NCBI RefSeq assembly: GCF_001975225.1
Contig: NZ_CP019445.1
Location: 1,488,001 to 1,552,000, forward strand
DNA: 64,000 nt
Source of the DNA: Kosakonia cowanii JCM 10956 = DSM 18146
GTDB lineage: Bacteria; Pseudomonadota; Gammaproteobacteria; Enterobacterales; Enterobacteriaceae
Direction of reading: 5' to 3'
Shown in pieces: positions 1 through 64,000 of this stretch. The notes under the pieces were generated by a model. The model saw nothing but the letters and a program-made list of their open reading frames with translations. It made no database searches and was not told where the DNA came from. A program made the position numbers and the translations under genes. How positions within the stretch are numbered: position 1 is the first letter of the stretch; every line of letters starts with the position of its first letter.

Positions 1-326
1 TATTCTTTAAATTTAAAGGCGGTAAAGGCGTGGCCACCGCGTTTGGCGCGATTGCGCCGATTGGCTGGGATTTAACGGGCGTAATGGCAGGTACCTGGCT
101 GCTGACGGTGTTGCTAAGCGGCTACTCGTCGCTGGGCGCAATTGTCAGCGCGCTGATTGCGCCATTCTATGTCTGGTGGTTTAAACCGCAGTTCACCTTT
201 CCAGTGGCGATGCTCTCATGCCTGATCCTGCTGCGTCATCATGACAATATTCAGCGTTTGTGGCGGCATCAGGAGAGCAAAATCTGGACGAAGCTGAAAA
301 GGAAGAAGCGGCAGGATAAAGCGTAA
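1..326 (+). CDS. plsY: Glycerol-3-phosphate acyltransferase PlsY, C-terminal part
   Basis: The gene begins before the window; the reading frame starts at base 3 and 107 codons are visible, about half of the usual 205-residue protein. PlsY is an inner-membrane enzyme that transfers the acyl group from acyl phosphate to glycerol 3-phosphate, the first step of phospholipid synthesis. The visible part opens with the glycine-rich family motif [12 protein letters not shown], then has hydrophobic segments ([45 protein letters not shown]) and a basic tail ending [11 protein letters not shown]. It lies tail to tail with tsaD, as in E. coli. Confidence 0.93.
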
Positions 327-328
327 AT

Positions 329-356
329 TTGCCCGGCGCTAGAAAACACCGGGCAA
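329..356. terminator. Hairpin between convergent plsY and tsaD
   Basis: TTGCCCGG (329-336) pairs perfectly with CCGGGCAA (349-356) around a 12-nt loop. It lies between the two stop codons. There is no strong T-run on either side, so it may be a weak bidirectional terminator or only an mRNA-stabilising hairpin. Confidence 0.4.
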
Positions 357-362
357 CAGTAA

Positions 363-1376
363 TTACGCGGCGGGAAGTTCCGCCAGCGGCCAGCGCGGAC
401 GCACCGTCACGCCAAGCCCGACATCATGACCCGCTTTCAGGCGCACCATGCCCGCATAAGCGATCATCGCCCCGTTATCGGTACAAAATTCCGGGCGCGC
501 ATAGAACACTTCACCGCGACGTTTTTCCATCATCTGCCCCAGTTTCGCACGCAGCGTACGGTTAGCGCTGACGCCGCCCGCCATCACCAGCCGGGTAAAA
601 CCAGTTTGATCCAGCGCGCGCTTGCACTTAATCATCAGCGTATCGACCACCGCATCCTCAAAGGCGCGCGCGATATCTGCCCGGGTCTGATCGTCATTGC
701 CACTATTACGAATGGTGTTAGCAGCAAAGGTCTTCAGGCCGGAGAAGCTGAAATCAAGCCCCGGTCGGTCGGTCATCGGACGCGGGAAGACAAAGCGCCC
801 CTCTGTGCCTTGCGCCGCCATCTTCGACAGCATCGGCCCGCCCGGGTAATCAAGACCCAGTAGTTTGGCCGTTTTGTCGAACGCTTCGCCGGCAGCATCA
901 TCTATAGACTCGCCAAGCAGTTCATAATGACCGATGCCGGTCACGCTAATAAGCTGCGTGTGACCGCCGGAAACCAGCAGCGCGACAAACGGAAACGCAG
1001 GCGGGTTCTCTTCCAGCATCGGTGCCAGCAGGTGCCCTTCCATATGGTGTACGGCAATCGCCGGAACATCCCAGGCGAAGGCCAGCGAACGACCAATGGT
1101 TGCACCAACCAGCAGCGCGCCGACAAGGCCTGGCCCCGCGGTATAGGCCACTGCATCAATCTGTTTGGCCGTTAATCCGGCCTCTTTTATGGCGGCCTGA
1201 ATCAGCGGCACGGTTTTGCGCACGTGGTCGCGGGAGGCAAGCTCCGGCACCACGCCGCCGTAATCGGCGTGCAGTTTTACCTGACTATAGAGTTGGTTAG
1301 CGAGAAGACCTTTCTGGTCGTCATAGATAGCGATGCCGGTTTCATCGCAGGATGTTTCAATACCCAGTACGCGCAT
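363..1376 (-). CDS. tsaD: tRNA N6-adenosine threonylcarbamoyltransferase TsaD
   Basis: TsaD transfers the threonylcarbamoyl group from TC-AMP to A37 of ANN-decoding tRNAs, working with TsaB and TsaE in the cytoplasm. The product is 337 residues, the same length as in E. coli. The N-terminus [14 protein letters not shown] is the ASKHA-fold phosphate-binding start. The metal-binding histidines are in HHMEGH (H111 and H115). [10 protein letters not shown] and the late [12 protein letters not shown] motif are also present. It is divergent from rpsU across about 240 bp. The old name is ygjD/gcp. Confidence 0.97.
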
Positions 1377-1442
1377 GGCTCTGTTTACCTCTTTGCAATA
1401 GCGCGCAGTGTAGGGCGAATGGGGGGCGATGTAAAACTTTGC

Positions 1443-1830
<388 letters not shown>

Positions 1831-1878
1831 TTACTGAGGGCGAGCGCCCTCTGTGTTAGACCGAGTTGTAGTTGTAAG

Positions 1879-1912
1879 GCCGTGCTTCCGAAAGGAATGC
1901 GCGGCTTATTTT
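1879..1912 (+). terminator. Internal terminator between rpsU and dnaG
   Basis: GCCGTGCTTCC and GGAATGCGCGGC form an 11-bp stem with one bulged T and a GAAA loop, followed by TTATTTT. The position matches the partial terminator that lets rpsU be made in excess over dnaG and rpoD in E. coli. Confidence 0.75.
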
Positions 1913-1999
1913 CGTTTATAACCTGATATAATTTTCGCCTTTTCAGCAACTTACCGCTGATGAGCATAACGAAAACTATATAAGATCAAAACGGGGCCT

Positions 2000-3745
2000 A
2001 TGGCTGGACGAATCCCACGTGTTTTTATCAATGACCTGCTGGCACGTACCGACATCGTCGATCTTATCGACGCGCGCGTAAAGCTAAAAAAGCAGGGCAA
2101 GAACTACCACGCGTGCTGTCCATTCCATAACGAGAAAACCCCCTCTTTCACCGTAAACGGTGAAAAACAGTTTTACCACTGCTTTGGTTGTGGCGCGCAC
2201 GGCAACGCCCTCGACTTTTTAATGAACTACGACAAGCTCGAGTTCGTCGAAAGCGTCGAAGAGCTGGCGGCAATGCACAACCTCGAAGTGCCGTTCGAAG
2301 CAGGCAGCGGACCGAGCCTGATAGAGCGCCATCAACGGCAAACACTCTATCAATTGATGGACGGGCTGAATGCTTTTTATCAGCAGTCGCTGACCCAATC
2401 CGCCGCAGAGCCTGCTCGTCAGTACCTCTCCAGGCGTGGTTTGAGCAGTGAAGTCATTACGCGATTCGCTATTGGTTACGCGCCGCCCGGTTGGGACAAC
2501 GTTTTAAAGCGTTTCGGCAACAATAGCGAAAACCGCAAGTCGCTGATCGATGCAGGCATGCTGGTCACAAACGATCAAGGACGCAGTTACGATCGCTTCC
2601 GCGAGCGGGTGATGTTTCCGATTCGCGACAAGCGCGGCCGGGTGATTGGTTTTGGTGGACGCGTGCTGGGCAACGATACGCCCAAATACCTGAACTCCCC
2701 GGAAACGGATATTTTTCATAAGGGCCGCCAGCTATATGGCCTCTATGAAGCGCAGCAGGATAAGGATGAACCGCAGCGGCTGTTAGTTGTCGAAGGGTAC
2801 ATGGACGTGGTGGCGCTGGCGCAATATGGCATTAACTATGCCGTTGCATCGCTTGGCACCTCCACGACGGCGGATCATATTCAGCTGCTGTTCCGGGTGA
2901 CCAAAAACGTCATCTGCTGTTACGACGGCGACCGTGCCGGCCGCGAAGCCGCATGGCGGGCGCTGGAAACCGCGCTGCCCTATATGAGCGATGGGCGTCA
3001 GCTGCGTTTTATGTTTCTGCCGGATGGCGAAGATCCGGATACGCTGGTGCGTAAAGAGGGCAAAGAGGCGTTCGAAGCGCGGATGGAGCAGGCTCAGCCT
3101 CTCTCCACGTTTCTGTTTAACAGCCTGTTGCCGAAGGCGGATCTCACCACGCCGGATGGGACAACGCAGCTTGCCGCGCTGGCACTGCCGTTGATCAACC
3201 AGGTGCCGGGCGAGACGCTGCGTATTCAGTTACGCCAGATCCTCGGCAACAAGATTGGCATTTTCGACGATGCACAGCTCGATCGATTAATGCCAAAGCA
3301 GGTGGAGAGCGCGGCGGCGCGCCCTGCCCCTCAGCTAAAACGCACAACCATGCGTATACTGATAGGGTTGTTGATCCAGAATCCGGAGCTTGCACCAAAA
3401 GTGCCTTCGCTGGCCGGTCTTGATCAATCCAGACTGCCCGGACTTGGCTTATTTGCAGAACTGGTCAACACTTGTTTGTCTCAACCTGGTCTGACAACTG
3501 GGCAGTTACTGGAACATTATCGCGGCACGAATGAGGCCGCAACCCTTGAAAAACTGTCAATGTGGGACGATATAGCAGATAAGGACATCGCTGAAAAAAC
3601 CTTTACCGACGCGCTCAATCATATGTTTGATTCAATGCTTGAACGGCGACAAGAAGAGTTGATAGCTCGCGATCGCACGCACGGTCTAAGCAGCGAAGAA
3701 CGCCGGGAGCTCTGGCAGTTGAACCAGGAGCTGGCTAAAAAATAA
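2000..3745 (+). CDS. dnaG: DNA primase DnaG
   Basis: DnaG makes the RNA primers for Okazaki fragments and is recruited by DnaB helicase. The product is 581 residues, the usual enterobacterial length. The CHC2 zinc finger ligands are C40, H43, C61 and C64 (CCPFHNEKTPSF and CFGCGAHG). The TOPRIM catalytic core shows E265 in VVEGYMD, and D309 and D311 in CYDGDRAG. The C-terminal helicase-binding region ends RELWQLNQELAKK. It is the middle gene of the operon, separated from rpsU by an internal terminator and from rpoD by 156 bp. Confidence 0.98.
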   Translation: MAGRIPRVFINDLLARTDIVDLIDARVKLKKQGKNYHACCPFHNEKTPSFTVNGEKQFYHCFGCGAHGNALDFLMNYDKLEFVESVEELAAMHNLEVPFEAGSGPSLIERHQRQTLYQLMDGLNAFYQQSLTQSAAEPARQYLSRRGLSSEVITRFAIGYAPPGWDNVLKRFGNNSENRKSLIDAGMLVTNDQGRSYDRFRERVMFPIRDKRGRVIGFGGRVLGNDTPKYLNSPETDIFHKGRQLYGLYEAQQDKDEPQRLLVVEGYMDVVALAQYGINYAVASLGTSTTADHIQLLFRVTKNVICCYDGDRAGREAAWRALETALPYMSDGRQLRFMFLPDGEDPDTLVRKEGKEAFEARMEQAQPLSTFLFNSLLPKADLTTPDGTTQLAALALPLINQVPGETLRIQLRQILGNKIGIFDDAQLDRLMPKQVESAAARPAPQLKRTTMRILIGLLIQNPELAPKVPSLAGLDQSRLPGLGLFAELVNTCLSQPGLTTGQLLEHYRGTNEAATLEKLSMWDDIADKDIAEKTFTDALNHMFDSMLERRQEELIARDRTHGLSSEERRELWQLNQELAKK

Positions 3746-3901
3746 ATTCAACGGCTTAAGTGCCGATAATCGTTCGGGTTGATCCCGACAGCCGCGACGA
3801 GGGCCAGCGGCAAAAATATAAATACACCCTCGCGTTAAATGTTGGCGGTTTATTTCGCTAACCGACACCAACCTCATGAATTTAAGTGTGGATACCGTCT
3901 T

Positions 3902-5746
3902 ATGGAGCAAAACCCGCAGTCACAGCTGAAGCTTCTTGTTACCCGTGGTAAGGAGCAAGGCTATCTGACCTATGCCGAGGTCAATGACCATCTGCCGGAA
4001 GATATCGTCGACTCCGATCAGATCGAAGACATCATCCAAATGATCAACGACATGGGCATCCAGGTGATGGAAGAAGCGCCGGATGCTGATGATCTGTTGC
4101 TGGCTGAAAACTCCAACAACACAGACGAAGATGCTGAAGAAGCCGCTGCACAGGTTCTGTCCAGCGTAGAGTCTGAAATCGGACGAACTACCGACCCGGT
4201 GCGCATGTACATGCGCGAAATGGGCACCGTTGAACTGCTGACCCGTGAAGGCGAAATCGACATCGCCAAACGTATTGAAGACGGGATTAACCAGGTTCAG
4301 TGCTCCGTTGCCGAGTATCCGGAAGCTATCACCTACCTGCTGGAACAGTACGACCGTGTTGAAGCAGAGCAGGCTCGTCTCTCCGATCTGATCACCGGTT
4401 TCGTCGATCCGAACGCCGAAGAAGATATGGCGCCAACGGCGACCCACGTCGGCTCTGAGCTCTCCAGCGAAGAGATGGACGACGATGAAGATGAAGAAGA
4501 AGACGACAGCGATGACGACAGCGACGATGACAACAGCATCGACCCTGAGCTGGCACGTGAGAAATTCGCTGAACTGCGTACGCAGTACGAGCTGGCTCGC
4601 GACACAATCAAAGCAAAAGGACGCAGCCACGCTGCCGCACAGGAAGAGATCCTTAAGCTGTCTGAAGTCTTCAAGCAGTTCCGTCTGGTGCCGAAGCAGT
4701 TCGACTACCTGGTAAACAGCATGCGCGTGATGATGGATCGCGTACGTACCCAGGAACGCATCATCATGAAGCTGTGCGTTGAACAGTGCAAAATGCCGAA
4801 GAAAAACTTCATCACCCTCTTCACCGGTAATGAAACCAGCGAAACCTGGTTCAACGCCGCGCTGGCCATGAACAAACCGTGGTCTGAGAAGCTGAAAGAT
4901 GTGACTGAAGAAGTGCAACGCGGCCTGATGAAGCTGCAGCAGATTGAAGAAGAGACCGGCCTGACGATTGAGCAGGTTAAAGATATCAACCGTCGTATGT
5001 CTATCGGCGAAGCGAAAGCGCGTCGTGCGAAGAAAGAGATGGTTGAAGCGAACTTGCGTCTGGTTATCTCTATCGCCAAGAAATATACCAACCGTGGTCT
5101 GCAGTTCCTCGATCTGATTCAGGAAGGGAACATCGGCCTGATGAAAGCGGTTGATAAGTTTGAATATCGCCGTGGTTACAAGTTCTCGACTTATGCAACC
5201 TGGTGGATCCGTCAGGCAATCACCCGCTCTATCGCGGATCAGGCGCGTACCATCCGTATTCCGGTGCATATGATTGAGACAATCAACAAGCTCAACCGTA
5301 TCTCTCGCCAGATGCTGCAGGAGATGGGTCGTGAACCGACGCCGGAAGAGCTGGCTGAGCGTATGCTGATGCCGGAAGATAAGATCCGCAAAGTGCTGAA
5401 GATCGCCAAAGAGCCAATCTCCATGGAAACGCCGATTGGCGATGATGAAGATTCGCATCTGGGTGATTTTATCGAGGATACCACCCTCGAGCTGCCGCTG
5501 GACTCTGCAACCACCGAGAGCCTGCGCGCTGCAACGCACGATGTGCTGGCTGGCCTTACCGCTCGTGAAGCGAAGGTGCTGCGCATGCGTTTCGGTATCG
5601 ACATGAATACCGACCATACGCTGGAAGAGGTGGGTAAACAGTTCGACGTTACCCGCGAACGTATCCGTCAGATCGAAGCGAAGGCATTGCGCAAACTGCG
5701 CCACCCGAGCCGCTCTGAAGTGCTGCGTAGCTTCCTCGACGATTAA
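3902..5746 (+). CDS. rpoD: RNA polymerase sigma factor RpoD (sigma-70)
   Basis: This is the housekeeping sigma factor, 614 residues (613 in E. coli). The start chosen is the ATG at 3902 ([12 protein letters not shown]); the frame runs open 63 bp upstream, but E. coli begins at this ATG. Visible parts are region 1.1 at the N-terminus, a long Asp/Glu/Ser-rich acidic stretch near residues 190-212 in the non-conserved region, region 2 with [20 protein letters not shown], and region 4.2 with the helix-turn-helix [21 protein letters not shown] strong terminator follows directly. Confidence 0.98.
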
Positions 5747-5760
5747 TCGTCACGCCAGAC

Positions 5761-5790
5761 AAAAAAGCTCCCCGACGGGAGCTTTTTTTT
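5761..5790 (+). terminator. Terminator of the rpsU-dnaG-rpoD operon
   Basis: AAAAAAGCTCCC, loop CGAC, then GGGAGC and eight T residues form a textbook intrinsic terminator. The A-run on the other side lets it also stop transcripts of mug coming from the right. Confidence 0.93.
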
Positions 5791-5800
5791 CGCCTGTTAT

Positions 5801-6307
5801 TTACAAGCCGCGCGATGCCAGCGCGTCATCAAGCTCGCGATAGGCTTCAACCAGTTTCTCTAACGACGCGCGGTTCAGGCCGCTGGGATTGGGCAGCACC
5901 CAGATTTGCGTCACGCCAATGGTCATCTCCTGCTTACCCCACTTCGCACCGCGCACGCTAAAGGCCTGCTCAAACGCCTGTTTGCCAAGCACCGCCAGCG
6001 CGGCGGGCTGATACTCCTCTATTTTATGTACCAGATCCCTGCCGCCGGTACGCAGCTCATGTAGCCCGACTTCCGTCGCCTGCACCGTCGGACGCTGCAC
6101 CAGCATGGTAATGCCGCAGCGCGTATCCAGCAGATGGTGCTCATCCTCAGGGCGCAACTGCTGGTCGGTAAAGCCGGCCTGATGAATCACTTTCCAGAAG
6201 CGATTCCCCGGATGCGCAAAATGAAACCCCGTATGGGCAGAGGACTTCCCCGGATTAATGCCACAAAACACGACGCGCAGCCCCGGCGCCAGAATATCGT
6301 GGATCAT
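5801..6307 (-). CDS. mug: G/U mismatch-specific DNA glycosylase Mug
   Basis: Mug removes uracil, ethenocytosine and related lesions opposite guanine. The 168 residues match the E. coli length. The catalytic asparagine is N18 in CGINPG, and the second family motif NPSGLNR is at 140-146, inserting into the helix next to the lesion. It is convergent with rpoD and lies next to ileX as in E. coli. Confidence 0.96.
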
Positions 6308-6394
6308 GCTTTACTCCCGATTAGAAACGATAAACTTAAGTATAAGAGATTGAAAATGCGCTGTTTATAAAAACATCAGCCGGGCGATTCCTGC

Positions 6395-6423
6395 TGGATT
6401 GCGAAGGTAAGTTACTCTATAAT
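6395..6423 (+). promoter_or_regulatory. Promoter of ileX
   Basis: A perfect -10 hexamer TATAAT is at 6418-6423, ten bases before the mature tRNA 5' end. The -35 (TGGATT, 6395-6400) is weak. The start point would fall inside or just before the short CCGCCAC leader. Confidence 0.6.
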
Positions 6424-6433
6424 TCACCGCCAC

Positions 6434-6509
6434 GGCCCCTTAGCTCAGTGGTTAGAGCAGGCGACTCATAATCGCTTGGTCGTTGGTTCAAACCCAACAG
6501 GGGCCACCA
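6434..6509 (+). tRNA. ileX: tRNA-Ile, anticodon CAU (lysidine-modified)
   Basis: This is a 76-nt tRNA with acceptor stem GGCCCCT, a D-loop containing AGTGGTTAGAG, anticodon loop CTCATAA, T-loop TTCAAAC and an encoded CCA. The CAU anticodon would read as Met, but the body matches the minor tRNA-Ile2 type, in which TilS converts C34 to lysidine so that it reads AUA. Its place beside mug matches E. coli ileX. The 3' 45 bases are part of the attachment site used by the downstream element. Confidence 0.93.
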
Positions 6510-6514
6510 AATTT
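6465..6514 (+). repeat. attL: 50-bp direct repeat in the 3' half of ileX
   Basis: Bases 6465-6514, from the anticodon stem through CCA plus five bases, are repeated exactly at 10936-10985. The bases on either side differ between the copies. This is the signature of tyrosine-recombinase integration into a tRNA 3' end, where the element restores an intact tRNA gene at the left junction. Confidence 0.93.
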
Positions 6515-6536
6515 CTCTATATAAATCAGCAAAATA

Positions 6537-6561
6537 AACCACTCCAGGGAGTGGTTTTTTT
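6537..6561 (+). terminator. Terminator after ileX (element side)
   Basis: AACCACTCC, AG, GGAGTGGTT and a T-run follow 28 bp after the tRNA. A similar but not identical hairpin lies after attR at 11008, so the element brought its own replacement for the tRNA terminator. Confidence 0.88.
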
Positions 6562-6695
6562 GTAGACGAAAATGCAAGTGTCCTCTTTTCGTCCCCTCAT
6601 GTTGAGACTTCTATGTGCGAGGACAAAAAAGGTGCCTATATACACCTACCGGATTGAACGTATAGAATCTATCAACACAGGATGGAGAGGGAAGA

Positions 6696-7226
6696 GTGGA
6701 GAAGCTGCAATTATTTTATAATGACCCTTTAGAAGCTGGCTTAGCTTTGTTTGCGGCAGCATTGTTGTCGATATTCGGAGCCTTTATTAAGGACTGGTTG
6801 CTGAAACTATTTAGCGTTTTTTCGAAAGGTATGAAGGCGCGCAGTGTAGCAAGCAAGAAAAGGGTTTTTAAGCAGGCGCGCTTCTTACTGCGTGACCCGG
6901 TTTTACTCTCTTTATTCACATTTAGAGCAGTAAGGTCCAATTTATTATGGGTGACATCAAATATTTTGAGTATTCTGCTGCTTGTATATGCTCAGCAACA
7001 GATCAGTAATTTTAATTTTGATAGCATTACAAGAATGAGTCTTTTTGAGGCTCTTTTTGCCAACGATGCTGAAGTTACAGTGCTTTTCTATTATACGTTC
7101 TTAGGATCTATTACATTTCTTGCTACGTTAACCTCTGGCTATGTCTCCTCTGCAAGAAACCGCATATTGTATAAGGCGTATACTTCACGTCTAAAAAAAT
7201 TAAGAGCCGGGATTGAATTACCCTAG
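6696..7226 (+). CDS. Small integral membrane protein of unknown function
   Basis: The product has 176 residues and I do not recognise its family. The GTG start at 6696 is preceded by a strong GGAGAGGGAAGA ribosome-binding site. Three hydrophobic stretches are visible: around residues 14-32 (AGLALFAAALLSIFGAFI), around 83-100 (LLWVTSNILSILLLVYA) and around 127-145 (VTVLFYYTFLGSITFLATL). A Lys/Arg-rich segment follows the first one (GMKARSVASKKRVFKQAR) and the tail is basic, suggesting cytosolic loops. It is the first gene inside the element, overlaps the convergent gene at 7218 by 9 bp and is likely cargo. The inverted repeat AGGTG-N8-CACCT at 6630-6647 lies in its upstream region. Confidence 0.65.
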   Translation: MEKLQLFYNDPLEAGLALFAAALLSIFGAFIKDWLLKLFSVFSKGMKARSVASKKRVFKQARFLLRDPVLLSLFTFRAVRSNLLWVTSNILSILLLVYAQQQISNFNFDSITRMSLFEALFANDAEVTVLFYYTFLGSITFLATLTSGYVSSARNRILYKAYTSRLKKLRAGIELP

Positions 7227-7484
7227 TGTTTTTCGATCTAACCAGTGCCCGTATGCCGTTTGCCATGCGGCTGACTGATCAGCAAAAGGCTTTTCAGCTA
7301 TGGGAAGCCATTGCTGCTTCCCGTGCGACCTGTCCAGATACCGGACATCCCAGTACTGCGCACGTGGCCAGAGAACATACCTGTTATCTGGCCAAAAGTT
7401 GTTAATCTGTGCGTCTCTCTTTTCGAGTTTCTGCCCCCTAGATAAGAAAATGAAAAGCGCGCCATCAATTTCAAATCGTCCCAT
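7218..7484 (-). CDS. Small hypothetical protein preceded by a LexA box
   Basis: This 88-residue product starts at ATG 7484; a GTG one codon earlier is an alternative. It is rich in Trp, Tyr and charged residues (NNFWPDNRYVLWPRAQYWDV, HGKQQWLPIAEKPF), which looks like a folded protein rather than a chance frame, but I cannot name a family. A consensus SOS box lies 27 bp upstream, so DNA damage probably induces it. Prophages of the P2/186 group often carry SOS-controlled genes near their ends, which fits the other phage remains here. Confidence 0.5.
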   Translation of the reverse strand: MGRFEIDGALFIFLSRGQKLEKRDAQINNFWPDNRYVLWPRAQYWDVRYLDRSHGKQQWLPIAEKPFADQSAAWQTAYGHWLDRKTLG

Positions 7485-7510
7485 CACCGCCCCGCTTCAA
7501 TGCTGAATAA

Positions 7511-7526
7511 CTGTATAAACATACAG
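7511..7526 (-). promoter_or_regulatory. LexA (SOS) box
   Basis: CTGTATAAACATACAG fits CTGT-N8-ACAG exactly, with an AT-rich centre. On the minus strand TTTATACAG can also serve as a -10 region for the gene starting at 7484. There is no plus-strand gene for more than 1 kb, so the minus gene is the likely target. Confidence 0.7.
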
Positions 7527-8017
7527 AACATCATATGCGACATTTTTCAGTGATGCCAATCCTGTGTAAAGGAGGCAAACCCGCCATATGCTTGGCCCTG
7601 TGTTGAGTTTAAGTTTTCCTTTAAGCTCATATTAAGATCCATTTAACCGACCGAAAATTAATTTATCTAAATAAAAACAATGATTTATTAAAAATATCAG
7701 ATCCTAATCTGATCCAACTAACTGAAAAAAAGTGAAATTCCTTTCATTCTTTTCAGTTCAGGATTCCCGGCACGCCGTCAGTGGTGGCGCGGGCTGGCAG
7801 GCTGGTTTGTAGAAAAACAAAACTGAAAATTTTTTGTGATCCAAAACTTGCAGGCAGGTGCGGTGTAGTGCCGTTTTTGTCTGCGACACATTTATTTTGT
7901 CGGCGTGCGGCTGCGCCTGCGTAACGGTGCTGGCGAGATCGTTTTAAGGTGTTCTTGATGGCGGGATGATGCTTCATGCGCCCACAGCGCGTTGCGTGGC
8001 GTCTGGCGTGGGGGTAT
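7527..8017. other. AT-rich stretch without a clear gene
   Basis: Bases 7527-7752 are AT-rich and hold a perfect hairpin-type inverted repeat ATCAGAT-CCTA-ATCTGAT at 7696-7713. Bases 7753-8017 keep an open minus frame with a phage-like feel (ending ARATTDGVPGILN), but no start, ribosome-binding site or domain supports a gene. I regard it as degraded phage DNA. Confidence 0.4.
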
Positions 8018-8041
8018 AAAAAAGCCCGCATTGCGCGGGCT
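8018..8041 (-). terminator. Intrinsic terminator of the phage gene relic
   Basis: Reading the minus strand, AGCCCGC, GCAAT, GCGGGCT then TTTTTTAT follows the stop codon at 8046-8048 by only 4 bp. It belongs to the baseplate-like relic and shows that the old 3' end of that gene is preserved. Confidence 0.8.
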
Positions 8042-8045
8042 GGGA

Positions 8046-8592
8046 TCAGGCGATTGTCTTCTGGTATTTGCTGCGGGTCTGCCCCGCCCTGGCAGCCACC
8101 TGCGTAAAAGCGCTCGCACTGGCTGGTGCACCAGTGCCGGGTCACCCGCTGCGATACCTCGGCGCGCTGCTGTTGCAGCTGCTCGTCCGGCTTCACGTCC
8201 GGCAGGCTTGTGCCCTCCGGCACGGTCTGGCGCACAAAGGACTTATCCGGCCTGCCGCCGGTGAAGGCCACCTCTACCAGTGTCCCTTCGAGCGGAAACG
8301 GGAACATGCCCGAATCATTCCCGGCCATTGGCTCGGGCAGCAGCACGGCAGAATAAACCGACGTACCGCTGTCGGGCCTGCCGTCTGCGTTAAGCAGTTG
8401 CACATTGACGGCATAACGTGGCAAGAATGGACCAGCAAACTTATCACTGCTGGCCGGTTCACTCACGGCCATCCCCCGCGCAAATTTTGGTAGGTGGATA
8501 CCGCTGGCCAGCTCCGGGTAATCACTTTCAATCTGCCGCTGTGACGGTGTTTTTTGCAGGGGCGCGCCGCTGGCTTTTTCGCGCGGCACCCT
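8046..8592 (-). pseudogene. Remnant of a phage baseplate/VgrG-like protein gene
   Basis: The frame read from 8589 gives a coherent phage-like protein for about 150 residues (for example FARGMAVSEPASSDKFAGPF, GMFPFPLEGTLVEVAFTGGR, QQQRAEVSQRVT). It then turns into an implausible Arg/Cys-rich sequence. A plausible C-terminus (PASASAFTQVAARAGQTRSK) is found in another frame and ends at a stop directly before the terminator. The simplest reading is a gene truncated at its 5' end and carrying a frameshift or internal deletion near 8140. The OB-fold baseplate/VgrG-like assignment is recalled from similar prophage proteins and is an inference. Confidence 0.5.
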
Positions 8593-8618
8593 AATGCTCG
8601 CTGTGGGGAGGTTGAAAA

Positions 8619-9035
8619 ATGAAACTTAGCCAAATAAGTTCCGGGAAAATCACCTTTATAAAAACCATAGGCAAACGGAATCGCACTATCCCAATCGATA
8701 AGAGTTCGATGGCAAATATTCCCAGTAAGAATGGTGTCTTGTTTACGCCTTGTTATTATGCTTTTAGGAATGCACTTGAGAGAGCGAATATTGAGTTACC
8801 TCTGGGCCAGTTAACTCATGTATTACGTCACATTTTTGCAAGCCACTTCACGATGAATGGAGGCAATATACTAGTCACTCAAAGAATCTTAGGTCATACT
8901 GATATAAAAGTGACAATGAGATATGCTCATTTTGCGCCATCTCATTTAATTGAAGCTGTAACATTCAATCCATTATCCGATTCAGTGAAGAAGGACGTTA
9001 ATGATGAACGATATAAGTTTTCAACAATACCTTGA
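8619..9035 (+). pseudogene. C-terminal stump of a P2-type tyrosine integrase
   Basis: The 138 residues contain the second half of the tyrosine recombinase catalytic domain: HVLRHIFASHF (box with H-x-x-R-H) and RILGHTDIKVTMRYAHFAP with the late histidine and the nucleophilic tyrosine. The arm-binding and core-binding domains and the first catalytic arginine are missing, against roughly 330 residues for the family. The frame is closed by a TGA just before the ATG at 8619, so a deletion joined foreign DNA here. A strong ribosome-binding site (GGGGAGG) precedes that ATG, so the stump may still be translated. Its last 35 bases overlap the start of the KAP NTPase gene. Confidence 0.85.
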
Positions 9036-10833
9036 TTATTATATCAAACAAAACGAACCGAGATATGCTGTTCTAATCACTGGTGACTGGGGAATAGGTA
9101 AAACTTACCAAGTTATGAATGCATTGCCAATGGATCAAGTATGTTATATTAGTTTGTTCGGTTTAAACTCAACAAGCGAAATATATGCAAATGTATTTGC
9201 TGCAATGTACCCCAAAAGGAATGCTTTAAAGAGAACCGTGAATGCTGCTAAAGAGTCAGCGGCAGAATTGAATGGATTTACCCTTGCCGCAGGAACGATC
9301 ATTAGTAGCCTTGCTGATGCCTTCATAAAAGAAGTTGTAGACAATACAAAAATAATAGTTTTTGACGACCTTGAAAGATGTTCAATAAAATTAAAAGACA
9401 TCCTTGGCGCAATTAATAAATATGTAGAACATCACAAATGTCGTGTATTAGTTATAGCGCATGACTCAGAGATAGAATCAGAGTTTTTAGAAACTAAAGA
9501 AAAAATAATTGGTCACACAGTAAAAATTAAACCCCAAATAGATGATGCCGCAGATTCATTTTTTAACGAAACCTATAAATTAAAACATCTAGACCATCTA
9601 AAAAAAATAATAATTAACGCATTCAAGAACACTCAATGTCAGTCATTGCGCATTTTTAGGTATGTGATTAAAGACTGCGAAAGACTAGTAGCAACACTTC
9701 CCTATAGTCAATTACACAACCATGATGCTATGAATGAGGTTTTTAATACATTCTCTATAATGAATACAGCATGTAGGACAGGTATGATTTTTGCAGATGA
9801 GATAAAAAATCTCGACGCAGAGTTTACATCTATATCTTATTCCTTACCAACATCAAAAGGTGGCGAAGAAAATAAAAACCAAGGGGAAGAGCAAGAGCAA
9901 GAACTTAAGGAAAAAAGGTTATTAACTCTTTTTAATAAATTTTCCCAAGAGATTTTTCATGATGGTATATTTGATAATGAACTTATGTATTCAATGCTTA
10001 TTGACGGCATATACCCCAAAAATAGAATAAGAGACAGAATTCAACAGTCAAGATACTTTAGAGTGGAAGCAAAAAAAGAAATTCCAGCGTGGGTAAAAAT
10101 CCAAAGTTTTGACTACACTGATGATAATATTGTTGATAGTGCTGTCGGTGAATTACTTAGTCAATTTGAAAATAGAGAAATAACTGACCTTGGAACGATG
10201 CTACATATGTTTCATTTAATGTTTTTAATGTCGTCTATTAATGTGATTGATGAATGCTTCGAAGAAGTAGTAAATGAATGCAAAGCATATATAGATGATC
10301 TTGTGACTACCAATAATTTGAACTATGAAAATAACATAGGAAATTTTTATAGCATTCATTCCGATTCTGGTGCCCATGGGCATAGTTTTTGGCTAGATGA
10401 GCAGTATAAGAGATTCATTAATGAAGTTAGATTATACCTTGGTCAAAAACAAAAAGAAGCATTGCGCAACAACTATCCTCAATTTGCCAAAGAGATAATG
10501 TATGCTTTAGATAATGATCTTCATAAATTCAACCAACTTCTAATTGGTGATGGTTCAACATGGGGTAAATACTCAGGCATTGACGTCCTTACGATAATTC
10601 CTCCCGATGATTTTGTTCTATCATGGTTATGCCGCCCTTATGAGGAATGGGATAAGGTCAGAAATATACTTATAAACCGATATACGAGGGGGGGGATGTC
10701 TAATTTAGTTAATGAGAAGGAGTGGTTATATGCGGTAGGTGTAACACTTAAACTTGAGGCCATGAAGATGAAAGGTTTTGAAAGAATTAGAATAGAAAGG
10801 CTATTTCCAACACGCGCACTAAGCCAGATATAG
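9001..10833 (+). CDS. KAP-family P-loop NTPase, candidate phage-defence protein
   Basis: This soluble-looking protein has 610 residues. Walker A is GDWGIGKT at 28-35 and Walker B is IIVFDDLE at 118-125; the GxWGxGKT plus FDDLER pair is typical of KAP P-loop NTPases, a STAND-related group that includes the F-plasmid exclusion protein PifA. A Glu/Gln/Lys-rich hydrophilic linker lies near residues 288-310, followed by a long helical C-terminal region that I do not recognise. No membrane segment is evident. The ATG at 9001 (or 9004) lies inside the integrase stump with AAGGA upstream, so translation may be coupled. Base composition is much more AT-rich than the chromosome, a sign of transfer. Position next to a phage integrase suggests cargo with a defence role; that is inference. 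Confidence 0.8.
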   Translation: MMNDISFQQYLDYYIKQNEPRYAVLITGDWGIGKTYQVMNALPMDQVCYISLFGLNSTSEIYANVFAAMYPKRNALKRTVNAAKESAAELNGFTLAAGTIISSLADAFIKEVVDNTKIIVFDDLERCSIKLKDILGAINKYVEHHKCRVLVIAHDSEIESEFLETKEKIIGHTVKIKPQIDDAADSFFNETYKLKHLDHLKKIIINAFKNTQCQSLRIFRYVIKDCERLVATLPYSQLHNHDAMNEVFNTFSIMNTACRTGMIFADEIKNLDAEFTSISYSLPTSKGGEENKNQGEEQEQELKEKRLLTLFNKFSQEIFHDGIFDNELMYSMLIDGIYPKNRIRDRIQQSRYFRVEAKKEIPAWVKIQSFDYTDDNIVDSAVGELLSQFENREITDLGTMLHMFHLMFLMSSINVIDECFEEVVNECKAYIDDLVTTNNLNYENNIGNFYSIHSDSGAHGHSFWLDEQYKRFINEVRLYLGQKQKEALRNNYPQFAKEIMYALDNDLHKFNQLLIGDGSTWGKYSGIDVLTIIPPDDFVLSWLCRPYEEWDKVRNILINRYTRGGMSNLVNEKEWLYAVGVTLKLEAMKMKGFERIRIERLFPTRALSQI

Positions 10834-10891
10834 TGTCGCAACAACTTAAGAGTACTGGCCTTTATTAGGGGATATTGGTTTTATAACTTGC

Positions 10892-10923
10892 TGATTTTCA
10901 AGTAAGTGGTTGATTTTCAAGTA
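10892..10923 (+). repeat. Two 13-bp direct repeats beside attR
   Basis: TGATTTTCAAGTA occurs at 10892-10904 and again at 10911-10923, 19 bp apart, ending 12 bp before attR. Short repeats of this spacing next to a core site resemble integrase arm-type binding sites, which would make this a remaining phage attachment arm. Confidence 0.6.
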
Positions 10924-10935
10924 TCGGTTATGGTT

Positions 10936-10985
10936 CTCATAATCGCTTGGTCGTTGGTTCAAACCCAACAGGGGCCACCAAATTT
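10936..10985 (+). repeat. attR: second copy of the ileX 3' repeat
   Basis: This copy is identical over 50 bp to 6465-6514. It holds only the anticodon-to-CCA part of the tRNA, so it is not a functional tRNA gene. It marks the right end of the element; the chromosomal side continues with the original tRNA terminator. Confidence 0.93.
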
Positions 10986-11007
10986 TAGCATTAAAATCAT
11001 ATAATTA

Positions 11008-11032
11008 AGCCACTCGACAGAGTGGCTTTTTT
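11008..11032 (+). terminator. Original ileX terminator, now after attR
   Basis: AGCCACTC, GACA, GAGTGGCT and a T-run. It would also stop transcripts leaving the element rightwards. The stem resembles the terminator at 6537 in the CCACTC/GAGTGG core. Confidence 0.88.
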
Positions 11033-11123
11033 GTTTCTTGTTTACCGACTGTCGCAAAAGTGTCGCATGATGTTTTGAGAATTCCTTTTCATAGCCCAGC
11101 GTCTTACTCTGTCTTTCTTTTAC

Positions 11124-11158
11124 AAAGCAAAAGGGGGTCACGTTAGCACGTAACCCCC
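11124..11158 (-). terminator. Terminator of the DUF4011-helicase gene
   Basis: Read on the minus strand, GGGGGTTACGT, loop GCTA, ACGTGACCCCC (one mismatch) then TTTTGCTTT. It lies about 37 bp after the stop of the large gene. Confidence 0.85.
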
Positions 11159-11194
11159 TGATATCGATGATGAGTTGTGTACTGAAAAACCCGC

Positions 11195-14100
11195 TTAAGC
11201 GAATTCATCTCCATCGATAATCGCCAGCACCCTGTCCAGATAGGTTTTACTCATCTTGCTTTCCGTTGCCTCACGCAGGTATTTCGGAATACGTTCAACA
11301 AACTCAGAGCGAGAAAGCGGTTGATGCTCGACCAATGCTTCAATCATTGCAGGACGCAGCAACTTGCTCTCATCGGCAATATAGGGACACTCAACATCAA
11401 TGACCTCGCGGGCAAATCTTTCAAGACGTAATCTGAGTGGCTCACTATGGTCGCTAAAATCCGCAATATTGTTACTTGCGGTTTGCCCTTCAACAACCAG
11501 CTGTGCGATAGCGTGCTCTTCAGAGTACTCCTCTTCCGCAACCGTGGTTTTTAACCGATTTAACTCGCGAACGATGGGCTCGAGGATCTCATCAGGATTG
11601 CAGAACCAGTCTGTGGACCAGATACGACGAATTCTCCACCCTAAGCCCTCCAGCACGTCCTGACGCAGGCGATCTCTGTCGCGAGCTGACTTAGCAGAGT
11701 GATAGGTCGCACCATCACACTCAATACCCATCAAATAGCGCCCCTGCTTACCGGGATCGCGCACCGCAATATCAATAAAGAATCCGGCTACGCCAACCTG
11801 GGGTTCACAGCGGAAACCAGCATTCTCCAGCGCTGTAATAACAGAGACTTCGAAATCACTGTCCGGCGCTTTACCCGTGTGGTGTGCAAGCCCGTCCATA
11901 TTGCCTTTTTCTGCAAAGTGCAGAAAGCCACGCAGCGCCTGCACACCGCGCTTAGATGTCTCTGTTACCTGGATATCCTCCGAGCGCATTGAGCTGAACA
12001 CATGCATCCGCTTTTTAGAACGCGTGAAGAGTACGTTCAGGCGACGCCAGCCAACATCGGAGTTGATCGGGCCAAAGCGTTGGTACACTTTGCCATCGAC
12101 CTCGCCCGGCCCATAAGTGAAGGAGATGAAAATAACGTCGCGTTCATCACCCTGAACGTTCTCTAGGTTTTTAATAAACAGCGCATCGCTTTTCATTCTT
12201 AACCGATCAATCGCGGCCTCAGCTTGCGTATCTTCACGGCATATTTCATCAATCGACCGTTCAATCTGTTCACGCTGCTTTGAGTTCATCGCCACGATGC
12301 CTAAGGATTCGTCAGGCGAATTGGTCGCATGTAAAGCCACAGCCCTGGCGATAACGCGCGCTTCTTCAATATTGTGCTGGTTAATGAAGCGACCATTTTT
12401 AACGAAGCTGAACTTAACGCCATACTCCGGGGCATGAGCGTTCGGGGAAGGGAAAACCACCAAATCGCTGTTATAAAAATGGCGATTAGAGTAAGCAATC
12501 AGGCTCTCATGTTGAGAGCGATAGTGCCATCTCAAACGGCGCATTTTGAACAGAGGTAACGAGGCATCCAGAATACTGTCCGTTTGGCTGACCGCGGCCG
12601 TGTCATCATCGTCATCATCAATGCCCGCGCGATCAAAGAAGCTCGTTGGCGGCAGCTGTTTCGGGTCACCCACCACGATAATTTGCTTACCGCGCGCGAT
12701 AACACCCAACGCATCTTCCGGCTTAACCTGTGAGGCTTCATCCATCACCACAAGATCAAACTCGATATCGCCTGGCTGAAGATAATTAGCCGCCGACATT
12801 GGCCCCATCATAAAGCAAGGCTTCAGCTGAAGCAGAGCACGGCCGGCGCGATTAATCAGTTGGCGAATCGGAATATGACGCATCTTCTTACCCGTCTCAT
12901 TCAGGATAAGCGCCATTTCGGTATAGTCGGCTTTTCGTCCTCCTGACGCGCCGGGGGGAACGGGATTGCTCGCAATAACCGCCGCGATGCGCTCACGCTG
13001 CAAGCGCTGTAGCGCCCGGTCATAGTCACGAAACGTTTTTTGCATCGCGCTGCGGCTATTACCAGACACCCGGAGGAGATGCGGACGTTCAGTCGCGATT
13101 TCGCGGGCGAGCTGATCGAAAATAGCGACTTCCAGGCCGGTATCGATATCCTCAATAGTCAGCGTATGGCTCATGATTGCGTCACGAATACGCTGCAGCC
13201 CGCTATTTTCAATATCCTGAGAGATACGAATGAAGTTAAGCCAGCCATTCAGCCAGCGGGGCTTAGCGATCGCCTCTTCGTTGCAGGCGATTAATGCAGA
13301 GAGACGATTTTCACACCGTTGATGCCACTGCTCGCTATTAAGCTGCGTTTCCTGCGCAAAGTGACTCTGACGGTCAGTTTGCAGCTGCCACTTCTGCTGA
13401 AGAGCACGAAGAGAGTGTTGCAGTTCGCGGTACTCATCTGCGCCGGGTAACCGTTGGATGGCCGCAACCAAATCAGCATCCTGAACGTTTTCCCCCATCT
13501 GTTCTGCAAAAGTAAGGGTATTGCCCATGACCTTGAGCGTGTGCGCATTATCTTTATCTGCGCCAAACAGGAGTGAATCCGCCGCTGAAAAAATGGTGCC
13601 GGGCAACCGATCAACAGATAAGCAAGCCTGTCTGTTATGTATCTGACGCAACACGGTTATCTTTTCATTTACCGTATTCAGCGCAAGCTGCTCAGTGCTG
13701 AACCACTGCTGAATGGGCGTCAGTGCAGCGGTCAGTTTCTCAATAAGCGGCAGTAAGATACTCTTTTCGCCCGCAAGGCTTTGCTCACCTTCAGAGTCAA
13801 AGTGTGCTGAAGCGAAGGTTTCCTCGTAGCTTTTTAACTTATCAAGATGTTGAGAAATCTGCGCATCGACACCCTGCTGCTTAAGTTGCTGTATTCCTTT
13901 TAGTATCTGGCTATCCAGCGTCAATAGAGCGCCACCAATGGCAACATTAGCACCGAAGCCGATCCCCCAGACGCTGCGCACTCCGCTGTACCACTCCCGA
14001 ATCTGCCGGAGCTGGCTCGGATCGGTCTCCAGCCCTCGATAGAGCTCGCCGAAGATCTGCTCAAAATTGCGCGCCTCAAACTCATCGCGTTCCTGCACAT

Positions 14101-16876
14101 ACTGGCGGAGGACCGGCAATTCGTCATACAGCGTTTTCCATTTTGCATTAGGCTCGCTGGATAAACCGATCAGCGTATTTTTCGCTTCGCGCCATGAGCC
14201 GCTTAACCAGCTAAACAGGCCCGAGTTGTGCAGGATGTTTTCGATCGTTTTTAGCTGCTCACCATCTGCCACTTTATTCAGCGTAAAGCGCGCCTTGAGC
14301 TGGTCGCGCAGTGCATGCAACGAGACCAGCCGCTGATTGAGATCTTCAATGTGTGGCTCGATATCTTCATCATCAAACCTGTCATGTCTGTATCTCACCA
14401 GTTCGCTCGGCAATTTGGAGGCGACATGAATGAACGTGGCTATTTGCTGCAGGCCCGCAGGCGTTATTGAGAATCTATCAGCAACAGCAGAGGGCAACGA
14501 TTCCAGTAATGGGGCGAGATGCTCTTTGTCAGCAGCAAAGGCAGTTTGCAGTTGCGCTAAACCACGAATCAGGAGAACCACATCCGCAAGCGTTGTTGCC
14601 CCATCCAGACCAAAGATTTTGGTGATATCCGGAAAGTCCGGGACTGGATTTCCCTCTTCGAGGAAACGCAGTTTTTCAGGCATTAAATCGCCTGCTACCT
14701 GATGGTAATCCGCCTGAACGGCACTGAAATCATTTAACCAGCTTTTCAGACTCTCAATGTTGTTGCTATCAAGCCGGGTATAAGCCTGGAAATCGGCTTC
14801 TGCAGGAAGTTCCGGAAGTTGGTCGCACAGCGCTACCAGCTGCGTTTGCCAGCTTAATTCGTCACAATGCGAAGCAGTAATCGAATACCTGGCGAGAAAA
14901 CCTGCAAGTGCCTGCTGCCAGGCAATTAGCGCCTCATTCCACTCCTTAAGCAGTGAAACAACTCTTTCACTGTCGAAAAGCTGGATATCAGTGTTGTTAA
15001 CGCCATACCAGGGGTGCTCCCACAGCTCCGCTTGCTGACCGACCTGCTGACGAAACTCCACGACAACGTCTTTAAACTCTTTGATCTGGTCACGTAGCCT
15101 TAACTGCGCCACGCGATCCAGTTTTTGACCGGACAGGTTTTCTATATGTAGCAGTGTGGGATCGATGCCCAGCTCGCGTCGATAACGCGTCGCGCCGGTC
15201 AAAATTTGGTGAATAGTCAGCCCGGTAAGCTTCCAGCTCTCATTAATTTCCTGAGCGTAGCTGTTTAACTGATTCTTTAAATCTTCATAGCGAGAGATCT
15301 CGGCATCAATTTGCGCCGGCATTTTTTGCAATGCCGGGTTATGCAGCCGTTTTTGGATGTCTTCTAACACCTTACGCTTGTGCGATTTATGGCTGTGCAG
15401 CTCAAGGCAAAAATCACCCAGCCCTGCTTTATCGAGTCGGTGTTTAACAACCTCTAATGCCGCAAGCTTTTCCGCAACAAAAAGCACCTTCTTGCCATTC
15501 AGCATTGCCGCGGCAATCAGGTTGGTAATGGTTTGTGATTTGCCCGTGCCTGGAGGGCCTTCGATAACCAGATTCTCGCCATTTACCGCATCAATCAGTG
15601 CGCTATGTTGTGAGCTATCCGCATCAAAAATAAGCGGAAATTGTTGATGAATATTATCGAGAGTATCAATGTGATATTCGCTGGATAAACTTTCTGAACC
15701 GGAATGTTCTCCCGTCTGCGAAGTAAAAAGACGTTTGATCACCTCATGATTCAGTAAGTTTTTACCGCCCTGTGGCCAGCGCTCTGGATCAAGATCGAGA
15801 TACATCAGCATCTTGCTGAAGTTTAATAAGCTCAATGCCCCATAGCGGCGCACTTTCCAGCGCGGCTTGTTCGTTTCGGTAATCGCCTCTATTTGCTGGA
15901 AATAGGTTTCCGGTAACGTCTCCTCATCCAGCCCAGGTAGTGCAAAACCAAAATCAGCCTGCAATTTCTCCTGCAACGACAGGTTAGGGATAATATCTTC
16001 CCCGGTATAACGCAGGTGGTAGCGATAGAGGCCCGCTTGTGGATCGAGTTTACCTTTTTCCAGCGTTACGGGAACGGTAAAGAGCGGAGCAAGGCGGGGC
16101 TTATCTGAATCATCACTTTCATACCATTCAAGAAAGCCAAGGGACAAATAGAGAATACCCGCACCGGTCTCTTCAATCGCTACCTGTGCTTTACCGTGGA
16201 TAGAGCGCAGTACGGCCTCCAGATCGGCCGGGTAATAAAGCGTCTGTATTTCATTATTCGCTTCAGTCTCCTGCACTAATGGCTTACGCAACGGCTTGCC
16301 CGCTTTCGTATCGCGCTCAAACTCACCAATATCTTTGTAGCCAAGCTGGATAAGTAGGGAATCCAGACGCTCAGCAGGAAGGCCGGATTTAGCCTCCGTA
16401 TTACTGACGCCGGCCAAAGAGCCGCCGTTTTCCTTCAAGTGGATGAGAATAAGATCGCGCGCTTTAACCACCAGTTCATAATCTTCCGGGGAAATAGCAC
16501 TCTGCGCGCCGCTCGGTAATTCATAGTCGGTATTAATGCCCAGCTTACCCGCCCACGTTTTCGCATCGGGCATAGGTTTTGTCGCTTTTTCCTCGGCTGA
16601 AGGCACGTTTTTATCCAGATAACCAAACTGCTGTAACTGCGCTTTGGTTGGATCCGGAACAGGAGCAAACTGCATAACCTGTTCTGATTTGAGGGTTTGA
16701 AAAAGCTGATCGGGTAGCGCGTTGATGATACGCAGCGAAGAGTGTTTTTGATTAATTGGAAAATTTAATAACCTGTTTCGCGAGGTCAAATCCAACAATT
16801 TGCGCCGCATATCCTCAAGCGACTTGAGAATATATTCTTTGGATTCACCATCGAGTGAAGAAGAGTATTCCGCCAT
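11195..16876 (-). CDS. DUF4011 / superfamily 1 helicase / Vsr-like nuclease / DUF3320 protein
   Basis: The protein has 1893 residues in one uninterrupted frame. The N-terminus (MRRKLLDLTSRNRLLNF near 23-39) is the DUF4011 signature. Walker A GPPGTGKS is at 440-447. The other SF1 helicase motifs lie late: VVMDEASQ and VGDPKQLPPTSFF near 1370-1390, HYRSQHESL near 1450, VQGDERDVIFISF near 1575 and VLFTRSKKRMHVF near 1610. A nuclease domain of the Vsr/MTES_1575 PD-(D/E)XK type follows (FFIDIAV, GIECDGATYH near 1720) and DUF3320 closes the protein. About 900 residues between the helicase halves are helical and coiled-coil-like. From memory, this architecture was reported as a single-gene phage-defence system (Hhe, Gao et al. 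2020). It sits 210 bp beyond attR, so it is accessory DNA at the same hotspot but outside the 50-bp repeats. Confidence 0.85.
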   Translation of the reverse strand: MAEYSSSLDGESKEYILKSLEDMRRKLLDLTSRNRLLNFPINQKHSSLRIINALPDQLFQTLKSEQVMQFAPVPDPTKAQLQQFGYLDKNVPSAEEKATKPMPDAKTWAGKLGINTDYELPSGAQSAISPEDYELVVKARDLILIHLKENGGSLAGVSNTEAKSGLPAERLDSLLIQLGYKDIGEFERDTKAGKPLRKPLVQETEANNEIQTLYYPADLEAVLRSIHGKAQVAIEETGAGILYLSLGFLEWYESDDSDKPRLAPLFTVPVTLEKGKLDPQAGLYRYHLRYTGEDIIPNLSLQEKLQADFGFALPGLDEETLPETYFQQIEAITETNKPRWKVRRYGALSLLNFSKMLMYLDLDPERWPQGGKNLLNHEVIKRLFTSQTGEHSGSESLSSEYHIDTLDNIHQQFPLIFDADSSQHSALIDAVNGENLVIEGPPGTGKSQTITNLIAAAMLNGKKVLFVAEKLAALEVVKHRLDKAGLGDFCLELHSHKSHKRKVLEDIQKRLHNPALQKMPAQIDAEISRYEDLKNQLNSYAQEINESWKLTGLTIHQILTGATRYRRELGIDPTLLHIENLSGQKLDRVAQLRLRDQIKEFKDVVVEFRQQVGQQAELWEHPWYGVNNTDIQLFDSERVVSLLKEWNEALIAWQQALAGFLARYSITASHCDELSWQTQLVALCDQLPELPAEADFQAYTRLDSNNIESLKSWLNDFSAVQADYHQVAGDLMPEKLRFLEEGNPVPDFPDITKIFGLDGATTLADVVLLIRGLAQLQTAFAADKEHLAPLLESLPSAVADRFSITPAGLQQIATFIHVASKLPSELVRYRHDRFDDEDIEPHIEDLNQRLVSLHALRDQLKARFTLNKVADGEQLKTIENILHNSGLFSWLSGSWREAKNTLIGLSSEPNAKWKTLYDELPVLRQYVQERDEFEARNFEQIFGELYRGLETDPSQLRQIREWYSGVRSVWGIGFGANVAIGGALLTLDSQILKGIQQLKQQGVDAQISQHLDKLKSYEETFASAHFDSEGEQSLAGEKSILLPLIEKLTAALTPIQQWFSTEQLALNTVNEKITVLRQIHNRQACLSVDRLPGTIFSAADSLLFGADKDNAHTLKVMGNTLTFAEQMGENVQDADLVAAIQRLPGADEYRELQHSLRALQQKWQLQTDRQSHFAQETQLNSEQWHQRCENRLSALIACNEEAIAKPRWLNGWLNFIRISQDIENSGLQRIRDAIMSHTLTIEDIDTGLEVAIFDQLAREIATERPHLLRVSGNSRSAMQKTFRDYDRALQRLQRERIAAVIASNPVPPGASGGRKADYTEMALILNETGKKMRHIPIRQLINRAGRALLQLKPCFMMGPMSAANYLQPGDIEFDLVVMDEASQVKPEDALGVIARGKQIIVVGDPKQLPPTSFFDRAGIDDDDDDTAAVSQTDSILDASLPLFKMRRLRWHYRSQHESLIAYSNRHFYNSDLVVFPSPNAHAPEYGVKFSFVKNGRFINQHNIEEARVIARAVALHATNSPDESLGIVAMNSKQREQIERSIDEICREDTQAEAAIDRLRMKSDALFIKNLENVQGDERDVIFISFTYGPGEVDGKVYQRFGPINSDVGWRRLNVLFTRSKKRMHVFSSMRSEDIQVTETSKRGVQALRGFLHFAEKGNMDGLAHHTGKAPDSDFEVSVITALENAGFRCEPQVGVAGFFIDIAVRDPGKQGRYLMGIECDGATYHSAKSARDRDRLRQDVLEGLGWRIRRIWSTDWFCNPDEILEPIVRELNRLKTTVAEEEYSEEHAIAQLVVEGQTASNNIADFSDHSEPLRLRLERFAREVIDVECPYIADESKLLRPAMIEALVEHQPLSRSEFVERIPKYLREATESKMSKTYLDRVLAIIDGDEFA

Positions 16877-17532
16877 ATCAAACCCTGTAGATCATCAGCA
16901 AAAGGATAACCAGAACTTACCAAAACTTCTGGTTCCAACACCTGACAGGAATAAAAGTTATGTCGCTTGCGATCGTTCTGTATGTATCAGCAAGCCATGT
17001 TTATTACTGACGATGCTAAATTCAAAAAGAGACCTCACCGCGAAAAGGCTGATTCAAGCAGAAAGCCCCATCCGGTAAGCGTCGGGATAGCAAAATCATA
17101 CCTTGGGCGACGCTGAATACAAGAAAATCCTTAACAATAAAGGGCTAACAAAGAGCACAGGCTTCAGATTTAACTTAATCATATAAAACATATAACAAAG
17201 CTGTTTGAGTGAATTAGAGATATTAACCAGGCATGAGGCTGAGCAAAAAATAACCACAATAGCGCTTATCTTCTGCTTCGAAAGAGATATGTCTGATGTG
17301 AAAAACCTCAATGGCATTCATCTAAAATCATACTTAGCTCTATTCTCAATACGATAATTAAGTCCGAGGGGAATAATAGGCCGCTGCTAAATCAAAAGAT
17401 AAAGCTACAAAGCAATGAGACATATATTCTTCGTTACGTGAAGCGCACGATTGTCGTTGCTCAGGCGAGCACGTTAAATGGATCCTACTCTTTTGGCAGA
17501 GCACAGAACAAAGCGGAAGTCAGGGTGGGGAT
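16877..17532. other. Accessory DNA without a recognisable gene
   Basis: This 656-bp stretch upstream of the helicase gene should hold its promoter. Short open frames exist on both strands (for example a hydrophobic minus frame at 17096-17317), but none has a convincing ribosome-binding site or recognisable motif. I see no RNA gene or repeat. Confidence 0.4.
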
Positions 17533-17690
17533 TCAGGCCATATAGATGGTTTCGCCCGGCGTTTTAGTCCTCATCGGTTCAACAACCTTCCACTCTAACC
17601 CGCCAGGGCCATATCCAGGAGGCGGTATTGAGATTGAGCGAATACCGCGGCTGATAATCTCTTCTTTAAGCTGTGATCGCCTTTTACTCA
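17533..17690 (-). pseudogene. Fragment of a macro-domain (DarG-like) protein
   Basis: The minus frame ending at 17533 reads LKEEIISRGIRSISIPPP, then GYGPGGLEWKVVEP. This matches the family pattern of macro-domain ADP-ribosyl hydrolases such as DarG (Ile-rich strand, then PxxGxGxGGLxW). Only about 40 residues of the domain remain; upstream the frame runs into the acetyltransferase gene and the tail after VEPM diverges. DarG is the antitoxin of the DarT DNA ADP-ribosylating toxin; no darT is visible. The assignment rests on the motif alone. Confidence 0.5.
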
Positions 17691-18235
17691 GATCTGGCTT
17701 GTCTCTTATGGCTGGTTCGCGGCAGCATCGGGACGAAATCATTCCCACGCGGGGTCATCACCGATTGCTTGCGGGTAATAAAAATCGTGTCCGATGGAAT
17801 ATCTTTATTCACAAACGACATGGCGCCAATCACCACGTTATCGCCAATCGTGATTGAGCCCACCAGGCATGAATTTGCGCCGATATCGACGTTATCACCG
17901 ATGCGAATAAAGTCGTTATCCGTCATTCCCTGGACAACGCCAATGGTGGTGTTTTGCCGGATAGTGAAGTTAGCGCCAATACGGGCGCTGTAGGTGATAA
18001 CGACGCCGGTATGGTGCGGTATATGCAGTCCGGGCCCTATTCTGGCCTCCAGATCGATATCCGCTGCGAATTTGCTTTTAATCATATTGGAGAGTGATTC
18101 AGCTACCCGCTTTTGGCGCTTGTTGCCATGCTCATTCATTTCACTGGCGAGGCGCCACCAGAATAAAAAATTCCTGCGGCGGTTCTTTTTCTCTCTAAGA
18201 AGGCGGCGAAACGAGAATTTATCTTTGCGAATCAC
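17684..18235 (-). CDS. Left-handed beta-helix (hexapeptide) acyltransferase, CysE-like
   Basis: The visible part has 183 residues from a GTG at 18235. Hexapeptide turns run from about residue 60 (DLEARIGPGLHIPHHTGVVI, ARIGANFTIRQNTTIG, RIGDNVDIGANSCLVGSI, IGDNVVIGAMSFVNKDIP), with the HHTG catalytic-type histidines seen in serine and sugar O-acetyltransferases. The frame stays open upstream to 18361 and codes for plausible sequence (IKLLTCLFFIFSSKAHDLRE), but contains no ATG, GTG or TTG; an AGGAG site lies at an ATC codon near 18316. The true start may therefore be non-standard or lost by mutation. The 3' end abuts the macro-domain fragment, so the last residues may not be native. Confidence 0.6.
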   Translation of the reverse strand: MIRKDKFSFRRLLREKKNRRRNFLFWWRLASEMNEHGNKRQKRVAESLSNMIKSKFAADIDLEARIGPGLHIPHHTGVVITYSARIGANFTIRQNTTIGVVQGMTDNDFIRIGDNVDIGANSCLVGSITIGDNVVIGAMSFVNKDIPSDTIFITRKQSVMTPRGNDFVPMLPRTSHKRQARSE

Positions 18236-18361
18236 CTCAATACGCCAGAACTCGCGCAGATCGTGTGCTTTAGACGAGAAAATAAAAAAGAGGCATGTTA
18301 ACAGTTTGATAGTGATTCTCCTGCCCCTCTCGCGAGCGCTAACGGGGGATTCATAATTTCC

Positions 18362-18676
18362 TCACAATCATAACATTTGAAACAATTACCGACAAAGCGC
18401 TGTTCGGCACATCCTCTGTATGCCGCTTTTTGGTATCCTGCCGCTGTGAGGTCATTCCTCCCCGTCAGCGCATCTCTACCCCCGCCTGACTTCCCATTTT
18501 TAGCCGCTTATCGCGCAATTAAAATGCCATAAGCGCAATTTTCATAGAAAGACTAACGCATTGAAATGTGCCCATGTAATATGAGGCCGGGCTATTGCGA
18601 CTTTCGCCTTCGTGGTCCAGATTTGATGAATAACGACTCCCCTTAACAGACTCATTAAGCGCTTTGACGAAACGCC
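18362..18676. other. Non-coding stretch before the J-domain gene
   Basis: About 315 bp without a convincing frame. It should hold the promoter of the gene at 18677, but I cannot point to clear -35 and -10 boxes. It probably marks the right edge of the accessory region. Confidence 0.4.
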
Positions 18677-19846
18677 ATGAACAAACCAATAAAACGGCTT
18701 GAAATCATCAAATACGCCATTGAACTGGAGGATGACAGCATCATCCTCAGCCAGCTTCCTTTGCTGAAAACGGAAGTGACCGACCCGGAGTTAGCGTTTA
18801 TTGTTCACGCGCTCGAAGAGAAGAACTACAGCGATGCGATGCGCGCCATTACGGTGTGGCTACAGAGCCAGCGCTCGGTCGTCAGTTGGCAAGATCCGCA
18901 GGTTTCTGCCAGCAAGCTGGAACTCAAAGCGCTGGAGGAGCAGCTCCGCGAGCTTATCGATAAGCGCAATGCGCGCATTCAGCAGCTGGATGAATTTAAC
19001 GATCTCTACTTAACCCGCCTTGGGCCGCTGATGTCGCAGATCCTGCGCCTGCGTAAAATGCTGGCTGAAGCCGCAGTGCGTCGCCAGGAAGCGGAAGCAC
19101 GTCGACGCGAGGCTGATTATCTGCGTTGCCAGAAATACCTCTCGCAGGCGGTGAATGTGCTGGTGACGCTCACGCAGCGCTGGCAGAGCATGCCGCCGCA
19201 CTCGATGCAGGCGGCTGAAGCGCGTAAACATCTCCAGCAGCAAAGCGAGCTGATCGCCTCCCTGCTGGCAGAGGCGCAGGAGCTGGAGCGCGGTCTGACG
19301 CGTGAAGAGGAGCCGACGCGCCAGGCGCGCGACGAAGCGCGTCAGGAGTACGAAAGCTATCAAGAGCAGCAGCACGATGCGGAAAAACGCTTCAGCTTCG
19401 AGCAGAAGATGTCGGAAGAGGAGCGCCATGAGCTGAAGCGTCTCTGGCGACAGGCGAGTAAACTCTGTCACCCCGATCTGGTCGACAGCGAGATGAAAAA
19501 CGATGCCAATAGCATGATGGTGCAGCTCAATCAGGCCCGTCAACGCGGCGATCTGAGCGCGATTCGATCCATGCTCAGCCGCCTGCAAAAAGGGCTGGAG
19601 CCGCTAATGGCCAGCGACAGGCTGAACGACGTCCAGCGTCTGCGTCAGCGCATTGTGGAAGTGAAGCAGCACATCGCCACGCTGATTGAAGAGTTAATGA
19701 CGCTGGATAAAGAGGAGACCTGGCAGTTGGTCTCTTCCCTTGGCGATCGGGAAACCTATTTCCGCCAGCAGGAGAAAGCGCTGGCTGAGATCCGTGAATC
19801 CCTTGAGCAGCAGGTTAACGAAGCCGAATACGACGAAGTTGCCTGA
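18677..19846 (+). CDS. J-domain-containing coiled-coil protein
   Basis: The product is 389 residues. Residues 80-240 are heptad-rich, Glu/Arg/Gln-rich coiled coil. The J-domain core lies around 250-300: RLWRQASKLCHPDLVD with HPD at 265-267, followed by a helix III-like MVQLNQARQRGD. A second coiled coil follows to the acidic end NEAEYDEVA. J-proteins stimulate DnaK-type chaperones, and the HPD is the contact motif. Having the J-domain between coiled coils, not at the N-terminus, is unusual and suggests a specialised co-chaperone. The gene separates the accessory region from yqjH and has no E. coli K-12 counterpart at this site. The ribosome-binding site is weak. Confidence 0.7.
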   Translation: MNKPIKRLEIIKYAIELEDDSIILSQLPLLKTEVTDPELAFIVHALEEKNYSDAMRAITVWLQSQRSVVSWQDPQVSASKLELKALEEQLRELIDKRNARIQQLDEFNDLYLTRLGPLMSQILRLRKMLAEAAVRRQEAEARRREADYLRCQKYLSQAVNVLVTLTQRWQSMPPHSMQAAEARKHLQQQSELIASLLAEAQELERGLTREEEPTRQARDEARQEYESYQEQQHDAEKRFSFEQKMSEEERHELKRLWRQASKLCHPDLVDSEMKNDANSMMVQLNQARQRGDLSAIRSMLSRLQKGLEPLMASDRLNDVQRLRQRIVEVKQHIATLIEELMTLDKEETWQLVSSLGDRETYFRQQEKALAEIRESLEQQVNEAEYDEVA

Positions 19847-19851
19847 TATGT

Positions 19852-19870
19852 GCCCGGCGCTCTGCCGGGC
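19852..19870. terminator. Hairpin between J-domain gene and yqjH
   Basis: GCCCGGC, loop GCTCT, GCCGGGC form a perfect 7-bp stem between the convergent stop codons. The T-run (TTTTT) comes late, so termination strength is uncertain. Confidence 0.5.
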
Positions 19871-19875
19871 CGCAA

Positions 19876-20646
19876 TTACTTTTTATGCCAGTAAGCCTGC
19901 GCGCGAACGCACTGCTGATCGATAGCGTCCGTTTCAAACCGCGCCTTCAGCGATTTCACCACCTCCCCCTCCCCGGTCAGCCAGATAAAATAGTCCTCAC
20001 CTGGTACAGTTAGCGCCGCCAGCTTTTCCGCCACCTTCTGCGGTTGATGCCCAATCACATACTCAATATCAAAGCCCTCCAGATGCGCGAGGTAATCCTG
20101 ATAAGCGGCATTGTCGATGGTTACCAGCGCCTTCACCTGCGGACGCCGCGCAAGCTGGCTTATCGCCTCCAGCCGACGGCGCAATGCCGGCATACCGGAC
20201 TCATCGCACACGTAGAGTTGCCAGGCGTAATCTTCCGGCACCACCAGCGAACCGCGCGGCCCGCCGATAGTCAGCAGATCTCCGGCTTGCGCGTTGAGTG
20301 CCCATGCGCTCGCTACCCCGCCGTCGTGAATGTAAAAATCGAGAGTCAATTCATTGCGGCTGGCATCAAAGAGCGGCGTATAGTCGCGCGACAGCGGACG
20401 CGGCCCATCGCCCCAGTTAATGCCCTCATCCGTTACCTCTGGCGGAACGAAAGGAGCGCCCTCCTGCGGGAAGAAAACTTTGGTGTGGTCATCGAAACCG
20501 CGTGAGCTAAAGCCATCGAGCTGCTCGCCGCCAAGCACAATGCGCTGGAAGCCCTCGCTTGCCCGCTCAACGCGCAAAACGGTTAACTGGCGAAAACGCA
20601 GCTCATTGCGCACGCGCTGCGGATAACGTGAAGAAGTTGTGGTCAT
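19876..20646 (-). CDS. yqjH: NADPH-dependent ferric-chelate reductase YqjH
   Basis: This SIP-family flavin reductase releases iron from ferric chelates such as enterobactin breakdown products. I chose the ATG at 20646 (MTTTSSRYPQRVRNELRF), giving 256 residues, close to the 254 of E. coli; the open frame extends 129 bp further but without family similarity. The FAD-binding RDYTPL motif, DFYIHDGG and the NAD-binding LYVCDESGMPALRRRLE are visible. It is divergent from yqjI, with a Fur-like box and YqjI palindromes in between, so iron and nickel status should control it. Confidence 0.94.
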   Translation of the reverse strand: MTTTSSRYPQRVRNELRFRQLTVLRVERASEGFQRIVLGGEQLDGFSSRGFDDHTKVFFPQEGAPFVPPEVTDEGINWGDGPRPLSRDYTPLFDASRNELTLDFYIHDGGVASAWALNAQAGDLLTIGGPRGSLVVPEDYAWQLYVCDESGMPALRRRLEAISQLARRPQVKALVTIDNAAYQDYLAHLEGFDIEYVIGHQPQKVAEKLAALTVPGEDYFIWLTGEGEVVKSLKARFETDAIDQQCVRAQAYWHKK

Positions 20647-20669
20647 AATCGGCCCTACTGAATGTGAAA

Positions 20670-20681
20670 TAGATATATCTA
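20670..20681. promoter_or_regulatory. Putative YqjI operator near yqjH
   Basis: TAGATATATCTA is a perfect 12-bp palindrome 24 bp before the yqjH start. A near copy, TTAGATATATCGAA, sits at 20855-20868 before yqjI. PadR-type YqjI is known to repress both genes through such palindromic sites. Confidence 0.65.
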
Positions 20682-20689
20682 AATTTTGT

Positions 20690-20708
20690 GCAAATGATAA
20701 TGATTGTT
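20690..20708. promoter_or_regulatory. Putative Fur box
   Basis: GCAAATGATAATGATTGTT matches 14 of 19 positions of the classical Fur consensus. It lies 44 bp before the yqjH start codon. Iron control of yqjH is known in E. coli. Confidence 0.65.
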
Positions 20709-20854
20709 GTTTATGGGGAAGGCAAGATTTTTTTAAGATATAGCAACAGCTAAGAGCACGCGCTGACAAAATCACTATTTAAAATCATTATTATCAACAA
20801 GATATAAATAAATCATTAAACCAGCCTGTTACCAGACAGAGTTTAGATATAGAT

Positions 20855-20868
20855 TAGATATATCGAAT
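20855..20868. promoter_or_regulatory. Putative YqjI operator near yqjI
   Basis: TTAGATATATCGAA lies 16 bp before the yqjI start, overlapping where RNA polymerase would bind. An adjacent TTAGATATAG (20843-20852) may be an additional half-site. This fits autorepression by YqjI. Confidence 0.6.
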
Positions 20869-20884
20869 TAAAACGGAGAGTAGG

Positions 20885-21397
20885 ATGCGCCATTCACACG
20901 ACAGTCACGATAACGAACACCACGGCGGCCGTCGGCAGCGCTTTTTTGGCCACGGGGAGTTACGCCTGGTGCTGCTGCATCTGCTGCGCGACAGCGACAG
21001 CCACGGCTATGAACTTATCAAAGCTATTGAAACACTGACCGAGGGAAACTACACCCCCAGCCCCGGCGTGATCTACCCGACTCTCGATCTGTTGCGCGAT
21101 CAGCAGTTGATTACTATCAGCGATGAGGAGAGTGGGCGCAGGGTGATTGCGATAACCCGCCACGGCCAGCAGTGGCTGGATGAGAGCCAGCAGCAGCTGA
21201 CGCAGATTCTGGAGCGGGTTAAAGCGCGTAATGTCGGCTATCAGTTACGCAGAGATCCACAGATGAAGCGGGCGCTGGCGAACTTTAAAGCCGTGCTCGA
21301 TCTGCGCGTGAATCAGCAGGCGCTTAGCGCCGCGCAGCTTAAACAGATAATTGGCATTATCGACCGCGCGGCGCTGGAGATATCCCAGCTGGATTAA
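20885..21397 (+). CDS. yqjI: PadR-family nickel-responsive repressor YqjI
   Basis: YqjI binds DNA in the apo form and is released by nickel, controlling yqjH and itself. The product has 170 residues; E. coli YqjI is longer (about 207), mainly because of a longer His-rich N-terminal arm. Here the arm is short ([20 protein letters not shown], six His) and may bind less metal. The PadR winged helix is clear: [20 protein letters not shown] and [14 protein letters not shown]. Its stop codon overlaps the stop of the convergent receptor gene. Confidence 0.92.
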
Positions 21398-22956
21398 GCT
21401 GGCATTGGCGCTTCACGCAGGCGGAAGACCTTCACCAGTTCGCGCAGATGCAGCGCCTGATCGTTCAGTGACGCGGCTGCCGCAACGGACTCTTCCACCA
21501 GGCTTGAGTTCTGCTGGGTGGTGGAGTCAATCAGGCCGATAGCGCTGTTGATCTGCGAAATGCCATCGGTCTGCTCGCGGCTCGCCTGGCCGATTTCACG
21601 CAGGATCACATCCATCTCTTCGACGTTGGTCACCATACCGTTAATCAGCGCGCTGGCTTTCTCCACCAGCGCCATCCCTTCACGGGTCTGGCTGGCTGAG
21701 CTCTCGATCAGATGGCGAATATCATTCGCCGACGAGGCGCTTTTCTGCGCCAGTTGACGCACTTCACCGGCCACCACGGCAAAACCACGGCCATGCTCAC
21801 CGGCACGCGCCGCTTCAACCGCGGCGTTCAACGCCAGAATATTGGTCTGGAAAGCAATCGCATCAATCAGGTTGATGATGTCAGACATGCGATTAGAGGT
21901 GTCGTTGATAACCCGCATCTTCTCGGTGACCTGCATCATCATCTCGCCATTGCTCTTCACCACCGTCGCGGCATCGGCCGACAGCGTCGTGGCTTCAGAG
22001 GTGTGATCGGCTGTGTTCTTCACGGTTGCCGTGATCTGCTCCATGGATGCCGCAGTCTGCTCAACGGAACTTGCCTGCTCTTCCGTGCGCGCCGCCAGAT
22101 CCTGGTTACCGGCAACAATTTGCGCCGCCGCGCTGGAGATATTTTCAGAGCCGTTTTGCACCTGATGCACAATCTCCACCAGGCGATTTTTCATCTCCAT
22201 CAGCGCACGCAACAGCGTTCCGGTCTCATCATGATGACGAGAGTCAATGGAGCGGGTTAAGTCGCCATCGGCGATCGCTTCCGCAAAAGTGACTGCTTCG
22301 CGAAGCGGACGAGTGATCATTCGCGCGATGACCACGCCAATCAGGCTTCCGAGGGCAATACTGATCGCCGCCAGCGCAATCAACAGCAGGCGGTTGGAGC
22401 CAAAGTCCTTCTGCACCTGCTGACCGGCGTCACGCATCTGCTGATCCTGGATGGCAATCAGCTCCTGCACTTTCGCTTTATAGGCCTTCTGGACAGTGAT
22501 GGTATTGGTCATCATCTCCTGAATGGCGGCCGGGCGATCGTTGCGCTTTACCGCATCGAGGATGCGAAAACGGGAGTCGAGGTACTGTTGGCGCACGGTG
22601 CGGATCTCAGCAAGGATTTGCTGCGACTGCTCGTCGCGCAAGTTTTTCGAGAGATCGGCCAGTAAGGCAGAGATACGCGAGCTAATAGCCGCCAGCTGTT
22701 TCTGGGAATCAGCCGACCATTTGCCGTCCGTATCCAGCAGCATTAATTGTTGCGTACTGACGAACGTCTGGAAATTATCAATCAGCTCGTTTGCTTTTAC
22801 GGTCGTGGGATAATCCTCATGCACAATTTCTTGCATACCGTTGTTGGCACGATTAAGGCTGAAAAGCGAGAAACAGGAACTCACCACCATCAATATAATA
22901 AAGAATCCGAATGCCAGAAATAATTTCGTACCGATTTTTACATCATGTAAAAACAT
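21394..22956 (-). CDS. Methyl-accepting chemotaxis protein with 4HB sensor
   Basis: This 520-residue receptor has TM1 near 12-32, a four-helix-bundle periplasmic sensor, TM2 near 191-213 ([20 protein letters not shown]), a HAMP domain to about 266 and a cytoplasmic signalling hairpin with the invariant tip [20 protein letters not shown]. The C-terminus (LREAPMPA) lacks the NWETF pentapeptide that tethers CheR and CheB, so it behaves like a low-abundance receptor. The ligand is unknown. A FliA promoter at 23063-23089 places it in the late flagellar regulon. E. coli K-12 has no receptor gene between yqjI and aer. Confidence 0.93.
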
Positions 22957-23062
22957 ATCTTCTCCGTGGATTTGAATGTCTTGCTGACAAAAGCTTTGAA
23001 CCCTAATTCAGAAGGCACGCTTAAGTCCCCGGCGCGAATGGAAACCCTGTCGCCACCAGACG

Positions 23063-23089
23063 TTATCGGTAACGTAAATGCTAACTTTA
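23063..23089 (-). promoter_or_regulatory. FliA (sigma-28) promoter of the MCP gene
   Basis: On the minus strand TAAA, exactly 15 bases, then ACCGATAA; this matches TAAA-N15-GCCGATAA at 11 of 12 positions. It lies 107 bp before the start codon. Confidence 0.85.
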
Positions 23090-23341
23090 TGAGTTTGATC
23101 GTTTTTTTATTAAATTAATTGGCCACTGGATAGCCAGGAACTATCAATTTAGCGTCATTGATCGTTATTTGTTTCGTTTTCTTATTATTTCATGGATATA
23201 TTAATGGGAGTTAACTAGAGTTAATTGGAAATTAAATTTCAAGCTAACTAATTTATTGAGCCAGGCACTAACAAAATATCAATTAATAAAAAAGTAACAA
23301 TTTAGAAAAAATTATTAACATGAAGATGGATTAGCAGAAAT

Positions 23342-23374
23342 AAAAAAACCGCCAGCAGAGGCGGCGGTTTTTTT
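23342..23374. terminator. Bidirectional terminator downstream of aer
   Basis: Seven A, CCGCC, a short loop, GGCGG and seven T. In the minus direction it ends aer 14 bp after its stop codon and keeps transcription from running into the MCP promoter region. Confidence 0.9.
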
Positions 23375-23387
23375 AATTAAATATCTC

Positions 23388-24908
23388 TTAATGTAATACG
23401 GAAACTGCGTCCTGTAGCCGACCTGCGCGCTGTTTCACCATTGACGACACCTCCGCGCTCTGTTCAACCAGCCCGGCGTTTTTCTGCGTAATCGCATCCA
23501 GCTCCGCCACGGCGCGCGTCAGATCCGCAAGCCCCGTCGCCTGCTCAGAGGTGGACTGGCTAATCTGGGCAATCAGGGCGGTGACATCTTTAACCTGGGC
23601 CACAATATCGTCCATCGTGCGGCCTGCTGCGTGAACCTGGTCGGAGCCGGACTGCACTTTACTGGCGCTGGCATCAATCAGTTTACGGATATCATTCGCG
23701 GCGTTCGCGCTGCGGCTTGCCAGGTGACGAACTTCCCCGGCAACCACCGCGAAGCCTTTGCCCTGCTCCCCTGCCCGCGCTGCTTCAACTGCGGCGTTTA
23801 GCGCCAGGATATTGGTCTGGAAAGCGATATCGTTAATCAGCGCAGTAATGGAGCCGATACGCTGCGTGCTGTCGGCAATCTCATCCATGGTTTTCACCAC
23901 CGTTTCCATCGCTTTACCGCCGTGAGCGGCGGCGTTGCTGGCGGAACTGGAGAGCTTATCTGCCGCAGACGCCGTTTCCGAGTTGCTCTGTACCGACGCG
24001 GCCATCTGGCCCATTGTCGCCACGGTCTGCTGCACGTTAACCACCGTCTGGCGCGTACGCTCATTCAAGTCGTCGTTGCCCTTCGCCAGCGTTTCGCTGC
24101 CGTTAAGCACGCTGCTCACCTGACCAGAGACATCGTTTATCAGCCAGCGGCACATCAGCCCCAACTGACCGACCGAGCGCAGAATTAGCCCCACTTCATC
24201 GCTGCGGTTGAGGAAATCGACGCTGTTACGATCGCCCGTTGCCACACTTAGCGCCTGCTTTGCCACATTCTCGACCGGGCGAACAATCTGCCACTCAAAC
24301 GCCAGCGCGCCCAGCAGCGTCACCAGCGTACTGACCAGCATCGACACAGGATGCGCGCCAGTGAACCACAGCGCCGCCAGCTGTGCGACCCACAGCAGCG
24401 TCATGACGCCGCGCGCCCGCCAGCGCAGCGGAAGCGTGGCCACGTTCCCAAATAAGCCTTTACCCAGTACAAGACCTTTATGCAGGCGCTTTTTGCTGCG
24501 CCCTTCATTTAATGCGCTGTAGAGCGGCTCAACTGCCGCGATCTCCTGCTCCGTCGCGCGGGTGCGGATCGACATATAGCCGGTCACTTCGCCGTTACGC
24601 ACCATCGGAATGGCATTGGCACGCACCCAGTAGTGATCGCCATTTTTACGGCGGTTTTTCACAATACCGCTCCACGGCTCGCCCTGTTTCAGGGTGAACC
24701 ACATATCGGCAAATGCCGCTTTCGGCATATCTGGATGGCGCACAACATTGTGCGGTTGGCCGCTTAACTCATTGAGGTGATAGCCGCTGGCATGAATAAA
24801 CGCATCGTTAGCGTGAGTGATGTAGCTCTGCGTATCAGTGGTGGACATCAGCGTAGTGTCATCGTCCAGCGGGAAGTTGCGCTGGCTGACATAAAGAGGA
24901 GAAGACAT
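23388..24908 (-). CDS. aer: Aerotaxis / energy taxis receptor Aer
   Basis: Aer senses redox state through FAD bound to an N-terminal PAS domain and signals to CheA/CheW. The 506 residues equal the E. coli length. The PAS domain (about 10-120) contains [20 protein letters not shown] and [21 protein letters not shown] membrane-anchoring hydrophobic region follows near 165-205, then HAMP and the signalling hairpin with [20 protein letters not shown]. There is no methylation-enzyme tether at the C-terminus, as normal for Aer. A FliA promoter lies 53 bp upstream. Confidence 0.96.
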
Positions 24909-24960
24909 GGTTGCGTCCTGTGCAGGTTATATTGCCGTGAAAAAATTATTGCGAATGTTA

Positions 24961-24987
24961 TTTCGGCGATAATGAATTTATCTTTAG
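24961..24987 (-). promoter_or_regulatory. FliA (sigma-28) promoter of aer
   Basis: On the minus strand TAAA, exactly 15 bases, then GCCGAAAT; the -35 is perfect and the -10 matches 6 of 8. aer is a FliA-dependent gene in E. coli. Confidence 0.8.
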
Positions 24988-25135
24988 TTGTTAAATTTGA
25001 TTTAGATCGCAAATCCGCAGAAAACCCTGATTTTGATAGGTTTGTTAAGATATTGATTTTAATAGTTTCAGCCTGAAAACACTTAGTTGCGCTAACGGGT
25101 TATGCCCCATTTTCATGCATTCGACGCACTTTTTT

Positions 25136-25152
25136 GGCGCAAAGCGCCTTTT
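25136..25152 (+). other. Short hairpin upstream of patA
   Basis: GGCGC, AAA, GCGCC followed by TTTT. No plus-strand gene precedes it, so it is unlikely to be a normal terminator; an attenuator or chance structure are alternatives. Confidence 0.3.
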
Positions 25153-25228
25153 CACCCCCTCGCCTCGCGCTTTTTAACAATGCTGTAACCTATTTTTTGC
25201 CCAGACGGCATGATTAAATCTTGTACGA

Positions 25229-25247
25229 TTTGGCTTTCACCTGGCGT
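25229..25247 (+). promoter_or_regulatory. Possible sigma-54 promoter of patA
   Basis: TTTGGC, then GC after the required ten-base spacing (GG at 25232-25233, GC at 25244-25245). The -24 half fits well; the -12 half (TGGC) is imperfect. E. coli patA (ygjG) is known to be nitrogen-regulated, which makes the site plausible. The leader would be about 80 nt. Confidence 0.4.
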
Positions 25248-25302
25248 TTATCCCGATTTCTCTGCCCGCCGCCGAAGTGGCGTAATCCCTGCAATACTTT
25301 AA

Positions 25303-26718
<1,416 letters not shown>

Positions 26719-26723
26719 CACTC

Positions 26724-28950
<2,227 letters not shown>

Positions 28951-28954
28951 AAAA

Positions 28955-29216
28955 TGCCTGATGGCGCTGCGCTTATCAGGCCTACGAGGTTTGAAACGTT
29001 GTAGGCCGGATAAGGCGTGAGCCGCCATCCGGCAAAGCGACTGATGGCGCTGCGCTTATCAGGCCTACAGGCTTTGAGACGTTGTAGGCCGGATAAGGCG
29101 TGAGCCGCCATCCGGCAATGCGCCTGATGGCGCTGCGCTTATCAGGCCTGTGGGGTTTGAGATGTTGTAGGCCGGATAAGGCGTAAGCCGCCATCCGGCA
29201 GAGCGCCTGATGGCAC
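28955..29216. repeat. Tandem BIME array, 83-bp period
   Basis: The CTGATGG landmark occurs at 28958, 29041, 29124 and (truncated unit) 29207, exactly 83 bp apart. Each full unit is a pair of facing REPs. The array lies between the convergent genes fadH and rlmG and probably also stabilises or ends their transcripts. Confidence 0.93.
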
Positions 29217-29222
29217 GGTCGG

Positions 29223-30353
29223 TTAGCGCTTTTTGCGCACTTTAACCGATTTGAGGATCACGAACTTATTGTTGGTCGCCACGGTTTCGCAATTGCCAAA
29301 CACGCGTTTGAGCTTGCGGAAATAGTCGAGATGGCGATTGCCGACAATACGTAATTCACCGCCATACTTCAGGCAGCGGCGCGCATCGTTAAACATCTGC
29401 CAGGCAATGTGATCGGTGATGGCGCTCTGCTGATGGAACGGCGGGTTACAGAGCACCGCCGCAAAGCGATCCGGCTCAATGCCGGAGAGCGCGTTGTTGA
29501 TCATAAACTCGCAGCGCTCCACATCCTCTGGCAGGTTGCTCTCCACGTTCAGACGCGAAGAGGCGACCGCCATGGCCGACTCATCAACAAACAGCACCTG
29601 CGCCTGCGGGTTGCTGGCCAGCAGTTGCAGGCCAATCACGCCATTGCCGCAGCCGAGATCGACCATCTCGCCCTCGACATTTTCCGGCAGATTTTGCAGG
29701 AAAAAGCGTGCGCCGATATCCAGCCCGCTGCGGGAAAAAACATTCGCGTGGTTGTGAATGGTCCAGGGCGTACCATCCAGCTTCCAGCTTGCCAGCAGCG
29801 AGGTTTCAACAGGCGCGGGAGCGTTAAAGGTGCAGTTGATCAGGCGCGCTTTGCGCCATGCCAGCGTAGTGGTAGTCGGGCCGAGGATCTTTTCAAACAG
29901 CGCCATCGTCGAATTGTGAATATCACGGGTTTTCGCACCGGCGATAATCCGCGTCTGCGGCGTAACCACCTCGCGCAGGGCGCGCAGCTGCTGTTCAAGC
30001 AGCGCCAGCTGTTTGGGTATTTTAATCAGCACTAAAGCCGGATTGGCCGGTAGCGGGCTGAGGCAATCCTGAAAGATGACCGCCTCTTCATCCAGATCGT
30101 TAATGCGCAGGTTATGCTGCGTTGCCAGCTCGGCAATAAAGGAGTCGTTAATCGACACCGGATGATGGGCCGCCAGCGCACAGGCCAGCGCGCCGAAGCT
30201 GTCGTTGAAGATCAGAACCGGGCCATCGACCGCATCCACCTGTTGCAGAAGATACTCATCTGCTGCATCCCACGCCTGTAGCGACGCCTCTTCCACGCCG
30301 ACAGGGAATCTGTCTAAAGTGAATGACTGTCCGTTTAACTCAACCTGGCTCAT
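29223..30353 (-). CDS. rlmG: 23S rRNA (guanine-1835-N2)-methyltransferase RlmG
   Basis: RlmG methylates G1835 of 23S rRNA. The 376 residues show an N-terminal degenerate methyltransferase-like half and a C-terminal catalytic half with the SAM-binding motif [12 protein letters not shown] and the N2-methyltransferase motif CNPPFHQ. The C-terminus is basic (SVKVRKKR). It is divergent from ygjP, as in E. coli where it was named ygjO. Confidence 0.95.
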
Positions 30354-30423
30354 TGACCCTCCGCAATGCTAAAATTCGCGCGTTTTATCGCTCAATTACG
30401 TAAGGATGTAAACACATTTCACC

Positions 30424-30915
30424 ATGAAGACCCTCACCTATCTTCAGGGCTATCCTGAATCCCTGCTGGCGCAGGTACATACGCTGATTGAGCAGAACCG
30501 TCTGGGCGAGGTGCTGGCAAAACGCTACCCCGATAGCCACGGCGTTACCACCGATAAAGCGCTCTATCACTACACGCAAGAGATGAAAAACCAGTTCCTG
30601 CGTAACGCCGCGCCGATCAATAAAGTGATGTATGACAGTAAAATTCATGTGCTCAATAATGCCCTTGGCCTGCACACCGCCATTTCCCGCGTGCAGGGCG
30701 GCAAGCTGAAAGCGAAAGCGGAGATTCGCGTCGCCACCGTTTTCCGCGATGCGCCGGAAGCCTTTCTGCGCATGATTGTGGTACACGAACTGGCACACCT
30801 GCGCGAGAAAGAGCATAACAAAGCGTTTTACCAGCTCTGCTGTCATATGGAGCCGCAATACCACCAGCTCGAGTTCGATACCAGGCTGTGGTTGACCCAT
30901 CTCGCCTTACGCTAA
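30424..30915 (+). CDS. ygjP: YgjP family metal-dependent hydrolase
   Basis: This 163-residue protein belongs to the WLM/DUF45 zinc hydrolase group; the metal site is VVHELAHLREKEHNKAFY (HExxH plus a downstream His). For E. coli YgjP a UTP pyrophosphatase activity has been reported, as I recall; the sequence here only supports a metal-dependent hydrolase. ygjQ, which follows in E. coli, is missing and ygjR comes next after 82 bp. Confidence 0.88.
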   Translation: MKTLTYLQGYPESLLAQVHTLIEQNRLGEVLAKRYPDSHGVTTDKALYHYTQEMKNQFLRNAAPINKVMYDSKIHVLNNALGLHTAISRVQGGKLKAKAEIRVATVFRDAPEAFLRMIVVHELAHLREKEHNKAFYQLCCHMEPQYHQLEFDTRLWLTHLALR

Positions 30916-30997
30916 GCATGCGCGCCAGCGCACTGGTTTTGTCATGTTGACGTGCTAGAGTGACAGCGGAACCCTTTAACGGAGAAGTAGCGCCTTT

Positions 30998-31996
30998 ATG
31001 ATACGTTTCGCTGTCATAGGGACGAACTGGATCTCGCGCCAGTTTGTCGATGCCGCCCATGAAACGGGCAAATACAGACTTACCGCCGTCTATTCCCGCA
31101 GCCTTGAACAGGCGCAAACCTTCGCCACCGACTACCCTGTCGAGCATCTCTTTACCTCACTTGAGGAGATGGCGCAGAGCGATGCGATTGACGCGGTCTA
31201 TATTGCCAGCCCCAACTCCCTCCACTTTTCCCAGACGCAGCTGTTTCTCAGCCATAAAAAGCATGTGATCTGCGAAAAACCGTTGGCCTCAAACCTGCGT
31301 GAAGTGGAAGCCGCCATCGCCTGCGCCCGTGAAAATCAGGTGGTGCTGTTTGAAGCCTTCAAAACCGCCAGCCTGCCGAACTTCCTGGTGCTGAAACAGT
31401 CGCTGGCGAAAGCGGGCAAGCTGCGTAAAGCCTTTATTAACTACTGTCAGTACTCGTCGCGCTATCAGCGTTTTCTCGACGGCGAAAACCCCAACACCTT
31501 CAACCCTGCGTTCTCTAATGGGTCGATTATGGATATCGGGTTTTACTGCCTCGCCTCGGCGGTAGCACTGTGGGGCGAACCGCACAGCGTGCAGGCCTCG
31601 GCGAGCCTGCTCTCAAGCGGTGTCGACGCGCACGGCGTGGTGGTGATGAATTACGGCGACTTCAGCGTCACGCTGCAACACTCGAAAGTGAGCGATTCGG
31701 TGCTGGCAAGTGAGATTCAGGGCGAATCGGGCTCGCTGGTGATTGAAAAGATTTCCGAATGCCAGAAGCTCGCCTTTATCCCGCGCGGCGGCAAAGCGCA
31801 GGAGCTGACCCAGCCGCAGCATATCAACACCATGCTGTATGAAGCCGAAACCTTCGCGCGGCTGGTGGAGGAGAATGAGGTGAATCACCCGGGACTTGCC
31901 GTCAGCCGCATTACTGCGAAACTGCAAACGGAGATCCGCCGCCAGACCGGCGTCGTCTTCCCGGCCGATGATGTCAGCGCCCAGCTCCCTGCGTAA
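30998..31996 (+). CDS. ygjR: Gfo/Idh/MocA family oxidoreductase YgjR
   Basis: This 332-residue NAD(P)-dependent sugar-type dehydrogenase of unknown substrate starts with the Rossmann sequence MIRFAVIGTNWISRQFVDAA. It contains the family lysine motif HVICEKPLASN. The C-terminal alpha/beta substrate domain includes SNGSIMDIGFYCLASAVALW. A good GGAGAAG ribosome-binding site precedes the ATG. The alx riboswitch begins shortly after its stop codon. Confidence 0.9.
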   Translation: MIRFAVIGTNWISRQFVDAAHETGKYRLTAVYSRSLEQAQTFATDYPVEHLFTSLEEMAQSDAIDAVYIASPNSLHFSQTQLFLSHKKHVICEKPLASNLREVEAAIACARENQVVLFEAFKTASLPNFLVLKQSLAKAGKLRKAFINYCQYSSRYQRFLDGENPNTFNPAFSNGSIMDIGFYCLASAVALWGEPHSVQASASLLSSGVDAHGVVVMNYGDFSVTLQHSKVSDSVLASEIQGESGSLVIEKISECQKLAFIPRGGKAQELTQPQHINTMLYEAETFARLVEENEVNHPGLAVSRITAKLQTEIRRQTGVVFPADDVSAQLPA

Positions 31997-32023
31997 AGCT
32001 TCGTAAGAAGCGCTGGCGACACA

Positions 32024-32050
32024 TTGACCAGCTCAATGTGTTGACATAAT
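32024..32050 (+). promoter_or_regulatory. Candidate promoter of the alx leader
   Basis: TTGACC (32024-32029) and CATAAT (32045-32050) are 15 bp apart, a little short but just upstream of the riboswitch. Confidence 0.45.
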
Positions 32051-32057
32051 TTGTTAC

Positions 32058-32174
32058 CAGCAAAGGGGAGTAACTTCTTCGCCGGTGGGTCGTCATTACG
32101 GTGCGTTAAGCACCCGGTCGCCGGGCGTCGTTATCGACGTAAGTGAGACCTTGCCGGAAGGCGAGATCCCCCTG
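32058..32174 (+). ncRNA. sraF: yybP-ykoY (Mn2+/pH-responsive) riboswitch of alx (SraF/PRE)
   Basis: The conserved yybP-ykoY elements are present: AAAGGGGAGTAACTTC at the 5' side, GCCGGTGGGTCGTC, and the 3' partner GAGACCTTGCCGGAAGGCGA followed by GATCCCCCT that can pair back with the GGGG. In E. coli this leader senses manganese and alkaline pH and controls alx. Position and order are the same here. Confidence 0.88.
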
Positions 32175-32185
32175 CACCAGGCAAG

Positions 32186-32220
32186 CGGCTAACGTCTTCT
32201 GACGTTGGCCGTTTTTGTTT
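32186..32220 (+). terminator. Expression-platform terminator of the alx riboswitch
   Basis: CGGCTAACGTC, loop TTCT, GACGTTGGCCG give an 11-bp stem followed by TTTTTGTTT, only 16 bases before the alx ATG. It lies between the aptamer and the ribosome-binding site, so the switch can act by premature termination. Confidence 0.88.
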
Positions 32221-32236
32221 GCGTGAGGATCTGCTG

Positions 32237-33202
32237 ATGAATAGTGTTGGCACACCGATGTTATGGGGCGTTTTCGCCGTTGCCGTGGTAATAATGCTGG
32301 CGATCGACCTTCTGCTTCAGGGGCGTCGCGGCGCGCATACGATGACCATGAAACAGGCGGCCGTGTGGTCAGTAGTGTGGGTTAGCCTGTCGCTACTGTT
32401 TAATGCCGCCTTCTGGTGGTATCTGACGCAAACCGAAGGGCGCGCGGTCGCAGATACCCAGGCGCTGGCGTTCTTAACCGGTTATCTAATTGAAAAAGCC
32501 CTGGCGGTGGATAACGTCTTCGTCTGGCTGATGCTGTTTAGTTACTTTGCCGTCCCTGCGGCACTGCAACGCCGGGTGCTGATCTACGGCGTACTCGGGG
32601 CGATCGTGCTGCGTACCATCATGATCTTCGCCGGTAGCTGGCTGATTACCCAGTTCTCATGGCTGCTCTACGTTTTTGGTGCTTTCCTGCTCTTTACCGG
32701 CGTGAAGATGGCGCTGGCGAAAGAGGATGAGAAGGGCATTGGCGATAAACCGGTGGTGCGCTGGTTGCGTAGCCATCTGCGCATGACCGACAGCATCGAA
32801 AGTGAACACTTCTTTGTGCGCAAAAACGGTCTGCTGTATGCCACGCCGCTGCTGCTGGTGCTGATTCTGGTCGAGCTGAGCGATGTGATCTTTGCCGTCG
32901 ACAGCATCCCGGCGATCTTCGCCGTCACCACCGATCCCTTTATCGTCCTTACCTCTAACTTGTTTGCTATTCTGGGGCTGCGCGCGATGTACTTCCTGCT
33001 GGCAGGCGTGGCGGAGCGCTTCTCGATGCTTAAATATGGACTGTCGGTAATTCTGGTGTTTATCGGTATCAAGATGCTGATCGTCGATTTCTTCCATATC
33101 CCGATTGCCATCTCCCTTGGCGTGGTGGGCGGCATTCTGGTGCTGACGCTGCTGATTAATAGCTGGGTTAACTACCAGAACGACAAGAAAAACCGCGCGT
33201 AA
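32237..33202 (+). CDS. alx: TerC-family membrane protein Alx (manganese exporter)
   Basis: Alx is an inner-membrane protein induced at high pH and linked to manganese export. I chose ATG 32237 ([13 protein letters not shown]), giving 321 residues as in E. coli; an upstream in-frame TTG would reach into the terminator. It has about nine hydrophobic segments and the TerC acidic motifs: [19 protein letters not shown] and [20 protein letters not shown]. Expression is governed by the riboswitch directly upstream. Confidence 0.96.
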
Positions 33203-33205
33203 GCC

Positions 33206-33245
33206 GTAAATCGCCGCTCTGCCACCCCGGCGAGCGGCGATTTAC
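33206..33245. terminator. Long hairpin after alx
   Basis: A perfect 14-bp inverted repeat (GTAAATCGCCGCTC and its complement) around a 12-nt loop starts just after the alx stop. It has A/T-rich ends but no clean T-run, so it may stabilise the mRNA more than terminate it. Confidence 0.6.
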
Positions 33246-33442
33246 CACGCCCTGTCGTGCTGGTCACAAAATGCCGACAGCAAAAATGAAAAAGACGCGC
33301 CAGAGCGTAAAAGTAGAAATCTCTCTCTTCCCTGTTCTCACAGAGTTCATATACTCCTTTCAGCAAACAATTGTTACATCCTGACAAAGCTCTGTTTAAA
33401 AGAGCAGCGGGGTGTGATTCCACAACATGAAAGGAAAATGGC

Positions 33443-34687
33443 ATGACAACACACCGCTCCGCGGGGTTGCTACAGCGTTTCGTTGACGGCAGCCTGGTGA
33501 AACAGATTCTTCTCGGCCTCGTTCTGGGGATTTTACTGGCGTGGATCTCGACGCCCGCCGCCATCGCCACCGGTATTCTCGGTACGCTGTTTGTCAGCGC
33601 CTTAAAAGCCGTTGCGCCGGTGCTGGTATTGATGCTGGTGATGGCGTCCATTGCCGGACACCAGCAGGGCCAACGCACCCACCTTCGTCCGGTACTGGTG
33701 CTCTATTTATTAGGTACCTTTACCGCTGCACTTACCGCCGTGCTGGCCAGTTTCCTCTTCCCTTCCACTTTGCAGTTAGTACCCGGCGCCAGCGATATTA
33801 CGCCGCCCTCCGGCATTATTGAGGTGCTGCGCGGCTTGCTGACCAGCATGATCGCCAACCCGGTGACGGCAATTATGGAAGCAAACTATATCGGTATCCT
33901 GGTGTGGGCCGTCGGGCTGGGTTTTGCCCTGCGTCACAGCAGTGAGACGACGAAAAAAATGGTGCAGGATATGTCGGGCGCCGTCACCTTTATGGTGCGG
34001 ATCGTGATTCGTTTTGCGCCGATTGGCATTTTCGGTCTCGTCTCCTCGACCCTTGCCACGTCGGGTTTCGGCGCGCTGTTAGGTTATGCGCAACTGCTGG
34101 TGGTACTGGTGGGCTGCATGGCATTTGTCGCGCTGGTCATTAACCCGCTGCTGGTCTACTGGAAGATCCGCCGCAACCCCTACCCGCTGGTCTTTACCTG
34201 CCTGCGCGAAAGCGGTGTAACGGCCTTTTTCACCCGCAGCTCGGCGGCGAATATCCCGGTCAATATGACGCTGTGTGAAAAGCTCAATCTCGATCGCGAC
34301 ACCTACTCCGTCTCCATCCCGCTGGGAGCAACCATTAATATGGCGGGCGCAGCGATCACCATTACCGTGCTGGCGCTGGCGGCAGTGCATACGCTGGGCA
34401 TTACGGTCGATCTGCCGACGGCGCTGCTGCTGAGCGTGGTGGCGTCCCTCTGTGCTTGCGGTGCATCCGGGGTGGCGGGCGGCTCGCTGCTGCTGATCCC
34501 GCTGGCCTGCAACATGTTCGGTATCTCCAACGATGTCGCGATGCAGGTGGTGGCGGTCGGCTTTATCATCGGCGTGTTGCAGGACTCCTGCGAAACCGCG
34601 CTCAACTCCTCAACCGATGTGCTGTTTACCGCTGCGGTGTGTCAGGCGGAAGATGAGCGGCTGGTAAAGAACGCGCTGCGTAGTTAA
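33443..34687 (+). CDS. sstT: Serine/threonine:Na+ symporter SstT
   Basis: SstT imports serine and threonine with sodium. The 414 residues equal the E. coli length. It is a DAACS (glutamate transporter-like) protein with eight membrane segments and two re-entrant loops. The substrate-binding hairpins are visible as [13 protein letters not shown] and as [20 protein letters not shown], with the sodium-site region [29 protein letters not shown] gives a clear ribosome-binding site. Confidence 0.95.
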
Positions 34688-34700
34688 GCGGCGGAGAGGC

Positions 34701-34739
34701 AAAAAAAAGCGGCGCTGTCAGGGGAGCGCCGCTTTGCTT
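34701..34739. terminator. Terminator between sstT and uxaA
   Basis: AGCGGCGCT (34708-34716) pairs with AGCGCCGCT (34725-34733). Eight A on the left make it a strong terminator for uxaC-uxaA on the minus strand; on the plus side TTGCTT gives weaker termination of sstT. Confidence 0.88.
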
Positions 34740-34757
34740 AGTGCACCTCAGTGCGAT

Positions 34758-36245
34758 TTATAAAGTTACACCACTTTTGAAGATGGCTAACTCACGGAAA
34801 TCATTTTTCTCGTTGCAGGTCTGTTTACCGTTAGCGATATCAACAATCACATCGACAAACTCCTCCAGAAGCTGCGGCATTGCTTTGCCGTGGATCAACT
34901 GACCTGCATCAAAATCGATCCAGTGTTTCTTTTTCGCCGCCAGCTCACTGTTAGTGGCGATTTTCACCGTTGGCACAAAACCGCCGTAGGGCGTCCCGCG
35001 ACCGGTGCTGAACAGCACCATATGGCAGCCGGCACCGGCTAACGCGCTGGTCGCGACCGCATCGTTGCCCGGCGCGCTCAGCAGATTGAGGCCGTGGGTT
35101 TGCAGACGCTCGCCGTAGCGCAGCACATCAACCACCTGGCTGGCACCCGCTTTCTGCGTACAGCCCAGTGACTTCTCTTCCAGCGTCGTGATGCCGCCCG
35201 CTTTGTTGCCCGGTGACGGGTTTTCATAGATCGGCTGATTGTGGGCAATAAAGTACTGTTTGAAGTCGTTAACCATGGTCACGGTCTTCTCAAAGGTACT
35301 TTCGTCACGGCAATGGCTCATCAGAATGCGCTCAGCGCCGAACATCTCCGGCACTTCGGTCAGCACCGTGGTGCCGCCGTTGCCAATCACATAATCAGAG
35401 AAGCGGCCGAGCATCGGGTTGGCGGTAATACCGGAAAGCCCGTCAGAGCCGCCACACTCCAGGCCAAACTTCAGCTCGCTCAGTTTACCCGGCTCGCGCT
35501 TATCGTTACGCATCGCCTCATAGAGCGCATGCAGATGCTCAAGCCCCGCTTCCACTTCGTCGTCCTGATGCTGGCAGACCATAAAGTGGACGCGGTCAGC
35601 ATCAAATTCACCCAGCGTCTGGCGGAAAGCGTCAACCTGGTTGTTTTCACACCCAAGGCCAATCACCAGCACCGCGCCCGCATTCGGATGACGCACCATG
35701 TTTTGCAGCATGGTGCGCGTATTGATGTGGTCGTCGCCCAGCTGTGAACAGCCGTAGGTGTGGCTGAAGAGGTAAACGCCGTCGATATCTTCGGCGTCAT
35801 GGGTCTCTTTCAGAAAGCGGTTCTGGATCTGACGGGCGATGCCATTCACGCAGCCGACCGTCGGCAGGATCCACAACTCATTACGGATCCCCACTTCCCC
35901 ATTCGCCCGGCGGTAGATCTGCACGTCACGATCGCCCGCCTGGCTGCCCTCATCCTGAAAATCAGGTTGATAGCTATACTCGTCCAGATCGCTGAGGTTC
36001 GTTCGCGCATTGTGGGAATGGATGTACTCGCCCGACGCGATATCTGACGTCGCATGACCAATCGGCAGACCATATTTAACAATGTTTTCGCCCTGCTTGA
36101 TGGCGTGCAGCGCAAATTTATGCCCGCGCGATACGGCCTGGCGCAGCTGTACGGTCTGGTTGTCGATAACGACTTCCGCGCCTTCAGCAAGATCGGCCAG
36201 CGCTACTGCGACGTTATCCAGCGAATGGATCTTGATGTATTGCAT
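34758..36245 (-). CDS. uxaA: Altronate dehydratase UxaA
   Basis: UxaA dehydrates D-altronate to 2-keto-3-deoxygluconate in galacturonate breakdown. The 495 residues match E. coli. The N-terminal SAF-type domain (about 1-75) ends near YGLPIGHATSDIASGEYIHS; the C-terminal altronase domain has the conserved FSHTYGCSQLGDD, LGCENNQVDAF, LECGGSDGLSGITANPMLG and [17 protein letters not shown] blocks. It follows uxaC by 17 bp and forms the uxaCA operon. GarD in this window is a relative. Confidence 0.96.
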   Translation of the reverse strand: MQYIKIHSLDNVAVALADLAEGAEVVIDNQTVQLRQAVSRGHKFALHAIKQGENIVKYGLPIGHATSDIASGEYIHSHNARTNLSDLDEYSYQPDFQDEGSQAGDRDVQIYRRANGEVGIRNELWILPTVGCVNGIARQIQNRFLKETHDAEDIDGVYLFSHTYGCSQLGDDHINTRTMLQNMVRHPNAGAVLVIGLGCENNQVDAFRQTLGEFDADRVHFMVCQHQDDEVEAGLEHLHALYEAMRNDKREPGKLSELKFGLECGGSDGLSGITANPMLGRFSDYVIGNGGTTVLTEVPEMFGAERILMSHCRDESTFEKTVTMVNDFKQYFIAHNQPIYENPSPGNKAGGITTLEEKSLGCTQKAGASQVVDVLRYGERLQTHGLNLLSAPGNDAVATSALAGAGCHMVLFSTGRGTPYGGFVPTVKIATNSELAAKKKHWIDFDAGQLIHGKAMPQLLEEFVDVIVDIANGKQTCNEKNDFRELAIFKSGVTL

Positions 36246-36262
36246 ATCAACCTCAAACGGCC

Positions 36263-37708
<1,446 letters not shown>

Positions 37709-37803
37709 CTACCTTAATGCTGTCAAAGTTATCACACCAATTTCTATAGACCGAAGGTATTTTCGTGAGTTGGATCAATAAAAGCAGACAAAAACTGACA
37801 CGC

Positions 37804-37818
37804 TAATTGGTTAAACCG
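37804..37818. promoter_or_regulatory. ExuR operator candidate (uxaC side)
   Basis: TAATTGGTTAAACCG resembles the palindromic TTGGTATACCAA-type box of ExuR/UxuR. A further half-site CACCAATTT lies at 37736-37744. Both are in the uxaC-exuT gap. Confidence 0.45.
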
Positions 37819-37885
37819 CCCGCCAGGCCGCGCCAAATCTGGCTCTCCGCGCCGAAGCTAAAGACCACACAAAGAAAAACACTTT

Positions 37886-37901
37886 TGTGATGTCACTCAC
37901 C
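37886..37901. promoter_or_regulatory. CRP site in the uxaC-exuT gap
   Basis: TGTGATGTCACTCACC fits TGTGA-N6-TCACA with one mismatch. Hexuronate genes are under catabolite control in E. coli. Confidence 0.7.
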
Positions 37902-37906
37902 TTTTC

Positions 37907-37923
37907 AAGTTGTATGACAAGTT
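37907..37923. promoter_or_regulatory. Palindrome upstream of exuT
   Basis: AAGTTGTATGACAAGTT has TTGT/ACAA arms around ATG. It is immediately beside the CRP site and could be an ExuR operator. The assignment rests on position and symmetry only. Confidence 0.4.
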
Positions 37924-38141
37924 ATCTTGCTGCCGTCGAATTGATTACCCGACGGAATGCATTCCCGATAAGACGTTAATCGGAATTAACGGTACGGACG
38001 CCGACTTACAAACAGAACGTTTACTGATGGCAGGCTTGGGCCGTAGCGGAACCTCTTTCCGGTTACGCCCTCCCGTTTCCACCCTCCGATGCGAGCGAAG
38101 GGTGTCCGCGCAAGCGGTAATAACATAACGATGAGGTTTAC
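37924..38141 (+). promoter_or_regulatory. Structured leader of exuT
   Basis: About 220 nt separate the putative operator region from the exuT start. Hairpins CCGTCG...CGACGG (37933-37955) and CGGAA-CCTCT-TTCCG extended by GTA/TAC pairs (around 38042-38067) are visible. I do not recognise an RNA family or a leader peptide. Confidence 0.35.
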
Positions 38142-39443
38142 ATGCGTAAAATCAAAGGATTACGTTGGTACATGATAGCACTGGTGACGGTCGGCACCGT
38201 GCTTGGCTACCTGACACGTAACACCATAGCGGCAGCCGCTCCGACGTTGATGGAAGAGTTGCACATCTCGACTCAGCAATATTCGTATATCATCGCGGCC
38301 TACTCTGCGGCCTACACCATCATGCAGCCGGTTGCGGGCTATGTCCTCGACATTCTGGGCACCAAAATTGGTTACGCCTTCTTCGCAATTACCTGGGCTA
38401 TCTTCTGCGGCGCCACCGCACTGGCAGGCAGCTGGGGCGGTCTGGCACTGGCACGCGGCGCCGTGGGCGCAGCTGAAGCGGCGATGATCCCGGCAGGCCT
38501 GAAAGCGGCTTCCGAATGGTTCCCGGCAAAAGAGCGCTCCATCGCCGTCGGCTACTTCAACGTCGGTTCATCGATTGGCGCGATGATTGCGCCGCCGCTG
38601 GTGGTATGGGCAATCGTTATGCACAGTTGGGAGATGGCGTTCGTTATCTCTGGCGTACTGAGCTTTATCTGGGCGATGGCCTGGCTCATCTTCTATAAGC
38701 ACCCGCGCGATCAGAAAAAATTGAGCGAAGAGGAGCGTGAATACATCATTGGCGGTCAGGAAGCACAGCACCAGACCAACAACGGTAAGAAAATGTCCGT
38801 TCGCCAGATCCTTGGCACCCGCCAGTTCTGGGGTATCGCGCTGCCGCGTTTTCTGGCTGAACCAGCCTGGGGTACCTTTAACGCCTGGATCCCGCTGTTC
38901 ATGTTCAAAGTGTATGGCTTTAACCTGAAAGAGATTGCGATGTTCGCCTGGATGCCGATGCTGTTCGCGGATCTCGGTTGTATCGTGGGCGGTTATCTGC
39001 CGCCGCTGTTCCAGCGCATCTTCGGCGTGAACCTGATTGTCTCGCGTAAAATGGTGGTCACCATGGGCGCGCTGCTGATGATTGGCCCAGGCATGATTGG
39101 TCTCTTCACCAGCCCGTATGTGGCGATTGGCCTGCTCTGTATCGGCGGCTTTGCGCACCAGTCTCTCTCCGGCGCGCTGATTACGCTCTCTTCCGACGTG
39201 TTTGGTCGTAACGAAGTGGCAACTGCCAACGGCCTGACCGGGATGGCAGCATGGATGGCAAGCACCATGTTCGCCCTGGTAGTGGGTGCGCTGGCAGATA
39301 CCATCGGCTTTAGCCCGCTGTTCGCGGTACTGGCGCTGTTTGACCTGATGGGCGCGGTGCTCATCTGGACGGTGCTGAAAAACAAATCTGCCGAAGAGGT
39401 AGCAAAAGAGCAGGCTGTCGGCTCGCCCGCCGCACAAAGTTAG
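38142..39443 (+). CDS. exuT: Hexuronate:H+ symporter ExuT
   Basis: ExuT imports galacturonate and glucuronate. The 433 residues form a twelve-segment MFS transporter of the anion:cation symporter branch. Visible features are MRKIKGLRWYMIALVTVGTV at the start, GYLTRNTIAAAAPTLMEELH, the signature-like LDILGTKIGYAFF between segments 2 and 3, and SEWFPAKERSIAVGYFNVGS. It is divergent from uxaCA and followed by a terminator and exuR, so one regulator serves both. Confidence 0.95.
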   Translation: MRKIKGLRWYMIALVTVGTVLGYLTRNTIAAAAPTLMEELHISTQQYSYIIAAYSAAYTIMQPVAGYVLDILGTKIGYAFFAITWAIFCGATALAGSWGGLALARGAVGAAEAAMIPAGLKAASEWFPAKERSIAVGYFNVGSSIGAMIAPPLVVWAIVMHSWEMAFVISGVLSFIWAMAWLIFYKHPRDQKKLSEEEREYIIGGQEAQHQTNNGKKMSVRQILGTRQFWGIALPRFLAEPAWGTFNAWIPLFMFKVYGFNLKEIAMFAWMPMLFADLGCIVGGYLPPLFQRIFGVNLIVSRKMVVTMGALLMIGPGMIGLFTSPYVAIGLLCIGGFAHQSLSGALITLSSDVFGRNEVATANGLTGMAAWMASTMFALVVGALADTIGFSPLFAVLALFDLMGAVLIWTVLKNKSAEEVAKEQAVGSPAAQS

Positions 39444-39466
39444 CCCCGCTTTTTTTAAAACTATTT

Positions 39467-39490
39467 AAAGCCGCCTGAGGGCGGCTTTTT
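39467..39490 (+). terminator. Terminator of exuT
   Basis: AAAGCCGCC, TGAG, GGCGGC then TTTTT, 24 bp after the exuT stop. Confidence 0.92.
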
Positions 39491-39517
39491 CGTTATTGAC
39501 AATGGTGAGAAGGCGCT

Positions 39518-39534
39518 AAAAGTGGTATAACAAA
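39518..39534 (+). promoter_or_regulatory. ExuR operator overlapping the exuR promoter
   Basis: AAAGTGGTATAACAAAT resembles the AATTGGTATACCAAAT box and contains an extended -10 (TGGTATAAC). This position fits autorepression of exuR. Confidence 0.5.
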
Positions 39535-39565
39535 TCCCATTATTGCCCTCTCCTCTGGAGCTTGT

Positions 39566-40342
39566 ATGGAAATCTCCGAACCACGACGTCTCTACCAGCA
39601 ACTTGCCGCCGAGCTTAAAAGCCGGATTGAGCAAGGCGTTTATCTTGTGGGAGAGAAGCTGCCCGCCGAACGCTTTATCGCCGATGAGAAAAGCGTCAGC
39701 CGGACCGTGGTGCGTGAAGCGATCATCATGCTCGAAGTGGAGGGGTATGTCGAAGTGCGTAAAGGCTCCGGCATTCACGTTATCTCCAACCAGGCGCGCC
39801 ATACACAAGCACCGGATGAGAATCTTGAGTTCGCCAGCTACGGTCCTTTTGAGCTGCTGCAGGCGCGCCAGCTGATTGAGAGCAATATCGCGGAGTTCGC
39901 TGCTACGCAGGTGACGAAGCAGGACATCATGAAGCTGATGGAGATCCAGGACAAAGCGCGCAAAGAGAAGTGCTTTCGCGACTCTGAATGGGATTTGCAG
40001 TTCCACGTACAGGTGGCGCTGGCAACGCAGAATACGGCCCTGGCCGCTATCGTTGAAAAGATGTGGACGCAGCGCGTGCATAACCCCTACTGGAAGAAAC
40101 TGCACGACCATATCGATCTGCGCACCGTTGATAACTGGTGCGACGATCATGACCAGATCCTGAAAGCGCTGATCCGTAAAGATCCCCACGGCGCGAAGCT
40201 GGCGATGTGGCAGCACCTGGAGAACACCAAACAGATGCTGTTTAACGAAACCAGCGACGACTTTGAGTTCAATGCCGACCGCTACCTCTTCGCCGATAAC
40301 CCGGTCGTTCATCTCGATACGGCGGCTAACGGCACGAAATAA
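39566..40342 (+). CDS. exuR: GntR/FadR-family repressor ExuR
   Basis: ExuR represses exuT and uxaCA and is released by hexuronates. The 258 residues equal E. coli ExuR. The winged helix is N-terminal: [20 protein letters not shown] and [20 protein letters not shown]. The FCD effector domain follows with [19 protein letters not shown] and [20 protein letters not shown]. It is located just after exuT. Confidence 0.96.
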
Positions 40343-40351
40343 AAAATCCTC

Positions 40352-40387
40352 TACAGGCGCGCACTTACACCGCGCCTGTAAGAATTT
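40352..40387 (+). terminator. Terminator-like hairpin after exuR
   Basis: TACAGGCGCG pairs perfectly with CGCGCCTGTA around a 9-nt loop, followed by AGAATTTT. The T-run is short. Confidence 0.6.
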
Positions 40388-40675
40388 TGGGTAAGTGAAA
40401 AGTATAGAGTGTCAGCGTGTGTAAATACCCTCGCCTCTTTCCGCCTTCCCCCGGCAAAATCACTTCTGAGCGCTTTTCTGACTGACGCATTACCTCAGCC
40501 TTTGTTACAATTGGATGCATTTCGCTTCTGTGTGAGTCAGCGCTTGCTCACAGCGCCTCACCAGGATGACCCCTGCACCGGATGTGCCACGAGCGACCAT
40601 AATGTATGAGAACGTATCGCCGTGCTGTTTCGTACGTAGCAGACGTGACGTAAACCGATGTACCAGGAACACCGA
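40388..40675 (+). promoter_or_regulatory. Upstream region of yqjA-mzrA
   Basis: This is the promoter region of an operon that is CpxR-activated in E. coli. GTAAA at 40640 followed after five bases by GTACC is a poor CpxR box, and CATAAT at 40598-40603 is a possible -10. I cannot place the promoter firmly. Confidence 0.35.
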
Positions 40676-41338
40676 ATGGAACTTTTAAGCCAGTTACTTC
40701 ACGCCCTTTGGAGCCAGGATTTTGAGACGCTGTCGCAGCCTGGCATGATCGGCATGCTCTATTTCGTTTTATTTGTCATTTTATTTCTGGAAAACGGTTT
40801 GCTGCCGGCGGCGTTTCTGCCCGGTGATAGCCTGCTGGTGCTGGTTGGCGTATTGATTGCCAAAGGTGCGCTGGGCTATCCGCAAACTCTGTTACTGCTT
40901 ACCGTCGCTGCAAGTACCGGCTGCTGGCTGAGCTACATTCAGGGGCGCTGGCTTGGCAACACGCGGCTGGTGCAGAAATGGCTCTCTCATCTTCCAGCCC
41001 ACTACCACCAGCGCGCGCACCATCTGTTCCATAAACATGGGCTGTCGGCGCTGTTAGTCGGGCGCTTTATCGCATTTGTTCGCACATTGCTGCCAACTAT
41101 TGCCGGACTCTCTGGTCTGAGCAATACGCGTTTTCAATTTTTCAACTGGATGAGCGGCCTGCTGTGGGTGCTGATCCTGACAACGCTGGGTTACCTGTTG
41201 GGCATCACGCCGGTGTTTAAAAAGTATGAAGATGCGTTGATGTCCTGTTTGATGCTGCTTCCGGTGGTGCTGCTGGTGATTGGCCTGGTTGGCTCACTGG
41301 TGGTGTTGTGGAAGAAAAAACATAGCAATCGGAGCTAA
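40676..41338 (+). CDS. yqjA: DedA-family inner-membrane protein YqjA
   Basis: YqjA is a DedA protein needed, redundantly with YghB, for envelope proton-motive-force homeostasis and alkaline tolerance. I chose ATG 40676 ([12 protein letters not shown]), giving 220 residues as in E. coli; six upstream codons were dropped. Family features are [20 protein letters not shown] with essential acidic residues, and [20 protein letters not shown] with the essential arginines. mzrA starts 6 bp after its stop. Confidence 0.95.
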
Positions 41339-41344
41339 AAGACA

Positions 41345-41731
41345 ATGGAACTGCGTGCGCCTTTTCTGCGCTGGGTATTTACAAGCCTCACTGCTGCGGC
41401 GCTCTTTTGCGTGCTGTTTCTCGCCTGGACGGCGGTGCAAAATCGCGAGTCGACGCTTGCGATCCGCCCGCTGACGCAAAACATTACCGTGCCGGATGGA
41501 TTCTCCATCTGGCATCATCTCGACGCCAACGGCATTCACTTTAAAAGCATCACCCCGCAGGATGACACCCTGCTGATTAAATTCGACTCCAGCGAGCAGA
41601 GCGCCGCCGCCAAGGCCGTTCTGGATCGCACTCTCCCCCAGGGGTATGTCATTGCCGCTCAGGATGATGCCGACACCCAAACTTCTGCGTGGCTTAACCG
41701 CCTGCGCAACAGCACACACAGATTCGGCTAA
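41345..41731 (+). CDS. mzrA: EnvZ/OmpR modulator MzrA
   Basis: MzrA is a small bitopic inner-membrane protein that interacts with EnvZ and links the Cpx response to OmpR signalling. The product is 128 residues with a single N-terminal membrane segment near 11-28 ([18 protein letters not shown]) and a periplasmic remainder that includes LSIRPLT-like [20 protein letters not shown]. It is translationally close to yqjA, with the ribosome-binding GGAGC overlapping the yqjA stop. Confidence 0.9.
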
Positions 41732-41876
41732 CCTCTCCAGGATTCTGAATCTTTTCACTAACTTTGGTGTTTAGCCGTTACTTAACTATGCTTGAGTAAC
41801 GGGACCAGGGTTCACATTACGTAACTGGATGCTGGCGTACCCTGTTTCGCCAGCTAACAACGGAAGGTTATCGACT

Positions 41877-42245
41877 ATGAAAAACCGCATCGCTATGGCG
41901 CTGGCTCTTTTTTCTGTTAGCGCTTTTTCCCATGCTGCTTCACCGTGTCAGGAAAAAGAGCATGAGATCCAACGCGAAATCAGCTATGCCGAAAAGCATA
42001 ACAATCAGAGCCGTATTGACGGGTTGAATAAAGCCCTGCGCGAAGTTCGCGCCAACTGTTCTGATGAGAAGCTGCGCGCTGCGCATCAGAAGAAAATCGC
42101 TGAACAGAAAGAAGAGATTGCCGAGCGCCGTCGTGACCTGAGCGAAGCGAAACAGAAAGGCGATGCGGACAAGATTCACAAGCGAGAGCACAAGCTGAAA
42201 GAGGCTCAGCAGGAGCTGAAATCTCTTGAAGCGCGTGACTACTGA
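41877..42245 (+). CDS. yqjC: DUF1090 periplasmic protein YqjC
   Basis: This 122-residue protein starts at ATG 41877 with a clear signal peptide (MKNRIAMALALFSVSAFSHA, cleavage after SHA). The mature part is a charged helical protein with two cysteines (ASPCQEKE and RANCSDE) and Lys/Glu-rich heptads. Function is not established. It leads the yqjCDEK cluster, which is stress- and stationary-phase-induced in E. coli. Confidence 0.92.
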   Translation: MKNRIAMALALFSVSAFSHAASPCQEKEHEIQREISYAEKHNNQSRIDGLNKALREVRANCSDEKLRAAHQKKIAEQKEEIAERRRDLSEAKQKGDADKIHKREHKLKEAQQELKSLEARDY

Positions 42246-42283
42246 TTAAATGGAAATGACCACACACTCACCTGGAGAGAATT

Positions 42284-42586
42284 ATGTCGAAAGATAATGC
42301 TGACCATCTGCGCGCTGAGTTGAAATCGCTGGCGGACACCCTGGAAGAAGTGCTGGGTAATTCTGGTGAAAAATCGAAAGAAGAGCTGAGCAAGCTGCGT
42401 ACCAAAGCGGAAAAAGCGCTGCGTAACAGCCGCGACCGCCTGGGCGATACCGGCGATGTTATTGCTCGTCAGACCCGCGAAGCTGCTGCCCGTACCGACG
42501 AGTACGTGCGTGATAATCCGTGGGCCAGCGTTGGCATCGGCGCCGCAATCGGCGTGGTGTTAGGCGTTCTGATGTCGCGTCGCTGA
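42284..42586 (+). CDS. yqjD: DUF883 membrane-anchored ribosome-binding protein YqjD
   Basis: The 100-residue protein of the YqjD/ElaB/YgaM family has a hydrophilic helical N-terminal part and a C-terminal membrane anchor (WASVGIGAAIGVVLGVLMSRR). E. coli YqjD tethers ribosomes to the inner membrane in stationary phase. AGAGAA precedes the start. yqjE begins 1 base after the stop. Confidence 0.94.
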   Translation: MSKDNADHLRAELKSLADTLEEVLGNSGEKSKEELSKLRTKAEKALRNSRDRLGDTGDVIARQTREAAARTDEYVRDNPWASVGIGAAIGVVLGVLMSRR

Positions 42587-42587
42587 T

Positions 42588-42986
42588 ATGGCGGATTCAC
42601 GATACGCGCAAGGGCCTGGCAAAAGCGCGCTCGGGATTGGTCAGCGTATGCTGACCATTCTGGTTGAAATGGTTGAGACCCGCCTGCGGCTGGCGGTTGT
42701 TGAGCTTGAAGAAGAGAAAGCCAACTTATTCCAGCTGCTCCTGATGGTGGGGCTGACCATGCTTTTCGCCGCATTTGGCCTGATGAGTCTGATGGTGCTA
42801 ATTATTTGGGCCGTCGATCCGCAATATCGCTTGAATGTGATGATTGCAACCACCGTAGTGTTACTGGTGCTGGCGCTGATAGGCGGCATTTCGACACTGC
42901 GTAAAGCGCGGGCCTCGACACTGCTGCGTCACACGCGCCAGGAGTTGTCGAACGATCGCGCCTTGCTGGAGGACGATAAATCGTGA
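42588..42986 (+). CDS. yqjE: Phage holin-type (DUF1469/YqjE) membrane protein
   Basis: 132 residues with two long hydrophobic segments (LFQLLLMVGLTMLFAAFGLM and MIATTVVLLVLALIGGISTL) between polar ends, the usual YqjE layout. Function is unknown; the family is often called holin superfamily III. The stop overlaps the GTG start of yqjK by four bases. Confidence 0.92.
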   Translation: MADSRYAQGPGKSALGIGQRMLTILVEMVETRLRLAVVELEEEKANLFQLLLMVGLTMLFAAFGLMSLMVLIIWAVDPQYRLNVMIATTVVLLVLALIGGISTLRKARASTLLRHTRQELSNDRALLEDDKS

Positions 42987-43273
42987 GCAGCAAAGCCGAA
43001 CGTCTGAAGCGTAAAGCGCAATTGCTCAGCATGATCCAGCAGCAACGTCTGGATCTCACCGCCGGGCGCCGGGACTGGCTTGAAGCCACCGGCGCTTACG
43101 ATCGCGGCTGGAACACGCTGTTAAGCCTGCGCTCATGGGCGCTGGTAGGCAGTAGCGCAATGGCTATCTGGAGCGTTCGCCATCCTAATATGCTGGTGCG
43201 CTGGGCCAGACGCGGTTTCGGTGCCTGGAGCATGTGGCGGCTGGTGAAATCCACCGTTAATGCGCAGCGCTAA
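42983..43273 (+). CDS. yqjK: YqjK family protein
   Basis: 96 residues, GTG start inside the end of yqjE (GTGA overlap), which indicates translational coupling. It has a basic N-terminus, a conserved WLEATGAYDRGWNTLLSLRS region and a weakly hydrophobic middle (WALVGSSAMAIWSV). Function is unknown; it is always linked to yqjD-yqjE. Confidence 0.9.
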   Translation: MSSKAERLKRKAQLLSMIQQQRLDLTAGRRDWLEATGAYDRGWNTLLSLRSWALVGSSAMAIWSVRHPNMLVRWARRGFGAWSMWRLVKSTVNAQR

Positions 43274-43293
43274 AGCGTCACTTGCTTGCTAAC

Positions 43294-43325
43294 ACGGGCG
43301 ATCCTGGGATCGCCCGTTTGCTTTT
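43294..43325 (+). terminator. Terminator of yqjCDEK
   Basis: ACGGGCGATC, CTGG, GATCGCCCGT then TTGCTTTT. The stem is a perfect 10 bp. Confidence 0.88.
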
Positions 43326-43485
43326 GTGCTTGGGCAATTTTTTTGAAAGATTTCGACAGTTTTCCTAGCTAACAATATTTTCCCTCCGCGATTAATATCC
43401 TCTCCATCAACTGCAAGCCCGCGGCATACGCCGTTTCTTACACAATTTTTACTGCATAACGCCTATGTGGTTCCTGGAGAGAAAG

Positions 43486-43878
43486 ATGAAAAAATTAGAC
43501 GATGTTGGTTTCCTGGTTGCTCGTATCCTGATGCCAATCCTGTTTATCGTTGCAGGCTGGGGCAAAATCACCGGTTATGCAGGTACTCAGCAATATATGG
43601 AATCGATGGGCGTACCGGGCTTCTTTCTGCCGCTGACCATCCTGCTTGAGTTTGGCGGCGGTCTGGCCATTCTGTTCGGCTTCCTGACCCGCACCACGGC
43701 GCTGTTCACCGCTGGCTTTACGCTGCTGACGGCGTTTATCTTCCACAACAACTTTGCGGAAGGCGCGAACTCCATTATGTTCATGAAAAACCTGACCATC
43801 GCTGGCGGCTACCTGCTGCTGGGCATCACCGGTCCGGGCGCGTTCAGCATCGACCGCGTACTGAATAAAAAGTGGTAA
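43486..43878 (+). CDS. yqjF: DoxX-family inner-membrane protein YqjF
   Basis: I chose ATG 43486 (MKKLDDVGFLVARILMPILF), giving 130 residues as in E. coli. It has four membrane segments typical of DoxX/YphA proteins, with GWGKITGYAGTQQYMESMGV and ILLEFGGGLAILFGFLTRTT. In E. coli it is a marker gene induced by nitroaromatic breakdown products and controlled by YhaJ, which is also in this window. Confidence 0.93.
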   Translation: MKKLDDVGFLVARILMPILFIVAGWGKITGYAGTQQYMESMGVPGFFLPLTILLEFGGGLAILFGFLTRTTALFTAGFTLLTAFIFHNNFAEGANSIMFMKNLTIAGGYLLLGITGPGAFSIDRVLNKKW

Positions 43879-43903
43879 GCGCTCTATACTGACTGAATAC
43901 ACC

Positions 43904-43930
43904 AAAGCGAGGAGTCCACTCCTCGCTTTT
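43904..43930 (+). terminator. Terminator between yqjF and yqjG
   Basis: AAAGCGAGGAG, TCCA, CTCCTCGCTTTT. It lies 25 bp after yqjF and only 22 bp before the yqjG start, so yqjG expression probably depends on partial read-through or on an internal promoter. Confidence 0.85.
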
Positions 43931-43952
43931 GCTATCAGAAGGAGAAGCAGCA

Positions 43953-44939
43953 ATGGGACAACTGATTGACGGCGTCTGGCACGACACCTGGTATGACACC
44001 AAATCCACCGGCGGGCGCTTTAAACGTTCAGAATCGGCGTTTCGTAACTGGCTGACCGCCGATGGCGCTGCCGGCCCCTCTGGCGAAGGCGGGTTTGCCG
44101 CTGAAAAAGATCGCTACCATCTCTATGTTTCGCTCGCCTGCCCCTGGGCACACCGCACGCTGATTTTGCGTAAGCTGAAAGGTCTGGAGCCTTTTTTACC
44201 GGTTTCGGTGGTGCATCCGTTGATGCTGGAAAATGGCTGGACCTTTGGCGATGATTTTCCCGCCGCGACGGGCGATACCCTCTATCAGCATGAGTTTCTC
44301 TATCAACTCTATCTGCATGCCGATCCGCACTATACCGGGCGCGTAACGGTGCCTGTGGTGTGGGATAAGAAGAACCACACCATCGTCAGCAATGAATCGG
44401 CGGATATTATTCGCATGTTCAATACCGCATTTGATGGGCTGGGTGCTAAAGCCGGGGATTACTACCCGCCTGAGCTGCGCGAGAAGATTGACGAGCTGAA
44501 TGGCTGGATCTACGACAATGTGAATAACGGCGTCTACAAAGCCGGTTTCGCCACCAGCCAACAGGCCTATGATGAAGCGGTAACCGGGGTGTTTAGTGCG
44601 CTGGAGCGCCTGGAGCAGATCCTTGGGCGGCACCGCTATTTGACGGGCGATCGCCTGACCGAAGCGGATATCCGTTTATGGACAACGCTGGTGCGCTTCG
44701 ATCCGGTCTATGTGACGCACTTTAAATGCGATAAGCGCCGCATCAGTGATTACCTTAACCTGCATGGTTTCCTGCGCGACCTCTACCAGATGCCGGGCAT
44801 TGCCGAGACGGTTGATTTTGCGCATATCCGCAATCACTACTATCGCAGCCATAAAACGCTGAACCCGACAGGGATTATCTCTATCGGCCCGTGGCAGGAT
44901 CTTGATGAACCGCACGGTCGTGACAGCCGTTTTTCCTGA
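43953..44939 (+). CDS. yqjG: Glutathionyl-hydroquinone reductase YqjG
   Basis: This xi-class glutathione transferase reduces glutathionyl-hydroquinones. The ATG at 43953 gives 328 residues, the E. coli length. The catalytic cysteine is C63 in SLACPWAHRTL. The C-terminal helical domain carries YLTGDRLTEADIRLWTTLVR. The quinone-related role fits its place behind yqjF. Confidence 0.95.
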   Translation: MGQLIDGVWHDTWYDTKSTGGRFKRSESAFRNWLTADGAAGPSGEGGFAAEKDRYHLYVSLACPWAHRTLILRKLKGLEPFLPVSVVHPLMLENGWTFGDDFPAATGDTLYQHEFLYQLYLHADPHYTGRVTVPVVWDKKNHTIVSNESADIIRMFNTAFDGLGAKAGDYYPPELREKIDELNGWIYDNVNNGVYKAGFATSQQAYDEAVTGVFSALERLEQILGRHRYLTGDRLTEADIRLWTTLVRFDPVYVTHFKCDKRRISDYLNLHGFLRDLYQMPGIAETVDFAHIRNHYYRSHKTLNPTGIISIGPWQDLDEPHGRDSRFS

Positions 44940-45063
44940 ACTTTCGGGCGCGTCACATCGCGCCCAAATAATTCCCCGCCCGACTTATCCCTTTGTAAAT
45001 TTGCCGTCTATTCTTACTCTTATCGTTGTTAAAACAACGGATTGACCGTTGACCGAGGTAAAA

Positions 45064-45444
45064 ATGGACTGGTATTTCTGGGTACTTCGTAATTACGCCA
45101 CTTTCCACGGACGCGCCCATCGCCGCGAATTCTGGATGTTCACACTCGTTAACATCATCCTGTTCGGCGTGCTGAATGTGATTGACAGTATCGTGGGCTG
45201 GCACCATATCTTAAGCCTTGTTTACGCCCTGCTGATGCTGGTGCCGACGCTGGCGGTACAGGTGCGCCGCCTGCATGACACCAATCGCAGCTGGCGCTGG
45301 CTGCTGCTGATGATTATTCCGCTGTTTGGCTCGCTGGTGCTGCTCGCGTTTTATAGCCAGCGCGGCACGCCGCAGGAGAACGAATTCGGCCCGGAACCGC
45401 AGCCCTTCCCGCAAATAGTGCATGCGACCGAGCGCGGCGCGTAG
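45064..45444 (+). CDS. yhaH: DUF805 inner-membrane protein YhaH
   Basis: The ATG at 45064 (MDWYFWVLRNYATF) gives 126 residues. DUF805 features are visible: FHGRAHRREFWMF, about three membrane segments and the VQVRRLHDTNRSWRWLLL motif. Function is unknown in the family. GAGGTAAAA provides the ribosome-binding site. It is convergent with yhaJ, the stops being 2 bp apart. Confidence 0.92.
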   Translation: MDWYFWVLRNYATFHGRAHRREFWMFTLVNIILFGVLNVIDSIVGWHHILSLVYALLMLVPTLAVQVRRLHDTNRSWRWLLLMIIPLFGSLVLLAFYSQRGTPQENEFGPEPQPFPQIVHATERGA

Positions 45445-45446
45445 CG

Positions 45447-46343
45447 TTATTTACCGGCAAAAAGCTTGGGTATCTCGCGCAGGCACCACGATTTGCCCTC
45501 GCCCATGCTGTCGCGGCGCCAGGCCATAATAATATCCACCTCGCTGGTGTATTCCGGGCTGACCACGCGCAGGCGGCCCTCCGCAATATCACGCTCAACC
45601 AGCGGATAGGGCATGGTGGCGACGCCCAGCCCGGCGAGTAGCGCCTGGCGTTTATCTTCAATTGTACTGACCGTCAGCCTCGGCTGTTTATCCAGCAGCT
45701 GAACCGTAAGTACCGGGCGTTCGCGGGCGGTATCTGCTACCGCCACGCCGCGATACTTCACGCGCGTCACTTCAGAGAGTGGCTCCGGCTCTTGATGAAT
45801 CGGGTGCTGCGGCGCGGCGACATAGACGTTCATCACGGTATAGAGCTTGCGGGAGTTGATCTCCGATGAGGAGCGAAAGTGCATATCCGGCGCGATAACA
45901 ATATCTGCCCGCCCCTGCTCCAGCCGCTCCCAGGCTCCCGCCAGCACTTCGGTGATAATCGATAGTTGGGTGGTGGCTTTCGCCGCCAGCCTCTCCACCA
46001 GCGGAAACAGCTCCACCGTCGGTACAAGCGCTTCCGTCACCAGCGTTAAATGGGTTTCCCAGCCGCGCGCCAGCGCTTCGGCGTCGGTCGTCAACTTATC
46101 AGCCGCTTCCAGCAGAACGCGCCCGCGCTCCAGCAGCATACGCCCGACATTGGTGAATTTGGTGCGGTGGCCGGAGCGGTCAAACAGCACCACATCCAGC
46201 TCTTCTTCAAGTTTTTGCATGGTGTAGCTGAGTGCGGAGGGGACGCGCCCCAGTTCATCCGCAGCGGCGGCAAAGCTACCGCGGCGGTCAATTGCATCCA
46301 TCACGCGCAGTGCTTCCAGCGTCAGTGCCCTTTCTTTGGCCAT
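45447..46343 (-). CDS. yhaJ: LysR-family regulator YhaJ
   Basis: The ATG at 46343 (MAKERALTLEALRVMDAIDR) gives 298 residues as in E. coli; four upstream codons were dropped. The helix-turn-helix is GSFAAAADELGRVPSALSYT. The effector domain starts near residue 90. YhaJ senses aromatic compounds and activates yqjF in E. coli; it is also linked to virulence gene control in pathogens. It is divergent from yhaK. Confidence 0.95.
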   Translation of the reverse strand: MAKERALTLEALRVMDAIDRRGSFAAAADELGRVPSALSYTMQKLEEELDVVLFDRSGHRTKFTNVGRMLLERGRVLLEAADKLTTDAEALARGWETHLTLVTEALVPTVELFPLVERLAAKATTQLSIITEVLAGAWERLEQGRADIVIAPDMHFRSSSEINSRKLYTVMNVYVAAPQHPIHQEPEPLSEVTRVKYRGVAVADTARERPVLTVQLLDKQPRLTVSTIEDKRQALLAGLGVATMPYPLVERDIAEGRLRVVSPEYTSEVDIIMAWRRDSMGEGKSWCLREIPKLFAGK

Positions 46344-46448
46344 AGGTGTTCTCATTCAGGAAATTTGAACATACCGGGCAGAATATCTGGCTAACAATGC
46401 AGCGTCCATCCCTTTAACATTGTTTTAAGTAAAGAGAGGTCAAGAATA

Positions 46449-47150
46449 ATGATTACTACCCGAACGGCAAAACAGTGCGGACAAGCTGACTTCGGCTGGC
46501 TTAAAGCTCGCTACACCTTCTCCTTTGGACACTACTTTGATCCCAAACTGCTGGGTTATGCATCACTGCGCGTGCTGAACCAGGAAGTGCTCGCACCAGG
46601 GGCTTCTTTGCAGCCGCGCGCCTATCCGAAAGTGGATATTTTGAATCTGATTCTGGAAGGTGAAGCGGAGTACCGCGACAGCGAAGGTCATCATGTGCAG
46701 GCCAAAGCGGGTGAAGCGCTGCTTATCGCAACCCAGCCAGGCATCAGTTACAGTGAGCACAATCTGAGTAAAGACAAGTCGCTTACGCGCATGCAGCTAT
46801 GGCTGGATGCCTGCCCGGAGCGGGAAAACGCGCCGGTGCAGAAGCTGACCCTTGCTGATGGTACCTGCCAGTTGCTGGCCTCGCCCGATGGCGATAAAGG
46901 TAGCATGCAGCTGCGTCAGCAGGTGTGGCTGCACCATATTTCGCTTAATAAAGGCGAAGAGCTGAAAATCGAATTACACGGACCGCGAGCCTATCTGCAG
47001 TCCATTCACGGGACGGTGCATGCCGTCACCCATCACAAAGAGCAAGAAGCCCTCACCTGCGGTGATGGCGCTTTCATTCGTGATGAAGCCACTATCACGC
47101 TGGTCGCCGACACGCCGCTTCGCGCGCTGTTGGTTGATTTACCGGTGTAA
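46449..47150 (+). CDS. yhaK: Pirin-like bicupin YhaK
   Basis: YhaK is a 233-residue pirin-related redox-sensitive protein, the same length as in E. coli. The first cupin has the shortened pirin motif (PRAYPKVDILNLILEGEAEY) and the second has HGPRAYLQSIHGTVHAVTHH. Its role is unclear; it lies divergent from yhaJ, which often controls its neighbour. Confidence 0.94.
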   Translation: MITTRTAKQCGQADFGWLKARYTFSFGHYFDPKLLGYASLRVLNQEVLAPGASLQPRAYPKVDILNLILEGEAEYRDSEGHHVQAKAGEALLIATQPGISYSEHNLSKDKSLTRMQLWLDACPERENAPVQKLTLADGTCQLLASPDGDKGSMQLRQQVWLHHISLNKGEELKIELHGPRAYLQSIHGTVHAVTHHKEQEALTCGDGAFIRDEATITLVADTPLRALLVDLPV

Positions 47151-47175
47151 TGAACATTTTTTATCAGGTGAGTAA

Positions 47176-47340
47176 ATGAGTATCCGCACTATGTACAGTT
47201 CGTTCGATCGTGTCACCACGAGCCAGGAGAGTTCCGCCGCCGCAAACCAGGCGTTCGGGTTTGAAGAGATGCTGACGGAGCTGGAAGTGATCGTCGAAGA
47301 AGCCGTTGTCCGTCTTGCTGAGGAAGAAGAAGCCGCCTGA
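47176..47340 (+). CDS. yhaL: Small protein YhaL
   Basis: This is a 54-residue acidic protein beginning MSIRTMYSSFDRV. The C-terminal half (FGFEEMLTELEVIVEEAVVR and then LAEEEEAA) matches the pattern of E. coli YhaL (54 residues) while the N-terminal half differs. CAGGTGA lies upstream. It follows yhaK by 25 bp, as in E. coli. Function is unknown. Confidence 0.82.
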   Translation: MSIRTMYSSFDRVTTSQESSAAANQAFGFEEMLTELEVIVEEAVVRLAEEEEAA

Positions 47341-47347
47341 TTGCCAG

Positions 47348-47370
47348 CCCCGGCGCACGCCGGGGTTCTG
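47348..47370 (+). terminator. Terminator after yhaL
   Basis: CCCCGGC, GCAC, GCCGGGG then TTCTGTT. The stem is strong and the T-run weak. It lies between convergent genes. Confidence 0.7.
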
Positions 47371-47379
47371 TTCCTGCCT

Positions 47380-48132
47380 TTATGAGGCCGCGCGCAGTGA
47401 AAGCGCCCTCTCCTGTCTGAATGCCTCCTGCATAAACCGCCGTAAAATCTCCGCCGCATCCGGCGCGGGTATGACGCCAGCGATTAAGCTGTCGGTGTCG
47501 CCACCCTCTTTTTCGATATGGGGACGGTTAAGCCGTAGCAGATCGGTGGCGATCTCCGGTCGCATTTCGGGGTGAAACTGCACCGAAAACGCATTCGGCC
47601 CGTAACGCACGATCTGATGCGGATCGTGAACCGAGGCACCAAGCACCGTAACGCCAATGGGTAAACGGGTAACCGTCTGTCGATGGGTCAGGTGGGCGGG
47701 AAAGCTCTCTTCAAGATGCGCAAGCAGCGGCTCGTGAGCGGCGGCGGCATTGAGATAAACGGTTTTGGTTCCCGCTTCACGCCCATCTTTGTGGTACTGC
47801 ACATCGCCGCCCAGCGCCCAGGCCATCAGTTGATGACCATAGCAGACGCCAAACAGCGGCATTTCCATCGCCATCGCCTCGCGGATCCACGCAGCGGTCT
47901 GCTCGCTCCAGGGCAATCTGTCCGTAACCATCGCCCAGGATCCGGTGATGATCGCCGCCCGACGCGGATCCGGTGCCGGCAGCACTTCGCCTTCGAACAC
48001 GCGGATCACCTCGACATCATCAAGCTCACATCCCAGCAGTTGGCAAAACCAGAGTGGCACATCGCCGTGCGCGTCGCGCATGGTCTGTGGAGCGTTCCCC
48101 ATCTGGAGAATCAAAATCGATTTTTGTTCCAT
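47380..48132 (-). CDS. Class I glutamine amidotransferase (GMP synthase-like)
   Basis: 250 residues with the full catalytic triad of class I amidotransferases: C97 in GVCYGHQLMAW and H187/E189 in VQFHPEMRP. Stand-alone proteins of this type act as gamma-glutamyl hydrolases or amidotransferases; the substrate cannot be told from the sequence. Nearby genes give no clue, as it sits alone between yhaL and BIME repeats. It replaces the cyu/tdc gene block found here in E. coli. Confidence 0.85.
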   Translation of the reverse strand: MEQKSILILQMGNAPQTMRDAHGDVPLWFCQLLGCELDDVEVIRVFEGEVLPAPDPRRAAIITGSWAMVTDRLPWSEQTAAWIREAMAMEMPLFGVCYGHQLMAWALGGDVQYHKDGREAGTKTVYLNAAAAHEPLLAHLEESFPAHLTHRQTVTRLPIGVTVLGASVHDPHQIVRYGPNAFSVQFHPEMRPEIATDLLRLNRPHIEKEGGDTDSLIAGVIPAPDAAEILRRFMQEAFRQERALSLRAAS

Positions 48133-48298
48133 AACAGCAACGCCTCCCGTGGCGAAAAAATAGACATGTGCCAGACAGGGTAGCGCGTTTCGCCGCGAAA
48201 TTGATCGATTAATTGTTTATGAATTAGACAGAATTAGCGTAGAGAGCGTGAAAATAGCCCAGCGTCGAAGCCGTTTGTAGGCGTGATAAGCGCAATTT
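48133..48298. other. Non-coding gap with a degenerate REP
   Basis: Upstream region of the amidotransferase gene; a partial REP (GTAGGCGTGATAAGCGC) lies at 48278-48294. Confidence 0.5.
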
Positions 48299-48475
48299 GT
48301 AGGCCTGATAAGCGCAGCGCCATCAGGCATCTGCACCCATTGCCGGATGGCGGCTCTCGCCTTATCCGGCCTACGGGAGTGCCGGAGCTGGTGGTCGTTG
48401 TAGGCCTGATAAGCGCAGCGCCATCAGGCATCTGCATCCATTGCCGGATGGCGGCTCGCGCTTTATGCGGCCTAC
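48299..48475. repeat. Two BIMEs, about 101 bp apart
   Basis: Each unit has TGTAGGCCTGATAAGCGCAG facing TTGCCGGATGGCGGCTC. Landmarks AGGCCTG are at 48301 and 48402. They lie between the amidotransferase promoter side and rnpB. Confidence 0.92.
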
Positions 48476-48510
48476 GCAAATACCGGGATCAGTTGTCGTT
48501 GTTGGCCAGG

Positions 48511-48543
48511 AAAAGCAAAAACCCCGCCGAGGCGGGGTTTTTT
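48511..48543 (-). terminator. Terminator of rnpB
   Basis: On the minus strand AAAAAACCCCGC, CTCG, GCGGGGTTTTTGCTTTT, directly at the 3' end of the RNase P RNA. Confidence 0.93.
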
Positions 48544-48546
48544 AAG

Positions 48547-48924
<378 letters not shown>

Positions 48925-48931
48925 GGCGCGC

Positions 48932-48937
48932 AGTATA
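48932..48937 (-). promoter_or_regulatory. -10 box of the rnpB promoter
   Basis: TATACT on the minus strand, 7 bases before the RNA 5' end, followed by a GC-rich discriminator (GCGCGCC) typical of stringently controlled stable RNA genes. I see no clear -35. Confidence 0.7.
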
Positions 48938-48956
48938 GAGGGTTTGCGCCCGCGTG

Positions 48957-50102
48957 TCACCCTTCCGTCGACATTCCCACCGCCAGCGTCGCCGCGATAT
49001 TTCGCGAGGCACGGTAAATGTTGTCAAACGCGCCGCGAAACGCCTCCTCCAGCGTGCCAATCGTGGTCAACACACTGAACACCGCGTCGATACCGTACTG
49101 ATGCACCACGCCGACATCGCTGGTCAAACTGCCGGCGATACCAATCACCGGCTTATGGTATTTTTTCGCTACTTGCGCCACGCCCACCGGCACTTTGCCG
49201 TGAATGCTCTGGCTGTCGATGCGCCCTTCGCCCGTCACTACCAGCGTGCAGTCGTGGATATGCTCCTCCAGATTGAGCGCCTGGGTAACAATTTCAATGC
49301 CACTGCGCAGTTCCGCACCGAGAAACGCCATCAGCGCCGCCCCCATGCCGCCTGCCGCGCCCGATCCCGGAACACGCTTCACATCGATATGCAGATCTTT
49401 TTTGATCACCTCGGCAAAGTGATCCAGGCTGCGATCCAGTTCGACGATCATCGCTTCTGTCGCCCCCTTTTGCGGGCCGAATATACGCGATGCGCCGCTC
49501 TCGCCGGTGAGCGGGTTGGTCACATCGCAGGCCACGCGGATCGTACACTCCTGCAAGCGCGGATCGAGGCCAGAGAGATCAATATGATTGAGGCCGATCA
49601 GGCTACCGCCGCCGTGACCAATCTCTTTGCCGTTAGCATCCATAAGACGCGCGCCCAGCGCCTGCACCATACCGGCCCCGCCGTCATTGGTCGCGCTGCC
49701 GCCAATGCCGATGATAATGTTGCTCGCCCCCTTATTTAGCGCCTGCAAAATAAGCTCCCCGGTGCCGCGCGACGTGGTAATTAACGGATTACGTAATTGA
49801 GGCGCGACCAGTGCCAGCCCGCTTGCCGCCGCCATCTCAATAAAAGCGGTCGCGCCATCGCCCGAGCTTCCCCAGCAGGCCTCAACCGGCTCGCCCAGCG
49901 GGCCGGTCACGCGGGCGGTATGCATCGCGCCCTGCGTGGCGGCGATCATGGCTTCAACGGTACCTTCACCGCCATCCGCGACAGGAACAGAGACATAGTG
50001 CGCATCGGGAAAGATCTCCCGAAATCCTTTTTCTATTGCCTGCGCGACCTGCGTCGCAGAGAGGCTTTCTTTATAAGAGTCTGGGGCGATTACGATTTTC
50101 AT
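48957..50102 (-). CDS. garK: Glycerate 2-kinase GarK
   Basis: GarK phosphorylates D-glycerate to 2-phosphoglycerate, the last step of glucarate/galactarate use. The ATG at 50102 (MKIVIAPDSYKESLSATQVA) gives 381 residues as in E. coli; 13 upstream codons were dropped. Family motifs are VADGGEGTVEAMI, GIGGSATNDGGAGMVQALGA and VTGEGRIDSQS. It ends the garPLRK operon; the rnpB promoter lies only about 20 bp beyond its stop, in the same direction, so read-through into rnpB is possible. Confidence 0.96.
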   Translation of the reverse strand: MKIVIAPDSYKESLSATQVAQAIEKGFREIFPDAHYVSVPVADGGEGTVEAMIAATQGAMHTARVTGPLGEPVEACWGSSGDGATAFIEMAAASGLALVAPQLRNPLITTSRGTGELILQALNKGASNIIIGIGGSATNDGGAGMVQALGARLMDANGKEIGHGGGSLIGLNHIDLSGLDPRLQECTIRVACDVTNPLTGESGASRIFGPQKGATEAMIVELDRSLDHFAEVIKKDLHIDVKRVPGSGAAGGMGAALMAFLGAELRSGIEIVTQALNLEEHIHDCTLVVTGEGRIDSQSIHGKVPVGVAQVAKKYHKPVIGIAGSLTSDVGVVHQYGIDAVFSVLTTIGTLEEAFRGAFDNIYRASRNIAATLAVGMSTEG

Positions 50103-50179
50103 AGTGGTGAGCCTGGTCAAGCCGCGCACATCACCCTGCACGCGAAAGGAAGCCTGCAGAAGTGGATATCAAGAGAAGC

Positions 50180-50199
50180 AAGGGCGCGTCTGCGCCCTT
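50180..50199 (-). terminator. Hairpin between garR and garK
   Basis: AAGGGCGC pairs perfectly with GCGCCCTT around a 4-nt loop, 5 bp after the garR stop. There is no T-run, so it is more likely an mRNA-stabilising or attenuating structure than a full terminator. Confidence 0.45.
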
Positions 50200-50204
50200 T
50201 CTGA

Positions 50205-51095
50205 TTAACGAGTGACTTCGACTTTCGCCAGTTTCTCGTAGTAGCACGCCAGCGCGCTGTGATCGGAGGTGCCCATACCGTCTGCACGCAGCGCCTGCAT
50301 CATCTCCATCACCGCGGCGGTCAGCGGCAGCTGCGCGCCCACGCCGTGGGAGGTATCCAGCGCATTTGCCAGATCTTTGATATGCAGATCGATCCGAAAA
50401 CCCGGTTTAAAGTTGCGATCCATCACCATCGGCGCTTTCGCCTCCAGCACCGTGCTGCCCGCAAGGCCGCCGCGGATCGCCTGGAAGACCAGATCCGGGT
50501 TAACGCCCGCTTTGGTCGCCAGGGTTAAGGCTTCCGACATCGCGGCAATGTTAAGCGCCACAATCACCTGGTTTGCCAGTTTGGTGACGTTCCCCGCGCC
50601 AATATCACCGGTATGCACCACCGATCCCGCCATCGCTTTCATCAGGTCGTAGTGCTTATCAAACACCGCTTTATCGCCGCCAACCATCACGGAGAGCGTG
50701 CCGTCGATCGCTTTCGGTTCGCCGCCACTGACCGGCGCATCCAGCATCTCCACGCCTTTCGCTTTCAGCGCTTCGCTGATTTCACGGCTTGCCAACGGCG
50801 CAATGGAGCTCATGTCGATCAGCACCGTGCCCGCTCTCGCCCCTTCAATAATGCCGCCTTCACCCAGCGCCACCTCTTTGACATGCGGCGAGTTCGGCAG
50901 CATGGTGATGATGACATCACACTGCTCGGCGATGGCTTTGGCATTGCTCGCGGTTTCTGCTCCGGCGGCAACAAGCTCGCCCACCGCGTCACTGTTGCGG
51001 TCGACGACCACCAGTGAGTAACCAGCTTTGATGAGGTTTTTACTCATGGGTTTACCCATGATGCCGAGGCCAATGAAACCGACTTTAATCGTCAT
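50205..51095 (-). CDS. garR: Tartronate semialdehyde reductase GarR
   Basis: GarR reduces tartronate semialdehyde to D-glycerate with NADH. 296 residues with the beta-hydroxyacid dehydrogenase pattern: VGFIGLGIMGKPMSKNLIKA (NAD-binding), DAPVSGGEPKAIDGTLSVMV (substrate) and the catalytic lysine in GAGNVTKLANQVIV. It lies between garL and garK in the operon. Confidence 0.96.
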   Translation of the reverse strand: MTIKVGFIGLGIMGKPMSKNLIKAGYSLVVVDRNSDAVGELVAAGAETASNAKAIAEQCDVIITMLPNSPHVKEVALGEGGIIEGARAGTVLIDMSSIAPLASREISEALKAKGVEMLDAPVSGGEPKAIDGTLSVMVGGDKAVFDKHYDLMKAMAGSVVHTGDIGAGNVTKLANQVIVALNIAAMSEALTLATKAGVNPDLVFQAIRGGLAGSTVLEAKAPMVMDRNFKPGFRIDLHIKDLANALDTSHGVGAQLPLTAAVMEMMQALRADGMGTSDHSALACYYEKLAKVEVTR

Positions 51096-51125
51096 AATTG
51101 CGTCTCTCTCTTTCAGGTGGTGAGG

Positions 51126-51896
51126 TTATTTTTTAAAGGCGTCGGCGAGTCTCTGCGTCGCCGCACGGAATACGCCCAGATCGCTGCCGACGGCAACCAC
51201 GGTCGCGCCCCACTCCAGGTAACGACGCGCGTCTGCCTCAACCGGCGCCAGAATGCCGCTCGGCTTGTTGTGCGCCTTCGCGCGGGCGAAAATATGTTGA
51301 ATGGTGCGCTGCACTTCCGGGTGCGCAGCGTTGCCGAGGTAACCGAGCGTCGCCGCCAGGTCACTTGGCCCGACAAACACGCCGTCCACGCCGTCGGTCG
51401 AGAGGATCGCGTCAAGGTTATCGACGCCCGCCTGGCTCTCTATCTGCACCAGAATCGAGATATTGGCGTTGGACTGGCGAAAGTAGTCCGGCACGGTGCC
51501 GAACATATTGGCGCGGTGCGATACGGAGACGCCGCGAATGCCTTCCGGCGGATAGCGGGTCGCCGCTACGGCCAGCAACGCATCCTCTTCACTCTCGACG
51601 AAGGGAATCAGGAAGTTATAGAAACCGATATCGAGCAGGCGCTTAATGATCACCGCATCGTTAGTCGGCACGCGCACAACCGGCGCGCTGACGCTGCCTT
51701 TGAGCGCCATCAGCTGCGGTACAAAAGTGAGCACGTCATTGGGCGCGTGTTCGCCGTCGAGCAACAGCCAGTCGAAACCCGCCAGCCCGAGCACTTCAGT
51801 GCTGATATGGCTACCCAGCGCAGACCAGCAGCCAATCTGAACCTGCTGCGCGGCCAGCGCGGCCTTGAATTTGTTAGGGAAGATATCGTTAGTCAT
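51126..51896 (-). CDS. garL: 5-keto-4-deoxy-D-glucarate aldolase GarL
   Basis: GarL splits 5-keto-4-deoxy-glucarate into pyruvate and tartronate semialdehyde. 256 residues, the E. coli length, of the HpcH/HpaI class II aldolase family. The N-terminal half has [20 protein letters not shown] and the metal-site [32 protein letters not shown] and [13 protein letters not shown] carry further ligands. It follows garP by 26 bp and precedes garR by 30 bp. Confidence 0.96.
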
Positions 51897-51922
51897 CTTT
51901 TGTACCTTAAATGTGTTGGTGC

Positions 51923-53257
51923 TTATTTCTTCAGTTCCATACGTTTGATGTCGCCGACGACAAACAGGTAACAGACCATCATCATCAGGGCTGAACAGCC
52001 GACGAACACCAGCGCACCGTTGAAGGAGTGCAACTCTTTTACCATGTAGCCGATAACCAGCGGCGTCGCGATAGAGGCCACATTACCAAAGACGTTAAAC
52101 ACGCCGCCGCACAGGCCGACAATCTCTTTTGGCGCAACGTCGGAAATCACCGGCCAGCCGAGCGCACCAAAACCTTTGCCGAAGAAGGCCAGCGCCATCA
52201 GCGCGACCACCAGCGCGGTATTGTCGGTGTAGTTACAGAGGATAATGCTGGAGGCCAGCAGCATCCCCATCACGATTGGCACTTTACGCGCCACGGTCAG
52301 GGATGAGCCACGTTTAATCAGGTAATCGGAGAAGAGCCCGCCCAGCACGCCGCCGACAAAGCCGCACAACGCCGGGATGGAGGCCACAAAGCCCACTTTG
52401 AGGATCGACATTCCCTTCTCCTGCACCAGGTAGATGGGAAACCAGGTGAGGAAGAACCAGGTAATAGTGTTGAGGAAGTACTGACCAAAGAAGATGCCCA
52501 GCATCATACGGTTGCTCAGCAACTGCTTGATGTAATCGAGCTTCGGCCCGGCTTTCTTGTCGTCGCCCGCTTTTTTGTGGTCCATATCAACCACCGCGCC
52601 GTTCGCCGCAATGTACTCCAGCTCTTCGCGGGTCATACGCGGATGGTCGGTTGGGTTATGCACAAATTTCACCCACGCGAAGGTCAACACAAAACCGATC
52701 CCGCCCATGACGGTAAAGACGTGCTCCCAGCCCCAGGCGTAGGTCAGCCAGCCGAGCAGCGGCGAGAAGAGTGCCAGCGAGAAGTATTGCGCCGAGTTGA
52801 AGAGTGCCGAGGCGGTGCCGCGCTCCTTCGCCGGAAACCATGCCGCAACGATGCGCGCATTTGCCGGGAAGGAGGGCGCTTCAGAAAAACCGAGCATAAA
52901 GCGCATGATAAACATCGACACCCCGGCCCAGGCGAGGGGGAATACATCGACAAAACCCTGCAAGAAAGTGAAGAGCGACCAGAAAAAGAGGCTGTAGGTG
53001 TAGACGCGTTTGGAGCCGAAGCGGTCGAGCAGCCAGCCGCCGGGGATCTGCATCAGCAGGTAGGCCCAGCCGAAGGCGGAGAAGATGTAACCCATCGAGA
53101 CGGAATCGAGTTGTAGCTCTTTAGTGACATCGGTTCCGGCAATAGAGAGTGTGGCACGGTCAGCGTAGTTGACTGCGGTGACAATAAATATAATCAGCAA
53201 AATTAAATAACGGGTAGGAATCGCCCGTTTTGCTTCGACGGTTTGTTCAATAGCCAT
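51923..53257 (-). CDS. garP: Galactarate/glucarate/glycerate transporter GarP
   Basis: GarP is a twelve-segment MFS importer of hexarates. The ATG at 53257 ([20 protein letters not shown]) gives 444 residues as in E. coli, and GAGGAA precedes it. The family signature [20 protein letters not shown], the acid-sugar transporter motif [20 protein letters not shown] and [20 protein letters not shown] are clear. It is first in garPLRK and divergent from garD. Confidence 0.95.
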
Positions 53258-53676
53258 TTTAATTTCCTCGGACACCGCTAACTTTTAAATATATTTATTT
53301 GGGTGGTTTATCTGATGGTATTTAACGACGTAGAGTTAATTCAGATAACAGATACAGAGATTTAATTAGCCCTCAGTATAAGCAGCGCCGGGAGAGCACA
53401 CATTGTAATCTTGCTCAATTTTTTAACTATTCCAAAAGAATATTTTGAGCATATGCCCATAAAGCTGGGCGCTGATGCACACTTCTTGCATTATGCCGCC
53501 GCGCAGGGTGCGGCCCGGCGTTAATAAGTGATATGTGTCACATTTTAATGATTGAACACCTGACATTCTTATTTCCAGAAAACAAGAATTTTCTTGCTGA
53601 TATTAATTCCAGAGTAAAGAACGGGTTTCTCTATTGTGAGTGATGCAGCGTACAGTGAGCGGGAGATAAATTAATA
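53258..53676. promoter_or_regulatory. Divergent garP-garD control region
   Basis: This 419-bp AT-rich gap must hold both promoters. In E. coli both are activated by CdaR; I cannot identify the CdaR sites by eye. A CRP site at 53526 is the only clear element. Confidence 0.55.
53526..53545. promoter_or_regulatory. CRP site upstream of garD
   Basis: AAGTGATATGTGTCACATTT fits the TGTGA-N6-TCACA core in 9 of 10 positions (AGTGA/TCACA) and keeps the outer AA/TTT. It lies 132 bp before the garD start. Confidence 0.72.
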
Positions 53677-55248
53677 ATGTCCGACATTGAAATAAGAGAG
53701 CAAGTGCCTGGCGCATTTTATATTAAGGTTCACGACACCGATAATGTCGCGATTATCGTTAACGACAACGGCTTAAAAGCCGGCACCCGTTTCCCGGATG
53801 GTCTGGAGTTGATTGAGCATATTCCGCAGGGGCATAAAGTCGCGCTGGTCGATATTCCTCATCACGGCGAGATCGTGCGCTATGGCGAAGTGATCGGCTA
53901 CGCCGTGCGCCCGATCCCGCGCGGCAGCTGGATCGATGAATCCCTCGTTGAGCTGCCGACGGCCCCTCCGCTCAACACCCTGCCGCTGGCGACCAAAGTA
54001 CCCGAACCTTTGCCGCCACTGGAGGGGTATACCTTCGAAGGCTACCGCAATGCGGATGGCAGCGTCGGCACGAAAAACCTGCTCGGCTTAACCACCAGCG
54101 TGCACTGCGTGGCCGGGGTGGTGGATTATGTGGTGAAGCTGATCGAGCGCGATCTGCTGCCGAAATACCCGAATGTCGACGGCGTGGTTGGCCTTAATCA
54201 CCTTTACGGCTGCGGCGTGGCGATTAACGCCCCGGCGGCGGTGATCCCAATTCGCACTATTCACAACATCTCCCTCAACCCGAACTTCGGCGGTGAAGTG
54301 ATGGTGATTGGCCTCGGCTGTGAAAAATTGCAGCCGGAACGGCTGCTACAGGGGACGGATGATGTGCAGGCAATCCCGGCTGACGGCGCCAGCATTGTAC
54401 GTTTGCAGGATGAGCACCATGTGGGCTTCCGCTCGATGGTGGATGATATTCTGCAGGTCGCCGAGCGGCATCTGATCAAACTCAACCAGCGCAAACGCGA
54501 AACCTGCCCGGCGTCTGAACTGGTGGTTGGCATGCAGTGCGGCGGCAGCGACGCCTTCTCCGGCGTGACCGCTAACCCGGCGGTGGGCTTTGCTTCCGAT
54601 CTGCTAATCCGCTGCGGCGGCACGGTGATGTTCTCGGAAGTGACGGAGGTGCGCGACGCGATCCACCTGCTCACCCCCCGCGCTATCAACGAAGAGGTGG
54701 GCAAACGCCTGCTGGAAGAGATGGCCTGGTACGATAACTACCTCGACCTTGGCAAAACCGACCGCAGCGCCAACCCGTCGCCCGGAAACAAAAAGGGCGG
54801 GCTGGCTAACGTGGTGGAAAAAGCGCTGGGCTCGATTGCCAAATCAGGCAAGAGCGCCATCTCCGAGGTGCTCTCCCCCGGCCAGCGCCCGACTAAACGC
54901 GGCCTGATCTACGCCGCCACGCCGGCCAGTGATTTCGTGTGCGGCACCCAGCAGGTCGCCTCCGGCATTACCGTGCAGGTCTTTACCACCGGTCGCGGCA
55001 CCCCCTATGGGCTGATGGCGGTACCGGTGATCAAAATGGCGACCCGTACCGAGCTGGCAAACCGCTGGTATGACTTAATGGATATTAATGCGGGCACCAT
55101 TGCCACCGGCGAAGAGAGCATTGAAGAGGTGGGCTGGAAGCTGTTCCACTTTATTCTCGATGTCGCCAGCGGGCGTAAAAAAACCTTTTCCGATCAATGG
55201 GGATTGCATAACCAGCTGGCAGTGTTTAACCCGGCGCCGGTGACCTGA
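53677..55248 (+). CDS. garD: Galactarate dehydratase GarD
   Basis: GarD dehydrates galactarate to 5-keto-4-deoxy-glucarate. 523 residues equal E. coli GarD. The N-terminal SAF-like domain (about 1-90) is followed by the UxaA-type catalytic domain, with [55 protein letters not shown] and [20 protein letters not shown]. Divergent from garPLRK, so the whole hexarate pathway is coded around one regulatory gap. Confidence 0.97.
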
Positions 55249-55280
55249 TCCCCGCAAGAAGATGTATAAACCTCACCCTT

Positions 55281-55309
55281 AGCATGGCTCCGGCCATGCT
55301 TTTTTTTTT
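55281..55309 (+). terminator. Terminator of garD
   Basis: AGCATGGC, TCCG, GCCATGCT then nine T. A strong terminator that separates garD from the gat operon. Confidence 0.94.
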
Positions 55310-55338
55310 GCCCATCTCCCTTTCATTCTCTTTCCATC

Positions 55339-55351
55339 CCTTTCGAAAGTT
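55339..55351 (+). promoter_or_regulatory. GatR operator candidate before gatY
   Basis: CCTTTCGAAAGTT is repeated exactly at 60887-60899 before gatR. Related copies CCGAAAG (55385), CTTTCGAGG (55402) and CGAAAGG (55419) lie between it and gatY. DeoR-type repressors such as GatR bind several such sites. Confidence 0.65.
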
Positions 55352-55417
55352 TCGCTTTTACGATTCAAATCACAAAAAAGCGTTCCGAAAGACTATATCT
55401 TCTTTCGAGGAAAATAA

Positions 55418-56293
<876 letters not shown>

Positions 56294-56319
56294 GCCCACC
56301 CATTTAACCGGAGAATCAC

Positions 56320-57594
56320 GTGAAAGAGATTATTGCCCGCCATAAAGCGGGAGAACACCTTGGTATCTGTTCCGTCTGCTCGGCCCATCCGTTGGTGATT
56401 GAAGCCGCGCTGCGCTTCGATTTGCATACGAATAACAGCGTGCTGATCGAAGCGACATCCAACCAGGTTAACCAGTTTGGCGGCTATACCGGCATGCAGC
56501 CTGCCGATTTCCGCGACTTTGTCTATGCCATCGCCCGCGAGGTCGGCTTCCCGCTGGAGCGGCTGATCCTCGGTGGCGATCATCTCGGGCCTAACTGCTG
56601 GCAGAACGAACATGCCGACGCGGCGATGGAGAAAGCGATCGCGCTGATCGAAGCTTACGTTGCCGCTGGTTTTAGCAAGATCCACCTTGATGCCTCAATG
56701 TCCTGCGCGGACGATCCCGTTCCGCTGGATCCGCAGGTGGTGGCAGAGCGCGCCGCTCGCCTGTGTCTGGCTGCGGAGCAGACGGCAAGCGAGGCGCAGA
56801 AAAAGGCGCTGACCTATGTCATCGGCACGGAAGTACCGGTGCCGGGCGGCGAGGCCAGCAGCATCAGCGCGGTGCACGTTACCCATGTGGAAGATGCCGC
56901 GCGCACGCTGGAAACTCACCGTGTCGCCTTCAAGGCGCTGGGGCTGGAAGCAGCGATGAAGCGGGTTATCGCCATCGTGGTTCAGCCCGGCGTGGAGTTC
57001 GATCATACGCAGGTGATTCATTATCAGCCTCAGGCGGCCGAAGCGCTTTCCGGCTGGATCCGTCAGACGTCAATGGTCTATGAGGCCCACTCGACGGATT
57101 ACCAGTCCCGCCACGCCTATCGCGCGCTGGTACGCGATCATTTCGCCATCCTGAAAGTTGGCCCGGCGCTGACCTTTGCCCTGCGCGAAGCGATTTTCGC
57201 CCTCGCGCAGATGGAAAACGAGCTGATTGCTCCAGAGAGTCGTAGCCGGGTGCTGGAGGTGATTGACGAAGTGATGCTCAACGAGCCGGACTACTGGAAG
57301 AAGTATTACCACCCCACCTGGAGCCAGGCGATGGTCGATATCCACTTCAGTCTCTCTGACCGCATCCGCTACTACTGGCCCCACCCGCGCATCCGCCAGG
57401 CGGTGGAAAAACTGCTCGCGAATCTCGACACCGTCAGGCTGCCGCTGGGGCTGATTAGCCAGTTTATGCCTCTACAACTGGAACGCGCGTCGCTAAACGA
57501 GATAGTCACAACGCCACGCAGCCTGATTATTGACAAAATACAGGACGTATTGCGTGCCTATCGCTACGGATGCGCCCCTGAAACTGCCTGTTAA
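56320..57594 (+). CDS. gatZ: Tagatose-1,6-bisphosphate aldolase subunit GatZ
   Basis: GatZ is needed for full activity and stability of GatY. 424 residues (about 420 in E. coli), GTG start with CCGGAGAA upstream. TIM-barrel motifs of the GatZ/KbaZ family are visible: [56 protein letters not shown] and [16 protein letters not shown]. It lies 26 bp after gatY. Confidence 0.95.
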
Positions 57595-57605
57595 GCGGAG
57601 TGTGT

Positions 57606-58070
57606 ATGAGCCAACTGTTTGTCCGAACCGGAGTGGATTTTGCCTCGCGCCAGCAACTGCTGGCACACATTGGCGAGGAGATGCTGGCAAAAGGCGTCGT
57701 CCATGAAAGCTACCCCGCCGCGCTGCTGGCGCGCGAGGAAAACTACCCAACCGGCATCGCCCTGGAGCGTCATGGGATCGCCATTCCCCACTGCGAGGCG
57801 AGCCACGCCCTCTCCCCGGCGCTCTATCTGATTCGTCCGCGCAAACCTATTGTTTTTCAACAGGCTGATGATGATGGCGACGTTGCCGCATCGCTAATTA
57901 TTGCCCTGATTGTTGAAAACCCGGCGGCGCAGCTGACGCTACTGAGAAAACTGTTTAGTGAGCTACAAAACCCGAACACGCTGGACGCGCTGCTGAACGC
58001 CGCGGATGACGATCTGGCGAGATGTTTTCGGGAGACGATCCTGGAGCCTGAAACGTGCGGACAGGCTTAA
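57606..58070 (+). CDS. gatA: Galactitol PTS enzyme IIA, GatA
   Basis: GatA accepts phosphate from HPr and passes it to GatB. I chose ATG 57606 with GCGGAG upstream, 154 residues (150 in E. coli); a GTG two codons earlier is unlikely. The phosphorylated histidine is H62 in GIAIPHCEASHALS, of the fructose/mannitol EIIA fold. It starts 11 bp after gatZ. Confidence 0.95.
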   Translation: MSQLFVRTGVDFASRQQLLAHIGEEMLAKGVVHESYPAALLAREENYPTGIALERHGIAIPHCEASHALSPALYLIRPRKPIVFQQADDDGDVAASLIIALIVENPAAQLTLLRKLFSELQNPNTLDALLNAADDDLARCFRETILEPETCGQA

Positions 58071-58100
58071 TAACATACTGATAATAAAAAGGAGTACCCT

Positions 58101-58385
58101 ATGAAACGTAAAGTGATTGTCGCCTGCGGCGGTGCGGTCGCCACCTCCACGATGGCGGCAGAAGAGATCAAAGAGCTGTGCGATACGCACCACATCGAAC
58201 TCGATCTTGTGCAGTGTCGGGTAAATGAGATCGAAACCTATATGGACGGCGCGGATCTCATCTGCACCACCGCAAAAGTGGATCGCGCCTTCGGCGATAT
58301 TCCTGTTGTGCACGGTATGCCCTTCGTTTCTGGAGTGGGCATTGAGGCGCTACAGCAAAAAATCCTGACCATTCTCGTGGGGTAA
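58101..58385 (+). CDS. gatB: Galactitol PTS enzyme IIB, GatB
   Basis: 94 residues as in E. coli. The phosphocysteine is C9 in [19 protein letters not shown], the P-loop of the IIB fold. AAAGGAGTA precedes the start. It relays phosphate from GatA to the sugar at GatC. Confidence 0.96.
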
Positions 58386-58389
58386 CGCT

Positions 58390-59763
58390 ATGTTTAGCGA
58401 AATAATGCGTTATATCCTCGACTTAGGTCCTACCGTGATGCTGCCGGTGGTGATCATTATTTTCTCGAAGCTGCTGGGAATGAAACTCGGCGACTGCTTT
58501 AAATCCGGTCTGCATATTGGCATCGGCTTTGTCGGCATTGGCCTGGTGATCGGTCTGATGCTCGACTCAATCGGCCCGGCGGCTAAAGCCATGGCGGAGC
58601 ATTTCCAGATCAACCTTCAGGTCATTGATGTTGGCTGGCCGGGATCGTCACCGATGACATGGGCATCGCAAATTGCGCTGGTTGCCATCCCTGTCGCTAT
58701 CGCCGTGAATATCATCATGCTGGTAACGCGCATGACGCGCGTGGTCAACGTGGATATCTGGAATATCTGGCACATGACCTTTACCGGCGCGATGCTGCAT
58801 CTCGCCACCGGCTCTTACTGGATTGGCATCCTTGGCGTGGCGGCGCACGCAGCGTTCGTCTATAAACTGGGCGACTGGTTTGCCAAAGATACGCGGGACT
58901 TCTTTGGCCTCGAAGGCATCGCCATTCCCCATGGCACCTCTGCCTGGCTGGGGCCGGTTGCCGTGCTGGTGGACACCCTGATTGATAAAATCCCGGGCCT
59001 CAGGCGTATTCATTTCAGCGCCGATGATATTCAGAAGCGCTTCGGGCCATTCGGCGAACCGGTCACCGTCGGTTTTGTGATGGGGATTGTGATTGGGCTG
59101 CTGGCCGGTTATGACCTGAAAGGCGTACTGCAACTGGCGGTGAAAACCGCGGCCGTTATGCTGCTAATGCCGCGGGTGATCAAACCGATTATGGATGGCC
59201 TGACGCCAATCGCGAAACAGGCGCGTAAACGTCTGCAGGCGAAGTTCGGCACCCAGGAGTTCTTGATCGGCCTCGATCCGGCGCTGCTGCTGGGCCATAC
59301 CTCGGTGGTCTCCGCCAGCCTGATCTTTATCCCCCTGAGCATTCTGATTGCGGTGCTGGTGCCGGGTAACCAGGTGCTGCCATTCGGTGACCTGGCGACC
59401 ATTGGTTTCTTTGTGGCGATGGCTGTTGCGGTGCATCAGGGCAACCTGTTCCGCACGCTGATCTCCGGGGTCATTATTATGAGCATGACCCTGTGGATCG
59501 CCACGCAAACCATCGGCCTGCATACGCAGCTGGCCGCCAACGCGGGCGCGCTAAAAGCGGGCGGGATGGTGGCCTCGATGGACCAGGGCGGTTCCCCGGT
59601 CACCTGGCTGCTCATTCAACTCTTTACCTGGCAAAATCTGCTCGGTTTCGTGGTTATCGCCGCGATTTACCTGACCGGTGTCCTGCTTACCTGGCGTAGA
59701 GCGCGCCATTTTAAAGCGGCAGAGAAAGCGGCAGCCACGCCGGAAAGCCAGCCCGCATCGTGA
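58390..59763 (+). CDS. gatC: Galactitol PTS enzyme IIC, GatC
   Basis: 457 residues (451 in E. coli), the membrane channel that takes up galactitol and releases galactitol 1-phosphate. About ten hydrophobic segments are visible; conserved blocks are FGLEGIAIPHGTSAWLGPVA and FLIGLDPALLLGHTSVVSAS. It begins 4 bp after gatB. E. coli K-12 carries a broken gatR and constitutive gat; here the genes look intact. Confidence 0.95.
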   Translation: MFSEIMRYILDLGPTVMLPVVIIIFSKLLGMKLGDCFKSGLHIGIGFVGIGLVIGLMLDSIGPAAKAMAEHFQINLQVIDVGWPGSSPMTWASQIALVAIPVAIAVNIIMLVTRMTRVVNVDIWNIWHMTFTGAMLHLATGSYWIGILGVAAHAAFVYKLGDWFAKDTRDFFGLEGIAIPHGTSAWLGPVAVLVDTLIDKIPGLRRIHFSADDIQKRFGPFGEPVTVGFVMGIVIGLLAGYDLKGVLQLAVKTAAVMLLMPRVIKPIMDGLTPIAKQARKRLQAKFGTQEFLIGLDPALLLGHTSVVSASLIFIPLSILIAVLVPGNQVLPFGDLATIGFFVAMAVAVHQGNLFRTLISGVIIMSMTLWIATQTIGLHTQLAANAGALKAGGMVASMDQGGSPVTWLLIQLFTWQNLLGFVVIAAIYLTGVLLTWRRARHFKAAEKAAATPESQPAS

Positions 59764-59768
59764 TCGTT

Positions 59769-59786
59769 GGGGAGCGTTCGCTCCCC
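59769..59786 (+). other. Intercistronic hairpin between gatC and gatD
   Basis: GGGGAGCG and CGCTCCCC are directly opposed with a TT centre, giving a stable hairpin 5 bp after gatC. No T-run follows. It may mark an mRNA processing or stability point. Confidence 0.5.
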
Positions 59787-59807
59787 TGTTACATCCTGGA
59801 GAGTGTT

Positions 59808-60851
59808 ATGAAATCAGTGGTTATTCATGCTGAGGGCAACGTCTGCGTTGAAGATCGCCCCGAACCCCAGTTGCAGCATGAGGATGAAGTGAAGGTGAGA
59901 GTAGTCAGCTCCGGCCTGTGCGGCTCAGATATTCCGCGCATCTTCGCTAACGGCGCGCATTTCTACCCCATTACCCTTGGACATGAGTTCAGCGGTTATG
60001 TCGAAGCCTGTGGCCCGGCGGTCACCGATCTGCACGCGGGCGACGCCGTAGCCTGCGTGCCGTTGCTGCCCTGCTTTGACTGCCCTGCCTGCAGCCGGGA
60101 GTACTACTCGCTGTGCAAACGCTATCAGTTTATCGGCTCGCGCTGCGACGGCGGCAATGCCGAATACATTGTCGTTAAGCGACCCAACCTGGTTCGCTTA
60201 CCTGCGGATCTGCCCATTGAAGATGGGGCGTTTATTGAACCGATAACTGTTGGCCTGCACGCGTTTCACCTCGCCGCTGGCTGTAAAGATAAAAACGTGG
60301 TGATCGTCGGGGCTGGCACTATCGGGCTGCTGGCAATGCAGTGTGCACGAGTCTTAGGGGCGAAAAGCGTCACCGCCATTGATATCAACCCTGACAAATT
60401 AGCGCTGGCTTCTGCGCTTGGTGCCACCCGCACCTTTAACAGCCGCGAGCAGAGCGCGGCTGACATACTCGCCGGGCTGGAGGCAGAGTGCTTCGATCAG
60501 CTTGTGCTGGAAACGGCTGGCACACCACAAACGGTTTCGCTGGCCATCGAAATTGCCGGGCCGCGTGCGCAGGTGGCGCTGGTAGGGACGCTGCATGACG
60601 AACTCACGCTTACTGCTACGGTATTTGGGCTGATTTTGCGTAAAGAGCTGACGCTTATCGGCAGCTGGATGAACTACTCCGGCCCCTGGCCTGGGGAGGA
60701 GTGGCATACCGCGGCGCGCCTGCTCACGGAAAAACGTCTCGCACTCGAGCCGCTGATTGCTCATCGTGGTGACCCCGAAAGCTACGCGCGCGCGGTACAG
60801 GCGCTAAATGGCAAACCGATGCAGGGAAAAATACTGCTGCGCCTTGATTAA
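59808..60851 (+). CDS. gatD: Galactitol-1-phosphate 5-dehydrogenase GatD
   Basis: GatD oxidises galactitol 1-phosphate to tagatose 6-phosphate with NAD+. The ATG at 59808 (MKSVVIHAEGNVCVEDRPEP) gives 347 residues (346 in E. coli). It is a zinc-dependent medium-chain dehydrogenase: catalytic zinc in SSGLCGSDIPRIF and TLGHEFSG, structural zinc cysteines in LLPCFDCPACSREYYSLCKR, NAD-binding VVIVGAGTIGLLAMQCARVL. It ends the structural operon. A kinase for tagatose 6-phosphate (gatK/pfkB type) is not in the window. Confidence 0.95.
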   Translation: MKSVVIHAEGNVCVEDRPEPQLQHEDEVKVRVVSSGLCGSDIPRIFANGAHFYPITLGHEFSGYVEACGPAVTDLHAGDAVACVPLLPCFDCPACSREYYSLCKRYQFIGSRCDGGNAEYIVVKRPNLVRLPADLPIEDGAFIEPITVGLHAFHLAAGCKDKNVVIVGAGTIGLLAMQCARVLGAKSVTAIDINPDKLALASALGATRTFNSREQSAADILAGLEAECFDQLVLETAGTPQTVSLAIEIAGPRAQVALVGTLHDELTLTATVFGLILRKELTLIGSWMNYSGPWPGEEWHTAARLLTEKRLALEPLIAHRGDPESYARAVQALNGKPMQGKILLRLD

Positions 60852-60857
60852 ACGACA

Positions 60858-60880
60858 GAGCCAGCAACCTGCGCTGGCTC
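60858..60880 (+). terminator. Hairpin after gatD
   Basis: GAGCCAGC pairs with GCTGGCTC around a 7-nt loop, 6 bp after the gatD stop. The following ACATTTCCTTT is only weakly T-rich. It probably separates gatD from gatR partly. Confidence 0.6.
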
Positions 60881-60886
60881 ACATTT

Positions 60887-60899
60887 CCTTTCGAAAGTT
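60887..60899 (+). promoter_or_regulatory. GatR operator candidate before gatR
   Basis: CCTTTCGAAAGTT is identical to 55339-55351 and is found in both gat control regions, which suggests autoregulation of gatR. Confidence 0.6.
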
Positions 60900-60961
60900 A
60901 ACGTTCACGTTTCACAAACCTTCGATTACACTACGGGGAGTTAATTCGCAGGCAAATCAAA

Positions 60962-61735
60962 ATGAACTCATTTGAACGAAGGAATAAGATCGTCGATCTG
61001 GTGAATGCGCAGGGAAGTGTGCTGGTCATTGACCTCTCGAATAGCTTTGGGATTTCAGAAGTCACTATCCGCGCCGATCTCCGGCTGCTGGAAGAGAAAG
61101 GTCTGGTGACGCGCTTTCACGGCGGCGCAGCGAAACCGGGCAGCTATATGCTCGACAGCGAAAATCAGGAAGTGGTGCTGGAAGATCGCTACAAACTGGC
61201 GAGCGATCCGAAGAAGCGTATCGCTCAGGCAGCGGCGGCGATGATCGATGAGGGGATGACGATTATCCTCGACAGCGGCAGCACCACCATGCTGATTGCC
61301 GAAGCGTTGGCGAAAAAAAGCAATATCACCGTTATTACCAATAACCTCCCCGCCGCGTTTGCCCTGTCGGAAAACAAGGACATCACACTGGTAGTGTGTG
61401 GCGGCACCTTGCGGCATAAAACCCATTCGATGCACGGCACGATTGCAGAGCGATCGCTACAGGGTATCAGCGCCGATATCATGTTTGTCGGTGCAGATGG
61501 CATCGATCCGACCCATGGCATCACCACCTTTAATGAAGGCTACTCCATCAGTAGTGTCATGGCAGAGGCGGCGCATATGGTTGTAGCAGTGGTGGACGCC
61601 AGCAAATTTAACCGCCGCGGCTTTAATCAGGTGCTGCCGATGGAGAAGATCGACTGCGTGATCACCGACGAGGGGATTGGTGAGAAAGAGAAAGCGGCTT
61701 TACGAAAACTGGGTAAGGAACTTCGGGTGGTTTAA
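60962..61735 (+). CDS. gatR: DeoR-family repressor of galactitol use, GatR
   Basis: 257 residues. The DeoR helix-turn-helix is FERRNKIVDLVNAQGSVLVI with FGISEVTIRADLRLLEEKGL, followed by the sugar-phosphate sensing DeoR_C domain (IILDSGSTTMLIAEALAKKS, VVDASKFNRRGFNQVLPM). The frame is intact. It is placed directly after gatD and preceded by the shared 13-bp motif. Confidence 0.93.
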   Translation: MNSFERRNKIVDLVNAQGSVLVIDLSNSFGISEVTIRADLRLLEEKGLVTRFHGGAAKPGSYMLDSENQEVVLEDRYKLASDPKKRIAQAAAAMIDEGMTIILDSGSTTMLIAEALAKKSNITVITNNLPAAFALSENKDITLVVCGGTLRHKTHSMHGTIAERSLQGISADIMFVGADGIDPTHGITTFNEGYSISSVMAEAAHMVVAVVDASKFNRRGFNQVLPMEKIDCVITDEGIGEKEKAALRKLGKELRVV

Positions 61736-61765
61736 TACCCTGCTGGCGTTGCAAGCGGGCTGCTG

Positions 61766-62764
61766 TCACGTTACCTGCCAGTAGCCCCCTTTCTTCGCAC
61801 CGACACGTAGCAGCTTTCCCTTTTGCTGTAACGATTGCAGGTAGCGCTCCACCGTGCGTGCGCTTACCGCCAGTTCGCTGGCGAGCGCCTTTGCAGAGAG
61901 ATCAGGCCGTCTGTTAAGCAGGCTTAATACCGCGCGCTCCGCCTCGCTGAAGGATAAAATTTGTTCCGACATCTCTTCCGACACGTTATCCGACAAGGTG
62001 AATGACGGATTAAGCCCCTCGATCAACGCTGCGTTGACCACCGAGAGCATAAAGGCGACGAACGCCGTACAGTCACTGGCTTTATCGCACTCTCCGAGCA
62101 CCTGGTAATAGCGGTCTTGCTGGTAATGAATGATGGTTTCTACCGGCAGCCAGGCCAGTTCGGAGCGCCACTCGCTAAGGATAAGCGTCTGCCATAAGCG
62201 GCCCATGCGTCCATTACCATCGGCAAAGGGGTGAATAAATTCAAATTCGTAATGGAAAACTGAACTGGCGACTAACGGATGCAAATCCGTGGTGGCGAGC
62301 CATTCCAGAAGCTCATCCATAAGGTGCGCAACCCGTGAGGCGGGCGGTGCCATATGGATTAACTGCGTTTCACGATAGATACCGACATTGCCGCGCCGAA
62401 AATGGCCGGGATTATCCACAAGACCAAACGTAAGCAGGCGATGCGCTTCCAGCAAGTCGGCAACACGTCCGCTTTTCCAGCGAGTCATGGACTCATAGGC
62501 GTTTATCGCATTGCGCACTTCCTGAATATCTTTTGCCGGTGCCAGCACGCGCTTCCCTTCCAGCACGGCGGTAACCTGCTCTGTCGTCAGGCTGTTATGC
62601 TCAATCGCCAGCGACGCCTGAATAGTACGAATACGGTTATTTTTGCGCAGCAGCGGTGAAGAGCGCCCGGATTGCGCCGCCCAGAGCCCCAGCAACTCCG
62701 CGATCTCAACGACCTGATTGAGGATCGCGGCGGTGATGGTAAAGGGAGGCACATAGCGGCTCAT
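61766..62764 (-). CDS. Fic-domain protein with C-terminal helix-turn-helix
   Basis: 332 residues. The Fic catalytic motif HPFADGNGRMGR starts at 178, with the catalytic His178 and full consensus for AMP transfer. An N-terminal inhibitory helix is indicated by SLAIEHN at 51-57, matching the S/TxxxE part of the class II self-inhibition motif with H in place of the usual G/N. A C-terminal winged helix (SAKALASELAVSARTVERYL, LRVGAKKGGYW) suggests DNA binding. It starts 5 bp after the stop of rsmI, so both may be co-transcribed. The target is unknown. Confidence 0.88.
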   Translation of the reverse strand: MSRYVPPFTITAAILNQVVEIAELLGLWAAQSGRSSPLLRKNNRIRTIQASLAIEHNSLTTEQVTAVLEGKRVLAPAKDIQEVRNAINAYESMTRWKSGRVADLLEAHRLLTFGLVDNPGHFRRGNVGIYRETQLIHMAPPASRVAHLMDELLEWLATTDLHPLVASSVFHYEFEFIHPFADGNGRMGRLWQTLILSEWRSELAWLPVETIIHYQQDRYYQVLGECDKASDCTAFVAFMLSVVNAALIEGLNPSFTLSDNVSEEMSEQILSFSEAERAVLSLLNRRPDLSAKALASELAVSARTVERYLQSLQQKGKLLRVGAKKGGYWQVT

Positions 62765-62769
62765 CGGTG

Positions 62770-63630
62770 TTACCCCTGGTTATCCAGTGCGTACTTATAG
62801 AGGGCGTTTTTCTTCACGCCGTGGATCTCTGCGGCCAGCGCGGCGGCTTTTTTCAGCGGCAGTTCGGCTTGCAGCAGCGCCAGCGTGCGCAGCGCATCGG
62901 CGGGTAGCGCGTCCTCCTGCGCTTTATGGCCTTCGACAATCAGCACCATCTCGCCTTTGCGGCGGTTCTCATCCTCTTTCACCCATGCCAGCAGCTCGCC
63001 AACCGGCGCGCCCTGAATGCTCTCCCAGGTTTTGGTCAGCTCGCGCGCCAGCACCACGTAACGGGAGGGGCCCCAAACCGCAACCATATCCTCCAGGCTC
63101 TCCAGCAGGCGATGGGTCGATTCGTAGAAGATCAGCGTGCGCGGCTCGGCCTCAATCGCTTTAAGCGCGTCGCGGCGGCCTTTAGATTTCGCCGGGAGAA
63201 AGCCTTCGTAACAGAAGCGATCGGAGGGCAACCCTGCCGCACTGAGGGCGGCAATCGCCGCGCAGGGGCCGGGCAGCGGCACAACGCGAATGCCAGCTTC
63301 GCGGCAGGTACGCACCAGGTGATAGCCGGGATCGTTAATCAGCGGCGTGCCCGCATCCGAGACGAGGGCAATGTTCTGCCCCTCTTTCAGCTTCGCCACC
63401 AGCATTTGCGCTTTTTGCTGCTCGTTATGGTCGTGAAGGGCAAACATCCGCGCGTTGATGGCGAAATGTTGCAGCAGTAAACCGGTGTGGCGGGTATCCT
63501 CAGCAGCAATCAAATCAACGTCTTGCAACACGGTTAATGCGCGTTGGGTAATATCAGCCAAATTCCCGATGGGAGTAGGTACAATGTAAAGCTGACCTTG
63601 AGAATTCTCCGCCGATTCGTGTTGTTTCAT
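62770..63630 (-). CDS. rsmI: 16S rRNA (cytidine-1402-2'-O)-methyltransferase RsmI
   Basis: RsmI methylates the ribose of C1402 in the decoding centre. 286 residues, as in E. coli. Tetrapyrrole-methylase fold features: [54 protein letters not shown] and [20 protein letters not shown]. Divergent from lpoA as in E. coli (yraL/yraM). Confidence 0.96.
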
Positions 63631-63692
63631 TGTTTCATCCGTATTGCCGATTTAATATTGAGCACTGCGTAAAAAATATCACTGGATACAGT

Positions 63693-64000
63693 ATGCTACC
63701 GTCAAAATTTCTTCGTTCGAAAGCCACGCGCTGCCTGCCTGTGGTGCTGGCCGCCCTGCTGTTCGCGGGCTGCGGCACACAGTCAACAGACCAGAGCACC
63801 TCGCATATGGAGGGCTCAGCGCAGGCTGATTCTGCCTACTATCTGCATCAGATGCAGCAAAGCACAGATGATAGCAAGACCAACTGGCAATTACTCGCCA
63901 TTCGTGCACTGCTCAAAGAGGGCAAAACCCAGCACGCCAACGAGCTGTTTGGTCAGCTGCCGCAGGATCTGAACGATACGCAGCGTAAAGAGTACGCGCT
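63693..64000 (+). CDS. lpoA: Penicillin-binding protein activator LpoA, N-terminal part
   Basis: LpoA is the outer-membrane lipoprotein that activates PBP1A. 102 complete codons are visible and the frame runs off the window. The signal peptide ends in the lipobox LFAGCGTQ, with the lipidated cysteine near residue 27, followed by a Ser/Gln-rich linker and a TPR-like start (WQLLAIRALLKEGKTQHANE). The start is ATG 63693. The position beside rsmI matches E. coli yraM. Confidence 0.93.
   Translation, partial: MLPSKFLRSKATRCLPVVLAALLFAGCGTQSTDQSTSHMEGSAQADSAYYLHQMQQSTDDSKTNWQLLAIRALLKEGKTQHANELFGQLPQDLNDTQRKEYA

Follow-up and report, generated by a model that had tools for sequence, protein, structure and literature searches.

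A PDC-S49-type KAP NTPase gene as candidate phage-defence cargo between integrase and attP in a decayed 186-type prophage of Kosakonia cowanii

We analysed a 64,000-nucleotide stretch of Kosakonia cowanii JCM 10956 = DSM 18146 (NZ_CP019445.1, positions 1,488,001 to 1,552,000), here called the window, and found an intact gene for a KAP-type P-loop NTPase (9001..10833, + strand) in the relic of a prophage related to phage 186. A full-length profile match adds it, as a new member, to the candidate defence family PDC-S49. We consider it probable that the gene is phage-borne defence cargo (a "moron") that is lysogenically expressed, works as a single gene and was left intact by prophage decay. Many of its relatives occupy a slot directly behind the integrase gene that is bounded by an attP arm site and has exchangeable tenants, and this slot may be the part that is new to specialists.

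The NTPase and its family

The predicted protein has 610 amino acids and an ATG start; a second ATG at 9004 would give the 609-residue form found as the database version. It carries a Walker A motif (GDWGIGKT) and a Walker B motif (FDDLER) that follows the pattern DD-x-E/D-R. A profile search with the Pfam model KAP_NTPase (PF07693) gives 29.1 bits, above the curated cut-off of 20 (E 7.8e-7), with the best stretch covering only residues 11-36. The same model matches 33 of the 34 members of our alignment (set A1). Four motifs do not vary in this alignment, namely FDD.ER of Walker B, SLF (50-52), AHD (152-154) and SLR (214-216), and the residues of Walker A are almost as constant. The assignment to the KAP-type NTPases made in a preliminary description of the window is thus borne out.

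The PADLOC model PDC-S49 matches the protein along its full length (2.5e-122, residues 6-602 of 610), and no other PADLOC model matched the gene at E<=0.1. PHROG 4740, for which no function is recorded, is matched over residues 7-601 (5.3e-99). According to PMC11514479, PDC stands for "phage defence candidate", and the earlier proposal of a candidate defence gene is supported by this label at the level of sequence. The name PDC-S49 was absent from the papers in the literature library searched. We know of no phenotype for any member of the family.

Many KAP proteins, though not all, typically have transmembrane helices in the interval from Walker A to Walker B. The window protein has no strong membrane segment: its best 19-residue Kyte-Doolittle mean is 1.36 (residues 94-112), a weak peak between the two Walker motifs, an interval in which the highest hydrophobic window among the 34 set A1 members is 1.66. 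Among the relatives listed (120, counting P0001), seven do reach 1.6. Two short bridges excepted, the prediction for the C-terminal part is all-helical; a confident structural match was sought for this part and none was obtained. The gene has a G+C content of 33.9%, against 56.1% across positions 20000-64000, and the lowest value among 1167 segments of equal length that do not touch it is 44%. The preliminary description was accurate in calling the gene AT-rich, its C-terminal half helical and the protein free of an evident membrane segment. RADAR and Qat are examples of two-gene KAP systems with a conserved partner gene. Here no conserved partner gene adjoins the NTPase gene, with 102 nt from its stop codon to attR and an integrase stump upstream.

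Among 7996 scored candidates, 484 proteins were found at E<=0.001; the best 120, own protein aside, range from 70% identity (Citrobacter freundii) down to approximately 32%. Matches at E<=1e-30 occur in eight of 392 genomes of the bacterial family, own genome counted, which argues for an accessory rather than a housekeeping gene. Contexts were read in six of these eight genomes, G337 and G045 (181-186 bits) being left out. Five have the gene in 186- or P2-type slots (the window's own relic, G431, G079, G429 and G350, the last with a broken copy), and in G446 (locus L210) it lies outside any recognisable prophage slot. PDC-S49 is also matched along the full length by relatives behind an integrase (L031), in a holin-Q region (L039), in a gpA-portal slot (L056) and on a plasmid (L014).

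The prophage relic

The integration target is a tRNA gene with a CAU anticodon (6434..6509, + strand), reported by ARAGORN as Met(cat). Its most likely identity is tRNA-Ile2(CAU), which phage 186 uses as its ileY site, because the E. coli rows that matched a query with part of the tRNA are annotated as tRNA-Ile and the phage 186 record places attB in ileY. An exact 50-bp repeat of the tRNA 3′ half forms attL (6465..6514, + strand) and attR (10936..10985, + strand), which confirms that the element is tRNA-borne. The two copies are 4471 nt apart and delimit a relic of about 4.5 kb.

At the attL end, the ORF list contains a 176-aa frame with a hydrophobic stretch and 39% G+C (6696..7226, + strand). 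It had no match in PADLOC, NCBIfam or PHROGs and none above the Pfam cut-off, and is a possible second cargo gene. A fragment of a P2-type baseplate gene (7753..8589, - strand; phrog_2258 5.1e-69, phrog_4011 1.2e-38) is a remnant of the late region; its PF04717 match (0.0067) is below the Pfam cut-off. Then comes a 138-aa integrase stump of 186 type (8619..9035, + strand), which had been noticed earlier ahead of the gene and retains the catalytic C-terminus of a tyrosine integrase (PF00589, 6.2e-11). Its stop codon overlaps the start of the KAP gene by 35 nt. Since the full-length integrases adjoining relatives are of 186 type (61.7% to 186 Int in L031), we infer that the relic is a decayed 186-type prophage. 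The NTPase gene lies within this P2-family relic and between the 50-bp tRNA repeats, in line with the earlier suggestion of P2-family cargo.

The stop codon of the KAP gene abuts a half arm site of attP (10834..10841, + strand), the full form of which is TGTCGCAAAAGTGTCGC. Alignment of the window with L016 and L030 shows that the other half-site was lost through an 11-nt deletion, and the arm-to-core distance is 122 nt, that is, 133 nt less the deletion. The gene thus occupies the interval by which we define int-attP cargo, which runs from the integrase stop codon to an arm site that precedes the att core by 133 nt.

An intact arm-type site (11050..11066, + strand) lies on the far side of attR, 94 nt after its core, and attL carries a different arm-like sequence at 6578-6594. 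Given that the 94-nt spacing equals the att-to-arm spacing at the left end of L030, the site at 11050-11066 probably marks the border of a second prophage in tandem, and the tandem prophages at this tRNA would have decayed together. Outside attR, 361 nt from the KAP gene, is an anti-phage gene, Hhe (DUF4011 / helicase / MTES_1575 nuclease; 11195..16876, - strand). It scores 2764.1 bits against a cut-off of 2000 with the NCBIfam anti-phage equivalog NF042953, and is matched by PADLOC Hhe, PF13195 and PF18741. In a genus-mate (L192), an Hhe-like ORF (834 bits) lies beyond the second att site.

A slot between integrase and attP

A profile search of viral contigs gave 69 loci; with contigs chosen in this way, the sample is biased towards prophages. 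From 175 loci and the window we drew 53 distinct KAP ORFs (at least 250 bits and at least 300 aa), merging those with identical last 250 residues and keeping near-identical ones. A 186-type integrase lies on the same strand at most 1.5 kb upstream in 24 of the 53, and 19 of the 53 start no more than 40 nt from the stop codon of a 186-type int, several with overlapping stop and start codons. These coupled genes end at an attP arm site or close to one. The preliminary description placed the gene directly behind an integrase stump. This position is real and no accident of decay, since relatives directly follow full-length integrases.

The ORF upstream of int starts like the CI protein of phage 186 in 17 of 18 loci, as judged by eye. 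It is missing from the short sequence of L002 and present in a longer stretch of the same genome. In the phage 186 record, pL is followed by cI, int and orf69, then by the arm sites and attP, and last by the predicted terminator of the lysogenic operon. Of 98 loci, 25 have the arm sequence behind int; many of the contigs stop at int itself. After removal of three loci without an att match and three repeats (L201, L121, L098), 19 distinct loci with both sites remained, and in 17 of these the arm precedes the att core by 133 nt, whether the cargo is KAP or unrelated to it. The exceptions are L140, with 134 nt, and L156, whose arm is on the opposite side. In six loci (L009, L016, L030, L032, L114 and L116), the stop codon of the cargo touches the arm (0 nt). 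The labels slot, cI-like and holin/Q come from our reading of ORF starts and motifs.

We also built an integrase profile (A2) from 12 integrases of KAP-carrying loci and kept the best 80 of 594 loci. Among these, 46 have at least 500 nt after int, and 21 of the 46 have a coupled ORF (same strand, at least 150 aa, start -60 to +40 nt from the int stop). Seven of the 21 are KAP, a share that is biased upwards because A2 was built from KAP-locus integrases and viral contigs are prophage-biased. An ORF at the same place on the opposite strand occurs in two of the 46 loci (sign test 6.6e-5, near-copies not merged). The other 25 have no coupled ORF of at least 150 aa, and L137 has the slot without any cargo gene and with a frameshifted int. 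No paper on an int-attP defence slot was found in the literature searched, which mostly excludes subscription papers.

The family also occurs elsewhere. An allele shared by L056 and G429 lies between gpA-like and portal genes, and the L063 member has a portal gene on one side and a large ORF of a different kind on the other. In nine loci from Pseudomonas-type prophages, KAP adjoins a gene with an EYLLEQWG motif in the holin-Q region, which we take to encode a Q-like antiterminator. Distant KAP relatives lie beside Septu PtuA/PtuB (L214, 9296-11211) and beside SIR2-HerA genes (L212, 4618-7553). Of ten neighbour proteins of other family members that were scanned, five match PADLOC models and five do not. 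When 40 members are arranged in a tree, two changes account for the int-slot label and one for the holin-Q label, so context tracks the clades and moves from slot to slot are few.

Cargo exchange, selection and decay

Integrase and KAP identities were compared in 18 of the 24 int-slot loci, giving 153 pairs that are not independent. The window and L030 were set aside for their integrase stumps, L020 as broken, L057 and L062 for their short KAP frames, and L151 as well. The integrases have a median identity of 81% and the KAP proteins one of 36%, and their rank correlation over these pairs is 0.14 (p 0.09, not significant). KAP identity is below 45% in half of the 46 pairs (23/46) with integrases at least 85% identical. 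As read from these identities, integrase and KAP are shown to be decoupled, with cargo exchanged in the slot. In the three pairs with dS<1, dN/dS is 0.08, 0.19 and 0.28, and it is 0.08 between the window and L030, where dS is saturated. The low values of the three pairs with dS<1 indicate a protein that is maintained in phages.

Two other elements at this kind of tRNA are eroded and keep an open KAP frame. L030 has 2.3 kb between its att cores, a 60-aa integrase stub and both arm sites intact; L046 measures 7.1 kb and has a split int frame. A broken KAP copy is found in L020/L203. The gene lies at the end of the prophage, so internal deletions would tend to spare it, and its retention through decay is suggestive of selection without being proof. 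A natural fusion was also seen: in P0034 (735 aa), the integrase C-terminus is joined in frame to KAP.

Other tenants of the slot

Ten coupled non-KAP genes were scanned; PADLOC at 0.01 matches three of them (L124, L144 and, weakly, L156) and gives no match for seven. Between int and att are ShosA/ShosT (ShosTA) in L164, a putAbiC-domain protein in L124 and a NOV_C protein in L144. A protein family of about 240-270 aa, 29-51% identical, directly follows int in L105, L114, L115, L116, L194 and L207. It has no Pfam or PADLOC match in L105, L114 and L194, and none to PADLOC, the only library scanned for it, in L207. Yersinia phage 31.17 has an HNH/SAVED-effector-like gene after int, and phage 56.17 a 483-aa gene with only a marginal match. 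L152 (PDC-M18A) was dropped as a slot occupant, the att core preceding the PDC-M18A gene.

Within the genus, the same tRNA site was read in nine of 14 genus-mates (G004, G006, G007, G008 and G010 were left out). Three prophages there end in three different genes: a member of the 240-270-aa family in G005, an HNH protein in G001 (an HNH tenant is also listed as L195) and, in G003, an AAA_15 ATPase akin to AriA/Old models (an OLD/AriA-like AAA_15 is listed as L196). The site is occupied in G014, with the right end outside the stretch read. In the stretches read, G002 and G012 have no prophage at this tRNA, and G009, G011 and G013 have other elements without a 186-type int-cargo end.

Defence genes were also seen at other places in such phages. 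A PARIS-like AriA/AriB pair lies between cI and int in Yersinia phage vB_YenM_31.17 (L206, 732-2881). A Lamassu-like LmuA and LmuB pair lies between gpA-like and portal genes in a 186-type prophage of the same genus (L194, 4209-7825).

Proposed function and alternatives

In 186-type prophages, its home, the gene sits behind the int stop codon and ahead of the attP arm, where the operon pL-cI-int ends. Because the 186-type int-attP interval ends the lysogenic operon, the KAP product would be produced in the silent state of the prophage and would guard the lysogen against other phages. Residues ~1-260 would act as an AAA+-like NTPase switch. The all-helical residues ~262-609 most likely sense a component of the invading phage, carry a blocking or toxic action, or both, and this action would follow NTP-driven assembly. 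Such a trigger might lead to restriction of the phage by abortive infection, as the preliminary description proposed. In the window, the rest of the prophage has decayed, and the cargo gene is intact beside Hhe, a second defence gene.

The protein could instead be an integrase accessory factor. As an AAA+-like ATPase it would then assist or control site-specific recombination, much as TnsC or MuB serve transposases. We regard this as very unlikely: members beside gpA/portal genes and in holin-Q regions have no adjacent integrase, KAP diverges independently of the integrase, and the slot can hold unrelated genes, orf69 in phage 186, or no cargo (L137, with its frameshifted int). A place in the lysogenic operon beside cI would also suit a lysogeny or superinfection gene that acts mainly on related phages of the P2 family or on P4-like satellites and is not a broad defence gene, and fast allele turnover would fit conflict among close relatives. 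The family is nevertheless found in Pseudomonas-type prophages of other architecture and on plasmids, with distant relatives beside SIR2-HerA and Septu. This narrower role seems unlikely to us.

The last alternative concerns the window genome only, in which the gene could be a silent relic: former cargo, unexpressed after loss of the lysogenic promoter and intact only through recent decay. The window copy has lost cI and pL, its int is down to 138 aa and one arm half-site is deleted, and the family has a broken member elsewhere (L020/L203). A scan of 8500-9000 found no promoter-like site on the + strand, but the scan is weak (nine sites against 10.0 in shuffles). Against silence, no stop interrupts the 610-aa frame, its motifs are preserved, and L030 and L046, eroded at the same kind of tRNA, keep open KAP frames. 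We rate this alternative as rather unlikely and prefer defence cargo that outlasted its prophage.

More tentatively, the interval from int to the attP arm could be a modular defence slot of 186-type phages, apart from the gpA-portal, fun and cI-int hotspots, with cargo that is coupled to int and made together with the CI repressor. PDC-S49 would then often be the tenant, as an NTPase that is sensor and effector on its own and whose helical effector part is of a kind not seen so far, and decay would leave minimal "KAP plus att" elements such as L030 that the integrase of a related phage might move. If the slot is general among 186-type phages, reading it across genomes would give more single-gene defence candidates; several of the present occupants had no family match in the libraries tried. 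The "candidate" label has in any case become a testable one, with one gene, a defined lysogenic operon and, as controls, relatives that carry other cargo on similar integrases.

Comparison with known systems

The F-plasmid NTPase encoded beside pifC, which we take to be PifA (the record reads "P-loop NTPase fold protein"), has similar Walker A and B motifs. It differs in having 741 aa, against 610 in the window protein, and in being plasmid-borne with pifC. BLASTP between the two proteins gives E 0.30, and hhalign aligns only 70 columns around Walker A (probability 40%, E 3e-4), so the kinship with PifA that had been suggested has no support beyond the P-loop region. The lack of membrane segments, earlier taken to set the window protein apart, does not do so with respect to PifA, which also has no strong membrane segment (best hydrophobic window 1.27). 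PDC-S49 shares its full-length profile with the window protein, and no difference from it was found. PHROG 4740, of unrecorded function, matches along residues 7-601.

Phage 186 has orf69 in the same place, behind int and ahead of the arm sites, which are followed by attP, with ileY as the integration site. By contrast with the window, the slot of phage 186 holds the 83-aa repetitive Orf69 and no NTPase. Two studies describe the gpA-portal region of P2 (tin/old) as a defence hotspot (Rousset et al. 2022, PMC9122126; Vassallo et al. 2022, PMC9519451), and the first of these gives a further hotspot, in Vibrio, between cI and int. The gpA-portal hotspot resembles the present case in being an exchangeable cargo slot of P2-family prophages, and the allele of L056 and G429 sits there. 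The window gene differs in its slot, which is the interval between int and attP.
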